From the NCBI RefSeq assembly GCF_913776295.1, contig NZ_CAJYOJ010000078.1:62001-126000 (forward strand): DNA of 64,000 bases. The letters run 5' to 3'. Shown piece after piece: positions 1 through 64,000 of this stretch. The stretch comes from an uncultured Pedobacter sp. GTDB lineage: Bacteria; Bacteroidota; Bacteroidia; Sphingobacteriales; Sphingobacteriaceae. Below the pieces are notes generated by a model. The model was given only the letters and a program-made list of their open reading frames with translations. It ran no database searches and was not told the origin of the DNA. Both the position numbers and the translations under genes were made by a program. Each line of letters opens with the position of its first letter. Positions within the stretch are counted from its first letter, which is position 1.

Positions 1-470
1 AGTTCAATACCGATCTTTTTGGTTGGAAAGAAAGCAAAACCTGGGGCAAGTTCTACGCCGATATTGGTAGTAGTACCTAATTTTACTGCGTTATCGCCGT
101 TAGCATCAGTTGCTTTTAACTCACCGAAAGCCAAAGGCACTGATAATTGACCGAAGAATTTAAACTGATCTGATAAACCAACATAGTAACGGCCAAAAGG
201 GGCAACTTTAAAAGCGCCGGTCTGTGTTCTGTTGCTTACTTTTTTATCGTATTCGTAACCTACACCTGTACCAATTGCAAAGTTGTTGCCAACAAAATAG
301 CCAACACTAGGTACTACGCTGAAGTTGAAATCGGCTTTTGGAGCGCCATCTACTTTTGTAGAGTTTACACCTACGTTACCACCTAACATAAAATTTCCTT
401 TTTCAGTTTGTGCTTGTGCACCATAAACTAAACCAGCTACTGCTACTAAAGATAATAATAATTTTTTCAT
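1..470 (-). CDS. Outer-membrane beta-barrel (porin-like) protein, 3' end outside window
   Basis: The ORF track misses this gene because it runs off the left edge. Reading the minus strand from the ATG at 470 gives 156 open codons. It starts with a clear signal peptide (MKKLLLSLVAVAGLVYGAQA, cleavage before QTEKG). Alternating polar and hydrophobic strands follow, rich in Gly and aromatic residues (GYFVGNNFAIGTG), as in the small beta-barrel families of Bacteroidota. The start of the mature protein (QTEKG..GG..) closely resembles that of the gene at 3459-4112, so the two are probably paralogs. The role is unknown; it may be a structural or porin-like outer-membrane protein. The call rests on the signal peptide and strand pattern only. 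Confidence 0.75.
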   Translation of the reverse strand, partial: MKKLLLSLVAVAGLVYGAQAQTEKGNFMLGGNVGVNSTKVDGAPKADFNFSVVPSVGYFVGNNFAIGTGVGYEYDKKVSNRTQTGAFKVAPFGRYYVGLSDQFKFFGQLSVPLAFGELKATDANGDNAVKLGTTTNIGVELAPGFAFFPTKKIGIE

Positions 471-787
471 CTTTTTTATTATTTATTTGTGATTAAAATA
501 TAGTCAATTTTACTATTTTAATTTCTGACTATATTTGCTTAAAAGTCAACACTTGTGCCAAAAAGCTTGCTTAAAGTCATCAAAAATTCAGTTTTTGATT
601 AACTTATTAGCTTACAAACAGATGTAAATTCAGTGTTAATTCAATATTATTTTCGTGTGACGAAAAATCAATCGATTGATTAATTTTTTAGGTATGACAA
701 ATTGACAATCTGACTTTTTTTGTAGAAATGTCAGATTGTTGTGTAGCAAAAATGGCAGGTTTCAGAAAAGGGTTTACCCGGAGTGGC
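471..787. other. Intergenic region with a 16-bp palindrome and a hairpin
   Basis: This non-coding gap of about 317 bp lies between the partial barrel gene, which reads left from 470, and the end of the FMN reductase gene at 788. It is AT-rich. It holds a perfect 16-bp palindrome (AATCAATCGATTGATT, 666-681), about 195 bp upstream of the barrel gene. It also holds a 10-bp inverted repeat (ACAATCTGAC, 705-714, pairing with 730-739) with a 15-nt loop. The palindrome could be an operator. The hairpin has no U-run, so it is a weak terminator candidate for the reductase. No ORF with coding character was seen. Confidence 0.5.
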
Positions 788-1345
788 TTAAACTTTACAG
801 GCTGAAATGAGGTTGTCTATTTTCTTTTGAATAATGGAAATCGTTTTTTCGTCATTCAGATTTCCGTCGCTATCGAATTTATTCTGGGCCTGTGCAATCA
901 AAACTTCTGGTTGTAAAACCGGATTCATATTAAGGAAAGTAAAAACAGGCGAAAATGCATGCTGCATTCTAACCGTTCCCCACATGCCCTGCGTTGCGCC
1001 CATAATAGCAACCGGTTTGTGCATCAATGGCGAATCTTTCCCTCGGCTGGCCCAGTCAATTACATTTTTTAGTCCACCGGGAATAGAATAATTATATTCG
1101 GGAGAGGCAATGATAAAAGCATCTGCAGTAGCCAAGGCATCCCTGAATTTCACCACACTTGCTGGTCGTTCCTCCACATTTGGTATATCGTGATCTTCAT
1201 TGTAAACAGGAAGGTCATCAAAACCAACGATTTCGAATTCGATATCTTTCGGGATCAAGCTTCCTGCAACTTTAAGTAACATCGCATTAAAAGAGCCTTT
1301 CCTTAAGCTTCCACATAAGCCAACAATTTTTCTGTTTTTTTCCAT
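788..1345 (-). CDS. NADPH-dependent FMN reductase family protein
   Basis: This 185-residue protein belongs to the flavodoxin-like NADPH-dependent FMN reductase family (chromate/azo/quinone reductase type). The N-terminal phosphate-binding loop is visible as GLCGSLRKGSFN near residues 9-20. The family signature SPEYNYSIPGGLKNVIDW lies near residues 80-100. The enzyme probably uses NAD(P)H and bound FMN to reduce quinones or small electrophiles in the cytosol. The length is normal for the family and the ATG start is the only sensible one. It is divergent from the MFS exporter, with about 100 bp between the starts, so both may respond to the same toxic compound. The substrate cannot be told from sequence. 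Confidence 0.88.
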   Translation of the reverse strand: MEKNRKIVGLCGSLRKGSFNAMLLKVAGSLIPKDIEFEIVGFDDLPVYNEDHDIPNVEERPASVVKFRDALATADAFIIASPEYNYSIPGGLKNVIDWASRGKDSPLMHKPVAIMGATQGMWGTVRMQHAFSPVFTFLNMNPVLQPEVLIAQAQNKFDSDGNLNDEKTISIIQKKIDNLISACKV

Positions 1346-1446
1346 GTTTATAAAACCAGCACTTTATCAAAATGTTTGCTTTTACGAGGCAAAACAGGAA
1401 CTGTTAAAAAATATAATCGCTAATTTTGACAGATAAGCTAGCCGTT

Positions 1447-2649
1447 ATGACTGAAAATACATCTACCGCCTCCATTATTGAAAAAACCGTTTTCCCGATA
1501 CTTTTTGCACTGAGTTTTTCGCATTTGTTAAATGATACCATACAGTCATTAATCCCTGCTATTTATCCCATTATTAAAAACAGCTATCATTTAAGTTTTT
1601 CGCAGATCGGGCTCATCACCTTGACCTTTCAATTGGCCGCATCACTATTACAACCATTTGTGGGCTTGTACACTGATAAAAAACCTCAGCCCTATTCTTT
1701 GGCAATAGGTATGGGCTTTACCCTCCTTGGTTTAGTTTCACTTTCGCTATCCAGTCATTTCTACACCATATTAATTTCGGTATCGTTTATCGGGATCGGT
1801 TCATCGGTCTTTCACCCTGAAGCCTCCAGGATGGCACATGCCGCATCAGGGGGGAAGAGGGGACTGGCGCAATCCGTTTTTCAGCTGGGTGGTAACGCAG
1901 GTAGTGCTTTGGGTCCGCTATTGGCAGCCTGGATTATTGTTCCCTATGGACAGATCAGCGTCATCTGGTTTTCGGTTATTGCGCTTCTGGCAATTGTGAT
2001 TTTAACTTATGTTGGCAATTGGTACAAGGGATTTATGCTTTCAAGAAGCAAAAAGATCAATATTCAAACGGTTGTGAATCAGTTTTCAAGAGGAGAGGTG
2101 GTCTTTTCCGTGTGTATTTTACTCTTGTTAATTTTCTCGAAATATTTCTACATGGCGAGTCTAACGAACTATTTTACCTTTTATCTGATCGATAAATTTA
2201 AAGTTTCAGTACAAACCTCGCAGCTTTATTTGTTTGTATTCCTGTTTTCGGTAGCTGCCGGAACGTTATTGGGAGGACCGATAGGCGATAAGATCGGGCG
2301 AAAATATGTTATCTGGGTATCTATATTGGGTACCGCGCCATTTGCTTTATTGCTTCCGCATGCCAGTTTATTCTGGATCGGTGTCCTTATCGTTCCCATC
2401 GGGATGATTTTAGCTTCGGCTTTTTCAGCTATATTGGTTTATGCACAGGAATTAATCCCCGGGAAGGTAGGTTTGGTTGCAGGATTGTTTTTTGGCTTTG
2501 CCTTTGGCATGGGTGGCATCGGATCAGCCTTATTGGGCAAACTGGCAGATTCTACCAGTATCGAATATGTATTTAATGTTTGTGCGTTTCTGCCTTTAAT
2601 CGGTTTATTAACGGGCTTTTTGCCTAATATAGAAACGAAGAAAAGATAA
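1447..2649 (+). CDS. MFS efflux transporter, fosmidomycin-resistance (Fsr) type
   Basis: A 12-helix major facilitator protein of about 400 residues. The sequence resembles the Fsr family: LSFSHLLNDTIQSLIPAIYP near the N-terminus, then LQPFVGLYTDK in the loop between helices 2 and 3 (the MFS motif-A position). A second copy, GGPIGDKIGRKYVIW, lies after the central loop. Family members export fosmidomycin and other drugs by proton antiport at the inner membrane. The ORF track starts at a TTG at 1426; the ATG at 1447 is the likelier start because the helix pattern begins just after it. The natural substrate is unknown. Confidence 0.85.
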   Translation: MTENTSTASIIEKTVFPILFALSFSHLLNDTIQSLIPAIYPIIKNSYHLSFSQIGLITLTFQLAASLLQPFVGLYTDKKPQPYSLAIGMGFTLLGLVSLSLSSHFYTILISVSFIGIGSSVFHPEASRMAHAASGGKRGLAQSVFQLGGNAGSALGPLLAAWIIVPYGQISVIWFSVIALLAIVILTYVGNWYKGFMLSRSKKINIQTVVNQFSRGEVVFSVCILLLLIFSKYFYMASLTNYFTFYLIDKFKVSVQTSQLYLFVFLFSVAAGTLLGGPIGDKIGRKYVIWVSILGTAPFALLLPHASLFWIGVLIVPIGMILASAFSAILVYAQELIPGKVGLVAGLFFGFAFGMGGIGSALLGKLADSTSIEYVFNVCAFLPLIGLLTGFLPNIETKKR

Positions 2650-2760
2650 AATAATATGATGACAGGAAGTTTTAACGATCGGAGTACCGCAAAAGATCGT
2701 TATTCCCAACCCGATCCGATAGTTATCGAATAGGAATGTTTTGATTATCAGTGTTAAAAA

Positions 2761-2791
2761 AAACACCGACCTTATGATTAGATCGGTGTTT
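2761..2791 (-). terminator. Terminator between convergent genes
   Basis: An inverted repeat (AAACACCGA, 2761-2769, pairing with TCGGTGTTT, 2783-2791) sits between the ends of the MFS gene and the repeat-protein gene. On the minus strand the stem is followed by a run of T, so it best fits an intrinsic terminator for a transcript from the right that does not include the leftmost gene's own end, or readthrough control for the operon ending at 2818. The plus side lacks a U-run. Confidence 0.6.
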
Positions 2792-2817
2792 GGTGATAAT
2801 AATGAATAGTTTGTATT

Positions 2818-3447
2818 TTACTTTAAATTTGCATTCAGGATAAAGTAATAAAGTTCAGTAGGAGAGAAATTGACATCGCCGCCTATCTTACCTGTAATTG
2901 ATTTGAGCTTCCCATTTTCTTCTGGAAAGATGCTTCTGTAGTATTCAATCTGAGCACCGCCAATTGATTTGATTTTCCCGTTTTCTTCGGGGAAAATACT
3001 TCTGTAATATTCGATCGTAACATGACCAATTGATTTTATTTTTCCATCTTCTTCAGGGAAGATGCTTCTATAATATTCGATAGGCGTATCTCCGATTGAT
3101 TTGACTTTCCCATTTTCTTCTGGAAAGATGCTTCTGAAATATTCAATTTTTTGATCACCCACAGATTTAATTTTACCATTTTCCTCGGGAAAAATACTCT
3201 TGTAGTATTCAAATTTTTTATCTCCAATAGATTTAATCTTACCGTTTTCTTCGGGAAAGATGCTTTTGTAGTATTCAAAATTGGTGTTGCCAATTGATTT
3301 GATCTTTCCGTTTTCTTCGGGGAAAATGCTTCTGTAATATTTTATTTCTGTATTTGCTTCGGTTTGTGCTTTTACATTAAATGGATAAGTTAAAAGCAGG
3401 GCTAAGCTTAAAACAATTAATTTTAGCCAGGTAAATCTATTTTTCAT
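2818..3447 (-). CDS. Secreted protein of seven 22-residue tandem repeats
   Basis: I do not recognise this 209-residue protein. A signal peptide (residues 1-28, ending NVKAQ) is followed by seven consecutive 22-residue repeats (about residues 36-189). The consensus is EYYRSIFPEENGKIKSIG plus four variable residues. A 20-residue tail (VNFSPTELYYFILNANLK) ends the protein. The repeats are charged and contain an FPEENGK turn, so a solenoid or binding array outside the inner membrane is plausible. The DNA repeats differ at many synonymous sites, so the protein sequence looks conserved by selection. The gene lies 11 bp after a secreted beta-barrel gene and is probably cotranscribed with it. The function is unknown. 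Confidence 0.8.
   Translation of the reverse strand: MKNRFTWLKLIVLSLALLLTYPFNVKAQTEANTEIKYYRSIFPEENGKIKSIGNTNFEYYKSIFPEENGKIKSIGDKKFEYYKSIFPEENGKIKSVGDQKIEYFRSIFPEENGKVKSIGDTPIEYYRSIFPEEDGKIKSIGHVTIEYYRSIFPEENGKIKSIGGAQIEYYRSIFPEENGKLKSITGKIGGDVNFSPTELYYFILNANLK
2881..3342 (-). repeat. Coding tandem repeat, 7 x 66 bp
   Basis: Seven in-frame 66-bp units encode the 22-residue repeats of the secreted protein. Each unit contains a variant of TTTTCTTCGGGGAAAAT on the plus strand, spaced exactly 66 bp apart. Many differences between units are silent. Confidence 0.9.
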
Positions 3448-3458
3448 TTTATTGCAGG

Positions 3459-4112
3459 TTAAAAATGGTAATTGAAGGTAAACGTTGGTGTAAAATTTTG
3501 TAGGGCGAGCCTCAAATTATTGGTTTTATCGTAGTTGTAAAGCGATTCTTCAGCGTAATAATTTTGATGGAAGAAAGAGACAACAGGTACGGAAAACTCC
3601 AGGGCCGCATGTTTCGATATAAAATAACTAAAGCCAGGGCTGATGCTTGCGCCCCATCCTTTTATTTTGGCATCGGTACGGATCAGGTAACCTTCATCAT
3701 CAATGCGGTTGAAGGTATTGATCTGTAAAAGCAGGTTGGCCTGCATGAAAAACTTAAAACGATCTTTAACATCGATGTATTTGCGTAAGAAAGGAGAAAT
3801 GCCAAAACTAAATTCCTTTACCCCACGCTGTTCTTCGTAATAACCGTATTCATCATTCCATGCGATATAACTTTCGCCCCTGAGCTTCGAAAGATTTAAG
3901 GGGAGTTCTAAACCAAGGGCAAAATTATTGGCTAAAAAATAACCTCCTCTTGGCGTTAAGGTAAAAGTGTTTAAGCTGGGAGATGAACTGTTTTGTCTGG
4001 AGGTTCCAAAACTCAGGCTTCCGCCAATAAAGCCGGAGCCTTTTTCGGTTTGGGCATAGCTGCGCCAGCTAACGGCACATAGCAGTGCCATAATGATTAA
4101 TTTAGGTTTCAT
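3459..4112 (-). CDS. Outer-membrane beta-barrel protein
   Basis: A 217-residue secreted protein with a signal peptide (MKPKLIIMALLCAVSWRSYAQ) and a barrel-like pattern of alternating residues with glycine turns and aromatic strand ends. It finishes on an aromatic residue (FTFNYHF), as is typical for outer-membrane barrels. The mature N-terminus (QTEKGSGFIGGSLSFGTS) matches that of the partial gene at 1-470, which suggests paralogs. The ORF track starts 9 codons upstream; the inner ATG at 4112 directly opens the signal peptide and is preferred. It is followed after 11 bp by the 22-residue-repeat protein, so the two may form a surface pair. The exact function is unknown. Confidence 0.78.
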   Translation of the reverse strand: MKPKLIIMALLCAVSWRSYAQTEKGSGFIGGSLSFGTSRQNSSSPSLNTFTLTPRGGYFLANNFALGLELPLNLSKLRGESYIAWNDEYGYYEEQRGVKEFSFGISPFLRKYIDVKDRFKFFMQANLLLQINTFNRIDDEGYLIRTDAKIKGWGASISPGFSYFISKHAALEFSVPVVSFFHQNYYAEESLYNYDKTNNLRLALQNFTPTFTFNYHF

Positions 4113-4207
4113 TTTATTTGTGTTTTTGTGTGTAATCAATAATAATCATTATTGAAAAAAAAAGCAAGAAAAATGAACTGCTGGGTTAGTTGATTTTTTA
4201 AACGGAA

Positions 4208-4236
4208 AATCCCACAGTAATCGCTTCTGTGGGATT
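4208..4236 (-). terminator. Intrinsic terminator of the M60 peptidase gene
   Basis: A 10-bp perfect stem (AATCCCACAG / CTGTGGGATT) starts about 22 bp past the stop of the M60 gene. On the minus strand it is followed by a short T-rich stretch. Confidence 0.75.
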
Positions 4237-4258
4237 TGATATTTTGGCGATGATCAAA

Positions 4259-6553
4259 CTAGTGCGGCAGGTATATAGCAAACTCTTGAGGGATCCATGT
4301 TTCATACTTTTTCGTCGCTGTTTTTGCTTTTTCACTTACCGGTATTTTCCATATTTCGAAAAACGAAGATAGATTGGCATTGGTCGTTTTACAGATGGTA
4401 GTATACCAGAGATCAATCCGTTGTTGGTTACTCAGCGAATGGCCGTAGTATTTTCTGGGATCCATTTCGCGGTATATTTTATTGGCTTTGATGATAGACT
4501 CCCATCCGAAATGTTCAATAATCTGGATATACATGCACAAAGCGGTGAAGGGTTCCTTTCCCCATTTTTCAAAGGTAGGCTGGTTTTGGAGATAGCTATT
4601 AATTTTCTGCTTTACTTTATCCTTGCTCTCCATACCCTCGTGATTATAGAGACCCTTTTTTAGTACTTTATCATATACATACATGGTATAAAGGTTGGTG
4701 GTTACTTCACCAACTTCATCCATATCAAGCCCCCAAAATTGATGGCGATGGCCGAGCTCGTGGAAATGGCCCCAGCTTCCTTTTTCTTTCAGCATTTTAT
4801 CATTAAGCATTAATCCACAACTTTCATCGTTGGGGACCACAATTTTATCCCAAACCGTAAACATATAACCATAGGCAACCTGATTATCAACGACAATCCT
4901 TTCAGGATGTGTTCTGGTACGATTAATGATAGCTAAATCGGCATCTGCATCCATTATCTGGTCCCATAACTTTAGTAAGTAATCAGGATTTTCCAAATTT
5001 TTAATGCGATAGGTGGGTACCGTGAGTATAATTTTATCTGTCGCTAGTTCTGTCCATGGCGCAGGATTATTTTTGATGTTTGCCCACTCGGTCAATTTAT
5101 TTTTTTCCAGTTTGTAATAAGGCGCTTTTACCACACCATTGGCGGTAATACTGATTGATTTAAGCGTAGAACTGTCTGGAATTCTAATGTATAACAATCC
5201 GCCATATGGTGAAAAAATGGTTGTGGTATCTTTTTCCAGTTCAAATGATCTGGTGAGGTCAAAACCCGATCTTTCCAGCTGATCCAGATGTCTTAAATCA
5301 TCATTATGGATACCGATCTGTGCCTTTAAATATTGGCTTTTATATTTTGGGTCGATCACGATGTTTACTTTTTCGCCGGCCGGAACATAAACGCCTGTAC
5401 TGTGTAACCTGAAATAATTTGGATAAGGATCAGCTAAGCCTTGCGAACCTACCTGTACGGCTATATCAATCAATTCTGTGCCTCGCCTGGCATTTTTGGG
5501 TACTTCTCCTGGAAACGACTTACTTTCCGGATAAATAAAATCGCTTGAATTTTCTTTATTGTGAGATTTTTCGAAGAGATATTTTGAAAATTGATAACCT
5601 GCTTTTTTGGCTGCTGTTGAAATATCCAGTGGTTTTTTCAATGTTGGTATCGGAAGGGAATCGCTTATTGAAAGTACCGATTTTATTTTCTTAATCATCC
5701 TGCTCGTATCTGGATTGTTTGAAAAAGCCAGGTCGAGTGTAGGCTCTATTCCATAAGCATACTCGGTGGGGCTGGTCGCTTGAGGAGAAGATTTTCCAAG
5801 CTCACTCAAAATATTCTTCAATAGCAGGTAAAAAGGTTCTTTTGTTAGCGTCAAACTATCTTTGGCTTGCTCAGTCATTAATAGGGTATAGGAATTAAAT
5901 ATTCCGGCCTTACTTAATAAAGCATTAATTTTTATCAGATCATTTAAATATGATTTATTGGGATCTCTGTTTTTGAAAATATTTGGATATGGTGAGCCAT
6001 AAACCAAACTTCCTCCATCAGCTATGTATTTTTCAATGACTTTAAGCGCTGCTGTATCCTTCACATCGTTTGTTAAAAAGTAAATGTCTGTATGGGGCTG
6101 TAATTTATTGCTATCGGCTATATAAACTTTAGCTTTGTTTGCCTTTAATGCATTGATCAATGCTGCATCAGCTGTTTTGGTAACAGCTACTTTAAGTTTG
6201 TTGGCATGAGTCCGTGCGTTTTGGATAATATTCTTTAATAATTTTTGGACATTTTGATCGCTCAATAATTTACTCTCGAAATATTCGGATGAACCTATGG
6301 CAAAAATCTGTCCCTTTCCGAGAGCACCTGTCATGATTATCGTAGCCGAAACTTCTACTTGAGCAGCCAGGTTATGCGTAGCTATGATATGAGGTTCTTC
6401 ATTAGTGCTAAAGAACACTGAAACGAATTTACCCGTATCAGGCATGGGTAAGGTATTAATGCCTTTCAAAATCGCGGATTTTTGAAATTTTTGAGCAAAA
6501 CTTTGAGTAGCAAAAGATACCAAAATAAGAAGCAGAGTAGTTTTTAGATTCAT
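4259..6553 (-). CDS. Secreted M60-like (enhancin-type) zinc metallopeptidase
   Basis: A 764-residue protein with a signal peptide (residues 1-21, ending SFAQ). The zinc-binding motif HELGH lies at about residues 598-602. It is followed by GLDMDEVGEV, which supplies a downstream glutamate as in the gluzincin-like M60 peptidases. M60 proteins of Bacteroidota are extracellular or surface proteases that cleave mucin-like glycoproteins. The first half has no recognised motif and may be a binding or structural region. The segment around residues 370-480 (PAGEKVNIVIDPKY, FSPYGGLLYI) looks like the beta-rich domain common before M60 catalytic domains. It stands alone with its own terminator. The substrate is inferred from the family only. 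Confidence 0.85.
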   Translation of the reverse strand: MNLKTTLLLILVSFATQSFAQKFQKSAILKGINTLPMPDTGKFVSVFFSTNEEPHIIATHNLAAQVEVSATIIMTGALGKGQIFAIGSSEYFESKLLSDQNVQKLLKNIIQNARTHANKLKVAVTKTADAALINALKANKAKVYIADSNKLQPHTDIYFLTNDVKDTAALKVIEKYIADGGSLVYGSPYPNIFKNRDPNKSYLNDLIKINALLSKAGIFNSYTLLMTEQAKDSLTLTKEPFYLLLKNILSELGKSSPQATSPTEYAYGIEPTLDLAFSNNPDTSRMIKKIKSVLSISDSLPIPTLKKPLDISTAAKKAGYQFSKYLFEKSHNKENSSDFIYPESKSFPGEVPKNARRGTELIDIAVQVGSQGLADPYPNYFRLHSTGVYVPAGEKVNIVIDPKYKSQYLKAQIGIHNDDLRHLDQLERSGFDLTRSFELEKDTTTIFSPYGGLLYIRIPDSSTLKSISITANGVVKAPYYKLEKNKLTEWANIKNNPAPWTELATDKIILTVPTYRIKNLENPDYLLKLWDQIMDADADLAIINRTRTHPERIVVDNQVAYGYMFTVWDKIVVPNDESCGLMLNDKMLKEKGSWGHFHELGHRHQFWGLDMDEVGEVTTNLYTMYVYDKVLKKGLYNHEGMESKDKVKQKINSYLQNQPTFEKWGKEPFTALCMYIQIIEHFGWESIIKANKIYREMDPRKYYGHSLSNQQRIDLWYTTICKTTNANLSSFFEIWKIPVSEKAKTATKKYETWIPQEFAIYLPH

Positions 6554-6676
6554 TTTCAGATATTTATATCCGCAATTTTAAATATCTAAAATCGTTGCAA
6601 CAATATGCTTTATGTTAAAAAACGCTAAATAAATCAGGTTTTTAGTGGAACAGATCAATTTTGGTAACAAAAAAAA

Positions 6677-6701
6677 TCCCGTCCTGAAACTCTGGACGGG
6701 A
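6677..6701 (-). terminator. Intrinsic terminator of clpB
   Basis: The 8-bp stem TCCCGTCC / GGACGGGA with a 9-nt loop lies 15 bp past the clpB stop. On the minus strand it is followed by an eight-base T-run. This is a classic Rho-independent terminator. Confidence 0.88.
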
Positions 6702-6715
6702 CTTAATCGCTATAT

Positions 6716-9316
6716 TTAATCCGCTTTTTGGTTCAGGAACACAAATTTATGATCGAACATGTCTAATTTAATTTTGCTGTCCTTATCAACTTTTCCGGCC
6801 AATATCTCTTTCGAGAGCTCGTTTAAGATTCTTTTTTGGATGACCCTTTTCAATGGCCTTGCACCAAACTGCGGATCGTAACCCAGTTGGGCCAGCCAAT
6901 CTAAAGCTTCGTCGCTGGCCTCCATTTCTATGCCCATTTCGGCCAGGGTTTGCTGTACCTGTTTAAACTGCAGGCTTACAATATTTCTGATTTCGCTTCG
7001 GTTTAACGGCGTAAACATAATCAGCTCATCAATCCTGTTCAAAAACTCCGGACGAATGGTCTGTTTCAGTACCTCGAACAATTCGTTTTTGGTTTTCGCT
7101 ATCACCTCCTCGCGGTTATCGTCGCTTAAATCTTTAAAGTTATCCTGAATTAAATGTGCACCAATGTTTGAGGTCATGATGATAATGGTGTTTTTAAAGT
7201 TCACCGTTCTACCTTTATTATCCGTTAAACGGCCATCATCCAATACCTGCAACAGGATGTTAAATACATCCGGATGTGCCTTTTCAATCTCATCGAGCAA
7301 TACCACTGAGTAAGGTTTACGTCTAACGGCTTCGGTTAATTGTCCACCTTCATCATAACCCACATATCCCGGAGGCGCTCCGATTAATCGCGAAACGGCG
7401 TGTCGTTCCTGGTACTCACTCATATCAATACGGGTAAGTGCATTTTCATCGTTAAATAAAAATTCGGCCAGGGCTTTGGCAAGCTCTGTTTTACCCACAC
7501 CGGTAGTACCTAAGAAAATAAAGGAACCAATAGGTTTGCGTTTATCCTGCAAACCGGCACGTGAACGGCGGATGGCATCAGAAATGGCTTCAATGGCCTC
7601 GTCCTGACCAGCTACACGTTGGTGCAGCTCTTCTTCCAGGTGTAATAGCTTTTCGCGCTCACTGGCAATCAGTTTGGTAACCGGAATACCGGTCCAACGG
7701 CCTACCACACCTGCAATATCATCTGCCGTAACCTCTTCTTTGAGCATACGGCTGTCGGTTTGCTGGCTTTCTAGGTCGGCTTTCAGTTTTTCAACCTTAT
7801 CCTGGGCTTCTTTGATTTTACCGTAACGGATTTCGGCTACCTTGCCATAATCTCCGGCACGTTCGGCTTGCTCGGCCTCTAATTTATAATGCTCAATCTG
7901 CTCCAATTCGTTATTCACTGCATCTACCAGGTCTTTTTCGCCCTGCCATTTCGCCTTAAATTCATCCCGCTCTGCAGATAAATTGGCTATTTCTTCTGAA
8001 AGCTCTTTAACTTTCCTGTCGTCTTTTTCGCGCTTAATCGCTTCGCGTTCAATTTCCAGACGCATAATCTCGCGGTCCAAAGCATCCACATGTTCAGGTA
8101 CACTGTCCATCTCCATGCGCAGTTTGGAAGCGGCTTCATCCATCAAATCGATGGCCTTGTCGGGTAAAAAGCGGTCAGAAATATAACGCTGACTCATTTC
8201 TACCGCTGCAATAATGGCTTCATCTTTAATCCTTACCTTATGGTGGGTTTCGTAACGTTCTTTTAAACCACGAAGAATCGAAATGGCATCCTGGGTATCG
8301 GGTTCCTCAACCATCACCTTTTGGAAACGGCGCTCCAACGCTTTGTCTTTTTCTAAATATTTTTGATATTCATCTAAAGTCGTTGCACCAATAGCGCGCA
8401 GCTCTCCACGGGCAAGGGCAGGTTTTAAGATGTTCGCCGCATCCATGGCACCCTCACCGCCTCCGGCACCCACCAGGGTATGGATCTCATCAATAAATAA
8501 GATAATATCGCCATCACTTTGGGTAACCTCTTTCACCACAGCTTTTAAGCGCTCTTCGAACTCACCTTTATATTTGGCACCAGCAATTAATGCGCCCATA
8601 TCAAGCGAATAGACCACTTTACTCTTTAAGTTTTCAGGTACATCGCCTTTGATAATCCTAAAAGCAATTCCCTCTGCAATGGCGGTTTTACCAACACCAG
8701 GTTCACCAATCAATATCGGGTTGTTTTTGGTTCTGCGCGATAGAATCTGGATCACACGGCGGATTTCCTCGTCTCGCCCGATTACCGGATCCAGTTTTCC
8801 ACTTTCCGCATATTCATTCAGGTTACGGGCATATTTGCTCAATGCCTGATATGTGGCTTCGGCATTTTGATCGGTTACCCGGTTGTCGCCACGTAATTCT
8901 ACAATGGCTTTTTTGAGGTCTTTCTCGTTAACACCTTGTTCTTTTAATAACTTGGAAGTGCTGTCATTAACAGCTAAGATGCCTAATAACAAGTGTTCTA
9001 CAGATACGAATTCATCTTTAAATTCTTTTAAAAAAGTTTGCGCTTTTTGCAAAACGCTATTGGCATTAGATGACAGGTATACATTGCTTCCGCTCACTTT
9101 CGGGAACCTGGCAATCTCTGTATCCAGATTTTGATTTAACACATTTAGATTCACGTTTAGTTTCTTTAAAACATAAGAAACCACGTTTTCATCAACAGTA
9201 AGCAAACCTTTAAGCAGGTGTGCCGTTTCAATAGCCTGTTGCTGATTGCCTTGGGCTATTTCAGAAGCCTGTTGAACTGCTTCCTGGGCCTTTATGGTAA
9301 AATTGTTGAAGTTCAT
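6716..9316 (-). CDS. clpB: ATP-dependent chaperone ClpB
   Basis: ClpB is a hexameric AAA+ disaggregase that works with DnaK to resolubilise protein aggregates. The 866-residue protein has the full layout: an N-terminal Clp_N repeat domain; AAA-1 with Walker [10 protein letters not shown] and the pore loop [12 protein letters not shown]; a long charged coiled-coil middle domain (about residues 400-530); and AAA-2 with Walker [10 protein letters not shown] and pore loop GYVGYDEGG. The C-terminal domain contains [12 protein letters not shown] chose the ATG at 9316 rather than 9328 because AAAGGGG lies just upstream of it and the protein then opens [13 protein letters not shown], as homologs do. 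It is monocistronic and its length is normal. Confidence 0.97.
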
Positions 9317-9452
9317 ACCCCTTTTCATTCAAAACAAATGCCATATTAGTTTTGATTTTTAAATCGGAAATTTTGTCGTTAGGTGTTATTTTTTAATGAC
9401 TAAATTGCTGATATATAGTGTTTTGTGCTGAAAATTTGTCTTGTTTTGCTAC

Positions 9453-9606
9453 TGTCACCCTTAACGTAGTGAAGCATCTTTAAAAGATGGGTTTATATTA
9501 AGAATCTGTGACTGTTAACTAATTTGGGCGTTCCCTAATCCAGATGAAAAATCGGGCAAGGGGCGGGCTCATACAGAAAAGATTTTTCACTGCGTTCAGA
9601 ATGACA
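9453..9606. mobile_element. MITE-like intergenic element with terminal inverted repeats
   Basis: The left end (TGTCACCCTTAACGTAGTGA...) and the inverted right end (TGTCATTCTGAACGCAGTGA... read on the minus strand) match over about 29 bp with a few differences. They bound a 154-bp non-coding element. The end sequence belongs to a motif type widespread between genes of Bacteroidota. A lone copy of the right end appears at 31520-31548. No transposase is present, so this is a non-autonomous or fossil element. Confidence 0.6.
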
Positions 9607-9632
9607 AGTTGTGGACTTTTACGCATAAAAAA

Positions 9633-9652
9633 AGACGAAGTTTAATTCGTCT
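9633..9652 (-). terminator. Terminator of the pyrE-SRPBCC operon
   Basis: The 7-bp stem AGACGAA / TTCGTCT with a 6-nt loop lies about 40 bp past the SRPBCC stop. On the minus strand it is followed by a T-run. Confidence 0.75.
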
Positions 9653-9689
9653 CTTTATCTTTTTTACTAAGTAAATATTTAATTAAATA

Positions 9690-10088
9690 CTATCCCAAGA
9701 TTTCTTTAAGTTTCGCTGTTTGATGATCAGCCAGTTTTTGAAGCGGGCCGGATGCCAACATTTTCATCATCATGTTCAAATCAGCTGAAATGATGTGTTT
9801 TGCTATGGTAGTTCCGTTTCCATGATCTGCTATTGTCCACTTTAATTCTACATCAAAAGGCGCTTTTTCGCTTGGGATTGCTGTTATTTCCTGGTTCTCT
9901 ACACGGCTCGAAATTCTGATGGCCAATTTGGCCATGTTCTGGATGGTAAACCGTGCATCATCTTCTGTTGATTCCCAGTTGTAGATGTTTTCCGGCATCA
10001 GCTGCTGATGATTATTCATGTTGGATAGAAAAGCATAAACCTCAGCAACCGGTTTATTAACTTCTACTGTGCTCTCGATAACAGTCAT
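9690..10088 (-). CDS. SRPBCC (START-like) family protein
   Basis: This 132-residue protein has the SRPBCC/polyketide-cyclase helix-grip pattern. It opens with an ESTVEVNKPVAEVYAFL strand and helix and ends with a long C-terminal helix (MLASGPLQKLADHQTAKLK). Such proteins bind a hydrophobic ligand in a deep cavity; the ligand here is unknown. The gene starts 32 bp after pyrE on the same strand and shares its terminator, so the two are probably cotranscribed. A direct role in pyrimidine synthesis is not implied. Confidence 0.8.
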   Translation of the reverse strand: MTVIESTVEVNKPVAEVYAFLSNMNNHQQLMPENIYNWESTEDDARFTIQNMAKLAIRISSRVENQEITAIPSEKAPFDVELKWTIADHGNGTTIAKHIISADLNMMMKMLASGPLQKLADHQTAKLKEILG

Positions 10089-10120
10089 GATATATTTATA
10101 TAGATTTTATTTATTCCGAC

Positions 10121-10786
10121 CTAAGACTCTGAACTCAAAATTGGTCCTTTTCCCCATTCTGATGGATTTAAGCGCCATTTGCCTAATAATTCCATATCAC
10201 TTTTGGCAATAATGCTGTGTTCTGCAGCATAATCGATCAATGCTCCATAGTTTGATAAGGCTAAATAACGACATTTAGCAGCTGCGAAGTTTTCGTCTGC
10301 TTTTTCGAAACCGTAGGTAAAAATTGCTGCTAAGCCAGCTACCGATAATCCGGCAGCTCTTAATGCTTCAACGGCCTGCAAACTGCTTTTTCCGGTTGAA
10401 ATTAAATCTTCGATCACCACTACGCGTTGTCCTTCTACTACTTCGCCTTCAATTAAACTTCCTGTACCATGTTCTTTAGCTTTCGCCCTCACGTAAATAA
10501 ATGGTAAGCCAAGTTCCTGGGCAACTAAAACGCCCTGTGGAATTCCGGCTGTTGCCACACCTGCAATCACATCTACCGAACCAAATTCTTCCTGTATGGC
10601 TTGTGCAAGTTTCTGACGGATGTAGGTTCTAACCTGAGGATGGGAAAGGGTAATTCTGTTGTCGCAATAAATTGGCGATTTCCAACCAGATGCCCAGGTG
10701 AAAGGATTGTTTGGTTGTAATTTAATTGCTTTTATCTGTAATAAAAATTCCGCTACCTTTAATTCAATATCACTTTTATTATACAT
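10121..10786 (-). CDS. pyrE: Orotate phosphoribosyltransferase PyrE
   Basis: PyrE joins orotate and PRPP to form orotidine 5'-phosphate, the fifth step of pyrimidine synthesis, in the cytosol. The type I phosphoribosyltransferase PRPP loop is visible as VVVIEDLISTGKSS near residues 109-122. The hood-side motif FVYVRAKAKEHG-like (FIYVRAKAKEHGTGS) is intact. The N-terminal SGWKSPIYCDNR segment is typical of PyrE. The 221-residue length is normal. It leads a two-gene operon with the SRPBCC gene. Confidence 0.95.
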   Translation of the reverse strand: MYNKSDIELKVAEFLLQIKAIKLQPNNPFTWASGWKSPIYCDNRITLSHPQVRTYIRQKLAQAIQEEFGSVDVIAGVATAGIPQGVLVAQELGLPFIYVRAKAKEHGTGSLIEGEVVEGQRVVVIEDLISTGKSSLQAVEALRAAGLSVAGLAAIFTYGFEKADENFAAAKCRYLALSNYGALIDYAAEHSIIAKSDMELLGKWRLNPSEWGKGPILSSES

Positions 10787-11070
10787 GGCTCAAAATTACA
10801 GATTTATTTGTGTTTGTCATAACGTTTATTAAGCCCCAATATTTTGCATTGAGGGAAAGAAAATATAATAATCGGGATTCGATTCCGGCATTTCAACCAT
10901 ACAAATATTGTAAATTTTGACGGATGCTAAAAGCGGTTTCTCATCACTTACTGTAAATCAGTAGGATAAAGAATAGTCGAGTTTAAAAATAGATTATAAT
11001 CAACCATGATCAGCTTGAAGAAATGTGAAAGAGCCCGTCAGTCAAGGGTAACGTTCTCAATACTCGTTTA

Positions 11071-11823
11071 TCAAAGCCTTACCGAATATACAGCTATCCC
11101 TTTTGATTCAAATTCCTTTATTTCTGGCCCACTGAAGTTGGTTACCAAAATATTCACCATTGATAAATCATTAAATTTCAAATAAGATGTTTTTCCTACT
11201 TTGCTGGCATCACAAAGCATGTAAATGCAATCACTTTGCGACGCCATGGCCATGGTATTGGACGCCTCATGTTCACTGCCGGCATATAATCCTTCAATAG
11301 TGATCCCATCAACACCCAAAAAAGCTTTTGAAGCCCGATATCGCACAATGTGCTCGTGAGCCATGCTGCCATGAACAGCTTGCCTGTTGGGGTTAACTTC
11401 GCCACCAATCAGGTTAATGCTTACAGCGCTATGCTGCAGCTCATTTACCACAGGTAATGAATTGGTAATGACCTTTATCTTTTTATTTTTGATAAACTGG
11501 CATAATCTAAAGGCTGTGCTGCCACAATCTATAAATATAACATCGCCTTCTGCAATGTCTTCTGCAGCCTTTTTGCAGATTGCATCTTTTGCTTTAATGT
11601 TAACTTCAGCTTTATTGGCAAATGAAACGGGCTTTATCAGGTCGCTTGTTTTCATTGCTCCACCATGAGTACGGTAGAGCAGTTTATTAGCCGCCATTGT
11701 GCTGAGATCTCTTCTAATCGTCACTTCAGAAGCTCCGGTTTTTTGAGCTAACTGCCGGATTTCTACTTCGCCATATGCCTCTAAAAGTTCGAGAATTTTT
11801 TGCGCTCTTTTTTGAAATGTCAT
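11071..11823 (-). CDS. DeoR-family transcriptional repressor
   Basis: A 250-residue DeoR/GlpR-type regulator. The N-terminal winged helix-turn-helix holds the family signature (KILELLEAYGEVEIRQLAQK, then ASEVTIRRDL). The C-terminal DeoR sensor domain, which binds sugar phosphates, includes FIDCGSTAFRLCQFI and a LIGGEVNPNR motif. The ATG at 11823 is preferred over the track start because the HTH begins right after it. It is divergent from the NudK-like gene, and two 16-bp direct repeats lie between them. It therefore probably controls itself and nudK in response to a phosphorylated sugar. The ligand is unknown. Confidence 0.9.
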   Translation of the reverse strand: MTFQKRAQKILELLEAYGEVEIRQLAQKTGASEVTIRRDLSTMAANKLLYRTHGGAMKTSDLIKPVSFANKAEVNIKAKDAICKKAAEDIAEGDVIFIDCGSTAFRLCQFIKNKKIKVITNSLPVVNELQHSAVSINLIGGEVNPNRQAVHGSMAHEHIVRYRASKAFLGVDGITIEGLYAGSEHEASNTMAMASQSDCIYMLCDASKVGKTSYLKFNDLSMVNILVTNFSGPEIKEFESKGIAVYSVRL

Positions 11824-11841
11824 ATGTAATGATGTAATTCG

Positions 11842-11877
11842 ATCAAAAATAATCATTATTAATCAAAAGTAATCATT
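11842..11877. promoter_or_regulatory. Candidate DeoR operator: two 16-bp direct repeats
   Basis: ATCAAAAATAATCATT (11842-11857) and ATCAAAAGTAATCATT (11862-11877) differ at one base. They are 20 bp apart, about two helical turns, in the gap between deoR and nudK. The second copy ends one base before the nudK ATG. DeoR-family proteins commonly bind direct repeats next to their own gene, so this is a likely operator. Binding itself is inferred. Confidence 0.55.
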
Positions 11878-11878
11878 C

Positions 11879-12454
11879 ATGAAAAATATTAATATTCTGA
11901 GCACACAAATTCTATCCGATAACTGGTATACGCTTAAAAAAGTAACTTACGAAATGATCAGTATGAACGGGCAAAAAACGATGTTAGAGCGAGAAGCCTA
12001 CGATAGGGGTAATGGCGCCACCATCTTATTATATCATAAGGAAGCTAAAACAGTGATCCTCACCCGTCAGTTCAGGATGCCGACATTTATTAATGGAAAT
12101 GATACAGGGTACCTGATTGAGTGCTGTGCCGGGTTATTGGATCAGGACAATGCGGAAGATTGTATCAGAAGGGAAACTGAAGAAGAAACCGGATTTAGGA
12201 TTGATCAGGTAGAAAAGGTTTTTGAGGCCTATATGTCGCCTGGTTCTGTTACCGAACTGTTGCACTTTTTTATCGCAGCGTATTCGGGGGATATGAAACT
12301 GCATGAAGGAGGAGGATTACAGCAGGAAAATGAGGATATAGAAGTTTTGGAATTAGGCTTCGAAAAAGCATTGGAAATGATAAAAACCGGTGAAATAAAA
12401 GATGGTAAAACCATCATGCTGCTGCAGTACGCCCAGTTAAAAGGATTGATGTGA
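11879..12454 (+). CDS. nudK: NUDIX hydrolase, GDP-mannose pyrophosphatase (NudK) type
   Basis: A 191-residue Nudix protein. The opening ILSDNWYTLKKVTYEM and the stretch TGYLIECCAGLLD resemble E. coli NudK, which hydrolyses GDP-mannose to GMP and mannose 1-phosphate. The Nudix helix reads RRETEEETGF. It is divergent from a DeoR regulator and sits next to the shared operator, so it is probably induced by a sugar signal. The Nudix family is certain. The GDP-mannose substrate is inferred from similarity and would need testing. Confidence 0.82.
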   Translation: MKNINILSTQILSDNWYTLKKVTYEMISMNGQKTMLEREAYDRGNGATILLYHKEAKTVILTRQFRMPTFINGNDTGYLIECCAGLLDQDNAEDCIRRETEEETGFRIDQVEKVFEAYMSPGSVTELLHFFIAAYSGDMKLHEGGGLQQENEDIEVLELGFEKALEMIKTGEIKDGKTIMLLQYAQLKGLM

Positions 12455-12557
12455 TAGCTGATTGTTTGAATTTTGCAAGGTTTTATTTGATTTCTGTAAC
12501 TATTCGCAACAAACAGCTATCTACATTTGTTAAAGTCTAATTAATTTAATTTTTTTT

Positions 12558-13601
12558 ATGATAGCAACTAAAGGATATGCGGCACAAAATGCTGAAACGG
12601 ATCTCGCGCCCTGGAATTTTGAACGCCGGGATGTAGGGCCTCATGACGTTCAGTTTGAGATACTTTTTTGTGGAGTTTGCCATTCAGATCTGCACCAGAT
12701 CAAAAATGATTGGTTTGAGGGAATATTTCCTATGGTTCCTGGTCACGAAATTGTAGGTAGGGTAGTAAAGGTTGGAGACCATGTAAAGAAATTTAAAGTG
12801 GGCGATTTGGCCGGGACAGGATGTATGGTAGATTCCTGTCAGGTGTGTGAAAACTGTAAGCAAGATTTAGAACAATATTGTTTAGAAGGCAATACGCAAA
12901 CTTATAATAACTTAGCAAGAGATGGTAAAACACCAACTTATGGCGGGTATTCGGATACGATTGTAGTAAGAGAAGAATTTGTACTTCATGTATCAGATCA
13001 ATTAAATCTGGCTGCTGTAGCACCACTTTTATGCGCCGGTATTACCACTTATTCTCCATTAAGACACTGGAAAGTTGGTAAGGGACATAAACTAGCGGTA
13101 TTAGGCTTAGGCGGTTTAGGCCACATGGCGGTAAAATTCGGTGTGGCCTTTGGCGCTGAAGTGACGGTATTAAGCACTTCTCCAAAAAAAGAAGAAGATG
13201 CCAAAAAACTGGGGGCACATCATTTTGTAGTCACTACCGATGCTGAACAGGTTAAAGCAGCAAGAGGTACGTTTGACTTTATACTGGATACGGTATCAGC
13301 TGAACATGATTTTAATATGTATCTGTCCCTATTAAGAACAAACGGCGTGCATATCTGTGTGGGTGTGCCGCCTAAACCAGCAGAAATTGCAGCTTTCAGT
13401 TTAATTGGTGGCAGAAAAAGCCTGGCTGGATCTGGTATTGGCGGTATTGCCGAAACTCAGGAAATGTTAGATTTCTGTGCAGCAAATCATATTGTATCGG
13501 AAATTGAATTGATTGATATGAAGGATATCCATATCGCTTACGATAGGATGCAGAAAGGCGATGTACGTTACCGGTTTGTGATCGATATGGCTACATTGTA
13601 G
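12558..13601 (+). CDS. Zinc-dependent alcohol dehydrogenase (cinnamyl-alcohol/YahK type)
   Basis: A 347-residue medium-chain dehydrogenase that reduces aldehydes or oxidises alcohols with NADP(H). Catalytic zinc ligands are present in CGVCHSDLHQ and PGHEIVG. Structural zinc cysteines are in CQVCENCKQDLEQYC. The Rossmann loop reads LGLGGLGHMAVKFG. The order and length match YahK and AdhC-like NADP-dependent enzymes. It is a single gene followed by a hairpin terminator. The physiological substrate is unknown; a role in aldehyde detoxification is likely by family. Confidence 0.92.
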   Translation: MIATKGYAAQNAETDLAPWNFERRDVGPHDVQFEILFCGVCHSDLHQIKNDWFEGIFPMVPGHEIVGRVVKVGDHVKKFKVGDLAGTGCMVDSCQVCENCKQDLEQYCLEGNTQTYNNLARDGKTPTYGGYSDTIVVREEFVLHVSDQLNLAAVAPLLCAGITTYSPLRHWKVGKGHKLAVLGLGGLGHMAVKFGVAFGAEVTVLSTSPKKEEDAKKLGAHHFVVTTDAEQVKAARGTFDFILDTVSAEHDFNMYLSLLRTNGVHICVGVPPKPAEIAAFSLIGGRKSLAGSGIGGIAETQEMLDFCAANHIVSEIELIDMKDIHIAYDRMQKGDVRYRFVIDMATL

Positions 13602-13624
13602 TTCAGGTCTTAACAAAAGTGAAG

Positions 13625-13657
13625 GGGATTTAGCAAATAGTCATATTTCTAAATCCC
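13625..13657 (+). terminator. Hairpin terminator between convergent genes
   Basis: A 9-bp stem GGGATTTAG / CTAAATCCC with a 15-nt loop is followed by CTCTTTG. It lies between the ends of the alcohol dehydrogenase gene and the convergent gene at 13674, and may serve both. Confidence 0.6.
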
Positions 13658-13673
13658 TCTTTGTTAAGTGTAG

Positions 13674-14549
13674 CTAATCATTTAAAGCCTGGCTACTTTC
13701 CTTGATAAATTCGGACAGGGAGCTGTGGTATTCTGACTCTATTTTAGCCAGCTGCCTTTTGTTTTCATTGAAAAGATTATCCAATATGTTCAGCGAATCT
13801 TTAAGATAAGTGAGGGATAACATCCATGAAATCCTGTTTCTGATTTTATCGGCAAGGAATAATTCGATTAATATCAAACTGATCAGAAAGATGTAATGAT
13901 TGAAGATGATGTTATTTGAACTTTTGGAGAAAGTAAGGAAGCCTATTATGCCAAAAAATAAATCTATAATTAAAGGAATACCAATAATAGCAAGGAGCGA
14001 AAGTCCCCGGGTTTTTAACGTAATTCCTTTTTCAGCATTCCTGATCTGTTCATTAAAAGCGGAAAACTTGCCTTTAAACGGAGTTTCTCCGTTTTTCTGT
14101 TGCTGTTCTAACTTTTGAAGTGCTTTGCCATGTTCAATATCGATTTTTCTTACTTCCTCTACGATATGTGTTTCGGCATTATTCAGCTTTTCCTGGTCTT
14201 CTACAATAGATTCCTGTTCGGCAATAATTTTGTCCATCACCACCAGGTCATCAGGAATACCATGTCGAAGTTTCTGATCTGCCGCTACAATCCGGTTATC
14301 TAATTGTTTAAACTGTTTTTTAAGCTCAGCAATTTCTTTGTTAAAAAGTTCTTTTTTGGAGATATAGTTACTCTCGAGGCTGTTAAGTGCCGAAACATAT
14401 CCGAAATCTGCCAGCAGCTGTTCATTATTGGCAAAACGTTGATAGAGCCCATTTAAAGTGATAAAGAGCTCACCTGTTGATTTCTCCGGATTGGAAAGAT
14501 CATTTCGGTATGCTTCCAGATCTTTTTCTGATAGTGAAGGTAAGGGCAT
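13674..14549 (-). CDS. Hypothetical coiled-coil membrane protein
   Basis: I do not recognise this 291-residue protein. Residues about 1-175 are highly charged and helical, with heptad-like stretches (KELFNKEIAELKKQFKQLDN), so a coiled coil is likely. Two hydrophobic segments follow (LSLLAIIGIPLIIDLFFGII and IFNHYIFLISLILIELFL), which should form a membrane hairpin. A second charged helix ends the protein. There is no signal peptide, so the coil is probably cytoplasmic. It is a single gene flanked by a terminator and a candidate small RNA. The function is unknown. Confidence 0.7.
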   Translation of the reverse strand: MPLPSLSEKDLEAYRNDLSNPEKSTGELFITLNGLYQRFANNEQLLADFGYVSALNSLESNYISKKELFNKEIAELKKQFKQLDNRIVAADQKLRHGIPDDLVVMDKIIAEQESIVEDQEKLNNAETHIVEEVRKIDIEHGKALQKLEQQQKNGETPFKGKFSAFNEQIRNAEKGITLKTRGLSLLAIIGIPLIIDLFFGIIGFLTFSKSSNNIIFNHYIFLISLILIELFLADKIRNRISWMLSLTYLKDSLNILDNLFNENKRQLAKIESEYHSSLSEFIKESSQALND

Positions 14550-14737
14550 AGTAAATTAAAAAGTTAAAATTATAAAAAAAATATTATCGTTGGTGAAATT
14601 ACTAACCATCATTTCCGTCTGAAAGTTCTAATATCGGATATGCCTTATGCTTTTAATTTTAATTCATTGATTTTCATATACATAAAATTATAATGAATTA
14701 AATATTATTTTTTTTTCTACTCTTTAATAAATTGTTA

Positions 14738-14745
14738 TATATTTG
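14738..14745 (+). promoter_or_regulatory. Bacteroidota-type -7 box of the candidate small RNA
   Basis: TATATTTG exactly fits the TAnnTTTG -7 box known for the primary sigma factor of Bacteroidota. Transcription would start near 14750, just before the first hairpin. The -33 region is only T-rich. Confidence 0.5.
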
Positions 14746-14749
14746 TATC

Positions 14750-14838
14750 AAGCAAGGGGTGAGAGCCTTGCATCAATCTTTGATTGAGAGCGTTAATTTA
14801 GATAAGGTTACAACATTAATTGTTGTAACCTTTTTTTT
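14750..14838 (+). ncRNA. Candidate structured small RNA (about 89 nt)
   Basis: Three consecutive hairpins lie between a promoter box and a T-run. The first is GCAAGG/CCTTGC (6-bp stem). The second is TCAATC/GATTGA with a 3-nt loop. The third is a perfect 12-bp stem, AAGGTTACAACA/TGTTGTAACCTT, with a 5-nt loop, ending in eight T: an intrinsic terminator. No ORF fits inside. The nearest downstream gene starts 150 bp further on, beyond the terminator, so this is either a separate small RNA or an attenuated leader for the Nudix gene. I cannot match it to a known RNA family by eye. Confidence 0.55.
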
Positions 14839-14985
14839 ATACCTTATAAATAACTCCACAATTTTTCTACTTTAGGCAAAGCAAATATATCATACCAATA
14901 AATAGCCTTTAATAAGGTTATAGGAGAGAGGAGTATCTTTGCTACAGACGCCATTTATGCTCCAGTTAAATATGCTTTAAACTAT

Positions 14986-15597
14986 ATGCCAAGAAATTAT
15001 AGAATCTATATCAACGATAATACTTTGTTTATCTCAGATTTTTTGCCTGAACAAAAAGAAAAAATTCAACAATTGGAATTTCAGGATTTCAATCTGGAAA
15101 CCTTTTATAAAAAGTTAAAAAATGGTTCCAGAAAGAGCTATATCTTTTTGACAAAAAATCCAAAAGAAACCTTTCAGAAGTTAAAGAAAGACTGTACCAT
15201 TATTAAAGCTGCAGGTGGTTTGGTAGAAAGTGCGAAGGGCAATTACCTGTTTATTTTCAGGAACAAAAAATGGGATCTGCCAAAAGGAAAGTTAGAAGAA
15301 GGCGAAAAAATGAAAGAAGCTGCTGTTCGTGAGGTAGAAGAGGAATGTGGAATCAGGGTTTTTAAACGGGAAGAAAAGCTTTGTAAAACTTACCATGTTT
15401 ATCCGGTGGGCAATAAAATGGTCATCAAGAAAACGAACTGGTATAAAATGAAGGTTAAAGGCGAACCTAAACTGGTTCCTCAAAAAGAAGAGGGTATTGA
15501 GGAAGCGGTTTGGCTGGATCAAAACCATATTTCGCCGGTTGTTAAAAACACTTTTCCATCTATTATGGATGTGTTGAGGGCCGGTGGAATATTGTAG
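14986..15597 (+). CDS. NUDIX hydrolase with N-terminal extension
   Basis: A 203-residue protein. Residues 1-65 form a lysine-rich region with no known motif (YRIYINDNTLFISDFLPEQ). From about residue 68 comes a Nudix domain whose box is complete: GKLEEGEKMKEAAVREVEEE followed by CGI. This is the diadenosine-polyphosphate/MutT-like type that hydrolyses nucleoside diphosphates linked to another group. From memory, similar proteins often lie beside pyrE in Bacteroidota. Here pyrE is 4 kb away, which suggests an insertion between them. The substrate is unknown. Confidence 0.88.
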   Translation: MPRNYRIYINDNTLFISDFLPEQKEKIQQLEFQDFNLETFYKKLKNGSRKSYIFLTKNPKETFQKLKKDCTIIKAAGGLVESAKGNYLFIFRNKKWDLPKGKLEEGEKMKEAAVREVEEECGIRVFKREEKLCKTYHVYPVGNKMVIKKTNWYKMKVKGEPKLVPQKEEGIEEAVWLDQNHISPVVKNTFPSIMDVLRAGGIL

Positions 15598-15618
15598 TTC
15601 GAATGAAATCTGATCGTG

Positions 15619-15728
15619 GTGTCAGGTATTTCTATCTGACACGGATCGGAATAAACCGATGAATTGATGGAATTGCTATCTTCAAATTATGCATATGCCT
15701 TGCTGTGAGATGTTTACGTCTGACAGCA
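15619..15728. repeat. Two REP-like hairpins
   Basis: Two hairpins with related arms lie between the convergent Nudix and coaD genes. The first is GTGTCAG / CTGACAC (15619-15642). The second is TGCTGTGAGA / TCTGACAGCA (15701-15728), with one mismatch. Neither has a U-run. They look like REP-type repeats and may act as weak bidirectional terminators. Confidence 0.45.
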
Positions 15729-15750
15729 CCCGGCAGCCAATCATGAAAAA

Positions 15751-16212
15751 CTATAAAAATCCAATTGCCTCTTTGGGAACAAAGGGACTTACATCACCTT
15801 GGTTTCGTAAAATATCGCGGACTATTGTTGAACTAATAGCTGAATATTCGGGTTTGCTCAAAAGTAAAATGGTTTCTACTTCTGGCATCATGGTCTGGTT
15901 TATTTGTGCAATGGCACGTTCATATTCAAAATCAGCTGCCGAACGGATACCACGTACCATATAGGTGGCATTTATCTTTCGGCAGAAATCAACAGTTAAA
16001 CCTTCGTAAGTTTGGATATCGATGTTCTGATAACCTTTGAAAACTGTTTGCAAGATCTGAAGACGCTGCCCGGCACTTAAGTAATTTTGTTTAGCACTGT
16101 TTAGTCCGATGCCTACAACAATTTTATCGAAGAGTGGGGTAGCACGTTGTAATATATTGACGTGCGCAATAGTGATCGGATCAAATGAGCCTGGAAAAAG
16201 CGCTATCTTCAT
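15751..16212 (-). CDS. coaD: Phosphopantetheine adenylyltransferase CoaD
   Basis: CoaD transfers AMP from ATP to 4'-phosphopantetheine, the next-to-last step of coenzyme A synthesis. The nucleotidyltransferase motif is present at the N-terminus (ALFPGSFDPITIAHVNI, with the T/HxxH pattern). The conserved MVRGIRSAADFEYE segment and the ISSTIVRDI motif near the C-terminus are intact. The 153-residue length is normal. It lies downstream of rsmD and DUF3822 on the same strand, a common Bacteroidota neighbourhood, but 473 bp of non-coding DNA separates it from rsmD. Confidence 0.96.
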   Translation of the reverse strand: MKIALFPGSFDPITIAHVNILQRATPLFDKIVVGIGLNSAKQNYLSAGQRLQILQTVFKGYQNIDIQTYEGLTVDFCRKINATYMVRGIRSAADFEYERAIAQINQTMMPEVETILLLSKPEYSAISSTIVRDILRNQGDVSPFVPKEAIGFL

Positions 16213-16685
16213 GGTTCAAATATAAAGTATTAATGTTAAAAGAGGAATAGTTTAGCGCCGGGCGTTTGGCGGGGGTTAGCGTAATGCATATAGCAGAAGT
16301 GAACTACAGTATAGAATAGATGATGCGAAATAAATAAATGATCTAAGATAGCCCGGGAAAAACGCAAAGATAGGTTATGGAGGTGGCAGAAGAAACTATA
16401 GGAGACTAAGGAAAATCGGAGCAAAAGGGTTAGGGAACTAAAAGAGGTTTGACAATGAAAGGGGGAAGATCGTTGGGGAGGTTCAGTCCCGCTCTCTGCT
16501 AAACCCGGCTGAAAAAAACTTCGTACCGCTGAAGATCGGGTTTATAAACAAAGGTAAGTTCCTTTGAGGATACATTGTTTAGATCCGGATTCCTTCGGGA
16601 GCATGGATCATTTGAATAAGTCAGTTATCAGTTATCAATTACCAATGACCAACAAACCAATGACCAACAAACGAATGACCAATGA
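16213..16685. other. Non-coding spacer between coaD and rsmD
   Basis: This 473-bp gap contains no convincing gene. The 62-aa ORF in the track at 16236-16424 has no coding character. The left part is purine-rich (GGGGGTTAGCG, GGAGGTGGCAG). The right end carries a short direct-repeat cluster (16619-16692). The coaD promoter should lie near 16213-16260. It may contain a decayed gene or an insertion scar, but no remnant is recognisable. Confidence 0.5.
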
Positions 16686-16692
16686 CTAATGA
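16619..16692. repeat. Short direct-repeat cluster (ATGACCAA type)
   Basis: Tandem, imperfect copies of CAATGACCAACAAAC (three units and fragments) run up to and slightly into the 3' end of rsmD. They look like a small low-complexity repeat. Confidence 0.6.
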
Positions 16693-17234
16693 ACAATTTC
16701 ACTAAACTCGAAAAAGCTAAAGGAAGAGTTTCCGTATTTTCTGGTTTCAATATATCCTGGCTGGGTGTTCAGTTTCATATTGCTCTGGTGTTCTACAATA
16801 AGCAAGCCATCGGGTTTAAGCAAATGTTGCGCTGCAACCATTACCGGAATCTGCGGAATATTAGGCATATGGTAGGGAGGGTCGGCAAAGATCAGGTCGT
16901 AAGTTCCGGTCATTTGTTTTAACAGTTTAAAAACATCTCCTCTACGTACATCGATCTGATCAAATTGATGCTGTTTAGCTGTATTTTTTACCCAGTTAAT
17001 GCAGCCATAATCCATATCAACCGCTAAGATACTTTCAGCCCCACGTGAAGCAAATTCAAAGGTTAAATTTCCGGTTCCGCAAAATAAATCCAATACCGCA
17101 CAGGTTTCGAAATCGTATTTATGGTTTAGGATATTGAAGAGTGCTTCTTTAGCCATATCCGTAGTTGGGCGTACCGGTAAATTTGCGGGAGGTTGCAAAC
17201 GGATGCCTTTTAATTTACCACCAATTATCCGCAT
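16686..17234 (-). CDS. rsmD: 16S rRNA (guanine-966-N2)-methyltransferase RsmD
   Basis: RsmD methylates G966 of 16S rRNA in the assembled 30S subunit using S-adenosylmethionine. The 182-residue protein starts MRIIGGKLKGI and carries the SAM-binding loop VLDLFCGTGNLTFE near residues 64-77. The catalytic motif for exocyclic-amine methylation is FADPPYHMP (DPPY). Its start overlaps the end of the DUF3822 gene by 10 bp, so the two are translationally coupled. The length is normal. Confidence 0.95.
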   Translation of the reverse strand: MRIIGGKLKGIRLQPPANLPVRPTTDMAKEALFNILNHKYDFETCAVLDLFCGTGNLTFEFASRGAESILAVDMDYGCINWVKNTAKQHQFDQIDVRRGDVFKLLKQMTGTYDLIFADPPYHMPNIPQIPVMVAAQHLLKPDGLLIVEHQSNMKLNTQPGYIETRKYGNSSFSFFEFSEIVH

Positions 17235-18028
17235 AAATCTAGAGCAAGGAGACCGCTAAAATAGTGTTTAGGCATATCCGCCAGTAATTCACTATTCTGT
17301 TTTCCGGCCGGAAGGAAGAAATAGAGTTGGTTAAAATATTTTAATAAGCAGTTATAGTGCTCATCATCTTCATTGATAATGCCTTGTAAATAAACAGGGA
17401 TACCATCATTTAGTCCCAATTGTTCAATCATCAGCAACAGAAAATAGTTGAATTCTTCTGCATTTTCTGATTCGTAGTGGTTTTGGAAAATAACCTTTTT
17501 ATCTTTTACATAAAGTACATTAAAAGATACTGCAGTAAAATCGATTAATAAAGATTCGTCTGCCAAATGGTTAAATAAAACTATTAATGGTTCAGATTGT
17601 GGAAATAAATCTGTTTTTTCAGGCAGGTTTGCTTTTAAATTGTCATTTACACAAAACACAGTGTTAAAACCAAGCTGCTCATTGTGTTTGGTATAGACCT
17701 TTGCATCAGACCCTAGATATTGGCTGTAAACAGCAAGACTGTCTTCATCAAACCATTCGTTAGGGATAAAAATGAAATTGGACGTATGGACGGCTGCCTT
17801 TATTTTGGCATAGTTTAATGATAAATGACTATCCGTTTCAAACGCAGCTTTTAGTTCTTTCTGTACATCCTCGCAACCTTGCTGATCAAAAATGACATAA
17901 ATTTCTGCTGTATCCTGATTTACCACAGCATAAGAAAAGCTATCATTTGTTATTTTTAATAATAAATGGCATTGAGCGGCTGTGGAATTAAAACCTGGGT
18001 CGACCAATAAGAGACTATTGTTACGCAT
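17225..18028 (-). CDS. DUF3822 family protein
   Basis: A 267-residue protein of a Bacteroidota-specific family, recognised from the N-terminal pattern LLLVDPGFNSTAAQCHLLLK and its position directly before rsmD. Members have an actin/ASKHA-like arrangement of strands and no assigned function. There is no signal peptide or membrane segment. It overlaps rsmD by 10 bp on the same strand, so it is cotranscribed and may act with RNA modification or CoA synthesis. The family call is from memory and the function is unknown. Confidence 0.8.
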   Translation of the reverse strand: MRNNSLLLVDPGFNSTAAQCHLLLKITNDSFSYAVVNQDTAEIYVIFDQQGCEDVQKELKAAFETDSHLSLNYAKIKAAVHTSNFIFIPNEWFDEDSLAVYSQYLGSDAKVYTKHNEQLGFNTVFCVNDNLKANLPEKTDLFPQSEPLIVLFNHLADESLLIDFTAVSFNVLYVKDKKVIFQNHYESENAEEFNYFLLLMIEQLGLNDGIPVYLQGIINEDDEHYNCLLKYFNQLYFFLPAGKQNSELLADMPKHYFSGLLALDLCG

Positions 18029-18261
18029 TGAAACAAAAATAGACTTTTTTGAGGATTAACGCTAAGATGTATTGAATTTTTTGGTTTTGCCACAATTGAT
18101 TTAGTCTTTCGCCACGGAAACACGGAAGAACATGGAATAGTTATTTTAACTTATTTTAACCAGGTTTTCGATGAACAAGTTAACTCATGAACCACATTTT
18201 TTTACCAAAATCAAACCTTTCATCTATCCAAAAAACGAAATATTCAGCTTAAATTCGGAAC

Positions 18262-19401
18262 ATGAGTTATAAGCCTACCTATAGAGCGGCAAACACCATT
18301 GCAGCAACTATTGAGCAACATTTTATTAAACTTCATCAAAATGCCATTGCCAAGGGTGAGGTAGATCTGGCTACTCAACCAGATCAAAAAATAATTGAAG
18401 CCATTATTGACGTAGCCTTTTGGAGCAGTTTACGTAAGGAGGAAGGGCATTCGCCACGGATTTCGATTGCTTTTTTACCTCCAGAGCAAACCTCTAAACC
18501 ATTGCGTTTTGCCAAAAAACTGGCATTGAACGCCAATACTTTAACCAAAATAGCTCCCGGGATTGAACGTTCCGGAATTCATTTAGGCGTGTGGGAAGAA
18601 GATGGTGAACTTTACATCTGGGGTACAACCCTTAACATTCCGAATTTTTGTTTTGTGGTTGATGTTTCTGAACCGGGATTAATTGTGATTAAACACCGCA
18701 GGATTTATGGCATTGGCAAGTTTACCAACGTAGCGGTGCTAAAAGGTGAGCAGATCCGAATAGTAGATGATCGGAGCTGTAACAACAGAGATTGCCCTCC
18801 AATTTTGCAGGCCTTATTAGATTTAACCGTTTTGGCCAGCTGGAACGATCCGATCAATATTTTGATCCAGTTTTCGGTTTCGATGCGTGCGCATGGCAGG
18901 GGCGGGGCCTTATTAATTGTGCCGAAAGATGATACGAAATGGGAAGAATCCATTATTCATCCTATACAGTATTTGATTGAGCCTCCTTTCTGTGGATTAT
19001 CGAACCTGGCGAAACAGAACGGCAACCAGAGCGAAATTTTCTCGCAGGGAGCTGTACGCCGTGAGGTAGAGCATTTGGCAGGTTTAACTGCGGTTGATGG
19101 TGCAACGATCATCAACGAAGAATTTGATCTGATTGCATTTGGTGCCAAAATAGGACGTGCAAAAGGGAAGCCTACCGTAGAGCAGATTGCATTTTCTGAG
19201 CCGATTGTTGGTGGAGAAGATAAAATCCTTTATCCCGGACAGCTTGGTGGGACACGCCATTTTTCTGTTGCCCAGTTTGTGAACGATCAACCTCAGGCTA
19301 TCGGCTTGGTAGCCTCCCAGGACGGCCACTTTACGATTTTCAGCTATAGTAAAAAACAAAATATGGTTATGGCACATCGTATTGAAACGCTGCTTTTGTA
19401 A
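18262..19401 (+). CDS. DACNV sensor / diadenylate-cyclase-like protein
   Basis: A 379-residue soluble protein. The C-terminal half resembles the DisA_N (DAC) fold: GRGGALLIV (about 213-221), DGATIINEEF (about 279) at the position of the DGA motif, and GGTRHFSV (about 328) at the position of the RHR motif. DAC domains condense two ATP into the second messenger c-di-AMP. The N-terminal half would be the DACNV sensor region. The third motif reads RHF rather than RHR, so activity is uncertain. It stands alone, upstream of a helicase gene. It may be a second c-di-AMP synthase or a non-catalytic relative. Confidence 0.7.
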   Translation: MSYKPTYRAANTIAATIEQHFIKLHQNAIAKGEVDLATQPDQKIIEAIIDVAFWSSLRKEEGHSPRISIAFLPPEQTSKPLRFAKKLALNANTLTKIAPGIERSGIHLGVWEEDGELYIWGTTLNIPNFCFVVDVSEPGLIVIKHRRIYGIGKFTNVAVLKGEQIRIVDDRSCNNRDCPPILQALLDLTVLASWNDPINILIQFSVSMRAHGRGGALLIVPKDDTKWEESIIHPIQYLIEPPFCGLSNLAKQNGNQSEIFSQGAVRREVEHLAGLTAVDGATIINEEFDLIAFGAKIGRAKGKPTVEQIAFSEPIVGGEDKILYPGQLGGTRHFSVAQFVNDQPQAIGLVASQDGHFTIFSYSKKQNMVMAHRIETLLL

Positions 19402-19653
19402 AAGCAGGAAGCATAGGGCATAGCGCGATTGCAATTATTTGGAAAGGTACCTTACTGCTAATCGGATACTGTATTCCGCCTTTCCGCTAAATTCCCGATC
19501 ACACTTTTGCTAAAAAAAAAAATGACTATTGAGATCGGGAGATATCACTTCAATACGGTTTAGTTAAATAGGGCTGTGCTGGAAACCCCCATTACTGTTT
19601 CATGTATACTAAGCAGTTAACCGATTAACCGTTTAAACAATTAACCATTAGAG
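19402..19653. other. Intergenic region with inverted CCCGATC/GATCGGG pair
   Basis: This 252-bp gap contains an inverted pair CCCGATC ... GATCGGG around 19495-19540 with an A-rich loop, possibly a terminator of the DACNV gene. Just before the helicase start there is a run of short TTAACC-type repeats (GTTAACCGATTAACCGTTTA near 19615). No gene was seen. Confidence 0.4.
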
Positions 19654-21087
19654 ATGATCTACGACAAAAGCCAGCTTATCGCTGCAGCATACGAACATCA
19701 ACCTACCAAAGAGCAAATGCTGTTTTGCGAAAGGATGTCGGCATTTTTGCAACAGGAAGATGAGTATCGTTGTTTTGTATTGAAAGGTTATGCAGGTACT
19801 GGTAAAACTACTTCCGTAGCAGCGCTGGTAAAGGTGTTAAGGCAGTTTAACCTGCGCAGCGAACTGCTTGCGCCAACGGGAAGGGCGGCAAAAGTGATGA
19901 GCCAATATTCCTTTCGTAAAGCTTTAACCATACATAAACGCATTTACCGGAAACGTTCGGCCGCATCGCCCGAAATGCAGTTTCAGCTTGCACCAAATCT
20001 TTCTGAAAATACGCTTTTTATCATTGATGAGGCTTCGATGATCGCTGATGAATTTAATGAAACAGGCTCTTCGATTTTACGTGATCTGCTGGAGTTTGTG
20101 TATAATACCAAAAACTGTTTACTGCTTTTCGTGGGGGATACGGCTCAATTACCTCCGGTTGGAAGTTTGGATAGCCCGGCACTAAATGAACAGTACTTAA
20201 CAGATACATTCGCCTTAACGGTTTCGTCTGTTGAGTTAAAGGAAGTGGTGCGTCAGGGAAAAAAATCCGGAATTCTGGCCAATGCCACCATGTTGCGGAA
20301 CCAGATTGCCAAAAATCCTGAACATCCTTTCCCTAAATTTCTGACTAAAAACTACACCGACATTTACAACATGGCCGGTGCACGTTTAGTAGAGGGCCTG
20401 GAGTATGCTTACCGGAAGTTTGGTATGGAAAATACTTTGGTCGTTTGCCGTTCCAATAAATCGGCCAACGTATATAACCAGCAGATCAGGGCAAGGTTGC
20501 TTTACCGTGAGGAGGAATTAACGGGTGGCGATCAGATTATGGTGGTGCGGAACAATTATTTCTGGCTGCCTGAGAACGAGGATACCGCCTTTATAGCCAA
20601 TGGCGATATGGCGAAAGTGATCCGCGTGAGGGGAGAAGAAGAACGTTATGGTTTCCGTTTTGCGGATGCTACCCTGGAGTTTATGGACTTTCCGGCGGCC
20701 GGGCAGATTAGCTGCAAGGTAATGCTGGATACTTTGAACTTAGAAAGTGCAAACCTGCCTTACGAACAAAATAAAAAGCTTTTTGATGGCCTTAATGAAG
20801 ATTATGAACATATTGCCAATAAAAGGCAACGGATGTTGGCCATAAAGGCCGATCCGTTTTACAATGCCCTGCAGATTAAATTTGCTTATGCGGTAACCTG
20901 CCATAAAGCACAGGGTGGACAATGGGATGCTGTTTTTGCTGACCAGGGTTATCTTACGGAAGAAATGATCGATCTTGATTTTCTGCGCTGGTTATATACT
21001 GCTGTAACCCGGGCAAAAAAAGAGTTATATTTAGTTAATTTTGCGCCACAGCTTTTCGCAAAAACAGCACAGGAGGATTATTTTTAG
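19654..21087 (+). CDS. RecD-like ATP-dependent DNA helicase
   Basis: A 477-residue superfamily 1 helicase. The order of motifs is: Q-motif region EHQPTKEQ; Walker A GYAGTGKTTS near residues 48-57; motif Ia LLAPTGRAAKVM; Walker B FIIDEASMI; motif III VGDTAQLPPVG; and a UvrD_C_2-type C-terminus with FAYAVTCHKAQGGQWD and TAVTRAK. It lacks the long N-terminal region of RecD2, so it is the short RecD/Pif1-like form common in Bacteroidota. It probably unwinds DNA 5' to 3' in repair or replication. No RecB or RecC partner is nearby. Confidence 0.9.
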   Translation: MIYDKSQLIAAAYEHQPTKEQMLFCERMSAFLQQEDEYRCFVLKGYAGTGKTTSVAALVKVLRQFNLRSELLAPTGRAAKVMSQYSFRKALTIHKRIYRKRSAASPEMQFQLAPNLSENTLFIIDEASMIADEFNETGSSILRDLLEFVYNTKNCLLLFVGDTAQLPPVGSLDSPALNEQYLTDTFALTVSSVELKEVVRQGKKSGILANATMLRNQIAKNPEHPFPKFLTKNYTDIYNMAGARLVEGLEYAYRKFGMENTLVVCRSNKSANVYNQQIRARLLYREEELTGGDQIMVVRNNYFWLPENEDTAFIANGDMAKVIRVRGEEERYGFRFADATLEFMDFPAAGQISCKVMLDTLNLESANLPYEQNKKLFDGLNEDYEHIANKRQRMLAIKADPFYNALQIKFAYAVTCHKAQGGQWDAVFADQGYLTEEMIDLDFLRWLYTAVTRAKKELYLVNFAPQLFAKTAQEDYF

Positions 21088-21222
21088 CGTTTCTCGTCAT
21101 GCTGAATTTATTTAAGCATCTTTCCATCATAAATCCTAAAATGAATCCTATAGCTGCTGAGTCAGACGACGATTAAACAAAATGAAGCCAAAAGAATTTA
21201 GAAACTAACCGGTTGTTATATT

Positions 21223-21897
21223 ATGAAATTTGCTTTTAGCCTGAAAAATAAATTGAAAACTGCTTTTTTGCTGTTCTGTATCATGTGTTGCACGCTGATG
21301 ATCCGTTTTTTAGAGGACAAAAGTGTAGAGAAAATCAATAATTCATTTATCTCGATGTATAACGACAGGCTTGTTCCGGCTACAGATTTATATTTAATTG
21401 CTGAAAATCTATACCATAAAAACGCAATCCTTCAGGAAGTCTTGCTCGGAAACGATACTGCAAAAGGTTCAACTGTACTTATAAATATGAACGCTTTTGA
21501 CCGGAAAATAGATTCAGTAATTAATAAATATGAACTTACTTTTTTGGTAAAACAGGAGAAAAATTATTTAAATGAGTTTAAAAAAGCCTTGTTTGTTCAG
21601 CAACGTGTAGAAGCCAAAATGCTGAGTATTAGCAGTGAAGATGAGGGAAGAACAATTTACGAATCGACAGGAAAACACGCAGTTAATCAAACCCTGGCTA
21701 GGCTTTCTGCACTGATTAAAATACAATCTAAGGTGGGTAATGATTTGATTAAAGATTCAAGGATTTTTGTTTCGGGAACGAAAGTTTACTCTACATTGCA
21801 GGTAATTCTGGCTATTGTGATCGGAATTATGATTGTGAACATCATTTCGGCTTCGAATATGGTTAAGATTACAAACGATAAATTTAATCTGAATTAG
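21223..21897 (+). CDS. Four-helix-bundle (MCP sensor-like) membrane protein
   Basis: A 224-residue protein with an N-terminal membrane segment (FLLFCIMCCTLMIRFL). A periplasmic helical stretch (about residues 30-180) has the 4HB_MCP pattern (NNSFISMYNDRLVPATDLYL). A second membrane segment (LQVILAIVIGIMIVNIISA) and only about 15 cytoplasmic residues follow. Chemoreceptors with this sensor domain continue with HAMP and signalling domains, but none follows here. It may sense a ligand through a partner or be a truncated receptor; the stop at 21897 is clean, with no receptor remnant after it. The ligand is unknown. Confidence 0.75.
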   Translation: MKFAFSLKNKLKTAFLLFCIMCCTLMIRFLEDKSVEKINNSFISMYNDRLVPATDLYLIAENLYHKNAILQEVLLGNDTAKGSTVLINMNAFDRKIDSVINKYELTFLVKQEKNYLNEFKKALFVQQRVEAKMLSISSEDEGRTIYESTGKHAVNQTLARLSALIKIQSKVGNDLIKDSRIFVSGTKVYSTLQVILAIVIGIMIVNIISASNMVKITNDKFNLN

Positions 21898-21912
21898 ATT
21901 CTCCTGTCGGCC

Positions 21913-21964
21913 GGTGCGACACCAAGCAAAAAAAATTGCTACTGGTTGGTGTCGCACCAACCAG
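21913..21964. terminator. Two alternative hairpins between convergent genes
   Basis: GGTGCGACACCAA (21913-21925) pairs perfectly with TTGGTGTCGCACC (21946-21958). The same right arm can also fold alone as CTGGTTGGTG-TCG-CACCAACCAG (21942-21964), a 10-bp stem with a 3-nt loop. The element lies between the ends of the 4HB gene and cvfB, so it may act as a bidirectional terminator or be a REP-type repeat. Confidence 0.55.
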
Positions 21965-21976
21965 CAGAAAATAAGG

Positions 21977-22822
21977 TTAGTCAGCGTCTTCGTCGGTTAG
22001 CAATCTAATCGAATCGTCAGAAAGCATAATCAGGCGTTCCTTGTACAAGGAGCCGATCGTTTTTTTGAATGCACTTTTACTGATCTGAAAGCGGTGATAA
22101 ATATCTTCAGGAGAGCTTTTGTCGCCCAGTTCAATCACACCGCCGCTTTTTCTAAGTTCTTTTAATATCATCTCTTTCGAATCGAGGATATGCCCATAAC
22201 CGCTGGGTTGGAGTGTCAGATCAATCTTTCCCTCCACGCGGATTTTCTTGATCCAACCTTTACGCCTGTCGCCAGGCTGGATATCATCGAAAACCTCATT
22301 ATTGTAAAGTAAACCGATGTAGGTATTGTTGATGATGGCATTATAGCCAAGGTCAGTCTCCTCGGTAATCAATAAACTCACTTCGTCACCCTCCTCAAAA
22401 TCGAAACCATCTTCTTCCACAAAATCGTACAATTTCGATGAAGCCAAAAGTCGGTCGTTATTTTCATCCAGGTACAGGTAAACCACATACTTGTAGCCTT
22501 TTTGCATGGGCCTTTTTTGTTCGCGTTTAGGCACATAAACGTCTTTATCAATTCCCAGATCCATAAAAACGCCCTCATCGCCGTCAGAAACCACTTTTAA
22601 GAAAGCAAAATCGCCCACTTCGGCATATGCTTTTTGAGTAGTTGCAGTCAAACGGCCATCTTTTTGTATAAATACAAAAACGTTAATGTTATCTCCAATT
22701 TCTATACCATTCGGAACGTATTGGTAGGGTAGCACCACCAGTTTATCGCCGTCAGTTAAGTTTAATCCGGCTTCTGTTTTACTTTGAATCCTTAATTCGT
22801 TGTATTTTCCTATTTCAATCAT
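21977..22822 (-). CDS. cvfB: S1-domain RNA-binding protein, CvfB/YitL family
   Basis: A 281-residue protein built of S1-like modules followed by a winged-helix domain, as in CvfB. The first S1-like part opens GKYNELRIQSKTEAGLNL. The second includes GVFMDLGIDKDVYVPK, a typical S1 strand pattern. The C-terminal LRKSGGVIELGDKSSPEDIY begins the winged helix (DNA/RNA-binding). Family members bind RNA; in Staphylococcus CvfB affects virulence gene expression. Its role in Bacteroidota is not established. It is convergent with the 4HB gene and divergent from the ABC exporter operon. Confidence 0.88.
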   Translation of the reverse strand: MIEIGKYNELRIQSKTEAGLNLTDGDKLVVLPYQYVPNGIEIGDNINVFVFIQKDGRLTATTQKAYAEVGDFAFLKVVSDGDEGVFMDLGIDKDVYVPKREQKRPMQKGYKYVVYLYLDENNDRLLASSKLYDFVEEDGFDFEEGDEVSLLITEETDLGYNAIINNTYIGLLYNNEVFDDIQPGDRRKGWIKKIRVEGKIDLTLQPSGYGHILDSKEMILKELRKSGGVIELGDKSSPEDIYHRFQISKSAFKKTIGSLYKERLIMLSDDSIRLLTDEDAD

Positions 22823-23021
22823 TAATTTTGGGTTTAACCATTCTCTCCAATGGCTTTTATTACAAAGGTAGTAATGTTTAATGGCAAATTGGTTTTAAAT
22901 CATAAGCAAACAACCTGATGTGCTCGTTTATGAATATCTTTCTTCTTTAGTATCTTTCTTACAAATGATATCAATTAATTCGGCTAAATTTGGAAACTAC
23001 AACTAAGGTATCTTCATTGAT

Positions 23022-24758
23022 ATGAAAAAAACCAAAGAAGCCAAAAAGCCGGGTATTTTCAGTTTGCTTGGAAATTACAAGGGCTTAATTTTTATGCTGA
23101 TCCTGTTTGCATTGCTCAGTAATGGCATCAACTTACTTTTGCCCAAGATTATTGCCAGCGGTATCGATTCTTACACCAATAAAACTTTCGATCTTCAATC
23201 CACTCTGCTTCAGTTTTCGCTGGCCATTGTGCTGGTTTTTATCTTCACTTATTTACAAAGCATTGTACAAACCTATGCTTCTGAACGGGTGGCCAGAGAT
23301 TTACGAACGAGGTTATCTGATCAGATTTCGCGGCAAAGCCATGCCTACATTATTCAGGCTAATCCGTCAAAACTGCTAACCAACCTTACCGCTGATGCCG
23401 ATTCGATCAAAATGTTTGTTTCGCAGGCTATCGTTTCTATCTGTTCGTCTGTTTTTTTAATTGTTGGAGCAAGCATCCTGTTGCTTACGATCAATTGGAG
23501 ACTGGCCCTTTGTGTAATCGCTATAGTACCTATTATTGGCGGTGCATTTTTCTATGTGTTAAGCAAGGTGAGAGTACTTTTTAAAAAGAGCAGGGAAGTA
23601 ATCGATTGGCTGAATAAGGTGATTAGTGAAAGTATTATGGGTTCAGCTTTGATCCGCATCATCAATTCGCAGATGCTGGAATACAACAAGTTTTTAGATG
23701 CGAATGCGAAGGCGAGAGATTTGGGCATATCCATCCTCAGGATGTTTGCAGCTTTGGTTCCGGTTATCGTTTTTACGGCCAATTTGTCTAGCTTATGCAT
23801 TCTGGTACTGGGTGGTCATTTCGTTATTACCAATTCAATGACTTTGGGGGAATTTACTGCTTTTAGCAGCTATCTTACGCTTATTATATTTCCCATTTTA
23901 GTGATTGGTTTTATGAGCAATGTTATTGCACAGGCTACAGCTTCGTATCAAAGGATAGAAACCGTACTCAACGCCATGGAAATTAACCATCCCGGAACCT
24001 TAAGTTCCTCCTTAAAGGGAGACGTGGAAGTGAAAGACATCAGCTTAAGCTTTGGTCAAAAACCAGTTTTGAAATCAATTTCATTTTCCGCAAAAGCAGG
24101 CTCCAGAACGGCCATTATTGGTCCTACAGCTGCTGGAAAAACGCAACTGCTTTATGTTTTAACAGGTTTGATTGATGCTGATGCTGGAACTGTATTGTAC
24201 GATGGGCAAGAGATTAAAAAGTATAAACAACAAGATTTTCACAAACAGGTTGGTTTTGTATTTCAGGATAGCATTATGTTTAACATAAGCATTAGGGAGA
24301 ATATTGCCTTTAGTGATACCGTCACAGATGAATCGCTGGCTAAGGCCATTGCTACAGCTGAATTGAAAGATTTTGTAAATGCTCTGCCCGATCAGCTGAA
24401 CACGGTTATTTCAGAACGGGGAAATAGCCTTTCTGGCGGACAAAAACAACGGATTATGCTGGCCAGAGCCCTGGCGTTAAATCCCAGGATTTTGTTACTG
24501 GATGATTTTACGGCCCGTGTTGATGCTCATACGGAGAAAAAGATCCTGGAAAATATCCGGCAAAATTATCCGGGTTTAACTTTGCTTTCCATTACCCAAA
24601 AAATAGCTTCTGTAGAACGTTACGACAAAGTGATCCTGCTGATGCAAGGCGAAATCATTGCAGAAGGAAACCACCAGGAACTGTTGAAAAGCAGTCCTGA
24701 ATATGTTCAGATTTACCATTCACAACAGAGCACCAGTAATTATGAACTACAATCTTAA
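23022..24758 (+). CDS. ABC exporter subunit with degenerate catalytic site
   Basis: A 578-residue half-transporter: six membrane helices (about residues 20-300) and a C-terminal ATPase domain. Walker A is GPTAAGKTQ and the signature is the canonical LSGGQKQ. After Walker B (ILLLDDF) the catalytic glutamate is Asp, and the H-loop histidine is Gln (SITQKIAS). These changes mark the degenerate half of a heterodimeric type IV exporter such as TM287/288 or LmrCD. The next gene supplies the matching half and overlaps it by 17 bp. The pair probably exports lipids or drugs across the inner membrane; the substrate is unknown. Confidence 0.92.
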   Translation: MKKTKEAKKPGIFSLLGNYKGLIFMLILFALLSNGINLLLPKIIASGIDSYTNKTFDLQSTLLQFSLAIVLVFIFTYLQSIVQTYASERVARDLRTRLSDQISRQSHAYIIQANPSKLLTNLTADADSIKMFVSQAIVSICSSVFLIVGASILLLTINWRLALCVIAIVPIIGGAFFYVLSKVRVLFKKSREVIDWLNKVISESIMGSALIRIINSQMLEYNKFLDANAKARDLGISILRMFAALVPVIVFTANLSSLCILVLGGHFVITNSMTLGEFTAFSSYLTLIIFPILVIGFMSNVIAQATASYQRIETVLNAMEINHPGTLSSSLKGDVEVKDISLSFGQKPVLKSISFSAKAGSRTAIIGPTAAGKTQLLYVLTGLIDADAGTVLYDGQEIKKYKQQDFHKQVGFVFQDSIMFNISIRENIAFSDTVTDESLAKAIATAELKDFVNALPDQLNTVISERGNSLSGGQKQRIMLARALALNPRILLLDDFTARVDAHTEKKILENIRQNYPGLTLLSITQKIASVERYDKVILLMQGEIIAEGNHQELLKSSPEYVQIYHSQQSTSNYELQS

Positions 24759-26502
24759 TCAGCCTGGCACCGGGCAGGAAAAACAGTCGACTTATAAAGC
24801 GCTGAAAAGCCTGCTAAAATTGATTTCTGCTGAGCATAAGACACTTTGGCTGGCGTTGGCTGCTATTTTGGTGAATTCAGGCTTATTGCTTCTGGGGCCT
24901 TTACTGGTAGGCCATACGGTTGATACCTATATCCGTACCAAACAATTTCACGGTGTACTTACTTTCGGCAGTATACTATTGGTTATGTATCTGATTGCCA
25001 TGGTTACAGGTTATATACAAACCAGGTTAATGGGAGGAGTGGGGCAGCGGATGTTGTATACCCTACGCAATGCCATTTTTAATAAATTGCAGGAATTGCC
25101 CGTTTCTTTTTTTAACCAGAATAAGGCCGGCGACCTGATTTCGAGGGTAAATAACGATACCGATAAACTGAACCAGTTTTTCTCGCAATCCTTAATGCAG
25201 TTTATCGGCAGTATTGTAACCATGATCGGTGCCGGTATTTTCCTGCTTTCCATTAACATCGAATTAGGTTCAGCTACGCTTGCGCCTGCTGTAGTGATCG
25301 TACTTTTTACTGTGGCTTTATCACCCTGGGTGAAAGGAAAAAATGCCAGAAATTTAAAAAGCGTTGGGGGAATGAGTGCTGAAATACAGGAAAGCCTGAA
25401 TAATTTTAAGGTGATCATAGCCTTTAACCGCAGAGATTATTTCAGGAGACGTTTTGACGAGGCTAATGCCGAAAATTATAAAACAGCAATCAGCGCGGGG
25501 TTAGCCAACAATATTTTTGTGCCTGTTTACGGGCTGTTATCGGGCATTGCGCAATTAATTACGTTGTTATTTGGTATTTATTTAATTGCTAATGGCCATT
25601 TTACCTTGGGTTTATTGGTCAGTTATATTTCTTATACCACCAATTTTTATAATCCGCTACGGCAGTTGGCTGCACTTTGGACCAGTTTTCAGGTAGCCAT
25701 GGCCAGCTGGGACAGGATTTCGCAGATTTTATCTTTAGAAAGCAATTTAAAACAAACAACATTAACTGAAAAGATTACTTCCAGTGCCTTGCTGGAATTT
25801 AAAAACGTTCACTATTCTTATGATAACAGTAAAGAAATCTTACATAATATCAATTTGAGGTTCGAGAAAGGCAAAACTTATGCGTTAATCGGGCCAACTG
25901 GTGGTGGGAAAACCACAACAGCTTCACTTATTTCCCGTTTGTACGATCCTACCAGCGGAATGGTTTTGTTAAACGGTAAAGATATCAGGACGTTTTCTGC
26001 AGCAGAAAGGACACAAAAAATTGGTTTTATATTGCAGGAGCCATTTCTATTTACCGGAACGGTAAAGGAAAACATTTTATATGGTAACAGTCGATATGAA
26101 GCGGTAACTGATGCCGAATTAGAAAAAATAATTGAAGAAGCGAACCTGAATGCGCTTTTAGCCATATTTGATGAAGGATTGAATACACAGATTACTTCAG
26201 GAACAGACGGTATCAGTTTAGGACAGAAACAGCTAATTGCCTTTATGCGTGCGGTACTCAGAAATCCTGAATTGTTGATTCTTGATGAAGCTACAGCGAA
26301 TATTGACACAATAACCGAGCAACTTTTAGGGAGTATTTTAAATAAACTTTCTAAGGAAACCACATTGGTGATTATTGCTCACCGTTTAAACACCATCGAA
26401 AATGCAGATGAAATTTATTTTGTAAACGAAGGTGAGGTACAGCAGGCAGGAACACTTAACGATGCATTGAATATGTTACTAAAAGGTAAGCGCGTAAGTT
26501 GA
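24742..26502 (+). CDS. ABC exporter subunit with canonical catalytic residues
   Basis: A 586-residue half-transporter with six membrane helices and a C-terminal ATPase. Walker A is GPTGGGKTT, the Q-loop is FILQEP, Walker B ends LILDEAT with the catalytic glutamate, and the H-loop His is present (IIAHRLNT). The signature is altered to ISLGQKQ. That altered signature faces the degenerate site of the partner, so the two genes together have one active and one inactive ATP site. I chose the ATG at 24742 over the track start at 24703; it overlaps the upstream gene by 17 bp, consistent with translational coupling. Confidence 0.92.
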   Translation: MNYNLNQPGTGQEKQSTYKALKSLLKLISAEHKTLWLALAAILVNSGLLLLGPLLVGHTVDTYIRTKQFHGVLTFGSILLVMYLIAMVTGYIQTRLMGGVGQRMLYTLRNAIFNKLQELPVSFFNQNKAGDLISRVNNDTDKLNQFFSQSLMQFIGSIVTMIGAGIFLLSINIELGSATLAPAVVIVLFTVALSPWVKGKNARNLKSVGGMSAEIQESLNNFKVIIAFNRRDYFRRRFDEANAENYKTAISAGLANNIFVPVYGLLSGIAQLITLLFGIYLIANGHFTLGLLVSYISYTTNFYNPLRQLAALWTSFQVAMASWDRISQILSLESNLKQTTLTEKITSSALLEFKNVHYSYDNSKEILHNINLRFEKGKTYALIGPTGGGKTTTASLISRLYDPTSGMVLLNGKDIRTFSAAERTQKIGFILQEPFLFTGTVKENILYGNSRYEAVTDAELEKIIEEANLNALLAIFDEGLNTQITSGTDGISLGQKQLIAFMRAVLRNPELLILDEATANIDTITEQLLGSILNKLSKETTLVIIAHRLNTIENADEIYFVNEGEVQQAGTLNDALNMLLKGKRVS

Positions 26503-26554
26503 TATATTTACTTTAGGTTGTTTAAAATTTGCAATTTCGAACTGATCAATTATG

Positions 26555-26620
26555 AATTTGCAATCCACGTAAGGGATTAGCAATTCTTAAATGGACGGGA
26601 TTATAAATCCCGATTCATAC
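26555..26620. repeat. REP-like hairpin (CGGGATT-ATA-AATCCCG)
   Basis: A 7-bp stem with an ATA loop (26596-26612) follows a pair of AATCC/GGGATT half sites at 26563-26577. A related hairpin at 31643-31659 has the compensating change CGGGCTT-ATA-AAGCCCG. It lies between the ABC exporter and the SMP-30 gene. Confidence 0.5.
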
Positions 26621-26645
26621 GGACTCGCATTAATAACAAACATAA

Positions 26646-27533
26646 ATGAAAAAATATTTTCTTTCTCTGGTCTTTTCGGCTTTAAGCATTACTTCTTTTG
26701 CACAAAATGCAGAGCTTCTTTTTGTCCAGGATAGTTTGAAATTGATTTCTTCACAGTTTAAGTTTACCGAAGGTGCTTCGGTTGATGAAGAGGGAAATGT
26801 TTTTTTTACCGACCAACCAAACGATAAAATCTGGAAATACGATATCAATGGTAAACTGAGCTTGTACATGGACAAATCAGGCAGGGCAAACGGGACTTAT
26901 TTTGATAAAAAGGGAAACTTAATTGTATGTGCCGATGAAAATAACGAGATCTGGTCTATCGATAAAAATAAGAACATCAAGATACTTTTCAGTGATTATG
27001 AAGGTAAAAAAGTGAATGGTCCGAACGATATCTGGCTGGATGCTAAAGGTGGAATATATTTTACCGATCCTTATTATCAGCGCGATTATTGGACACGGAA
27101 ATCGCCCGAAATTCAGGGCCAAAGAGTGTATTATTTACCGAAGGGGAAGAAAGAAGCGACGGTAGTTGCTAACGATGTAATTAAACCAAACGGTATTGTC
27201 GGTACTCCGGACGGGAAATTTTTATATGTAGCCGATATGGATGCAAATAAAACTTATCGTTATCGTATTGGTGCCGATGCCAGATTAACCGATAGGCAGC
27301 TTATTCTTACCCAGCATTCTGACGGAATGACTTTAGATCATAAAGGCAATATTTATGTAACGGGCAAAGGCGTGACTATTTACAAACCAACAGGAGAAAA
27401 GATTGCGCATATTGAGGTTCCGGAAGCTTGGTGTGGTAATATTTGCTTTGGTGGGAAGCAGAGAAATATGCTGTTTATCACGGCTTCAAAATCGATTTAT
27501 ACCATTCCGATGAATACGAAAGGAGTTGAATAG
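26646..27533 (+). CDS. Secreted SMP-30/gluconolactonase family protein
   Basis: A 295-residue six-bladed beta-propeller protein with a signal peptide (residues 1-19, ending TSFA, cleavage before QNAEL). Family motifs are present: EGASVDEEGNVFFTD at the start of the propeller, GPNDIWLDAKGGIYFTDPYY in the middle, KPNGIVGTPDGKFLYVAD, and SDGMTLDHKGNIYVT. The acidic and Asn residues in these strands bind the divalent metal. Relatives hydrolyse sugar lactones such as gluconolactone in the periplasm. The substrate is not determined by sequence. It is monocistronic. Confidence 0.9.
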   Translation: MKKYFLSLVFSALSITSFAQNAELLFVQDSLKLISSQFKFTEGASVDEEGNVFFTDQPNDKIWKYDINGKLSLYMDKSGRANGTYFDKKGNLIVCADENNEIWSIDKNKNIKILFSDYEGKKVNGPNDIWLDAKGGIYFTDPYYQRDYWTRKSPEIQGQRVYYLPKGKKEATVVANDVIKPNGIVGTPDGKFLYVADMDANKTYRYRIGADARLTDRQLILTQHSDGMTLDHKGNIYVTGKGVTIYKPTGEKIAHIEVPEAWCGNICFGGKQRNMLFITASKSIYTIPMNTKGVE

Positions 27534-27604
27534 TTTTTTTATTTTCAGTAAATATTGAAAGTTTAATATTTTTATTCGATATTTGGCAGTACAAATATTA
27601 AATC

Positions 27605-28513
27605 ATGAAAGCAGTTGTAAATAGAAAAATTTTAGGTTTTCTGGTCCCCAATTTTTTAATTATCGGCATCATCGGGGTAAACAGATTCGTACTCCAGGCT
27701 GAGAGTGGGGGTATTTTAGTTTTTTCCGAATTTATAATCCTCCCGATATTGATGGGGATATTAGCTGCTTGGTATTGGCGCGATTTAAAATTAAACAGTA
27801 AAAAGTTGATCTGGTATTCGATATTAAACGGCTTTTTTGCTATTATACTGAGTTTTTTATTTCTTGGTGAAGGAACCATCTGCCTGATTATTGTATCTCC
27901 GCTTATTTTTGCTTTTGTTACTACGGGTGCTTTTATTGGAAAGGTTATGTTTAAAAAGAACAAACAAACATTAAACATAAGCTTCGTTTCATTGTTGTTT
28001 GCTGTTTTTGTAATAGACTCGATATCAGATCACCACTATGAAAATATGGTTTCGGATGAGGTGATTATTAGGGCCAGACCTGAAAAAATCTGGAAAAATG
28101 TGGTCGCTTTTGATAGAATAAAGAAACCAAACAACTACTGGCTTTTTAGAATAGGGATGCCAAGCCCTATGCAAACAACAGTTTCGGGATATAAAAACGG
28201 CGCAGCTCGTAAATGTATTTTTAGCAACGGCTATACTTTCGATGAAAAGGTTATAACCTACGAAGAAAATAAAAATCTAACTTTTGATATTATTAACCAA
28301 CCAAAAGATCCCGAAATAATGGGGCATATTGATATTGACCGCGGGCAATTTTTATTACATGATAATGGCGATGGGACCACAACATTGATTGGAAATAGCT
28401 GGTATAAGCTACACGTTTTTCCAACCTGGTATTACGATTTATGGGCCGAAAGTATTACCAGGAATGTACATCTGAGGGTAATGGAACACATTAAAGCCCT
28501 TAGCGAAGAATAA
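27605..28513 (+). CDS. Membrane protein with C-terminal SRPBCC domain
   Basis: A 302-residue protein. Residues 1-140 contain about four hydrophobic segments (FLVPNFLIIGIIGVNRFVL, ILMGILAAWYW, LNGFFAIILSFLFLG, FVSLLFAVFVIDSI). From about residue 150 an SRPBCC-like domain follows (VSDEVIIRARPEKIWKNVV, with the typical strand-then-helix start). The C-terminal helix is TRNVHLRVMEHIKAL. It probably binds a hydrophobic ligand at the membrane. The stop overlaps the next start by one base (TAATG), so the two are coupled. The function is unknown. Confidence 0.78.
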   Translation: MKAVVNRKILGFLVPNFLIIGIIGVNRFVLQAESGGILVFSEFIILPILMGILAAWYWRDLKLNSKKLIWYSILNGFFAIILSFLFLGEGTICLIIVSPLIFAFVTTGAFIGKVMFKKNKQTLNISFVSLLFAVFVIDSISDHHYENMVSDEVIIRARPEKIWKNVVAFDRIKKPNNYWLFRIGMPSPMQTTVSGYKNGAARKCIFSNGYTFDEKVITYEENKNLTFDIINQPKDPEIMGHIDIDRGQFLLHDNGDGTTTLIGNSWYKLHVFPTWYYDLWAESITRNVHLRVMEHIKALSEE

Positions 28514-28926
28514 TGTTTCATTTTATTGTTTATCGGCTGAATTTCCTCAAAGGCGTACCTTTGTTTGCACTGATTTATGATAGCTGTTTAAAAATTGCCA
28601 TGTTTCTGGCTGCGCCTGAAAGACTAGGCTGGTTTGACGACATTGAAAATGAGGTGCTGAGTTGGGACGGGACAAACGTAAGCTTACACAAATTTGGCGG
28701 AACGCAGTTTAATTACGGACGAAAAGAGATCGGTCATTTACACAGTAACGGGTTATTAGATATTTTGGTCGGCCGGCAGGTTAAGCAAGAGCTACTGGCT
28801 TCAGGAAAGGCAGAAGTGCATCATATTTTTAAAGAATCTGGCTGGATCAGTTTTTATATTTTAACTGAAAAAGACCTGATAAATGCGAAGTGTTTGTTGA
28901 AAGAGGCTTATCAAAGCAGAATGTAG
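28513..28926 (+). CDS. Luciferase-domain (DUF5519) family protein
   Basis: A 137-residue protein that looks like the DUF5519 'luciferase family' proteins, based on the W-D..V..H.FGG..F..G..E.GH pattern (WDGTNVSLHKFGGTQFNYG, EIGHLHSNGLLDI) and the ending VHHIFKESGWISFYI. Despite the name, no light-producing activity is implied. It is translationally coupled to the SRPBCC membrane protein by a one-base overlap. The function is unknown. Confidence 0.75.
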   Translation: MFHFIVYRLNFLKGVPLFALIYDSCLKIAMFLAAPERLGWFDDIENEVLSWDGTNVSLHKFGGTQFNYGRKEIGHLHSNGLLDILVGRQVKQELLASGKAEVHHIFKESGWISFYILTEKDLINAKCLLKEAYQSRM

Positions 28927-29458
28927 CTGCCTTTACGATAACTGCAAATAGTAAGATAATTTTTATTCTGTTCAGTTTATTCATCCTCCTAAAATATGAA
29001 TCACATTAGTTAGTTTTGAGTTTCCTACTTATAGGGATAGACGACTATGAAAAAGCCCGCTCAGGATTGAGGGGCTTTTTTACTTTACTCCGCTACTAAA
29101 AAAAGCGGATCTGATACTTTCTGCGTTTACAAAACCACTGCGTTCAGGTTTGTTGGTGCTAATTTATCTGGACTGTAAAAGTTTTTTTGATTTTCCTGGC
29201 TCTTGGTATTGACAGCGTGCCTGGTTAAAATCCGTGCTTTATTAAAGTTGCTTAGCAAAATGCCTAAACTTTTCTCAAAAAGGTGTGTCCACCAGGTAGG
29301 ACCGCGCGGGAATGATATGATGGAAGAGCCCTCTATAAATCGGAATCTCGTTTTTTCAGCATATTCTAATGATTTAATTAATTGTATAGGTACTGTTACA
29401 TTTAATTTTGCCTGGAATAATTTCTTAAATTAGCCTATATCAAAAACCTGATGAGCTT
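28927..29458. other. 532-bp intergenic region with a possible small RNA
   Basis: No convincing gene is present; the 76-aa ORF at 29203-29433 has no coding character. The region contains an exact TAnnTTTG box (TAGTTTTG, 29011-29018) and about 32 bp further a strong terminator (29050-29081). Together they could give a transcript of about 60 nt. The rest is AT-rich and featureless. Confidence 0.45.
29050..29081 (+). terminator. Intrinsic terminator
   Basis: AAAAAGCCC pairs with GGGCTTTTT, with an inner CTCA/TGAG stem, and ends in a T-run. It is 120 bp past the DUF5519 gene, so it ends either that operon or a short RNA started at the TAGTTTTG box. Confidence 0.85.
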
Positions 29459-29734
29459 ATGGAAAATCTAAAAGAAGAAACCAAAATCAAAGCTTTTCTT
29501 ACCAGGATCAAAGCGGAGTGGCCAGGAGTGGTAGAGCGCTTTGAGTTTAAAACTGGCAGTGTAATATATGTTCATTTAAAAGAAGGCATATCAAGCGTGG
29601 ATTTTTTAGGTAAACTTTCCAGACAGGTAGAGCGTTTTGTCGATTTCAGTAAGCCTATCATCTTATATCATATTGAAAGTGATGGCATGAACTTAAGATC
29701 GCATCCCATTAACTGGTACTCGACGCTTAGATAG
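29459..29734 (+). CDS. Hypothetical protein, 91 aa
   Basis: I do not recognise this small protein. It has balanced charged and hydrophobic residues (IKAFLTRIKAEWPGVVERFE, then VIYVHLKEGISSVDFLG), a mixed alpha/beta pattern and no signal peptide, so it looks like a real soluble cytoplasmic protein. It starts at an ATG with no clear ribosome-binding site, normal for this phylum. A palindrome at 29818-29842 lies between it and the cold-shock gene and may end its transcript. The function is unknown. Confidence 0.65.
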   Translation: MENLKEETKIKAFLTRIKAEWPGVVERFEFKTGSVIYVHLKEGISSVDFLGKLSRQVERFVDFSKPIILYHIESDGMNLRSHPINWYSTLR

Positions 29735-29817
29735 GTAATCTTGATGTTCACCAATCTTTCCGGAGCCCACTTGTACTGTAAATGTTTATTTTTATTTCTA
29801 GGGTTTTGAATCTTTTT

Positions 29818-29842
29818 ACAGATAAAACGTAATTTTATCTGT
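29818..29842 (+). terminator. Hairpin upstream of the cold-shock promoter
   Basis: A perfect 10-bp stem, ACAGATAAAA / TTTTATCTGT, with a 5-nt loop. There is no strong U-run after it, so it could be a weak terminator for the 91-aa gene or a regulatory site for the cold-shock gene. Confidence 0.45.
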
Positions 29843-29848
29843 CAGTAA

Positions 29849-29879
29849 TTTTGGTTTATGGGTTTTAATCCTATTTTTG
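29849..29879 (+). promoter_or_regulatory. Cold-shock gene promoter
   Basis: TATTTTTG (29872-29879) fits the Bacteroidota -7 box TAnnTTTG. A TTTTG (29849-29853) lies 18 bp upstream at the expected -33 position. The start codon is 26 bp downstream. Confidence 0.55.
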
Positions 29880-29905
29880 ATTTTTAATTTAAAACATCCA
29901 GTATA

Positions 29906-30094
29906 ATGAAAAACGGAACAGTAAAATTTTTTAACTCAGAAAAAGGCTTTGGCTTTATTAAAGAAGAAGGCGGATCTGAGATTTTTGTGCATGCATCAGG
30001 CCTGATTGACGAAATCAGAGAAAATGATACAGTTGAATATGATGTTCAAGAAGGCAAAAAAGGCCTTAATGCAGTGAAAGTAAGAGTTGTTTAA
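29906..30094 (+). CDS. cspA: Cold-shock domain protein (CspA family)
   Basis: A 62-residue single cold-shock domain that binds single-stranded RNA and DNA and melts secondary structure. The RNP1 motif KGFGFIKEE (about residues 14-22) and the RNP2-like IFVHASGL (about 27-34) are complete. It is slightly shorter than E. coli CspA (70 residues) but matches the short Bacteroidota forms. It has its own promoter box upstream and a strong terminator downstream, so it is monocistronic. Confidence 0.94.
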   Translation: MKNGTVKFFNSEKGFGFIKEEGGSEIFVHASGLIDEIRENDTVEYDVQEGKKGLNAVKVRVV

Positions 30095-30115
30095 TTCTTT
30101 CTCCAAAAGATTTTG

Positions 30116-30142
30116 AGCAGGATTTATTCCTGCTTTTTTTTT
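30116..30142 (+). terminator. Intrinsic terminator of the cold-shock gene
   Basis: A 7-bp stem, AGCAGGA / TCCTGCT, with a 5-nt loop is followed by a T-run of about nine. It lies 21 bp past the stop codon. Confidence 0.9.
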
Positions 30143-30407
30143 GGCCAAAATTTTTGGGATGATTTAATTTAGCCGTTACCGATAATGAACAAAAAGGTTG
30201 AAAAAATTTCCTGCTCATTTCTAGCTGATTACTTTTTTGAATATTTTTATCACCAAACCCTTATTGTAGTTTTCTGAATGGATTTTTATTTTTGCCGATG
30301 TCGACACAGTCGGCCCGAACCAAACAAATTAAATATTTTTGCAACTTTCTATTTTTTCAATCCAGGAACCTGTTACTCCTAACAAACCTGCCGACCGGGG
30401 TACCTTT

Positions 30408-31010
30408 ATGGCGGCTGCACAATTTGTAATGGCGCTGAACTTTGCTGATGAATTTGAACTTTTAAGTTTATCGGCTATTCATATCCAATCTGGTGTTGCT
30501 AAAAAAGGCGGACTGGTATTTGTACGTAATGGCAAACTGAAGATGCATCCCGGAATTTATGACCATTTGGCGCTGATATCGATATCGTCTATCTGTGCCG
30601 GAAGTATTTATACACATGGTTTAGCTACAATAGCTGCAGAAATTGTAAATCTGCCTTACCATGATGGCTTTTTAAATTTAACAGGTGCAGAAGAAGATTA
30701 TATGTCATTTAAACGCTTATGCAGCCCGATATCACGATTTTTTTTGCTGCATACCAAAAAAGTCCAGTGGTCTGCAATCCTATCGGTCTTTCGGTTTTTT
30801 ATGGTAGATGGTATCTGGGATGTGGTTAATTTTGTTGCAGCGGAACTCCAACAGTCTGATGCAGACGTACTGGCTTGTGTACAACTTTTAGAAAATATGC
30901 AGAAACAAGCGTGGTATTCTGGATTTTATCAGTCGCTGCGGGATTTCCATGCCTCACGTTACCCTCTAAGTAAAGTTGGCTTAGCGTCAGAATTGCCCGA
31001 AATGGCCTAA
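30408..31010 (+). CDS. Hypothetical protein, about 200 aa
   Basis: I do not recognise this protein. From the first ATG (30408) it has 200 residues; the ORF track begins at a TTG at 30339 and adds 23 residues of low conviction. It is mixed hydrophobic and helical, with a cysteine-containing stretch (LISISSICAGSIYTHGL), but no clear membrane anchor or signal peptide. It is convergent with the next gene; the stops lie 1 bp apart. The function is unknown. Confidence 0.6.
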   Translation: MAAAQFVMALNFADEFELLSLSAIHIQSGVAKKGGLVFVRNGKLKMHPGIYDHLALISISSICAGSIYTHGLATIAAEIVNLPYHDGFLNLTGAEEDYMSFKRLCSPISRFFLLHTKKVQWSAILSVFRFFMVDGIWDVVNFVAAELQQSDADVLACVQLLENMQKQAWYSGFYQSLRDFHASRYPLSKVGLASELPEMA

Positions 31011-31011
31011 A

Positions 31012-31353
31012 TTATTTCAGATAATTTTCCAATAATGCATTTAGGTCTTCCCCAACAGCTCTATTGCCCATGTTATTGAGTTTTTGTTGTGAAGAATTAT
31101 GCTTTTCGATGTAGGTAGCTTCTGTTTTATTAAATTTAAGATAACCTTGTTCAAAGTAACGTTCTTCTATTTCTGTAGACGAATCCATCGATCGAAACCA
31201 TAATTTGATTAATGATCCTGTAATTTTATCAAAATAAAGCCAGTGGTAGGTCGCCTCTGCATCGGCATGATCAGCCAGGTCAAGACGCTGAATTTCTATG
31301 ATGGTAGTATCGGAATTTTGGAAAAAGTATAAAATCTTATATTTAGGCAGCAT
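31012..31353 (-). CDS. Hypothetical protein, about 113 aa
   Basis: I do not recognise this small protein. The ATG at 31353 (MLPKYKILYFF) is preferred over the upstream GTG of the track. It is rich in aromatic and charged residues with a strand-like pattern (TTIIEIQRLDLADH, then YHWLYFDKITGSLIKLWF) and no signal peptide. It lies tail to tail with the 200-aa unknown gene. The function is unknown. Confidence 0.6.
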   Translation of the reverse strand: MLPKYKILYFFQNSDTTIIEIQRLDLADHADAEATYHWLYFDKITGSLIKLWFRSMDSSTEIEERYFEQGYLKFNKTEATYIEKHNSSQQKLNNMGNRAVGEDLNALLENYLK

Positions 31354-31519
31354 GGCGCAAAAATAGAACTTAAATTTGATCACAAAAAAGAATTTTGTGG
31401 TTTAAATTTAATTGTGGATGATGGTGTTCGCTAGGATCTGTGATCTTGACCTTTCATCTTCTTAATTCTTCCGTCGGAACTAAAAATCATAGCTGACACT
31501 ACAATATTCTTTTTCTTTG

Positions 31520-31548
31520 AAAGATTCTTCACTGTGTTCAGAATGACA
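31520..31548 (-). repeat. Solo end of the MITE-like element
   Basis: AAAGATTCTTCACTGTGTTC plus AGAATGACA matches the right end of the element at 9453-9606 with two or three differences. No matching left end was seen nearby. Confidence 0.55.
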
Positions 31549-31576
31549 GCCGTTACGATTTACGATCCTGATCTTT

Positions 31577-31660
31577 GACCCCGGGATTTTTAATCCGGTA
31601 TATCATTGAGGTTATTGCTTAAAAAGATTACAACTCTCCGGACGGGCTTATAAAGCCCGG
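31577..31660. repeat. REP-like hairpins near the end of moaCB
   Basis: CGGGCTT-ATA-AAGCCCG (31643-31659) is a 7-bp hairpin. The same loop and stem frame occur at 26596-26612 with a compensating base-pair change. A degenerate CCGGGATT/AATCCGG pair lies at 31581-31597. The hairpin overlaps the expected terminator position of the molybdenum cofactor operon, which ends at 31665. Confidence 0.5.
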
Positions 31661-31664
31661 CGAA

Positions 31665-32573
31665 TTAATGTTTCTCACCCTTAATTACCTTAAATAAATG
31701 CAAAACCTGTGGGAATAGTGCATCCATACTTTCTTCTGCGCCACTTTTGGAACCTGGGAAAGTAAGTACCAGTGTTTCTCCGATAAAACCAGCTATCCCA
31801 CGCGAAAGCATGGCATAGGGCATACGTTCTTGTCCATAACGTCTGGCAGCTTCCATAATCCCTTCAATATTTCTGTCCATTAACGGTGCAATAGCCTCCG
31901 GGGTTACATCGCGCGGGGATAGGCCGGTTCCTCCCGTAAAAATGATCAGGTGATAACCATCTTTACTTAATTCAGTTGCTTTGTTCCTGATCATATGGAT
32001 TTCATCGGGAACGATCTCATATTTCTCCGTATGAATTTCCCATTGTTCCAGGCGTGCGATAATGGCTTTGCCTGCCGTATCCTGGGCCTTATTTTCGAAA
32101 ATAGAATCTGAACAGACGATGACTGCCGCTTTTATTTCAGGGAATCTGGCGTGTTTAAGGTCTGATTTTCCCCCTGATTTTTTTAATAACCTGATGTTTT
32201 CGATCTCAACACCTTTGTCAATGGGTTTTAACATGTCGTACATGGTTAAAGCGGTAACGGATGCACCATGCATTGCTTCCACCTCTACGCCTGTTTTGTA
32301 AATGGTGTGTACTTCAACCTGAATAATGATGGTTAAACCCACAATCTCATAGGTAATAGCCGTATATTCAATGGGAAGCGGGTGACAATCAGGAATCACA
32401 TCACTCGTTTTTTTTACCCCGAATAAGCCTGCTGCACGGGCAAATTCAAATACATCTCCTTTGGGTATTTTGCGTTGTTCAATGGCATCAATGGTTTCCT
32501 GCTTTGATACCTTAACAGTAGCTCTTGCAATGGCGATCCTTAAGGTATTGGATTTTTTTGTGATGTTTACCAT
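31665..32573 (-). CDS. moaCB: Bifunctional MoaC-MoaB fusion (molybdenum cofactor synthesis)
   Basis: A 302-residue fusion. Residues about 1-150 are MoaC, cyclic pyranopterin monophosphate synthase, with motifs IPDCHPLPIEY and AMHGASVTALTMYDM near the active site. Residues about 155-302 are MoaB/MogA, the molybdopterin adenylyltransferase, with FTGGTGLSPRDVTPEAI and FPGSKSGAEESMDAL. The first domain acts with MoaA; the second adenylates molybdopterin before MoeA adds molybdate. Fused MoaCB proteins are known in Bacteroidota. It is the last gene of the minus-strand cluster, right after moaE. Confidence 0.94.
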   Translation of the reverse strand: MVNITKKSNTLRIAIARATVKVSKQETIDAIEQRKIPKGDVFEFARAAGLFGVKKTSDVIPDCHPLPIEYTAITYEIVGLTIIIQVEVHTIYKTGVEVEAMHGASVTALTMYDMLKPIDKGVEIENIRLLKKSGGKSDLKHARFPEIKAAVIVCSDSIFENKAQDTAGKAIIARLEQWEIHTEKYEIVPDEIHMIRNKATELSKDGYHLIIFTGGTGLSPRDVTPEAIAPLMDRNIEGIMEAARRYGQERMPYAMLSRGIAGFIGETLVLTFPGSKSGAEESMDALFPQVLHLFKVIKGEKH

Positions 32574-32574
32574 G

Positions 32575-33018
32575 TTAAATATTTTCTTTCCACTGATGGG
32601 TTTCGTCTTCGAATATTTCTTTGCCCCAAATTGGCAATTCTGCCTTTAATCGGTCTACGATTTCACTGCAGGCAGCTATTGCGGGTTTACGGTGCGCTGA
32701 AGAGGTAAAAACGAAAAGGCAAATTTCGCCTGTTTTAACTGTGCCTAAGCTATGGTAAATATGCATACAACTGAGTGGGTATTGTTCGAAAATTTCTTCC
32801 CTGATCTGATGCATTTTTTCAAGGGCGAGTTCCTCATAGGCCGTGTAGGCTATCGCGGCGACAAATTTGCCGTCAATTTCATCTTTTCTCACCTGGCCCA
32901 TAAAAATACTATGGCCACCAATAGCCGTCTTGCTATTATGTTTGGCAATGCTATCGGCTATAAAAGCGGGTGTTATGGGGCCCTTGACGAAGATATTTTT
33001 TATTTTTTTTTCGCTCAT
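32575..33018 (-). CDS. moaE: Molybdopterin synthase catalytic subunit MoaE
   Basis: MoaE with MoaD forms molybdopterin synthase, which inserts two sulfurs into the pyranopterin precursor. The 147-residue protein has IGGHSIFMGQVRKDE, the TAYEELALEKM segment, YHSLGTVKTGE, and the active-site Lys region PIWGKEIFED near the C-terminus. The ATG at 33018 is preferred to the track start at 33060, as it begins 1 bp after the moeB stop and starts the conserved domain. Its partner MoaD is two genes upstream. Confidence 0.94.
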   Translation of the reverse strand: MSEKKIKNIFVKGPITPAFIADSIAKHNSKTAIGGHSIFMGQVRKDEIDGKFVAAIAYTAYEELALEKMHQIREEIFEQYPLSCMHIYHSLGTVKTGEICLFVFTSSAHRKPAIAACSEIVDRLKAELPIWGKEIFEDETHQWKENI

Positions 33019-33019
33019 G

Positions 33020-34126
33020 TTAAGATTTGAGAAAATGATCCCTCCATTTAATGATGCCACCTTTTAAACTGTAAATCTTTTTGGTATCACCATATCTTTC
33101 CTGCATGGCCTCTGCTGCAGCTACACTTCTAACGCCATGCTGGCAGATTAAAACGACCTGTTTTTGGTAAAATTCTTTGCCCAAAAAAGTGCCAAACTCC
33201 GACATTGGTACCTGTATAAAGATTTGTTTATCCAATACCGGTACTTCGTGTCTTTCGCGTACATCAATTAGTATCGTCGATTCCAACTGTTGAAGTTTCA
33301 CCAGTTCGGCAACATCAATTTCTGTGTAACCTTGCGGGCCTTCGCTTGTGTCCTGATAATCCATATTTAGAAATTCATCAACAGTTTTAGGCAGCGTATA
33401 ACCGTCGCCATGGGTGATGCTGACGGTATATTGTTCTTGTGTAAGTAAATTGTAGCTTAATATTTTATTAGTCAAAGGTAGTCCGATTTTGGCGATCAGT
33501 TTGATGGTTTCTGCCGCTGCCATCGTACCTAAAATACCGGGTAATACGCCGATAACACCATTTTCGGCACAATTAGGTACTTCATCTCTATGGGGTGGAA
33601 TAGGAAAGATATCGCGGTAATTGGTGCCTGGAGTGAACTGATCAGGAACATTAAATAGGGCTAACTGTCCCTCAAAACCTGATACTGCAGCAAATATAAG
33701 TGGTTTATTCAAGAGCGCACAGGCGTCATTAATCAGGTATCTGGATTCGAAATTGTCTGTACCATCTAATATGTAATCATATCTGGATAAGATATCAAGG
33801 ATATTATTTTTCTGCAACCGGATGGGGTGACGGACGATTCCAATCTGGGGATTCATTTCCTGCAGGCGCTTTGCCGCTATCTCTACTTTCAGCTTTCCGA
33901 TATCAGCCGTGGTAAAAAGAATTTGTCTGTGTAAATTGGACAATGAAATAGTATCATCATCAACAATACCAACATGGCCGATACCTGCAGCAGCCAAATA
34001 TTGCAATGCAGGGCAGCCTAAACCACCGGCACCAATAACCAGAACTTTTGACCTTAAAAGCTTTTGCTGTGCTTCCTCGCCAAATCCTTTTAGGATAATC
34101 TGCCTGTTGTATCGCGCTGTACTCAT
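33020..34126 (-). CDS. moeB: MoeB-type adenylyltransferase with C-terminal rhodanese domain
   Basis: A 368-residue protein of two domains. The ThiF/MoeB domain (about 1-250) activates the C-terminal Gly-Gly of MoaD by adenylation. It has the ATP loop VIGAGGLGCPALQYLAAAG, the DDDTISLSNLHRQ motif and the conserved DGTDNFESR. The rhodanese domain (about 265-368) carries the active-site Cys in LICQHGVRSVAAAE and would donate the sulfur. The fusion lets one enzyme both activate and sulfurate MoaD. It starts 5 bp after moaD. Confidence 0.93.
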   Translation of the reverse strand: MSTARYNRQIILKGFGEEAQQKLLRSKVLVIGAGGLGCPALQYLAAAGIGHVGIVDDDTISLSNLHRQILFTTADIGKLKVEIAAKRLQEMNPQIGIVRHPIRLQKNNILDILSRYDYILDGTDNFESRYLINDACALLNKPLIFAAVSGFEGQLALFNVPDQFTPGTNYRDIFPIPPHRDEVPNCAENGVIGVLPGILGTMAAAETIKLIAKIGLPLTNKILSYNLLTQEQYTVSITHGDGYTLPKTVDEFLNMDYQDTSEGPQGYTEIDVAELVKLQQLESTILIDVRERHEVPVLDKQIFIQVPMSEFGTFLGKEFYQKQVVLICQHGVRSVAAAEAMQERYGDTKKIYSLKGGIIKWRDHFLKS

Positions 34127-34131
34127 ATTTC

Positions 34132-34365
34132 TTAACCACCAGAAAATGGCGGCATAATGGCTATTGTAGCCCGGTTTGTAATTTCTGTATTTTGTTGAAC
34201 AATGTTCTTGTTCAGGGCAAGTTTGTATTTTATATCCTTTAAAGCTGGAAACCTGTTTTCGAGGTATTGTTTAAAGGCATTGGTGTCAGCAATACCATCA
34301 ACTTCAATTTTTTGATTATTGATGAATTCGGTAATCTGGCCAAAACTGATAATTTCAATTTCCAT
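34132..34365 (-). CDS. moaD: MoaD/ThiS-family sulfur carrier protein
   Basis: A 77-residue ubiquitin-fold protein ending PPFSGG, the required C-terminal Gly-Gly that becomes a thiocarboxylate. The position directly before moeB and moaE points to MoaD, the small subunit of molybdopterin synthase, rather than ThiS. The N-terminus (MEIEIISFGQITEFINNQ) matches MoaD proteins. About 209 bp separates it from the next gene upstream, so a separate promoter is possible. Confidence 0.92.
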   Translation of the reverse strand: MEIEIISFGQITEFINNQKIEVDGIADTNAFKQYLENRFPALKDIKYKLALNKNIVQQNTEITNRATIAIMPPFSGG

Positions 34366-34574
34366 GCTGCTAATTTACCTTTAAGATGCTACTTTATGTA
34401 GTATAAATTGATTGAAAATTGTCATACTATCTCAACTAACGGAGTTATAGGCGCTTAAATTGTTTATGGAGATGGTGAACGGGCTTTAGCCTTTCCTTTA
34501 AAATAAACTGCCTGCTTTATTAAGCATTAACAGCAAAACTTAAAAATAATAAAACAATGGTAAGGTATTTCCTG

Positions 34575-35315
34575 TCAGGCGTGCGTAAATAATAGTTTAT
34601 AAGCAGCCAGAGCCAATACACAAGCCAGCACATTTTTTAAAACAGTTTGTGGAAATTTCAAGGCACCAAAGTAAGCGCCACAAATGCCTCCAACAAAAGC
34701 TACTCCCACATAAGCGAGCATATGACCGTTAAATTCGAAACCTTTAATCAGCTGACCACCTAAACCAGCAACTGAATTCACAAAAATAAATGCTGCACTG
34801 ATGGCTGCGGTCTGTTTTTGATCTGTCCACTTTAAAAGCAATAGGATAGGAGAAAGGATAATCCCCCCACCAATACCGATCATACCCGAAAGTAAACCGA
34901 TGATGCCTCCAATAGTCAGCGATAAGGGAATATTTGATGATCTGAGATCTTTAGAGGCAGTGTTTTTAAAAAAGAAAAAACGGATAACCGGGATCAGTAG
35001 AAGTAATCCTAAAATCTTTTTATAAATCGCACTTTGAATAACCATCATACCACCAATAAAAGAAAGCGGGATGGAGACCAGTGCAAAAGGCCAGAAGATT
35101 TTCCATTTAAAATGGCCACCACGGTAAAACTGGATAAAAGAAGTGGAAGAAACAAACAGGTTGAGCAATAGCGCTGTGGGTTTCATAATGGATGGCGAAA
35201 TGGCAAAAATAGCCATAAGTGCAAGATAGCCGCTGGCCCCGCCATGCCCAACCGAAGCATATAAAAATGCAACTATAAAAAGTAAACAGTAAAAGAGGAT
35301 AAAGCTTTCTTGCAT
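34575..35315 (-). CDS. TauE/SafE family sulfite/anion exporter
   Basis: A 246-residue integral membrane protein with about seven or eight helices. Family features are the duplicated glycine-rich loops (YASVGHGGASGYLALMA near the N-terminus and GMIGIGGGIILSPILLLL in the middle). Members export sulfite or sulfoacetate or move other small anions. It sits inside the molybdenum cofactor cluster, 3 bp after moeA. It may handle sulfite near a sulfite-oxidising molybdoenzyme or move an anion needed for the cofactor; this is inference. Confidence 0.88.
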   Translation of the reverse strand: MQESFILFYCLLFIVAFLYASVGHGGASGYLALMAIFAISPSIMKPTALLLNLFVSSTSFIQFYRGGHFKWKIFWPFALVSIPLSFIGGMMVIQSAIYKKILGLLLLIPVIRFFFFKNTASKDLRSSNIPLSLTIGGIIGLLSGMIGIGGGIILSPILLLLKWTDQKQTAAISAAFIFVNSVAGLGGQLIKGFEFNGHMLAYVGVAFVGGICGAYFGALKFPQTVLKNVLACVLALAAYKLLFTHA

Positions 35316-35318
35316 GGT

Positions 35319-36497
35319 TTAGCCCGGTAAAATCAATACGGTTATCATTTCGTTTTCTTTGAATTGATCTTTTGCTTCATCAAGGCAGATGAGGCAATTG
35401 GCCTGCGCGAAAGAGCTTAATCGGTAAGATTCCTGCGCGTGAAGTGGAGTAACCAGTCCATTTTCATATTTACCTTTCAGAAAATGTGTTAGCCCCAAAG
35501 GTTTAGTATAATCATGAGTAAGCCTGGCCTCAATAGCTATTACATTGTTGCTTTGATGAGATAAAGCTTTAATTGCCGGCAATACATAATTATAATAACA
35601 ACTGAGTACGGATGAAGGATTGCCGGGGAGTCCGAATATGAGTTTTTGATCCTTTGTTCCAAAAAAAAGCGGTTTGCCAGGTTTCTGTTTCACTTTATGG
35701 AAAATCTGTTTGATGCCACAACGTGAAGCTGCGTCAATTACAAAATCATAATCGCCTACACTTACGCCGCCTGTAAGCAGTACAATATCGCTGTTCGTCA
35801 GTGCAGTTTGTAATACTTTTTTAAGGATATCAAGGTTGTCATCGGATGCGCAAACTTCAATTTGTTCGATACCTTCCTGTTTTAAAGCAGCAGACAGCGA
35901 ATAAGAATTTGATTCGTACACCTGCCCAAATCCCAAAACCTCCCCGGGTTGTTGTAATTCCTTTCCTGTTACAATAATCGAGATTTTGGGCATGGGATAA
36001 ACACTAACTTTATTTATGCCGATCCCGGCCAGAAAGCCAATAGCTGCAGGACTAAGAAAATTACCTTGTTCCATTGCCAATGCCCCAGCCTTAATTTCCG
36101 AACCCTGGTCCCGTACATTTAATCCTATTTTTAAATCCGGATCATGTAAGGTGATTTTTCCATCTATTCTCTTGACTTTTTCCTGCATTACAACGGTATC
36201 GGCACCTGTAGGTAGCGGAGCACCGGTAAATATCCTGCTGGTTTCTCCATTTTGTATAATGATTTTGGTCGTTGTTCCGGCAGCCATTTCGCCAATTAAG
36301 CGGAGTTCTTGTGCATGATCTTCAAACTTTAATGCATAACCATCCATTGACGATTGGTTAAATGCCGGGATGTCGTATTTTGCATAAACATTGGCCGCAA
36401 GAACATGTCCCGATGCGTTTGCCAGATCAACTGAAATGGGATTTAGCGTAATGATGTTTTGAGAAATTAGATGTTTTGCTTCTTTAACGCTAATCAT
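35319..36497 (-). CDS. moeA: Molybdopterin molybdenumtransferase MoeA
   Basis: MoeA inserts molybdate into adenylated molybdopterin. The 392-residue protein has the domain order of the family. Conserved motifs include PAFNQSSMDGYA, RIFTGAPLPTGADTVVMQE, VLLTGGVSVGDYDFV and FGLPGNPSSVLSCY. I chose the ATG at 36497 (MISVKEAKHL) because a GGAGG lies 11 bases upstream, whereas the track start is a TTG inside the moaA end. The start overlaps the moaA stop region, so the two are coupled. Confidence 0.94.
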   Translation of the reverse strand: MISVKEAKHLISQNIITLNPISVDLANASGHVLAANVYAKYDIPAFNQSSMDGYALKFEDHAQELRLIGEMAAGTTTKIIIQNGETSRIFTGAPLPTGADTVVMQEKVKRIDGKITLHDPDLKIGLNVRDQGSEIKAGALAMEQGNFLSPAAIGFLAGIGINKVSVYPMPKISIIVTGKELQQPGEVLGFGQVYESNSYSLSAALKQEGIEQIEVCASDDNLDILKKVLQTALTNSDIVLLTGGVSVGDYDFVIDAASRCGIKQIFHKVKQKPGKPLFFGTKDQKLIFGLPGNPSSVLSCYYNYVLPAIKALSHQSNNVIAIEARLTHDYTKPLGLTHFLKGKYENGLVTPLHAQESYRLSSFAQANCLICLDEAKDQFKENEMITVLILPG

Positions 36498-36504
36498 GAA
36501 AATA

Positions 36505-37485
36505 TTATCCTCCAATGGTAATCATACTTCTGTTTTGAATGGTAGTTACATCAATTTTTTCGAAATCACTTACCAACTGTCCGCCTAATGTTTTCTTTTT
36601 GCTCCAAATGGCCGATTGGATGAGTGGAACTACATCTTCATTTTGACGCAATTTGCTCAGCAGATCGGTTTCGCTATCCGAAAACAGGCAGTTTTTTAAT
36701 TTTCCATCCGCAGTCAGGCGCATGCGGTTACAGGTGTTACAAAAAGGATGGGTCATGGTGCTGATAACGGCAAAGGAACCTTCGTGGCCAGGAATCATGT
36801 AACTTTTGGCCGTATCATGAGCTTCGCCCTTAACAGGTAATATCGAAAAATCTTTTTCAATCACAGCCAGTATTTCACCCAAAGAAAACACCTGGTTGCC
36901 CGTCCATTTATTACCACTAAAAGGCATAAATTCAATAAACCTGACCTGGATGGGATTAAATTTGGTCCAACTGATGAAATCGTTGATCTCATTATCGTTA
37001 AGGCCTTTCATCACAACCATATTTATTTTTACCTTTATTTTATGTTGCAAAAGAAGTTCGATATTGCTGCGTATCTGATGGAAAACATCCCGTCTGGTGA
37101 TCATAAAAAACTTTTCAGGTTGTAAGGTATCCAGACTGATGTTAATGGTTTTAATGCCCGCTTCTTTTAATACGGGCAACATTTCAGCAATGCGGGTTCC
37201 GTTTGTGGTCATCACCAGTTCTACCGGAAGTTTGCCCAGCGCCGCCATAATTTGGGCTGCATCCTTTCTTACCAAAGGTTCGCCACCGGTAAGCCTGATT
37301 TTTTTTACGCCGTTGGCCACGAAAATCTCCGCCAGTTTGATAATTTCGTTGGTTTGCATGAGTCGCGACGAAGGAGTAAAATCGTACTCTTCTTCGGGCA
37401 TGCAATAAAAACAGCGAAAATTACAGTTATCGGTAAGCGATATCCGCAGGTAATCGTGTATTCTTCCAAAAGAATCTGTTATCAT
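36505..37485 (-). CDS. moaA: GTP 3',8-cyclase MoaA
   Basis: MoaA is a radical SAM enzyme that rearranges GTP to the first molybdenum cofactor intermediate. The 326-residue protein has the radical SAM cluster motif CNFRCFYCMPEEEY near residues 19-32. The second iron-sulfur cluster site is HPFCNTCNRMRLTADGKLKN. It ends in Gly-Gly, a feature required in MoaA. It overlaps the upstream mocA-like gene by 4 bp and the downstream moeA lies just behind it. Confidence 0.96.
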   Translation of the reverse strand: MITDSFGRIHDYLRISLTDNCNFRCFYCMPEEEYDFTPSSRLMQTNEIIKLAEIFVANGVKKIRLTGGEPLVRKDAAQIMAALGKLPVELVMTTNGTRIAEMLPVLKEAGIKTINISLDTLQPEKFFMITRRDVFHQIRSNIELLLQHKIKVKINMVVMKGLNDNEINDFISWTKFNPIQVRFIEFMPFSGNKWTGNQVFSLGEILAVIEKDFSILPVKGEAHDTAKSYMIPGHEGSFAVISTMTHPFCNTCNRMRLTADGKLKNCLFSDSETDLLSKLRQNEDVVPLIQSAIWSKKKTLGGQLVSDFEKIDVTTIQNRSMITIGG

Positions 37486-38072
37486 CGCCGGCTAATTAAA
37501 TGATTATAATCTGTTTCTGTATCAATATCAATCCCTCCCCACTCAAAAACCACTGTTTCCAGATCTTCTGAATATTGTTTTAATATATTTTTTGCTCCCT
37601 CTGCGCCTTTGAGCAATAAAAGCGCTTCAAAATAGTTTTTTTTGAAAAGAACAGGGGTTCCTATTGCATTGTTGTACGTACTGGCAATAATATTTTTACC
37701 TGTTTCTTTCTGCTTTTCAATTAAGTTATTAAAGTTACTCTTTTTTATAAAAGCCTGGTCGGCCACAGCAATAATAATACATTCTACATCGCTATTGTTT
37801 TTGATTAAGGTAGATAAGCCAGCAACAATACTTGAGCCCATTCCGCTTTCCCAGCTTTCATTTATAACAATTTTGATTTCATTGTGCCTGTGGTGTTCAG
37901 CAATTTCTTTTGCGTATGCGCCTAAAACAGTAATAACGGGTTTGCAATCTGTTGCTAAAGCTTCATCAATTACTGTTTGTAAGAGTGTTTTTCCTTTATA
38001 ATCCAAAAGCTGTTTTGGTTTTCCCAAACGGGAGGAATTGCCCGCTGCCAAGATGATGATGCCCGTTTTCAA
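37482..38072 (-). CDS. mocA: MocA-like molybdenum cofactor nucleotidyltransferase
   Basis: A 196-residue NTP-transferase. The N-terminal motif LAAGNSSRLGKPKQLLDYKG is the MocA/MobA type; the KQLL form is usual in MocA, which makes the cytosine dinucleotide cofactor of xanthine-oxidase-type enzymes. Other conserved parts are VLGAYAKEI, SWESGMGSSIVAGL and AVADQAFI. It lies 13 bp from xdhC, a usual partner, and overlaps moaA by 4 bp. MocA versus MobA is inferred from the motif and neighbour. Confidence 0.85.
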   Translation of the reverse strand: MKTGIIILAAGNSSRLGKPKQLLDYKGKTLLQTVIDEALATDCKPVITVLGAYAKEIAEHHRHNEIKIVINESWESGMGSSIVAGLSTLIKNNSDVECIIIAVADQAFIKKSNFNNLIEKQKETGKNIIASTYNNAIGTPVLFKKNYFEALLLLKGAEGAKNILKQYSEDLETVVFEWGGIDIDTETDYNHLISRR

Positions 38073-38085
38073 TGCTCATTACAAT

Positions 38086-39189
38086 TTATTCGTAAACATG
38101 AATCGGTTTTTTCTTATCTTTTAAAAACATAACCGAAGCACCGGTAAATACAGATTTGATCTCTGCCAGGATAGAAATACCAATTTCTGCTGCAGTTTCT
38201 GCACCAATATCAAGCCCGATCGGACCATGCACCCGCATTTCATTTTCGGCTGTTGCCAAATTCAGTTCATCTAACATCCTGAGCAGCTTTTGCCTTGGCC
38301 CTAAAGTACCCACATATGGTGCGTTTGTACCTAACAGATAATGAAGCAGTTTGAGATCATAATTGTAATTATGTGTCATGAGTACGAAAGCCGTTTGATC
38401 ATCTATATGAATATGAGAAAAAAGGCTTTCCGGTTTACTCACTAAAATTCTGGTTGCATTTGGAAAACGTTGAGGTGTAGCATGTGTTGGCCTGCCATCG
38501 ATTACCGTTACTTCCCAACCCAACTGGTCAGCCATTTCTGCCAAAGGCTGTGCATCATTGCCTGCACCGGCTATCATTAATGAAAGGGGTGGTTTTATAA
38601 ATTCCAAAAAGGCGTCAATCTGCTGATTGTTTTGTTTATAAACATTAAAGGAAGAAGTTTTATTTTCAAAAATTTCCCGGATATCTTCAATTACTTCATC
38701 GCTGATTGATTCTGGGATTTTAGAAAGAACAGGTTCATTTCTGAAAAGCATCCCTGTACCCAGTTGATGCCTGTTGCTCAATGAAAAAAATGTTGCCAAT
38801 ACAGCACTTTCCCTTTTGCTTTTCAAAGCAGTTAAAATAGCCATTGGATTTAACTTATCCGTTTCTATAATCGGTTCGAACAAGATATGGATAATGCCAT
38901 TACAGCCCAGCTGGACACCAAATTTGGCATCATCTTCATCAGTGGTATCATAAGTGATAAGCTTATTTTCCTGTTGTACGATCGCTGAAAGTGCTTTCCG
39001 AAGAGCATCTCCCTCTAAGCATCCACCGCTAATGGCACCTGTTAACTGGCCATCTTCAGTAATGAGCATCCTGGCGCCGGGTCTGCGATAGGCAGAACCT
39101 TCTACCTTAACTACAGTTGCCAGAGCAGTTTTTCTATTTTCTTTAGTCGCCTTTTGGTATGCCTTTACAATATCGGTAATTTCTTTCAT
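38086..39189 (-). CDS. xdhC: XdhC/CoxI family molybdenum cofactor maturation protein
   Basis: A 367-residue XdhC-type protein that binds and sulfurates the molybdenum cofactor before insertion in xanthine dehydrogenase-like enzymes. N-terminal XdhC motifs include ATVVKVEGSAYRRPGARM, LTGAISGGCLEGD and the LGCNGIIHILFEP segment. A C-terminal Rossmann domain carries LMIAGAGNDAQPLAEMADQL and a QRFPNATRILV stretch. The ATG at 39189 is used (MKEITDIVKAY). It is the first gene of the cluster on the minus strand, so the promoter should lie just right of it. Confidence 0.9.
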   Translation of the reverse strand: MKEITDIVKAYQKATKENRKTALATVVKVEGSAYRRPGARMLITEDGQLTGAISGGCLEGDALRKALSAIVQQENKLITYDTTDEDDAKFGVQLGCNGIIHILFEPIIETDKLNPMAILTALKSKRESAVLATFFSLSNRHQLGTGMLFRNEPVLSKIPESISDEVIEDIREIFENKTSSFNVYKQNNQQIDAFLEFIKPPLSLMIAGAGNDAQPLAEMADQLGWEVTVIDGRPTHATPQRFPNATRILVSKPESLFSHIHIDDQTAFVLMTHNYNYDLKLLHYLLGTNAPYVGTLGPRQKLLRMLDELNLATAENEMRVHGPIGLDIGAETAAEIGISILAEIKSVFTGASVMFLKDKKKPIHVYE

Positions 39190-39368
39190 TAGGAATCGAT
39201 GCAATAGAAGAGGCAATGTAATGATAATCTATTATAAATTGGTTAAAGCTATAAGGGAAGCTGCAAACTTTAAAGTATTGTGACTGGCAACCTTGCCGTA
39301 AGATGTTACCATCTGACGGATAAAATGAAAGCTGATGATCTTGAATAACAGAAATCTAAATGCTGTGG

Positions 39369-39599
39369 TTAAAAAGGCGCTGAATGAAAAACCTCAAGAT
39401 TGGTACAATGTAAACCAATGCTGTTGAAGAGTTCAGTAATTTCTTTTGTCCAATCTTTTGTCGAATCTACCCGAAGAATTTTATCGGCATCCCACAAATC
39501 AATATTCCATTTAATTTCTTTGAAGTGGCTGTTTAGCAACGGACTGATTACGCTTAATTCGCTGTCTGTAGATACATTTGTTTTGAAAACGGCTATCAT
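39369..39599 (-). CDS. Small hypothetical protein, 76 aa
   Basis: I do not fully recognise this protein. The preferred ATG at 39599 gives 76 residues (MIAVFKTNVSTDSEL...). The alternating strand and helix pattern looks like a small ferredoxin-like fold, similar to heavy-metal-associated domains, but the metal-binding CxxC is absent. The longer track ORF starts 30 codons upstream and is less likely. It is divergent from the ECF sigma factor gene. The function is unknown. Confidence 0.55.
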   Translation of the reverse strand: MIAVFKTNVSTDSELSVISPLLNSHFKEIKWNIDLWDADKILRVDSTKDWTKEITELFNSIGLHCTNLEVFHSAPF

Positions 39600-39784
39600 A
39601 AAGATAATTTTTAGGTTTGTTATGAGCTGTAGACGGACAACTTTAAAAATTACTTTACATCGAAGTGATTTTTTTAAATTTTCGGGCAATCGGTCAATAA
39701 ACCGCTTAAAAAGTCTGAAATAAACTGTAAGGATATTTCAATTTTTACGACTAACATTATATTTATAGGAGTTAATACTAAAAT

Positions 39785-40375
39785 ATGCAAGACGAAACCG
39801 ATAAGCAAGATGTGGTTCATAACCTCCATTTGCATCCATTAAGCTGGGTGGAAAAATATGCCGATTACCTGTTTGGCTTCGCAATGTCGAGAACGAGGGA
39901 TGAAAATACAGCTAAAGATTTAGTCCAGGATACCTTTTTGGCAGCTTTGCAGAAGATAGATGAATTTAAGGGCAACAGTAAAGAAAAAACATGGCTAACT
40001 GCAATTCTTAAAAACAAAATAGCCGATTTTTATCGAAAGCGTTCAGGTAACGGCTTAACGGTAGCGGGTACCGCAGGTGAATTGAGTGATTTTTTTGATC
40101 GAGCATCAGGGCATTGGACCGGAAAAAATTATCCGAGAGCATTTGGTTTAGAAACGTCTAATCCGCTAATGATGAAAGAACTGGGAAATGTATTGAATGA
40201 TTGCCTGACCAAACTTCCTGGTTTATGGTTTTCCGTGTTTTCAATGAAACATATGGACGATCTTGCCTCAGAAATGATCTGTAAAGAATTGAAGCTTACC
40301 AATGCTAATTTTTGGGTAATTATGCACCGGACGAAAACTAACCTAAGAGCCTGTCTTGAAAAAAACTGGAATTAA
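39785..40375 (+). CDS. ECF-family RNA polymerase sigma factor
   Basis: A 196-residue sigma-70 family protein with region 2 (WVEKYADYLFGFAMSRTRDE, DLVQDTFLAALQKID, TWLTAILKNKIADFYRK) and region 4 (GLWFSVFSMKHMDDLASEMI, then a helix-turn-helix). The insertion between regions resembles a Bacteroidota and proteobacterial ECF subfamily. The stop lies 1 bp before the ATG of a small zinc-finger protein, which is probably its anti-sigma factor, and an exported redoxin follows. The regulated stress may be oxidative; that is inference. Confidence 0.88.
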   Translation: MQDETDKQDVVHNLHLHPLSWVEKYADYLFGFAMSRTRDENTAKDLVQDTFLAALQKIDEFKGNSKEKTWLTAILKNKIADFYRKRSGNGLTVAGTAGELSDFFDRASGHWTGKNYPRAFGLETSNPLMMKELGNVLNDCLTKLPGLWFSVFSMKHMDDLASEMICKELKLTNANFWVIMHRTKTNLRACLEKNWN

Positions 40376-40376
40376 T

Positions 40377-40655
40377 ATGATGTGGGCACTAAAAAATATA
40401 ATGAACAATTGCAGGAGGGCCACTTTTTTAACTGAAAAGAAAATAGCCGGAAAAATTACCACAATAGAGCGCATACAGTTGAATTTTCATTTGGCTGCTT
40501 GCCCTTTATGCAGGATTTATCTGCAACAAAGTGTATTGATTAATGAAGCCTTTGTAAGCTTTCAGCATACTAGCTTTACATTGGATGATGCCTTTAAGAA
40601 AAAATTAATCGAAAAAATTGAATTGGAAATAAAAAAAAATAATTTTTTGCTGTAA
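40377..40655 (+). CDS. Putative zinc-finger anti-sigma factor
   Basis: A 92-residue protein from the ATG at 40377. It contains the HLAACPLC pattern (H-x3-C-x2-C, about residues 43-50) with an upstream Cys, as in the zf-HC2 anti-sigma family. There is no membrane segment, so it would be a soluble, redox- or zinc-responsive inhibitor of the sigma factor just upstream. The two genes are separated by 1 bp. The track start (TTG at 40356) overlaps the sigma gene and is less likely. Confidence 0.75.
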   Translation: MMWALKNIMNNCRRATFLTEKKIAGKITTIERIQLNFHLAACPLCRIYLQQSVLINEAFVSFQHTSFTLDDAFKKKLIEKIELEIKKNNFLL

Positions 40656-40703
40656 GGTTAATGCTTTAAGTTCGACTAAGGGATAAAAAATATAAAAACA
40701 TAA

Positions 40704-41285
40704 ATGAAACAAACTATTTTAATTGCAGCAATAGCCGTTGTGCTATCGTTACAAACAAAGGCACAACAGGGTTTGAAAGCGGGTGATAAAGCTCCGGGGT
40801 TTAGTGGAGTAGATCAACACGGCAAAACAGTGACCTTACAAAATGCACTCAAGGCGCACCGCAATGTGGTATTATTTTTTTACCGCGGGCAATGGTGTCC
40901 TTATTGCAATAAACACATTAAGGAACTTCAGGACTCATTAAACTTGTTAACCGAGAAGGATGCTTGTGTTATAGGTGTTACACCCGAAACAAAAGATAAT
41001 ATCGCCAAAACCGTAACAAAAACAAGGGCTGGTTTTTCTATCCTTCAGGATAAAGACGACGATATTATGAAAGCCTACCATGTTAACTTTGTTATGGACG
41101 AAGCAACATTTACAAAATATAAGGGGTATGGGATAAACTTAGAAGAAAACAACGGGAATACCAGGCATACGCTGCCAGTACCAGCAACATATATTATTGA
41201 TCGTTCGGGGAAAATTAAATATGTGCATTTCGATCCCAATTATCAAAAAAGGGCTTCCGTAAGGCTTTTGCTTTCGAAACTTTAG
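40704..41285 (+). CDS. Exported peroxiredoxin-like (redoxin) protein
   Basis: A 193-residue thioredoxin-fold protein with a signal peptide (residues 1-21, ending LQTKAQ). The redoxin/AhpC-TSA domain has APGFSGVDQHGKTVTL and the active site FYRGQWCPYCNKH, with two cysteines two residues apart. It would reduce peroxides or disulfides in the periplasm. It follows the ECF sigma and anti-sigma genes by 48 bp on the same strand, so the three may be one operon responding to oxidative stress. Confidence 0.88.
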   Translation: MKQTILIAAIAVVLSLQTKAQQGLKAGDKAPGFSGVDQHGKTVTLQNALKAHRNVVLFFYRGQWCPYCNKHIKELQDSLNLLTEKDACVIGVTPETKDNIAKTVTKTRAGFSILQDKDDDIMKAYHVNFVMDEATFTKYKGYGINLEENNGNTRHTLPVPATYIIDRSGKIKYVHFDPNYQKRASVRLLLSKL

Positions 41286-41459
41286 GCCAACTTGGTATTA
41301 ATACCTCTTCGGAAAGGGATAAAGTTAGTATGCCAATTAATTATTGTTGAGTTATTACAACCGTTCGATATTCAAATGGCTATTGATAAAGGTTGTCAGC
41401 ATCAATGGATCTTGCCATGGTTAAATGATTAACATCTCATTGTAACATGTGTATTCGCT

Positions 41460-42434
41460 TTACTTACGGGTAAAATCATCCATTAATTTCATGGTAATTA
41501 AGGCATCCTCACCACTACATGGATTTGGTCCTTTATCTAAAAAATAATCAACTACCTTTTCGATCATGGGTTGTTGCACGTGCGCTAAAGGCTCAAATGT
41601 ATATTCATCGGTTTTTTGATCGGTTGTAACCGTAATCTTATTCCCAAAAACGGAGAACCTGATCTGACCTTGGGAACAATAGATGATACAGCTATCGGCC
41701 TGGTCTTGTGGCGCTACAGAGAAACACCAGTTGCCGCTGAAAATAACTCCGCTTTCAAAGAGAATATTCCCTACAACAAGATCATCAGCTTTAGTATTTT
41801 CCTGTTGCCTGGTGGCCAGGCCCATGGCGTTTCTTACTGCGCCGAAATAGTAAGTCATCAGGTCTAATTGATGTGGTGCCAGATCATGAAACAAACCACC
41901 ACCAGAAATAGCTGGGTTAATCCGCCAATTATCGGTTGTTTTTGCAACGAGAGCCGGATTAGGCGATTGAAGCATTTTTAACCGGACAAAACGTACATCG
42001 CCGATCAAATGTGTATCTAACAGCGCTTTAATTTTTAAAAACATGGGTTGAGCACGCCGATAATGTGCTACACAAAGCTTTACTTTTAATTTGTTGGCGG
42101 TATCAGTCATGCGTTGGGCAGATGCAGCATCAAGAGTCATTGGTTTCTCCACATATACCGGCTTTCCTGCTTTTAGGGCCTGAATAGTGTAAGCTTCATG
42201 TGATAATGGTGGAGTAGCAATATAAATGGCATTCACCTCCGGATCGTTAATCAGTTGATCCGCATCATCATACCATTTAGGTACATGATGCCGTTGAGCA
42301 TAATCAGCAGCTTTTGCACCGTTCCGGCGCATTACCGCAACGAGTTTGGACTGGTTTACCTTATTAAAAGCAGGTCCGCTTTTAACTTCGGTCACATCTC
42401 CGCAGCCAATAATGCCCCATCTGATTTCTTTCAT
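41460..42434 (-). CDS. Gfo/Idh/MocA family NAD(P)-dependent oxidoreductase
   Basis: A 324-residue sugar oxidoreductase. The N-terminal Rossmann loop is GIIGCGDVTEVKSGPAF. The conserved EKP motif is in KPVYVEKPMTLDAASAQ, with the catalytic Lys. The C-terminal domain has GGGLFHDLAPHQLDLMTYYF, carrying the His that is usually catalytic. The substrate is probably a sugar, inositol or a related polyol. The gene stands alone. Its upstream region holds a minus-strand terminator-like hairpin at 42509-42534. Confidence 0.88.
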   Translation of the reverse strand: MKEIRWGIIGCGDVTEVKSGPAFNKVNQSKLVAVMRRNGAKAADYAQRHHVPKWYDDADQLINDPEVNAIYIATPPLSHEAYTIQALKAGKPVYVEKPMTLDAASAQRMTDTANKLKVKLCVAHYRRAQPMFLKIKALLDTHLIGDVRFVRLKMLQSPNPALVAKTTDNWRINPAISGGGLFHDLAPHQLDLMTYYFGAVRNAMGLATRQQENTKADDLVVGNILFESGVIFSGNWCFSVAPQDQADSCIIYCSQGQIRFSVFGNKITVTTDQKTDEYTFEPLAHVQQPMIEKVVDYFLDKGPNPCSGEDALITMKLMDDFTRK

Positions 42435-42499
42435 TTTATTTGATTTTAAGAGGCTGAATTTAAAATATTTTCAGATCAATCTTCTGATAGACAATTTTG

Positions 42500-42600
42500 T
42501 AAAAAAAAAGGGATTCACTTTGAGTGTGATCCCTAATCAACTAACCAAACAAATCTATTCCGGAAACCACGCCGGAATCAATGTATAAACGAGAGAACGA
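42500..42600 (-). ncRNA. Candidate minus-strand small RNA with terminator
   Basis: On the minus strand, a 7-bp hairpin (ATTCCGG / CCGGAAT, 42557-42578) is followed by a second hairpin (42509-42534, stem AGGGAT / ATCCCT with an inner CAC / GTG) and a run of nine U. No gene on that strand ends here, since the Gfo/Idh gene starts at 42434. The structure therefore looks like an independent short RNA of about 100 nt, or a leader with attenuator for that gene. No clear promoter box was found. Confidence 0.45.
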
Positions 42601-42702
42601 GGGGATTGTTTTAAAATATTTGTCTTTTTTTATTTTTTCAAAAACGGAAAAAATAAAATGAGTTAATCTGAAATTCATCTCTGCTTTTTTTAGCTTTGTG
42701 TT

Positions 42703-42900
42703 ATGCAAAACCTGTCAGAAAAGCTTCAAATCGATCTTATAGAACTTAAGGCAAAGTACGCCTTTATCATGGAAGAGCTTGAAGTAACATTCGCAGAAGC
42801 TTATTTAGCGAAATTACAAGCCAAACAACGGCTGGCCGAGCAAATGATGATAGAGATGGAACGCATACTAACCGGAGAGGCCGGCGCGCATGAAAATTGA
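42703..42900 (+). CDS. Small helical hypothetical protein, 65 aa
   Basis: I do not recognise this protein. It is almost fully helical and charged (LIELKAKYAFIMEELEVTFA, LAKLQAKQRLAEQMMIEMER) and looks like a small coiled coil, perhaps a dimer. There is no signal peptide or membrane part. It lies upstream of the secreted phosphodiesterase gene on the same strand. The function is unknown. Confidence 0.55.
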   Translation: MQNLSEKLQIDLIELKAKYAFIMEELEVTFAEAYLAKLQAKQRLAEQMMIEMERILTGEAGAHEN

Positions 42901-42959
42901 TCTGTTGGGATAATGAGATCAGTTTCTGATATTGACCTTAACGAAGTCTGCTTTTATTT

Positions 42960-43790
42960 ATGAGTTCAATCAAAATGAAATTATACGCTTTTTTAATCTT
43001 AAGTATTTGTTTTTTAGGTGCTTGTTCATTTAAAATCAACAAGCAGGTTGAATCCAAACGCAGTAGAATATTGCGTGTTATGTCTTATAATATTCACCAT
43101 TGCAATCCGCCATCAAAACAGAAAGAAGGCCTGATCGATGTTGATGCCATTGCCAGGGTAATCGCAAAGCAAAAACCAGATCTGGTAGCCTTGCAGGAGG
43201 TAGATGTGAACACCAAAAGATCGGGTAATGTTAACCAGGCTGTTTTACTGGCAACCCAATTGAAGATGAATTTCTATTTTGGCAAAGCAATTGAACATGA
43301 TGGGGGCGATTATGGCGTAGCCATTTTATCACGTTTTCCTTTATCTGAACAACAGACTTTTAAGCTGCCCAAAAATAATGAAGCCAAAGCAGAGCAAAGG
43401 GTTTTGGCTATTGCAACAATAAAAATTGCCGACGGGCTTTTTGTCCGTTTTGCTTCTACCCATCTTGATGCACAACGTTCTGAAGATAATCGTATCCTTC
43501 AGGCTAAAGAGATCAACCGGTTAACCGCAAAAGAAACCTTACCTCTAATTCTTGCCGGTGATTTAAATGCTGAGCCAGGTGCAGAACCTGTTAAGATATT
43601 TGATTCAAGTTTTACCAGAACATGTAGCGATTGTGGTTTTACCATTCCGGTGGTTAACCCGCGGAAGACCATTGATCATGTTGGTTTTAAAACCGGAAGT
43701 CCTTTTAAAATTGTTTCCCACGAGGTTATTCCCGAACGTTATGCCTCAGATCATTTGCCGATCATTGCCCTGCTCGAACTGGAAAAGTAA
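42960..43790 (+). CDS. Lipoprotein of the endonuclease/exonuclease/phosphatase family
   Basis: A 276-residue protein with a lipoprotein signal (ILSICFLGACSF, lipobox LGAC) and an EEP domain. Metal and catalytic motifs are VMSYNIHHC, VALQEVDVNTKRSG, GDLNAEPGAEP and ASDHLPI, with the general-base His in the last. Such lipoproteins cleave phosphodiester or phosphomonoester bonds, e.g. in DNA, sphingomyelin or phospholipid. The substrate is unknown. It is convergent with the alpha/beta hydrolase gene. Confidence 0.88.
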   Translation: MSSIKMKLYAFLILSICFLGACSFKINKQVESKRSRILRVMSYNIHHCNPPSKQKEGLIDVDAIARVIAKQKPDLVALQEVDVNTKRSGNVNQAVLLATQLKMNFYFGKAIEHDGGDYGVAILSRFPLSEQQTFKLPKNNEAKAEQRVLAIATIKIADGLFVRFASTHLDAQRSEDNRILQAKEINRLTAKETLPLILAGDLNAEPGAEPVKIFDSSFTRTCSDCGFTIPVVNPRKTIDHVGFKTGSPFKIVSHEVIPERYASDHLPIIALLELEK

Positions 43791-43810
43791 GAGAAACGAG
43801 ATGACTTAGG

Positions 43811-44761
43811 CTACCTTTTTATTAAAGCAGGGGGAATGTTAAACGTGGGTTTTTTGTCCGCATCTTTAAAATCTACTTCCATAAAGTAGCGTTTGTGTTT
43901 AATAATGTAATTGTCTATAAACCAGAGGATATCAGGTAAGTTTTCAACCATTGGCGAACCGGCTATTTCATGGCCCATGTTTTGCACATACTGGAAATAA
44001 TAGGGGTAGTCATTTTTTTTAAAGGTTTTGGCAAGATATTTTGACCCAAAAAAGCCTCTGTTTAACAATCTTACTTTATTGTACGGTACAAGTTTATCGG
44101 CCGTGCCGTGGAAAAGCATTGTGGGTGCTGGTGCTATGGCATATTTTGGGGCACCACGATAACTTAATATTGCCCCGGCAAAAGAAATCACACCTTTGTA
44201 TTGAAAATTTCCTGGTAACTTGGCAGATAATGCAGTGGCATTCCGCTTGTTATAGTCGGTATGCAGTGCCGTAATGGCGCCCGCACTTGATCCTGATAGG
44301 ATGATCATGGCTGTATCGATACCCAGGTCTTTAGCATTTCTGATCAAATAAGCTGTTGCATCAAAAACATCTGCTGTAGCGGTATCGATTGCCGCTTTTA
44401 AGTTAGCGGTATTAAACGGACCTGGAAATTTCTTTCCCTTTAGGCCCAATCGATAATCAACTGAAACTACCTTGTATTGATGTGCAATTAGCGCGTTAAA
44501 ATACTGATCGAATAGTTTGCTATCTCTGCGTCCCATTACAAAACCACCGCCAAATATGAAAAGCACTGTTGGTTTGGTTTCTGTTATTTTTCCACTATAA
44601 TAAATATCCAGTTTCAGTGAGCCGGAATCCGTTTTTGAAAATACTTTAGTGTCTAAATGAAAGTTCTTATCCTGGAGTATAATTTGTCCGCTTGAAGATA
44701 GAGAACTGAAAAAAAGTACCAGAAAAAGCGAGCTTAGCGGATATATTTTATTATTGCACAT
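43811..44761 (-). CDS. Secreted alpha/beta hydrolase
   Basis: A 316-residue protein with a signal peptide (residues 1-26, ending SSSGQ). It has the esterase oxyanion motif region FIFGGGFVMGRRDSK and the nucleophile elbow LSGSSAGAITALH (GxSxG). The catalytic Asp and His are likely in the LFHGTADKLVPYNKV and NMGHEIAG regions. It belongs to the BD-FAE / hormone-sensitive-lipase-like carboxylesterase group. The substrate, an ester or acylated sugar, is unknown. Confidence 0.85.
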   Translation of the reverse strand: MCNNKIYPLSSLFLVLFFSSLSSSGQIILQDKNFHLDTKVFSKTDSGSLKLDIYYSGKITETKPTVLFIFGGGFVMGRRDSKLFDQYFNALIAHQYKVVSVDYRLGLKGKKFPGPFNTANLKAAIDTATADVFDATAYLIRNAKDLGIDTAMIILSGSSAGAITALHTDYNKRNATALSAKLPGNFQYKGVISFAGAILSYRGAPKYAIAPAPTMLFHGTADKLVPYNKVRLLNRGFFGSKYLAKTFKKNDYPYYFQYVQNMGHEIAGSPMVENLPDILWFIDNYIIKHKRYFMEVDFKDADKKPTFNIPPALIKR

Positions 44762-44895
44762 CGTTTATTATGAGAATGAGATTTGCTATCAGCCATCGGA
44801 TCAGCTTTTCTATGCTAATTTATTGCTTTTTTAGCTGATGTGCAATTAATATACAAGATATACATCAAGAGTTTGCTGTTATAATCGCTATTATG

Positions 44896-46425
44896 TTATT
44901 TTTTATAGCCATTTAACTTAAATAATAAAATGTTTTTGCATACAGCGCCATTTCTGAAAATGGGAAGGATGATTGGTGATGTACAACGCTTAAATTGAGA
45001 CCTGACAAAACTGATGCTGTTTTCATCGTAAAGATTAGAAGGTAGAATGTAATACGCATTGTCGCCCGCTGTTAATTTTGGTTTGCTTTGGTTAGACCAG
45101 TAATATTCATGAAGATCGAATATTTCTCCAATGCCATAAGTATGCAAACCAGTTTTGCAGCCAACATAAAAATCTAAATGGGCTGCAGGAAACCATTTTG
45201 TAACTACAATGGTATGGACTGGTTTGTTCTTTGCTAATAACTGATCCACGTAATAAATGGAATCAATCATTTTCCCCGTTTCCTTCCAGCCGTATAAATC
45301 CAGAGTGGGATCGCCGGTACCCAATTGTATAGCATCTTTATGTGTTGAAAATGTACCTTTATAAAAATTAATCGCAAATAGCCCCGTACACACCACCAGT
45401 AAGAAAAACAGTAGCCCTGCGCCCATAACGGTTTTTACTTTTGGCAGGCTAAAAGATTCCAGTTTCAATGCAGAAAGAAATATTAAACAGCTGTATGCCG
45501 GACCAGACCAGTGCGGTAAAGTATCTCTGAAAATGGAAAGAAAAACAAGCGTTACAATAAGTGGAAGTGCGCAATACACTAATAATTGTATTTCGTTCTT
45601 ATGATGTTGATTTTTGGTTTTGATGAAATTAAAAACGGCCATCCAGGCCAGAATGGAAACAACGGGATTGTTGTAAAATAGTTGTCCGCCGATTTCTCTG
45701 GCAAAAGCTAACGGGTTTAAACCGGCATGGAACAAACTAACCCGGTTGCTGTGGTAGGTATAAGTAATAAAATGATTCCGGATGTTCCAGATGATCACAG
45801 GCGATATTATAATTAAGCTGATGAGCATAGCAATATAAATGCCCTTTTGTACCCATAATTTCCTATCGCTCACCATCGCGAAGAGGATAATACCCACCCA
45901 TAAATAAACACCATGGATCTTACACATCATGCAAAGCCCTGCAGCCAGCCCAAACCAGCACCAGAGGTTTAAAGTAGGTAAACCTTGTTTAGCGTATCTG
46001 ATTATTTTGAGTAATAAAAAAATACTCCAAAGCCAGAAAACCATTTGCGGACTATCGGGCAATATAAATGTTCCGGCAATGATGCTGCAATAAAAAGACG
46101 ATGAATAAAGTAAGACTGCATACCAGCCCACACGGTTGTTTAGGAGAAGTTTACCCGTTTGATATACGATGATAATACCAATTGTTGAAGATATTATGGC
46201 TCCAAGCCGGACTGCCAATTCGTTGTGGAGATATAAATCTGCGGTTGTTGTCCTGATCAGCCATGCTACGAATGGAGGATGGTCGAAATAATTCCATTGG
46301 AGATTTAAAGCATATGTCCAATAATATACCTCGTCATTTCCAAGCGCTGTTGTAGAGGCAATGATCAGTTTAATCAACGTCATTGCCATTATAAACAACC
46401 ATAATTTACCAGGTATGTCTCTCAT
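44896..46425 (-). CDS. Glycosyltransferase family 39 (ArnT/PMT-like)
   Basis: A 509-residue polytopic membrane protein. The N-terminal loop has the GT39 acidic motif (GNDEVYYWTYALNLQWNYFD, with the DE pair), followed by HPPFVAWLI. About ten membrane helices follow. Members transfer a sugar from a lipid-linked donor to lipid A or proteins outside the inner membrane. The gene starts directly after the PAP2 gene stop (TAAATG), so the pair is coupled. A role in envelope glycolipid modification is inferred. Confidence 0.85.
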   Translation of the reverse strand: MRDIPGKLWLFIMAMTLIKLIIASTTALGNDEVYYWTYALNLQWNYFDHPPFVAWLIRTTTADLYLHNELAVRLGAIISSTIGIIIVYQTGKLLLNNRVGWYAVLLYSSSFYCSIIAGTFILPDSPQMVFWLWSIFLLLKIIRYAKQGLPTLNLWCWFGLAAGLCMMCKIHGVYLWVGIILFAMVSDRKLWVQKGIYIAMLISLIIISPVIIWNIRNHFITYTYHSNRVSLFHAGLNPLAFAREIGGQLFYNNPVVSILAWMAVFNFIKTKNQHHKNEIQLLVYCALPLIVTLVFLSIFRDTLPHWSGPAYSCLIFLSALKLESFSLPKVKTVMGAGLLFFLLVVCTGLFAINFYKGTFSTHKDAIQLGTGDPTLDLYGWKETGKMIDSIYYVDQLLAKNKPVHTIVVTKWFPAAHLDFYVGCKTGLHTYGIGEIFDLHEYYWSNQSKPKLTAGDNAYYILPSNLYDENSISFVRSQFKRCTSPIILPIFRNGAVCKNILLFKLNGYKK

Positions 46426-47109
46426 TTACCTGGAATTATGATGATTGGCCATTTTGAGTTGTTGATACCTTTTTCTGATCTGAGCTGATTTGAAGATTTT
46501 AAGATCGTATACCTGATGATAGCTTATAATTGCACAAATAATACCGGTTATTGCACCAAAAATTACGTCAACAAGGAAGTGTTGAGCCAGGTATATCCTT
46601 GAATAACCAACTGATAATGCTAAGAATAAGCAATAAAAAGAAATTTGCTTTTTCTTAAAAATCATGACCAATGCTGTTGCCAGCGCAAAAGCTGATGCAG
46701 TATGTCCTGATGGAAAAGAATTTTGATTGTGTGTGCTTAGCCCTTCAATAAAGTGGGTATAATGAAATAAGGTTTGCTCAAAAAAATATTTTGGCCTGGG
46801 CAGGTGAAATATTCTTTTCATAAGCTGAACAAGCAATCCGGAATAGATATAAGCAAGAGCTACTGTCATTGCTTTTTTCCTTTTTTGGAATAAAAGGAGG
46901 GCGATTGCTGCCAGAATACTGATTAAGCCATCTCCGAGATTAGTGAAATATTTGAAAAATATATCCAGCCATGTTGGATGGAACTGATTAAAAATCAGGA
47001 ATCCATTTGTTTTCGAAAAGCTAAAATTAAAAATAACGGCCAGGAGCAGTATTGATGTTGCAGAAACGAAGTAATAGCGTAATCTGTTCAGTCTTTTTAT
47101 GGTACGCAT
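46426..47109 (-). CDS. PAP2 family membrane phosphatase
   Basis: A 227-residue membrane protein with the three PAP2 motifs: KRIFHLPRPKYF, PSGHTASAFAL and SRIYLAQHFLVDVIFG, the last with the catalytic His-Asp pair. It would dephosphorylate a lipid phosphate such as undecaprenyl pyrophosphate or a lipid A phosphate at the membrane. It is immediately upstream of the GT39 gene; TAA and ATG touch. The pair may recycle or edit lipid carriers for the glycosyltransferase. Confidence 0.88.
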   Translation of the reverse strand: MRTIKRLNRLRYYFVSATSILLLAVIFNFSFSKTNGFLIFNQFHPTWLDIFFKYFTNLGDGLISILAAIALLLFQKRKKAMTVALAYIYSGLLVQLMKRIFHLPRPKYFFEQTLFHYTHFIEGLSTHNQNSFPSGHTASAFALATALVMIFKKKQISFYCLFLALSVGYSRIYLAQHFLVDVIFGAITGIICAIISYHQVYDLKIFKSAQIRKRYQQLKMANHHNSR

Positions 47110-47347
47110 GAGTTTTTATTTATGCAAAACTATTAGCTGTACATGATCTGAAAGTTAAGCAAATATGATGTTTATTTCAGCGAAGGTTATTGGTAATTAG
47201 CAGTTTGATAAAAAACGCGGTTTCACGGTGTTGTAATCAATTGAATTTGAAAAGATCCTTCATTAACATTTTTTAATAAGTTAACACTGAACTGCTCATA
47301 ACTTAAAACAGATTGTGTTGCTTTGCGGCCATAAAACTGAATTAATT

Positions 47348-47578
47348 ATGCAGAGCAATCAGGTAAAAATCAGTCCAGACCTACAGCAGTTTATTGATAA
47401 ATTTGAACCCAGCAAATTTAAATTAATACCCGGTGGTATCGAAATCAGGGGAATAAATGATATACACCGGAATATTGCACAAGCCAGAGAAATTATAGCA
47501 AGATTAAAGCTCCGTTTAATTGTTTCGCATAACGCCGAGATGCTTAGTTACAGAGGATTTGAGGTAAATAACCTTTAG
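47348..47578 (+). CDS. Small hypothetical protein, 76 aa
   Basis: I do not recognise this protein. The ATG at 47348 (MQSNQVKISPDLQQF) is preferred. It is mixed hydrophobic and charged with helical parts (IHRNIAQAREIIARLKLRL) and no signal peptide. It is between the PAP2 gene and the LytS-type kinase, which are on the other strand. The function is unknown. Confidence 0.55.
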   Translation: MQSNQVKISPDLQQFIDKFEPSKFKLIPGGIEIRGINDIHRNIAQAREIIARLKLRLIVSHNAEMLSYRGFEVNNL

Positions 47579-47751
47579 TTTGCCTGAAAATGAGTCTTTA
47601 GAGAAAAATTTTGTGAAAATGGTATACGGTCTGATAATCTTGATTTACAGTGATGCAAGAAAACTGCACTGTAAATTTTAACGGCTAAGAACCAGATTAG
47701 CGGATACTTGTTTTAAATTCAAGCCTTATTTAGCTCTAATACTATACAGTC

Positions 47752-48816
47752 TTAATCGGTTTCAAGTAAGTTAATGGTGATGTGCACTTCAAAATACTTG
47801 CCTCTGAGATTTGAGGAGAGTGCGGCCTTTTGTGCATAAGTGTAAAGTAATCTCTGCCTGATATTTTCCAGACCTGTATGAAAACCAGTATCGTTGAGGC
47901 CGGTGTTAATCAGGTTACTTGTCTGGATACTAAAGAGGCCTTCCTGCAACGTGACTGTAATTTTTCCAGGATCTTCGGGCTGGCTAAGATTTCCGTGTTT
48001 AATCATGTTTTCGGTTAGGGAAAGTACAAGTAATGGAATTACCCTGGTCGATTCGATTTTCTGATCATAAACAAAGTCTACAAACAAGTCTGGCTGTTTA
48101 GTTCTGCAGAGCTGAAGAAGATTTTCCACCTGGCGGATTTCTGCTTCAAGTGGCATAATTTCCGGGCCATGTTCACATTCCAATGCATAACGCATCAGCT
48201 TAGAAAGATATCGCACCGCTTCTGCAGCACGCGGCTCACTTTTGTGGGTACTGTTATAAATATAGGTTAAGGTATTGAATAAGAAATGTGGATTAATTTG
48301 TGCTTTGAGATAGGCATTTTTGGCATTGGCCAATTCAAGTGTTATCTGTTTCTGCTTCAACATTTCTTCAATTGCTTTTTTTTCCAGCTCGGTTGTTCGG
48401 TTTTTCTGATGGATATAACTTTTGATAAAATAATATGCTGTTGAGAACAACATAAAGTAGATTCCACGCCAAAGTGTTGACGACATAAATTTCCAGTCTG
48501 TTAGCCTATTAATAGGAGCTATAGCAGATTTTGAAAGAAAATGGTCTGTATAGTATGCGATTACAGTATACGACAATATTTCAAGGATTGTTAGGATGAT
48601 TATACTTAGGTAAGCAGGTTTTTGTGCTTTCAAACCTTTTCCCAGTACCCATTCAGCATGGATGTAGAAAAGTGTTATATTAATAATGTAGTGAATACAA
48701 TAGCTTAATATAGTGGCATTTATTTTAAGAATTAAGGAGACCAGTATATATTCATAAAGAATGAAGGTAACCCATGCAATAATATGCCAGCGATAATTTC
48801 TGAGCCAGGTTTTCAT
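47752..48816 (-). CDS. LytS/YehU-type sensor histidine kinase
   Basis: A 354-residue kinase. About four membrane helices fill residues 1-140. A short coiled coil then leads to the His_kinase domain with the phosphoacceptor motif KAQINPHFLFNTLTYIYNST, in which the His precedes FLFN, as in LytS-like kinases. The ATPase N-box-like MIKHGNLS and the final NIRQRLLY segment are present. Such kinases pair with LytTR regulators. The partner is at 49063-49809, with a 54-aa peptide ORF in between on the other strand. There is no large extracellular sensor domain. Confidence 0.9.
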   Translation of the reverse strand: MKTWLRNYRWHIIAWVTFILYEYILVSLILKINATILSYCIHYIINITLFYIHAEWVLGKGLKAQKPAYLSIIILTILEILSYTVIAYYTDHFLSKSAIAPINRLTDWKFMSSTLWRGIYFMLFSTAYYFIKSYIHQKNRTTELEKKAIEEMLKQKQITLELANAKNAYLKAQINPHFLFNTLTYIYNSTHKSEPRAAEAVRYLSKLMRYALECEHGPEIMPLEAEIRQVENLLQLCRTKQPDLFVDFVYDQKIESTRVIPLLVLSLTENMIKHGNLSQPEDPGKITVTLQEGLFSIQTSNLINTGLNDTGFHTGLENIRQRLLYTYAQKAALSSNLRGKYFEVHITINLLETD

Positions 48817-48909
48817 TTTTTCTTTGGTTAAAATTTGGTTTCACAACAGTCAACATTTGCTTTGCGTAATATAGTCTTTTGACGGTTTTGAGGCGGCTAA
48901 TTTTCGCTT

Positions 48910-49074
48910 ATGAAAAAAATAGCAGACCTAAAAACGACCCGGAAAACTGTGTTTGTTTTCCGTTCACAAAAAGCAGCAAATATGCGCTTTCAAAAGAGTG
49001 ATCCGACTACGAGTACAATGACTGTGATCACAACAATGACTACTCATTCAGATATGCAAATGTTAGTCCCTTAA
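48910..49074 (+). CDS. Thr-rich 54-aa peptide inside the LytS/LytTR locus
   Basis: This ORF is too short for the ORF track. The start at 48910 reads MKKIADLKTTRKTVFVFRSQ..., followed by a Thr-rich C-terminal half (SDPTTSTMTVITTMTTH) and a tail. The first half is basic and leader-like; the second is Ser/Thr-rich with a DPTT turn, the look of a small ribosomally made natural-product or signalling peptide. It lies between the kinase and regulator genes, on the opposite strand; its last 12 bp overlap the regulator end. A T-rich stretch with TTTGCTTTG and TTTTG elements lies upstream. No maturation enzymes are nearby. Its role is inferred from composition and location only. Confidence 0.55.
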   Translation: MKKIADLKTTRKTVFVFRSQKAANMRFQKSDPTTSTMTVITTMTTHSDMQMLVP

Positions 49075-49809
49075 ACGTTTTGAGATCAGGGTTTGGTTTT
49101 CAACGTAATCCATAAACGCCTCTTTGTATTGTGGAGTCATGAGCACTTCATACTTGCCAAGGTCGATTTTATGCCCATTGATTTCCTTTACATAGGAGGT
49201 GTTTATCATGTATGATTTGTGAACGCGGTAAAAGTGCTCATTTTCCTGGAGTTTTTCTTCCATTTCCTTGATGGTCATGTACACAGAATAATCATTTGTT
49301 GGGGTGTAAATGTGTACATGGTTGTTTGAGCCCTGTAAGTATATGATATCCTTTTTGAGCACTTTGGTCAATCTGCCGCGTTCACCATTGGTTCGCAAGA
49401 AAAATGCCCCTTCATTTTCGTTTACAATGTGCTGTGCACCATAACACTCCGAAAGCACTTCATTAACAACTACTGCAAAATCTCCCATGTTGAAAGGTTT
49501 TAACAGGTAGTGTTTTGCCCTCACCTTAAAAGCTTCCAATGCAAATTCCGGGTAAGATGTGGTAAAAATAATATCATGTAACTTGTGCTTGAGGTTTTCA
49601 GCGAGCCTCAGGCCAGACATTGCCGGCATATCGATATCTAAAAAAATCAATTGTTTATTACGCTCTGTACTGATTTCACTAAGTGCTTCTATTGGTTTTG
49701 TAAAAACACGGTTAACCTTTAACCTGGGCATTTCTGCAATATGATCTTGCAAAATGTTAATTGCGGTAGGATCATCATCAATAATGATGCATGAGATAGG
49801 ATTTTTCAT
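49063..49809 (-). CDS. LytTR-family response regulator
   Basis: A 248-residue regulator. The receiver domain has CIIIDDDPTAINIL (acidic pair), the phosphoacceptor Asp in FLDIDMPAMSGL, and the conserved Lys in KHYLLKPFN. The C-terminal LytTR domain (about residues 140-240) has DIIYLQGSNNHVHIYT and FYRVHKSYMINTSYVK. It binds DNA direct repeats. The partner is the LytS-type kinase 246 bp away on the same strand. A Thr-rich peptide ORF runs the other way in the gap between them. Confidence 0.92.
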   Translation of the reverse strand: MKNPISCIIIDDDPTAINILQDHIAEMPRLKVNRVFTKPIEALSEISTERNKQLIFLDIDMPAMSGLRLAENLKHKLHDIIFTTSYPEFALEAFKVRAKHYLLKPFNMGDFAVVVNEVLSECYGAQHIVNENEGAFFLRTNGERGRLTKVLKKDIIYLQGSNNHVHIYTPTNDYSVYMTIKEMEEKLQENEHFYRVHKSYMINTSYVKEINGHKIDLGKYEVLMTPQYKEAFMDYVENQTLISKRLRD

Positions 49810-50113
49810 TAAGATCAGTTTAAATTAGATAAAGGCAATTTAACAATTTATCCTTAAATGAAATAGTGAAATATTCAGAACATCATAAGCAAAATCTGAG
49901 CATAGTTTGATGCTGTTTTAGCAGAAGCAAAAACATACATCCAAGAGCGTTCGTGAAGGACATTAAGTTGCTTATTAGCTCAACCTTGCTGTCATTTCTA
50001 AAAGCTGTAAATAATTTTTCGAATTTTTTACCTACCGAAAAATCCTGGCAAGGGCTTTTAGCGATTTATCATTGCCTGGCATGATAAATCGCTGGTAAAT
50101 CACCTCATCTGGT
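49810..50113. other. Spacer between czcA and the LytTR gene with a large hairpin
   Basis: This 304-bp gap contains no convincing gene. Next to the czcA stop is a perfect 13-bp stem, AGCGATTTATCAT / ATGATAAATCGCT (50060-50093), with an 8-nt loop but no U-run. It could be a terminator helper or mRNA-stabilising stem for the efflux operon. The rest is AT-rich; the LytTR promoter should lie near 49820-49860. Confidence 0.55.
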
Positions 50114-53100
50114 TTACATTTCTCTGTCATTGATCCGCACCGGCATCATTTTATCTACTTTTTTGCGGTACGACCAATAAAATACGATCGGATAAACAAA
50201 AAGATTAAACAAAGTATTGGTAATCAATCCGCCGATCACTACGATGGCTAATGGTTTTGAAGCCTCTGAGCCAATTCCGGTAGAAAGTGCTGCGGGCATC
50301 AAACCGATAGCGGCCATTAAAGCCGTCATCAATACGGGTCTGAACCTGCTGGCAATTCCATCGCGCATGGCATCGGTAAAAGTCCAGTTTGGATGGTATT
50401 TCAGTTCGGTGATGTTGGTTTTGAAACGGGTAATCAGAATTACACCGTTCTGCACACAGATGCCAAACAATGCGATAAAGCCAATCCCGGCAGAAATATT
50501 AAAGTTTACACCAGCAGCAAGGAGGGCTAAAATGCCACCAATCATAGCAAAAGGCACATTATTTAATACCAATAGCGCATCTTTGATGTTTCCAAAAAGC
50601 ACAAATAGGATAAAAAAGATCAGTAATAAACTTACCGGAACGGCCTGCGATAACCTTGCAATAGCCCTTTGCTGGTTTTCAAAATCGCCAGCCCACTCCA
50701 GCTGATAACCCTGAGGCAATTTGATTTTTGCATTTACCTTTTGCTGTGCTTCGGCAATTACACTTCCCATATCCCTTCCGCGGATTGAGAATTTAATGGC
50801 CCCATAACGTTTATGTTTATCACGGTAAATCATACTTGGCCCCGTAATCTTACTGATGCTTGATATTTCGCCTAATTGAACATTTGAACCGGAAAGGGTT
50901 GGTACACGTAATTTACCGATCGAACTTTCATCGTTTCTAAAATCTTCAGGATAACGGATAATGAGATCAAATTTACGTTCGCCTTCATAAATTTGTGTGG
51001 CGGATTTACCGCCAATGGCCATTTCAATTACGGCATTGGCATCTGCAGTACTTACCCCATATAAAGCCATTTTTTTCTGATCGAGGTTGATCTGCAGTTC
51101 GGGCTGGCCAAGATTTCTTAAAATACCCAGATCTTCGATACCATCAACCGTTTTTAAAATATTTTCTATTTTCTCCTCTTCCTGTTCAATGTATTCAAAG
51201 TTTTCCCCAAACAATTTTACCACAATGGAACCCTTTACACCCGAAACCGCTTCTTCTACGTTATCTGAAATGGGTTGAGAAAAATTGAGGCTGATACCAG
51301 GAAAACTCTTTAATTTCTCCTGCATGCGTTCAATCAGCTGTTCTTTGCTTTGTTTACGTTTCCATTCTTTCCGCGGATAGATATCCACATGAAACTCCAT
51401 GTTATAGAAACCGGTAGCATCCGTTCCATCGTTCGGACGGCCGGTTTGCGACATCACCTGTTTTACTTCCTCAAAACTTAAAAAGATTTTCCTCATCTCG
51501 TTTGAAAGTTTTTTGGTTTCATCCAACGATATACTCAAAGGCCCGGTAGCACGAACATAAATGGAACCTTCATCCAAACTGGGAAGGAATTCGGTACCCA
51601 AAAATTTAAAACTGATAGCACCTAAAAGCAGTACAACAATAGAGAGGCTAAAAACAAGCCTCTTTTTTTTGAAACAGCTATCATAAAATCTGAGGGTTGC
51701 TTTGGTAATCCACTCTAAAAAGATGTTATGTTTCTCTTTTACATTTTTTTTCAAAAGTACGCTGGCCATAGCAGGAACTAAGGTAAAGGTCAAAATTAGC
51801 GCACCCAGTAAGGCAAAACTTAAAGTCCAGGCCAATGGAGAGAACATCTTACCTTCAACTTTTTCAAAAGTAAAAATGGGTAGTAAACCAGTAATAATGA
51901 TTAGTTTAGCAAATAAAATTCCCTTTCCGTTTTCGAGACTGGCTTTTTTAATAAAACCGAGTTTGCTCATTTTATTGAACTTTTCCATACCCAGTTTTTT
52001 GGCCTGGGCATCTAATACCACAAAAATTCCTTCAACCATCACCACAGCACCATCTATAATAATTCCGAAGTCGATGGCACCCATGGAAAGCAGGTTAGCC
52101 GGCATACCTTTCAGTTTAAGGCAGATAAAAGCAAAAAGCAGGGCCAATGGGATAATAATCGAGACGATCAGGGTAGTGCGCCAATCGGCCATGAAAAGAA
52201 ATACAATCAGGGTAACAAACAAAATTCCTTCCAGCATGTTGCCCATTACTGTGTGTACAGAATAATTGACCAGGTCTTCCCGGTCATAAAATGGTTTGAT
52301 TTTTACATCGTCTGGCAAAATGCTGCTGTTGATGGTATTGATCTTGTCTTTTAATCTCGCGATTACCTCAGAAGGATTACCACCTTTTCTCATCACGATA
52401 ATGCCTTCTACCACATCCGGATCCCGATCGCGGCCAACCTGACCCAATCTTGGCAGGGCAGATTCGGCTACATCAGCAATGGTCTTGACATAAATAGGTG
52501 TGCCATTAATGTTGTCAACTACTACATTTCTGATTTCGTCGATATTGTTGAGTACGCCTATACCCCGTACCACGTAGGCCTGTCCGCTCTGCACAATCAC
52601 GTCACCACCCACATTGATATTGCTTTTCGATACCGCTTCGAAAAGTTCGGTTGCACTTACACCGTATTGAATTGCCTTCTGCGGATCGACTGTGATCTGG
52701 TAGGTTTTAACCTCTCCACCAAAGCTCACTACATCGGCAATGCCCGAAACGGATAAGAGTTCGCGCTGGATTACCCAATCCTGTAAGGTTTTTAACTCCC
52801 TGGCCGATTTCGTATCACTTGTTAAGGTATAGCGGAAAATTTCTCCGGTTGGTCCATATGGCGGCTGCACTTCAGGGCTGATCCCTTCTGGCAGGTCGGC
52901 TTCATCCAGATGATTATTTACCTGAACACGTGCCTCGGCATAATCTACATCATCTTCAAAACTAACCTTGACGATGGATAAGCCAAACAGGGAGGAAGAC
53001 CGGATGCTGGTCCGCTTCTCGGTGGGGTTCATGGCAATTTCCAATGGTCGGCTCACAAATTTTTCTACCTCTTCGGCACTACGTCCCGGCCATTGGGTTA

Positions 53101-53257
53101 TAATGGTAATGTTGGTATTGGTTACATCAGGGAAAGCATCAATTGTAGTATGTTTGAAGCTTAAATAGCCGGCAAGTATTAAGATAAAAGTGGCAAAAAA
53201 GATGAAATATTTATTCTTCAGTGCAAAGCCAATAATGCTTTTTATGAATTTATTCAT
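50114..53257 (-). CDS. czcA: CzcA-type heavy-metal efflux RND pump
   Basis: A 1047-residue resistance-nodulation-division pump. The TM4 motif DFGIIIDGAVVMVE has the Asp, Asp and Glu residues of divalent-metal (Co/Zn/Cd/Ni) CzcA-type pumps, unlike the copper or silver CusA type. The N-terminal NKYFIFFATFILILAGYLSF begins TM1. NVGGDVIVQSGQAYVVRG lies in the porter domain. It drives proton-coupled export of metal ions from the periplasm and cytoplasm. It is the third gene after tolC and the membrane fusion protein gene. The length is normal. Confidence 0.93.
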   Translation of the reverse strand: MNKFIKSIIGFALKNKYFIFFATFILILAGYLSFKHTTIDAFPDVTNTNITIITQWPGRSAEEVEKFVSRPLEIAMNPTEKRTSIRSSSLFGLSIVKVSFEDDVDYAEARVQVNNHLDEADLPEGISPEVQPPYGPTGEIFRYTLTSDTKSARELKTLQDWVIQRELLSVSGIADVVSFGGEVKTYQITVDPQKAIQYGVSATELFEAVSKSNINVGGDVIVQSGQAYVVRGIGVLNNIDEIRNVVVDNINGTPIYVKTIADVAESALPRLGQVGRDRDPDVVEGIIVMRKGGNPSEVIARLKDKINTINSSILPDDVKIKPFYDREDLVNYSVHTVMGNMLEGILFVTLIVFLFMADWRTTLIVSIIIPLALLFAFICLKLKGMPANLLSMGAIDFGIIIDGAVVMVEGIFVVLDAQAKKLGMEKFNKMSKLGFIKKASLENGKGILFAKLIIITGLLPIFTFEKVEGKMFSPLAWTLSFALLGALILTFTLVPAMASVLLKKNVKEKHNIFLEWITKATLRFYDSCFKKKRLVFSLSIVVLLLGAISFKFLGTEFLPSLDEGSIYVRATGPLSISLDETKKLSNEMRKIFLSFEEVKQVMSQTGRPNDGTDATGFYNMEFHVDIYPRKEWKRKQSKEQLIERMQEKLKSFPGISLNFSQPISDNVEEAVSGVKGSIVVKLFGENFEYIEQEEEKIENILKTVDGIEDLGILRNLGQPELQINLDQKKMALYGVSTADANAVIEMAIGGKSATQIYEGERKFDLIIRYPEDFRNDESSIGKLRVPTLSGSNVQLGEISSISKITGPSMIYRDKHKRYGAIKFSIRGRDMGSVIAEAQQKVNAKIKLPQGYQLEWAGDFENQQRAIARLSQAVPVSLLLIFFILFVLFGNIKDALLVLNNVPFAMIGGILALLAAGVNFNISAGIGFIALFGICVQNGVILITRFKTNITELKYHPNWTFTDAMRDGIASRFRPVLMTALMAAIGLMPAALSTGIGSEASKPLAIVVIGGLITNTLFNLFVYPIVFYWSYRKKVDKMMPVRINDREM

Positions 53258-53285
53258 TTTTAAAATCTAGGATGATGAAAAGAAA

Positions 53286-54374
53286 TTATTGAGTTTTCAG
53301 GCTTTCGAACAGGAAAACCTGTTTGGAGGCAATAATGCGGTCGCCAGCCTGCACACCTTTACTGATGTAGATTTTGTCTGCAGTTTTACGGCCAATTTCG
53401 ATTTCCCGGATCTTCACTTTATGATCCTGCCCCAAAACGAGTACATAGTTCTTGTTTTCATCGAAAATTACCGCCCTTGCGTTTAAAACGGGAAGATCAA
53501 CTGCGGAATTCGCGGAAACCTTTACCGTTCCAAGCATGCCTGGTTTGAGCAAAAATCCCGGATTTGGGATCACAACCCTGGCATTCATTACTTTACTGTC
53601 CTGATCAACCTGGTTATATAATTTCTCTATTTTTCCTTTAAAAACCTGGTTTGGATAGGACAGGGTTGATAAACTCACCTCATCACCCGCTTTAACCCGT
53701 GAAATATCCGATTCGTAAATATTGATCATGGCCCAAACATTGGATAGATCGGCAATAGTGAAAAGGCTTTTGTCGTTATCGCCACGCAACTGCATGTTCT
53801 GCGTCACATTTTTTTCGATCACAAAACCGCTAACCGGCGATTTAATCGCGTACAATCCTGTACTGCTACCACCGTTGAGTGTTAATACGGAACTGGCCCT
53901 TTTTGCCTCTGCTTTTTTGATCTGATAGTCATTTTTGGCCTCTTCCAGTTCTTTGGCTGATGATAAGCCACTTTGGAAAAGTTGTTCGGCCTGTTTTACG
54001 GCTCTTTCTGCATTTTTAAGTTCGGCATTTGCGGCTATCACATCTTTATCGAAACCTGCCATTTCCGAACTGTTGAGCGTAGCCAGTGTCTGTCCGCTCG
54101 AAACCTGATCGCCCAACCTTACCGCAATATGGTTTACCGTTCCACTTACCATAGGGAAAAGTTCCGATCTTCGTTCTTCATTTGCAGTAATTTTAGCCGA
54201 AAACATCAGTTCGGTTTTGCCATTTGCCTGTTGCACCGTATCAATGAGTAATCGGCTGATCAAAGAATCGGTAATGGCAAATTTATCATTTGTTACGGCC
54301 GTTTTGTGTTCGCTACAAGCCAATAACAAACTGGTTGCAGTAATGATTACGGTATATTTATAAAGATTTTGCAT
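53286..54374 (-). CDS. czcB: Periplasmic adaptor (CzcB/membrane fusion protein)
   Basis: A 362-residue membrane fusion protein that links the RND pump to the outer-membrane channel. The N-terminus has a lipoprotein-like signal (IITATSLLLACSEH, lipobox LLAC). The hairpin of the family (AELKNAERAVKQAEQLFQSG) is flanked by lipoyl halves (VNHIAVRLGDQVSSGQTLAT and GFVIEKNVTQNM). The beta-barrel part follows. It starts 5 bp after the tolC-like gene and lies 28 bp before czcA, so the three are one operon. Confidence 0.92.
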   Translation of the reverse strand: MQNLYKYTVIITATSLLLACSEHKTAVTNDKFAITDSLISRLLIDTVQQANGKTELMFSAKITANEERRSELFPMVSGTVNHIAVRLGDQVSSGQTLATLNSSEMAGFDKDVIAANAELKNAERAVKQAEQLFQSGLSSAKELEEAKNDYQIKKAEAKRASSVLTLNGGSSTGLYAIKSPVSGFVIEKNVTQNMQLRGDNDKSLFTIADLSNVWAMINIYESDISRVKAGDEVSLSTLSYPNQVFKGKIEKLYNQVDQDSKVMNARVVIPNPGFLLKPGMLGTVKVSANSAVDLPVLNARAVIFDENKNYVLVLGQDHKVKIREIEIGRKTADKIYISKGVQAGDRIIASKQVFLFESLKTQ

Positions 54375-54379
54375 GAGAT

Positions 54380-55651
54380 TTATTTAAAAATGTTAGAACC
54401 AGTTACATAATTGATTTCAGCGCGTGTACTCATTCTTTCGTATTGAAGTTTATTAAGCTGAAGCGTATTTTCTTTATAGGCATCGTAGAGGTCCAAAAAT
54501 TCGATCAGACTGATGTTTCTTGCCTTAAAGTTTTTAATCAGGCCAGAAATAAGTGTATTAAAATCAGTACTGAAAGCAGGATCAATCTCAGCATATAGTT
54601 TTTCATTGCGTAAAGCAGTCTTGTAACTGTTAAATACCTCATGCTCCAATAAGGCTTCCTGTTTTTTAATATTTACATCTGCTGCGTTTATGCCAATCTG
54701 AGCCTTTTTAATTTCTCCCTGATTTCTGGAGAAAAGCGGAATGGGAATTTTAATGCCTAAACCGGTATATTTCTCCGGATAATTCCCTTTGAGGTCGTAG
54801 CTGAGTCCAATTTCTATATCAGGAATTGCCATTGCTTTCTGAAGCTTTAAATTACGTTCGTTGTAAAGCAGATTGGTTTTGGCCACTTTCAGGTCAGCAC
54901 GATTGGCTTTTGCTGAATCTAGCAATGCCTGGTAGGGGATTTTATCAATGGCAGGGGAAGTGAGGGCTGATTTATCCAAAACCAAAGAGACCGACGTGGA
55001 AGCACTGATGCCACAAAGTAACTTCAGGTCTTTATAGTAATCTTCCAGGTCATTCAGTAATTCAGCCTGTTCTGCTTTGAGGTTAATCAATAACGATTTA
55101 ATCCTGATCACATCCTTTGCAGCAACATTGCCCATCTTTAACTGAAGATCATAAGCTTTCGCCAGCTGATCGGTAGAGCTGATCTGTTCCTGATATACTT
55201 TAACGGATTGTGCGGCGAAATAAGTTTTGTAAAAAGTATTCTCAAGTTCAAATTTGAGTGTTCTGATCAGGTCAAAATATTCGTATTCGGCCATCTTAAC
55301 TCCGGTTTCGGCCAGTTTTATATTTTTGTTGCGCTTGCCTGCAAGTTTAAAGAGTTGGGAAATTGATCCGGCATACTGGCCATAGGCATAAGAAGTTTGC
55401 AGGAATTTTTTTGTTTCGTGATTGTAAAAAAGATTTTCGTATTCTAGCGTTGGATTTTCGAAAAGTTTGGCTGTAATAATTTCTGCCTTGGCCTGATCAA
55501 TTTCATAATTGCTGGTCAGCAAATCGAAATTGTTCCTTAAAAACAGGCTTTCGGCCTGGCTTAAATTTAAACTTAATGTATCGCTTTGTGCGAAAGTTGC
55601 ACGGATTGTTAATGCCCAAAAAAGAATGAGCCATGAAAATATCCTTATCAT
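54380..55651 (-). CDS. czcC: TolC-family outer-membrane efflux protein (CzcC-like)
   Basis: A 423-residue protein with a signal peptide (about residues 1-21, ending TFAQ) and the two repeated long-helix regions of TolC/OEP proteins (LSQAESLFLRNNFDLLTSNY at the start of the first repeat, VAKTNLLYNERNLKLQ in the second). It forms the outer-membrane exit channel of the metal pump. It leads the efflux operon; three 11-bp direct repeats lie in its upstream region. Confidence 0.92.
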   Translation of the reverse strand: MIRIFSWLILFWALTIRATFAQSDTLSLNLSQAESLFLRNNFDLLTSNYEIDQAKAEIITAKLFENPTLEYENLFYNHETKKFLQTSYAYGQYAGSISQLFKLAGKRNKNIKLAETGVKMAEYEYFDLIRTLKFELENTFYKTYFAAQSVKVYQEQISSTDQLAKAYDLQLKMGNVAAKDVIRIKSLLINLKAEQAELLNDLEDYYKDLKLLCGISASTSVSLVLDKSALTSPAIDKIPYQALLDSAKANRADLKVAKTNLLYNERNLKLQKAMAIPDIEIGLSYDLKGNYPEKYTGLGIKIPIPLFSRNQGEIKKAQIGINAADVNIKKQEALLEHEVFNSYKTALRNEKLYAEIDPAFSTDFNTLISGLIKNFKARNISLIEFLDLYDAYKENTLQLNKLQYERMSTRAEINYVTGSNIFK

Positions 55652-55682
55652 AACGGCAAAGCTATTTTTACCACATTAAAAG

Positions 55683-55713
55683 GGGATTAAATCGGGCTTA
55701 AAAAGGGATTAAA
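55683..55713. promoter_or_regulatory. Three 11-bp direct repeats upstream of the efflux operon
   Basis: GGGATTAAA (55683), GGGCTTAAA (55694) and GGGATTAAA (55705) start exactly 11 bp apart, just upstream of the tolC-like gene. On the minus strand they read TTTAATCCC. Repeats of 11 bp are the usual site form for OmpR/PhoB-type regulators. A related pair lies before the regulator gene at 57924-57943. This is a likely binding site of the regulator at 57227-57904. Confidence 0.7.
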
Positions 55714-55741
55714 GTTGGGGTTGACCTCATTACTCATCACA

Positions 55742-55844
55742 ATCATTTCGAGCGGAGTGCAATGCAGTCGAGAAATCTGTTTTGAGGTAGATCTCTCCCC
55801 GCCCGCACAGGCGGGCACTCCGCTGCATTTCGGTAGAGATGACG
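55742..55844. repeat. Intergenic inverted-repeat element
   Basis: ATCATTTCGAGCGGAGTG at the left and CACTCCGCTGCATTTCGGTA near the right, with CATTTCG/CGAAATG-like arms around an internal GC-rich hairpin (GCCCG / CGGGC), form a 103-bp element of a type common in Bacteroidota. It separates the kinase stop from the efflux operon promoter. Confidence 0.5.
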
Positions 55845-55873
55845 ACTTTTTTATGGAAGAGGGAGAGTAATTA

Positions 55874-57226
55874 CTAAAGTTTTCTCAACTTCACCGAAAA
55901 AATGCTGCCCCCTTTTTCTGGGCTGCTAAGGGTAATCTCACCTTTAAGCAGATCGATAATTTTTTTGGCCATGTAAAGTCCCATGCCTTCGCCATGTTGG
56001 CCCTGCTGTTTTGCACGGGTATAGAAAGGTTTAAAGATAGCTGTCTGATCATCTGGCAGAATACCCGATCCATTATCGGTAATATGGATGAACAACTGGT
56101 CGTTAATGGTTTCTATCAGAACATTCACTTGCTGGTTATTGGAAAATTTAAAAGCATTGGAAATGATATTATCCAGGGCAATCTGTAGCAGAGTAGCATT
56201 TGCCAGTAGCTCAGGTTCTGGATCAATGGGGTTTTGATAAGAAATGTTAAGGTCAAGGTTTTTTTGTGCTTTCCATTCGGTTTGGATCTTGGAAAGCAGA
56301 TCATCAAGTTTGATCGGAGCAAGTTGCGAGTTGATCAGATCAAGGTCCATTTTTGCGAGCGCCACTAAACCCGTAATGGTATGTTCCATTTTTTCGGCAT
56401 CATCAAGCATCGAAGCGATCACTTTTTGATAGGCAATCTGATCTCTTTCTTTCGATAGTGCCAATTCGGCATTCATCATGATCCGGGTAACAGGTGTCCT
56501 AAGTTCATGCGAGGCGTTGGCTACAAAGGTTTTCTGCAGGATAAAAGCCTGTTCCAGCTCTTCCATTAAATGGTTAAAACTTTGGGCAATGAGGTTAATC
56601 TCATCTTTATTCTTTTTTTCTTCTACCCTGAATTCCATGTTGTGAGCACTGGCCTGCTTTACTTCGATCATAAATTTCTGCAGCGGTTTCAGCATTTTTT
56701 GTGCAACCCACCTGCTCAAAAGTAATACCAGAAGTGAAATAAGAATAAAGATAAAAATCATGATCTTCAACAGTTTGTCGAGCCTGTTGTGCGAACCCTG
56801 GTCGTTAGCCGAAGCAAGGATCACAAAGTTGCCCTGATTATCTTTATAATAAATACCCACTACCTGTCGCTGACCATCCGTATATTTTAAACGGCCTTTC
56901 CGGCGTACCTGATCAATCGTTGCAGGGGTCCAATATTGAGCAGTATCGCCGATAAAAGTAGCATTGTTATTCTCGTCATAAATACGGATTACTTCACTGT
57001 TTAATTTTTGAAGGTATTTATGGCGTACCGTGTTCAATACATCGCGACTAATTTCATCAGCTTCGAGGTACAGTTTAGCGGTAACCATCGTACGGTCGGT
57101 AAGGCGTTCGAAAAAGTCGGCCTCCAGAAATTTCATAAAAGTAAAGTACACTGTACAAAGCACTGCAAAAAGCATCGAAGTGCTGATTAGTGTAAAATAT
57201 AGTGCTATGCGATCTTTAATTTTCAT
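55874..57226 (-). CDS. Sensor histidine kinase of the metal-efflux system (CusS/CzcS-like)
   Basis: A 450-residue kinase with two membrane helices around a periplasmic sensor of about 125 residues. A HAMP segment (SRWVAQKMLKPLQKFMIEVK) and the HisKA phosphoacceptor motif ASHELRTPVTRIMM follow, then the ATPase motifs DNIISNAFKFSN, DNGSGILPDD and GEGMGLYMAKKII. It probably senses metal in the periplasm and phosphorylates the regulator whose gene ends 1 bp upstream. Confidence 0.93.
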   Translation of the reverse strand: MKIKDRIALYFTLISTSMLFAVLCTVYFTFMKFLEADFFERLTDRTMVTAKLYLEADEISRDVLNTVRHKYLQKLNSEVIRIYDENNNATFIGDTAQYWTPATIDQVRRKGRLKYTDGQRQVVGIYYKDNQGNFVILASANDQGSHNRLDKLLKIMIFIFILISLLVLLLSRWVAQKMLKPLQKFMIEVKQASAHNMEFRVEEKKNKDEINLIAQSFNHLMEELEQAFILQKTFVANASHELRTPVTRIMMNAELALSKERDQIAYQKVIASMLDDAEKMEHTITGLVALAKMDLDLINSQLAPIKLDDLLSKIQTEWKAQKNLDLNISYQNPIDPEPELLANATLLQIALDNIISNAFKFSNNQQVNVLIETINDQLFIHITDNGSGILPDDQTAIFKPFYTRAKQQGQHGEGMGLYMAKKIIDLLKGEITLSSPEKGGSIFSVKLRKL

Positions 57227-57904
57227 TTACTTCAGGATATATCCCATATTGATTTTGGTATGGATAAGTTTCCGTTCAAAACCTTTTTCGATTTTTTTTC
57301 GCAGAAAATTGATGTAAACATCTATCACATTGGTCCCGGTTTCGAAGCTGATATCCCAGGCTTGCTCAGCTATAAATTGTCTGGAGAGTAAACGGTTTGG
57401 GTTGCGCATAAAAAGTTCCAGCAGGATAAATTCTTTAGCACTTAATTCGACCGGTTTACCTGCGCGGCTAACTTCTTTGCTGTAGGTATCAAGTATAAGG
57501 TCTTCAAAATATAATTTATGGGCTGTTTTCGTTTCAATAGGTGGCTGCCTTCGCAATAGCGCGGTAACCCGGGCTAAAAGTTCCCTCAGGTGAAAAGGTT
57601 TTACGAGATAATCATCGGCACCGGCCTCTAAACCGATAACTCTATCATCAATGGTACCCATGGCGGTAAGCATGAGTATCGGGGTTTGCAATGCATTTTC
57701 TCTAAGGTGCTTACAAAGCTGGATGCCGTTTAAGCCTGGCATCATGACATCGATAATCAGGAGATTAAAACTTTCACTTGAAAAAAGATTTAACGCATCA
57801 ATCCCATTGGCTACAGTAAGTACCTGATAATCGTTTTCTTCAAGTGCCGACTTCAAAAGTTCAGCAATTTTAAGGTCATCTTCAGCTATTCCAATCTTAA
57901 GCAT
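57227..57904 (-). CDS. OmpR/PhoB-family response regulator of the metal-efflux system
   Basis: A 225-residue regulator. The receiver has GIAEDDLKIAELL, phosphoacceptor Asp in LLIIDVMMPGLNG, and VKPFHLRELLARV with the conserved Lys. The C-terminal winged helix has LSAKEFILLELFMRNPNRLL and TNVIDVYINFLRKKI. It precedes the kinase gene directly. Its own upstream region (57924-57943) carries the same type of 11-bp repeats as the efflux operon, which suggests autoregulation. Confidence 0.94.
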   Translation of the reverse strand: MLKIGIAEDDLKIAELLKSALEENDYQVLTVANGIDALNLFSSESFNLLIIDVMMPGLNGIQLCKHLRENALQTPILMLTAMGTIDDRVIGLEAGADDYLVKPFHLRELLARVTALLRRQPPIETKTAHKLYFEDLILDTYSKEVSRAGKPVELSAKEFILLELFMRNPNRLLSRQFIAEQAWDISFETGTNVIDVYINFLRKKIEKGFERKLIHTKINMGYILK

Positions 57905-57923
57905 CTAACAAAAGTAATTATCT

Positions 57924-57943
57924 CATCTTAAATTGGGATTAAA
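57924..57943. promoter_or_regulatory. Paired 11-bp repeats upstream of the regulator gene
   Basis: CATCTTAAA (57924) and GGGATTAAA (57935) start 11 bp apart, 20 bp upstream of the response regulator start. They match the efflux-operon repeats (GGG[AC]TTAAA) and are in the same orientation relative to transcription. Confidence 0.6.
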
Positions 57944-58092
57944 ATTGGTTTTTTCCGTTTTCTCAGGAGGATTTGAGTCTGGATTTAATTTTCCACACCG
58001 GATGGGAAGCTTGCGAAGGAATAAAGCTATATTGCATGCTGTTGACCAATGTTTTACTCAGGGCAGCCAATTTTTTTATCAAACATTCCCTT

Positions 58093-58100
58093 TATATTTG
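58093..58100 (+). promoter_or_regulatory. -7 box of the alkA-like gene
   Basis: TATATTTG exactly fits the TAnnTTTG box of Bacteroidota. It lies 12 bp before the ATG at 58113, which supports that start over the upstream track start. Confidence 0.5.
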
Positions 58101-58112
58101 AATAAAACATTT

Positions 58113-58742
58113 ATGTTCGAAAAATTTGATCAGGCTAATTATCATCAGCTCTGCGATTTATCAGGTAGCCTTCACCCGGAATTACAATTGATTTTGGATC
58201 GATACGGTTATCCGCCCTTTTGGTCGCGGCCAAATACTTTCGAATCATTGGTGCATATTATTTTGGAACAACAGGTCTCTTTGGCTTCGGCACTCGCCGC
58301 ATTGAATAAGCTGAAAGAGAAAATTAAAGAGGTTACGCCTGCCAGGTTTCTATTACTTACCGATCAGGAATTAAGAGACTGCTATTTCAGCCGACAAAAA
58401 ACAGCTTATGTCCGCCATTTAGCCGAAAATATTGTTAGCGGAGAATTGTCTCTAAGCGAAATGGAGGAAATGGATGATCGGACGATTAGAAACCAGCTTA
58501 AAAGTATCAAAGGCATTGGTGATTGGACTGTTGACATTTACCTGATTTTTATGCTGCACCACAGGGATATTTTCCCGATAGGGGATCTGGCTGCGGTAAA
58601 CTCGTTAAAGAAAGTAAAAGGCTTGGTAACAGGAGTGACTAAAGAAGAAGTGTTATTAGAGGCTGATCAGTTTAAACCTTATCGTACCATTGCAACCATG
58701 ATATTATGGCACGCATATTTAGCAGAGAGGAAGCAGAAATAG
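58113..58742 (+). CDS. DNA-3-methyladenine glycosylase (AlkA-like, HhH-GPD)
   Basis: A 209-residue base-excision repair enzyme that removes alkylated bases. The helix-hairpin-helix and GPD motif is intact: LKSIKGIGDWTVDIYLIFML, with the catalytic Asp in FPIGDLAA. The N-terminal FESLVHIILEQQVSLASALA is typical of AlkA-type glycosylases. The track start at 57933 adds 60 residues with no family support; the ATG at 58113 has a promoter box just upstream. It lies divergent from the metal regulator. Confidence 0.9.
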   Translation: MFEKFDQANYHQLCDLSGSLHPELQLILDRYGYPPFWSRPNTFESLVHIILEQQVSLASALAALNKLKEKIKEVTPARFLLLTDQELRDCYFSRQKTAYVRHLAENIVSGELSLSEMEEMDDRTIRNQLKSIKGIGDWTVDIYLIFMLHHRDIFPIGDLAAVNSLKKVKGLVTGVTKEEVLLEADQFKPYRTIATMILWHAYLAERKQK

Positions 58743-58783
58743 GCAAAAGACAACACGGCGGGATTACTGTATATAGTTAAGTT

Positions 58784-58807
58784 TCGGTCTGTGGGGACAC
58801 AGACCGA
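58784..58807. repeat. Perfect REP-like hairpin
   Basis: TCGGTCTGTG-GGGA-CACAGACCGA is a 10-bp perfect stem with a 4-nt loop, 40 bp after the glycosylase gene. There is no U-run. It could be a bidirectional terminator or a REP-type repeat. Confidence 0.6.
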
Positions 58808-58841
58808 GGGGTGGAGGAAATAGATTACTGAAACGTGTTAA

Positions 58842-58947
58842 GTCATTCCCAACTTGATCCGATGGCTATCAGAGGGGAATCTTAAGAAATGCATTAAAGA
58901 TCAGCTTCGCGGGGCACTTTGTGGTTCCTGGCTGCGCTCGAATGACA
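58842..58947. repeat. Intergenic inverted-repeat element (GTCATTC type)
   Basis: GTCATTCCC at the left and GCTCGAATGAC at the right (inverted) bound about 106 bp between the glycosylase and SDR genes. The ends resemble those of other short intergenic repeats in this window. Confidence 0.45.
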
Positions 58948-58974
58948 TATCTTGTGGAACTGAACGTACATATT

Positions 58975-59757
58975 TTACAACAGCGCCCTATCCAGATGTA
59001 CATAACCGCCATCTACATGAATCAGTTGTCCGGTGGTATGACTCGATTTATCTGACAATAAGAACACGGCGGTATTGGCAATTTCTTCTACAGTGGTCAT
59101 CCGGTTTTCAAAAGGGATTTTATCAGTGATATTTTTCAGCTTTGCATCACGATCATCAAAAAAATTTATCCATTTCTCGTATAGCGGAGTCCAGGCTTCG
59201 GCAACAATAATGGCATTTACCCGGATGCTAAAGGGCAATAATTCTACGGCCCATTCGCGTGTTAAAGCATTCCTGGCACCATTCGATGCTGCATAACCGG
59301 ATGTTCCGCCTTGACCGGTTTCTGCTGTTTTGCTCCCGATATTTAAAATTGAACCTTTGCTTTGTTTTAACGCAGGCAGGGCATATTTGGCCAAAAGATA
59401 ATAATGTACCACGTTTTTATGTAGTGATTCTATAAAGCCTTCGTAGGTACCATTCTCCAAACCTACACCGTCATTAACACCTGCATTGTTCACCAAACCA
59501 TCAATTCTGCCATACTTGGTTAATATGGCATCGATAATGTTTTTACAATGCTCTGGCAGGGTGAGCTCAGCGGTGAAATAATCGGCTTTTAAACCTGTAT
59601 CTGTTATTTCCTTCAGCATTTTTATATTATCATTTTCACTGCGGCCAATAATGATCGGAAAAGCATTTTCAATAGCCAGGGCTTTAACAATTGCTCCGCC
59701 GATGCCTTTTGCTCCACCACTTACCAGAATTATCTTATCGTTTAAATTTAAATTCAT
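58975..59757 (-). CDS. SDR-family dehydrogenase of a sugar-acid locus, YxxxN variant
   Basis: A 260-residue short-chain dehydrogenase. The cofactor loop is LVSGGAKGIGGAIVKA, the NNAG motif is LVNNAGVND, and the active-site Ser lies in LNIGSKTAE. The tyrosine motif reads YAASNGA: the usual catalytic Lys four residues after the Tyr is Asn. Neighbours (UxaA-type dehydratase, FucP) point to oxidation of L-fucose or a related sugar. The Lys-to-Asn change may lower or alter activity. Substrate and cofactor are inferred from context. Confidence 0.85.
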   Translation of the reverse strand: MNLNLNDKIILVSGGAKGIGGAIVKALAIENAFPIIIGRSENDNIKMLKEITDTGLKADYFTAELTLPEHCKNIIDAILTKYGRIDGLVNNAGVNDGVGLENGTYEGFIESLHKNVVHYYLLAKYALPALKQSKGSILNIGSKTAETGQGGTSGYAASNGARNALTREWAVELLPFSIRVNAIIVAEAWTPLYEKWINFFDDRDAKLKNITDKIPFENRMTTVEEIANTAVFLLSDKSSHTTGQLIHVDGGYVHLDRALL

Positions 59758-59948
59758 ATTCGGTTATGTTTTTCTTTTATTACTTAGTCATTGTGCATAC
59801 CGCTTTTTGCAGAGGGCATAGTGATGGACTTAGCGATGTAGATTTCCTCATTCCTTTTTACTCTACTTGCTCTACTTGATAGCTTAGGGAGTTAATGATG
59901 GTTTTTATTATTAACTTTTCCATCTTCCATCTGACATCTCACCTTTCC

Positions 59949-61586
59949 TTATAAGCTAACCCCTCTTTTCCAGGGGATAAAATCATCCTGGTTGAGCTGT
60001 ACGGCTTTTGGCATTTCTTCTCCACTGGCTACTTTAATACAGTATTCCAATATATCTTCGCCCATTTCGTTTATGGTTTTTTCTCCGTTAATTACAGGTC
60101 CGGTATCGATGTCAATGATATCACTCATTCGGTTGGCCAGAACAGAATTGGTAGCGACTTTAATGGTCGGGCAAACCGGGTTTCCTGTCGGTGTGCCTAA
60201 GCCCGTGGTAAATAAAATTAAGGTCGCTCCGGCAGCGGCTTTACCCGTAGTGGCTTCCACATCATTTCCCGGGGTACATACTAAACTTAAACCGGGTTTG
60301 GTTACAGGTTCAGTATAATCTAAAACATCTACAATAGGCGAGGAGCCTGCTTTTCGGGCAGCACCTGCTGATTTGATGGCATCGGTAATTAAACCGTCTT
60401 TGATGTTTCCCGGAGAAGGATTCATATAAAAGCCGGATCCAACTTTATGTGCCAAATCATCGTATTCAGTCATTAAGCGGATAAACTTTTCAGCAGTTGC
60501 CTGATCAACAGATCTGTCGATCATTTCCTGTTCTACACCGCAAAGTTCGGGGAACTCTGCCAACAAAACTTTCGCACCCAGTGCAACCAGCAAATCTGCA
60601 CAATAACCAACTGCCGGGTTTGCGGAAATGCCACTGAAACCATCGCTGCCGCCGCATTTAACCCCTACGCACATTTTGCTGAGCGGTGCTGCTTTACGTT
60701 CCTGTTTATTAATAAACATCAATCCTTCAAAAGTATTGCGGATTGCATTTTGGATCAATTGTTCTTCACTTTGTGCTTTTTGCTGCTCAAAAATTAAAAG
60801 GGGTTTATCAAAATCCGGATCCAGGGCAAAAAGATCGCGTTTAAAATCCGCTACCTGCAAATGCTGGCAACCCAAACTTAAAACGGTTATTCCGGCCACA
60901 TTGGGGTGATGGGCATAAGCTGCCAGTAATTTGCTTAGCGTATCAGCATCCTGTCGTGTTCCGCCACATCCACCATTATGCGTCAGAAATTTAATGCCGT
61001 CTACATTTTTAAAAGTGCGGTTGGGCCGATTTACCTTAGGCTCAAAAGTAATCTTATTGATGTCCTCTCCATTTTCAAAAGCCTGAACCAGTTTGTGTGT
61101 ATAAGATTTATACTTATCGCCCACAGCATAACCCAATTCACCATAAAGCGATTCTTTGATGATATCTAAATTCCTGTTTTCGCAAAAAACAGTAGGGATA
61201 AACAGCCAATAATTAGCCGTACCCACCTCGCCATTTTTACGGTGATAACCGTTAAAGCTGCGGTCTGCATATTTGTGCACATCAGGTGCATTCCATTTAT
61301 AGTCAAAATTGCGATAGGCAAATGGTTCAGCAGCATGTTTGGTATTATCAACGTTCATTCGCATACCCGCTTTTACGTCAAACTGCACTTTTCCAACCAG
61401 AACGCCATACATCACTACTTCATCACCAGCTTTCATGTCATGCATAAAAAATTTATGTTTGGCTGGAATTTCATCAGCAATAACATAGGTATTTTCTTCA
61501 TGCAATATTAAGGTACCCGTCGGCAGGTCTTGTAACGCAACTAAAACGTTATCAGCATGGTTAATTTTGATGACTAATTTTTTCAT
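59949..61586 (-). CDS. UxaA-family altronate dehydratase-like protein with SAF domain
   Basis: A 545-residue protein. An N-terminal SAF domain (about residues 1-90) is followed by a UxaA/GarD-type dehydratase with Cys-rich active-site parts: LTHNGGCGGTRQDADTL, CVGVKCGGSDGFSG and CTPGNDVEATTG. Members dehydrate sugar acids such as altronate or galactarate, using Fe(II). The ATG at 61586 is used. It starts 7 bp after the FucP-like gene and is followed by the SDR. The substrate, perhaps a fuconate-type acid, is inferred. Confidence 0.88.
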   Translation of the reverse strand: MKKLVIKINHADNVLVALQDLPTGTLILHEENTYVIADEIPAKHKFFMHDMKAGDEVVMYGVLVGKVQFDVKAGMRMNVDNTKHAAEPFAYRNFDYKWNAPDVHKYADRSFNGYHRKNGEVGTANYWLFIPTVFCENRNLDIIKESLYGELGYAVGDKYKSYTHKLVQAFENGEDINKITFEPKVNRPNRTFKNVDGIKFLTHNGGCGGTRQDADTLSKLLAAYAHHPNVAGITVLSLGCQHLQVADFKRDLFALDPDFDKPLLIFEQQKAQSEEQLIQNAIRNTFEGLMFINKQERKAAPLSKMCVGVKCGGSDGFSGISANPAVGYCADLLVALGAKVLLAEFPELCGVEQEMIDRSVDQATAEKFIRLMTEYDDLAHKVGSGFYMNPSPGNIKDGLITDAIKSAGAARKAGSSPIVDVLDYTEPVTKPGLSLVCTPGNDVEATTGKAAAGATLILFTTGLGTPTGNPVCPTIKVATNSVLANRMSDIIDIDTGPVINGEKTINEMGEDILEYCIKVASGEEMPKAVQLNQDDFIPWKRGVSL

Positions 61587-61593
61587 TGTCAAT

Positions 61594-62904
61594 TTATACT
61601 TCTAAACTTATTTCTTTTTCTACATGATCGGGTTTCCATCCTTTCCAGCCAAAGTAAAACACTACCAGAAAGCATACAAAAGGAACCAGGTAGCCATACT
61701 GGATGTTGTGGGCCGCGTCAGATATAAGGCCTAAAACCGGAGGCAAAAATGCACCACCAACAATAGACATTACGATTAAAGAGGAACCCAGTTTTGTATC
61801 CTTACCCAAACCGGCAATGCCCAACGAAAATATGGTTGGAAACATGATCGACATAAAAAAGGCGACACCAATCAATGCATAAACGGTAATCATTCCGCTT
61901 CCAAAAATGGCTAAAAGGGTAAGCAAAGCACTGATTAATGCGTACAACATCAATAACTTATGTGGCGCGATACACCTCATAAAAATGGTGCCTGCAAATC
62001 TGCCGATCATAAAAGCTAAACCTGCTGCACCAGCATACCACTTTGCTTCGTACTGACTTATACTGGCTGATGAGGTTACGAAACTGATGAATAAACTCAA
62101 AACGCAAACCTGTGCGCCTACATAAAAAAACTGACCAATAATTGCCCAGCGTAAATGGCTGTGGCCTAATACATGGCGAAAGCTGCTTTTTTCCTCAACA
62201 TTTTCTTCTTCCTTGATGTCAGGCAGTTTGGTGAAAATGAATAGGATAGCGACTATTATAATCAGGATGCCTAAAATTAAGTACGGTGCCTTTACAGTCG
62301 ACGCTTCTTCGAGCATATAAGCCTGTTTTTCCAAAGGGAACATTTTCGCCAATTGTGCATCGGTATACTTTACTTCGGTAAAAATAAATTTACCTCCGAT
62401 TACCGGTGCTAAAAAAGCCGCAAAACCATTAAAGGATTGAGAGAAGTTTAATCGCTGCGTAGCAGTTTCGGGTGGCCCCAGTACGGTGACGTAAGGGTTT
62501 GCCGCCGTTTCCAGAAAGGTTAAACCGCAAGCGATGATAAAAAGAGCACCTAAGAAAAAAACATATTGTGCAGTATTGGCCGCAGGTATGAATAGTAAAC
62601 AGCCAATGGCGAATAAAAAAAGTCCGAGAATAATACCGCTTTTGTAACCGTATCTGCGCATAATATAGCCTGCAGGTAGTGCCAGTAAAAAATAGGCAAT
62701 AAAAACAGATGAATCGACCAGGGTTGATTCGAAGACATTTAGTTGAAACGCCTTACGTAAATGTGGAATCAATATCGGATCGAGATTGTGGACGAAGCCC
62801 CAGAAGAAAAACAAACTGGTAACTAAAATTAGGGGGAATAAATATCCGCTGCCATTTTTTGATTGACCGGATACTTTAAAATTTGCAGGTGTAATTTGGC
62901 TCAT
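61594..62904 (-). CDS. fucP: FucP-type sugar:proton symporter
   Basis: A 436-residue MFS transporter. The family motif FFFWGFVHNLDPILIPHLRK near residue 32 is a mark of the FucP L-fucose/proton symporter family, and ETAANPYVTVLG in the middle is another. Twelve membrane helices are expected. It would import L-fucose or a related sugar across the inner membrane. It leads the operon fucP-uxaA, with the SDR downstream. Its gene is divergent from an AraC-type regulator. Confidence 0.9.
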   Translation of the reverse strand: MSQITPANFKVSGQSKNGSGYLFPLILVTSLFFFWGFVHNLDPILIPHLRKAFQLNVFESTLVDSSVFIAYFLLALPAGYIMRRYGYKSGIILGLFLFAIGCLLFIPAANTAQYVFFLGALFIIACGLTFLETAANPYVTVLGPPETATQRLNFSQSFNGFAAFLAPVIGGKFIFTEVKYTDAQLAKMFPLEKQAYMLEEASTVKAPYLILGILIIIVAILFIFTKLPDIKEEENVEEKSSFRHVLGHSHLRWAIIGQFFYVGAQVCVLSLFISFVTSSASISQYEAKWYAGAAGLAFMIGRFAGTIFMRCIAPHKLLMLYALISALLTLLAIFGSGMITVYALIGVAFFMSIMFPTIFSLGIAGLGKDTKLGSSLIVMSIVGGAFLPPVLGLISDAAHNIQYGYLVPFVCFLVVFYFGWKGWKPDHVEKEISLEV

Positions 62905-63242
62905 GTTTATTTGGTTATAAAATGGTTTAAGCAGTTGTTGCTAAAATAAAAATAGTTAAACTTTGGGAACCTCCGGCTATTAACTACCAACTGATTAAGA
63001 CCAGGCAAAGTTTTTTCTGACCGGGCTGTGGAGCTAAAGGCAAATTTAGCGTACAATTTATTTATATAACAAAACGAAAATAATCCAACTTCATATGGCG
63101 TTTCTGGTGAATTGCAGCTTTACAAATTAAACCGTTCAGCATTAATAAAAATTTAACCTTATCATCTAATTATTAAATGATATTAGCTTGATTTTTCGCA
63201 TTGTAAATTAATTTTGCATATTAGATTGATTTTTTAGATTTT
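62905..63242. other. Divergent promoter region of fucP and the AraC regulator
   Basis: This 338-bp AT-rich gap has no gene. It must hold the promoters of both the sugar operon (left) and the regulator (right). Near 63193-63220 there are two GCAT-containing elements, TTTTCGCAT and TTTTGCAT, that could be part of a regulator site, but spacing and match are weak. Confidence 0.4.
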
Positions 63243-64000
63243 ATGAAACCGCATTTACTTAATGTATCGACCAATTCTGTAGATTCTTTTAGCGCGAGAA
63301 GAGATGTTATGCCCGACGTAAATAACCGTTGGCATTACCATTCTGCTTTGGAATTGATTTACATTAAAAAAGGAAGGGGTACGCAGTTTATCGGCGATAG
63401 CATCAAAAATTTTAAGGATGGCGATGTAATTTTGCTGGGGAGCAATCTGCCGCATTACTGGCGTTTTGATCCGGAATTTTTTGATGATAAAGTTTGTGAA
63501 CCAGTTGATGTTTACGTGATTCATTTTAAAGAAGATTTTTTGGGAAGAGACTTTCTGGAACTACCCGAAAATCAGGAAATCAGAAAGGTTATGCTGCAAT
63601 CAACACAGGGAATTCAGCTGCAAGGTGTTTCGAAAGAAAAAATTGCCGGTTTAATGCCGCAGATTATTGACGCAAAAGGCACCATGCGGATTATCAAAAT
63701 ACTCGAAGTATTAACAGAAATAGCCAATTGTGAAGAAAGAAACACGTTGGTATCATTGGGTTTTAAACCTAATTTTTTAGATAATGAAAAAGACAGGATC
63801 CAATCTATTTATAATTATACCATTAGCAATTACAAGAATAAGATAGAACTAAAAGAAATCGCTGCAGTAGCTAAAATTAGCCCAAATTCGTTCTGTAAAT
63901 TCTTTAAAACCAAAAGTAGAAAAACCTATACGCAGTTTCTAAATGAGATCAGGGTAGGGCAGGCCTGCAAATTATTGATCGAAAATAACCTGACTGTGAA
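63243..64000 (+). CDS. AraC-family regulator, 3' end outside window
   Basis: The ORF track misses this gene because it runs off the right edge. From the ATG at 63243 about 252 codons are open. The N-terminal cupin-like part has YHSALELIYIKKGRGTQFIG and DGDVILLGSNLPHYWR. The C-terminal helix-turn-helix begins with IELKEIAAVAKISPNSFCKF, FFKTKSRKTYTQFLNEIR. It is divergent from fucP and probably activates the sugar operon when its sugar ligand is present. Confidence 0.9.
   Translation, partial: MKPHLLNVSTNSVDSFSARRDVMPDVNNRWHYHSALELIYIKKGRGTQFIGDSIKNFKDGDVILLGSNLPHYWRFDPEFFDDKVCEPVDVYVIHFKEDFLGRDFLELPENQEIRKVMLQSTQGIQLQGVSKEKIAGLMPQIIDAKGTMRIIKILEVLTEIANCEERNTLVSLGFKPNFLDNEKDRIQSIYNYTISNYKNKIELKEIAAVAKISPNSFCKFFKTKSRKTYTQFLNEIRVGQACKLLIENNLTV

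Follow-up and report, generated by a model that had tools for sequence, protein, structure and literature searches.

A threonine-rich peptide gene between LytS-type kinase and LytTR regulator genes represents a large, unnamed family of Pedobacter and its relatives and probably encodes a modified signal

Results

The locus

The window analyzed here, a stretch of 64,000 nucleotides that is part of contig C78 of a 5.09 Mb genome, encodes a 54-aa peptide between the genes for a LytS-type histidine kinase and a LytTR response regulator, on the strand opposite to both. The coordinates confirm this arrangement, which was pointed out in an earlier note on this DNA, along with the 12-bp overlap (49063-49074) between the peptide ORF and the regulator gene. 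The features of the locus are the following:

47752-48816, minus strand: LytS-type histidine kinase, with four N-terminal hydrophobic helices and PF06580 (His_kinase); proposed receptor
48839-48869, plus strand: proposed LytTR box, with half-sites at 48840-48848 (degenerate) and 48861-48869 (TTTGCGTAA), 21 bp apart
48877-48905, plus strand: proposed peptide promoter, with a -33-like TTTTG (48877-48881) and the -7 element TAATTTTC (48898-48905)
48910-49074, plus strand: putative peptide precursor gene, 54 aa, with a leader-like half (residues 1 to ~29) and a Thr-rich, Cys-less half (residues ~30 to 54)
49063-49809, minus strand: response regulator with Response_reg and LytTR domains; proposed activator of the peptide promoter

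The 54-aa product of the ORF at 48910-49074 (plus strand) is MKKIADLKTTRKTVFVFRSQKAANMRFQKSDPTTSTMTVITTMTTHSDMQMLVP.

A large unnamed peptide family

The threonine-rich gene has many homologs in Pedobacter and related bacteria, which together form a large family without a name. When 60 relatives were searched at the protein level, homologs were recovered with E-values from 1e-20 to 1e-5, plus weaker ones, and the closest named orthologs of the window peptide are from Pedobacter. A profile search identified members in 97 of the 147 Pedobacter genomes, with up to ten per genome, and in 105 of the 401 genomes of Sphingobacteriaceae, representing 9 of the 25 genera including that of the window; a few of the weakest matches in other genera of Sphingobacteriaceae were judged not credible. 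Short peptides of this kind thus occur in Sphingobacteriaceae, as the earlier note suggested. Neither Pfam nor NCBIfam contains a family that matches any of 36 diverse members or the window peptide. Spread of the family outside Sphingobacteriaceae was considered and rejected: 395 genomes of the class gave only two matches in other families (E ~8e-4), neither of them credible, one lying within an 841-aa open frame and the other in a 116-aa frame.

Comparison of 14 distinct orthologs of the window peptide gives a pooled pN/pS ratio of 0.30; third codon positions are variable at 40 of the 54 codons compared to 22 and 21 for the other two positions, and all gaps are multiples of three. Homologs with a conserved frame and a selection ratio far from one, as anticipated for a genuine gene, are therefore present, and the ORF is a real gene under purifying selection, far beyond chance. 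The location of the ORF, on the strand opposite to the regulator and kinase genes and overlapping the end of the former, might raise the suspicion that it arose by chance or reflects an antisense RNA of this region, but we give such a non-coding origin next to no credence because of the low pN/pS and the exclusively in-frame indels; the codon-periodic variation and the existence of tandem protein-coding copies in some genomes also speak against it.

The family peptides are usually 40 to 60 aa long. The basic leader-like half carries the motif K-L-x-[KR]-[KR]-T-x-F-V-[FY]-[KR]-[SN], which is followed by [ST][DN]P[TS] and then by a Ser/Thr-rich tail. Lys and Arg jointly account for 27.1% of the first 24 residues versus 4.9% of the C-terminal part, and Ser and Thr for 16.5% versus 34.5%, so that the division into a basic and a Thr-rich half, originally described for the window peptide, extends to the family. 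The N-terminal half is more conserved than the C-terminal half (mean distances of 0.60 and 0.73, respectively), and the peptides accordingly display the conserved leader and the Ser/Thr-rich, more variable core expected of a RiPP precursor. The core Cys used for (methyl)lanthionine formation in class I lanthipeptides is lacking: Cys is found in the C-terminal part of 2 of the 107 family peptides and is absent from the window peptide. A Gly-Gly motif, signal peptide or other known export motif is not present in the peptide either.

Conserved association with a kinase and a LytTR regulator

All credible homologs adjoin LytS/LytTR pairs, a linkage that the earlier note had suggested checking, and are encoded head-to-head with a four-helix LytS-type kinase of a single subfamily. 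In almost all of these cassettes, the peptide gene is antisense between the regulator and the kinase genes; the exceptions are L021, L095 and L098, where it diverges from a kinase-regulator operon. The peptide gene is thus linked to a kinase and a LytTR regulator, as in peptide quorum sensing.

The window's genome encodes 22 LytTR domains and four peptide cassettes (on contigs C78, C2, C22 and C87, the last with two peptide copies). The kinases of these cassettes match the window kinase with E<=1e-48, whereas those without a peptide match with E>=1e-27. In a tally of 13 Pedobacter genomes, a peptide is encoded beside 35 of the 49 kinases detected at E<=3.3e-42; eight of the 14 subfamily kinases without a peptide belong to one tandem-array region of one genome, and for the others the gap to the regulator gene is short wherever it is measurable. 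The structure model of the kinase (pLDDT 54) is too poor for fold comparison.

Several variants of this gene neighborhood are worth recording. In the tandem-array region (L205:7860-15463; G006:C1, ~4762860-4770460), seven subfamily kinases in a row precede a single LytTR regulator; an eighth kinase is nearby, and no peptide was found between the seven. Regulator-kinase-regulator triplets that include a subfamily kinase and no peptide are present in L191, L192 and L208 (G009, G001 and G011), with a gap of only ~90 bp to the upstream regulator. In Pedobacter borealis (L124:6151-6881) and P. ginsenosidimutans (L128:6145-6399), the regulator ORF is broken and the peptide and kinase ORFs are intact, which may reflect sequencing error or decay. 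The window regulator has its closest paralog (E 1e-91) in an orphan LytTR regulator without an adjoining kinase (L247:16303-17094, G000:C66; the same gene in L169), located ~7 kb from a split-LanB/LanC/C39-transporter cluster.

A direct repeat upstream of the proposed peptide promoter

The gap between the kinase and peptide genes, including the proposed box, is strongly conserved among the window orthologs. We scanned 47 nonredundant upstream regions for repeated 9-mers with at most one mismatch at lags from 9 to 60. The scan revealed a peak at lag 21, with nine regions, compared to at most two at every other lag; in the shuffled control, the mean at lag 21 was 1.1 and the maximum at any lag was 5. 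In the 29 regions that could be anchored on TAnnTTTC, the half-sites (TT...TAA) are located at approximately -59 to -50 and -38 to -29 from the T of this element. In autoregulating LytTR systems, a pair of 9-bp repeats separated by 12 bp has been reported directly upstream of the promoter (PMC6193735); the same layout is seen here at the level of the family, the first repeat being degenerate in the window. The 21-bp periodicity of the 9-bp repeats and their fixed distance from the TAnnTTTC -7 element lead us to predict autoregulation.

The -7 element of Bacteroidetes promoters spans positions -12 to -5 (see PMC6847099 for the promoter consensus). In the window and its close relatives, the TA of this element is located exactly 12 bp before the ATG, so the peptide mRNA is predicted to be leaderless.

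The window box has no other match in its genome at up to three mismatches. For the sister-type box, a search of five genomes at up to two mismatches gave ten matches, of which six correspond to cassettes; a regulon extending beyond the cassettes was rejected given that the four remaining matches, all with two mismatches, are at about the control level and three of them lie inside other genes. No LytTR box was seen by eye at the LanB promoters discussed below. In the main Pedobacter clade, most LanB promoters (L246, L291-L305) share the block TTAATCTTTGTAATTTTC, in which the TAnnTTTC form of the peptide promoters recurs.

LanB dehydratases at home cassettes

The earlier observation that no modifying enzymes are encoded nearby holds for the window, with no PF04738 (LanB) match on contig C78, but fails for the family. 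Among the 83 cassettes with enough flanking sequence for LanB annotation, 44 have a LanB gene no more than 1.3 kb from the 3' end of the kinase gene; in 42 of the 44, the two genes are on opposite strands, in a tail-to-tail arrangement. LanB is present at each of the 14 cassettes from other genera that have long flanks (L271-L284). The remaining 39 cassettes, including those of the window's type, are satellites without LanB, and a LanB-linked home cassette is also present in all 21 satellite-bearing genomes checked. Tandem copies of the peptide gene (2 to 6) are confined to home loci, the satellites being single in 39 of 39 cases. The window's genome contains PF04738 matches on C22, C66 and C87, and on two of these contigs LanB is within ~6 kb of a peptide cassette. 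In the sister genus g37 and others (L271-L281), the tail-to-tail overlap of the kinase and LanB genes reaches ~124 bp, compared to 4 bp at most Pedobacter home loci. The LanB genes may already be listed in the work of Caetano et al. (2020; cited in PMC10352776) on the lanthipeptides of Pedobacter lusitanus.

We take R784, R786, E823, R826, H961 and R966 to be the catalytic residues of NisB. All of these are matched in the C87 LanB, the one enzyme checked by alignment to NisB (4wd9), which consists of 932 aa and contains both the Lant_dehydr_N and Lant_dehydr_C domains. A search for relatives of two reference LanC cyclases, which accompany LanB in class I lanthipeptide clusters, found none at the window locus or at most home cassettes; LanC-like genes are close to only a few cassettes, such as L245 and L266. 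At L245:369-17593 (G000:C22), a LanB/LanC/C39-transporter/outer-membrane-receptor cluster adjoins a satellite cassette, the peptide of which is Cys-less.

The presence of LanB directly beside the kinase gene at home loci makes a RiPP precursor the most likely identity of the peptide. Given that no LanB is encoded on the window's contig, we infer that the window peptide would be modified in trans.

Covariation of the two peptide halves with the kinase and LanB

To ask which half of the peptide covaries with which partner, we performed partial Mantel tests on 61 nonredundant cassettes in which the catalytic part of the kinase and the two domains of the regulator were controlled for. The C-terminal half covaries with the kinase membrane region (r 0.40, p 0.001) and the N-terminal half does not (r -0.05); the former effect falls to r 0.21 (p 0.003), and to 0.13 when ranks are used (p 0.048), after removal of the largest clade. 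Within the 34 home cassettes, the N-terminal half covaries with LanB (r 0.46, p 0.001) and, less strongly, with the membrane region (r 0.27), whereas the C-terminal half covaries with the membrane region (r 0.38, p 0.001) and not with LanB (r -0.21). This pattern is supportive and not proof because the distances compared are between linked genes. Together with the LytTR-type box at the peptide promoter, it lends support to the suggestion in the earlier note that the peptide is the ligand of the kinase and makes this suggestion plausible.

An alternative is that the dehydrated peptide is mainly an antimicrobial or another effector, the production of which is controlled by the kinase and regulator, with or without sensing of the peptide, in a nisin-like manner. 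LanB is typical of lantibiotic clusters, the L245 satellite adjoins the cluster described above, and the tandem copies at home loci could raise the yield. Nevertheless, we deem this function unlikely: nearly all cassettes lack LanC and a Cys for ring formation, immunity and dedicated transporter genes are not found beside most of them, the 39 satellites are devoid of any biosynthetic gene, and the C-terminal half covaries with the membrane region of the kinase. It is also quite unlikely that the small protein is an intracellular modulator which binds the kinase or the regulator directly and is neither exported nor modified. The lack of an export motif, the lack of LanB at the window cassette and the head-to-head gene pair, as known for small regulators, are compatible with such a role; the leader/core layout, the LanB gene adjoining 44 of the 83 cassettes and the covariation of the leader half with LanB at home loci speak against it.

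Discussion

We propose, with some confidence, that the peptide is a Cys-less RiPP precursor that is dehydrated in trans and that its core is the autoinducer of its own kinase, in a positive feedback loop. Under this model, the LanB of the home cassette on contig C87 would recognize the conserved leader and dehydrate Thr and Ser residues of the core, acting in trans on the window peptide. After its release and export, the modified core would be detected by the neighboring kinase of the four-helix LytS type, and this kinase would phosphorylate the LytTR regulator; the latter is predicted to bind the direct 9-bp repeats in the kinase-peptide gap and to activate the peptide promoter, closing the loop. 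A LanB-modified, Cys-less RiPP signal is the simplest account of the leader, the core, the dehydratase, the membrane-only kinase and the LytTR box. Points that weigh against it are the absence of LanB from C78, the lack of a Gly-Gly motif or signal peptide, the degenerate first half-site in the window, the drop in covariation without the largest clade, the linkage of the genes compared and the 14 of 49 subfamily kinases that have no peptide. The window cassette is a satellite, one of four cassettes in the genome; the satellites appear to share one dehydratase, and each core may be matched to its own kinase. More tentatively, at somewhat less than even chances in our estimate, Bacteroidota might possess a RiPP-pheromone network in which one LanB serves several dispersed, Cys-less peptides with a shared leader and in which the dehydrated core of each peptide is recognized exclusively by the four-helix LytS-type kinase of its own cassette, providing parallel, insulated autoinduction channels in a cell.

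The proposed system can be compared with several known ones. With the nisin/subtilin-type class I lantibiotics (NisA-NisB-NisRK), it shares a leader and a Ser/Thr-rich core, LanB, an adjoining two-component system and the proposed autoinduction; it differs in the lack of core Cys and LanC in nearly all cassettes, in the LytS/LytTR pair that replaces NisK/NisR, in the enzyme that is often encoded elsewhere, and in the position of the peptide gene antisense between the regulator and the kinase. The Agr system (AgrD-AgrB-AgrC-AgrA) similarly includes a peptide gene, a membrane-embedded kinase, a LytTR regulator and direct-repeat activator sites, but here neither an AgrB protease nor a thiolactone residue was seen beside the gene, the precursor is different, LanB is involved and the hosts are Bacteroidota. 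The LytTR Regulatory Systems of Streptococcus (HdrRM, BrsRM) are autoregulated and likewise have 9-bp direct repeats, spaced by 12 bp, directly upstream of the promoter, but include an inhibitor protein in the membrane and lack both a kinase and a peptide gene (PMC6193735). Prochlorosins, with one ProcM and many precursors, resemble the proposed promiscuous use of one enzyme for several precursors; however, the enzyme is of class II, the leaders are of the Nif11 type and no receptor kinase is encoded beside each precursor (PMC10783134). Pinensins and other class I lanthipeptides of Bacteroidetes are also LanB-dependent peptides of Bacteroidota but have leaders with an LxLxKx5L motif, often GG-ended, and Cys-containing cores (PMC7268733). 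The survey of Bacteroidetes lanthipeptides discarded ORFs without a core Cys (PMC7268733), which would explain why the precursors described here have been missed; mining tools that require a core Cys discard this peptide family. In the open-access literature, we found no description of the family, of LytS/LytTR peptide autoinduction in Bacteroidota, or of an experimentally described peptide quorum-sensing system in this phylum.

The peptide family is a testable quorum-sensing candidate in most of the Pedobacter genomes sampled and comes with a predicted signal, modifying enzyme, receptor, regulator and promoter box. The gene probably encodes a chemically modified peptide signal detected by the adjacent kinase, which would constitute an uncharacterized form of communication between bacterial cells. 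If the model is correct, LanB chemistry would be used for signaling without thioether rings, and a single enzyme would serve several receptor-matched precursors in trans.
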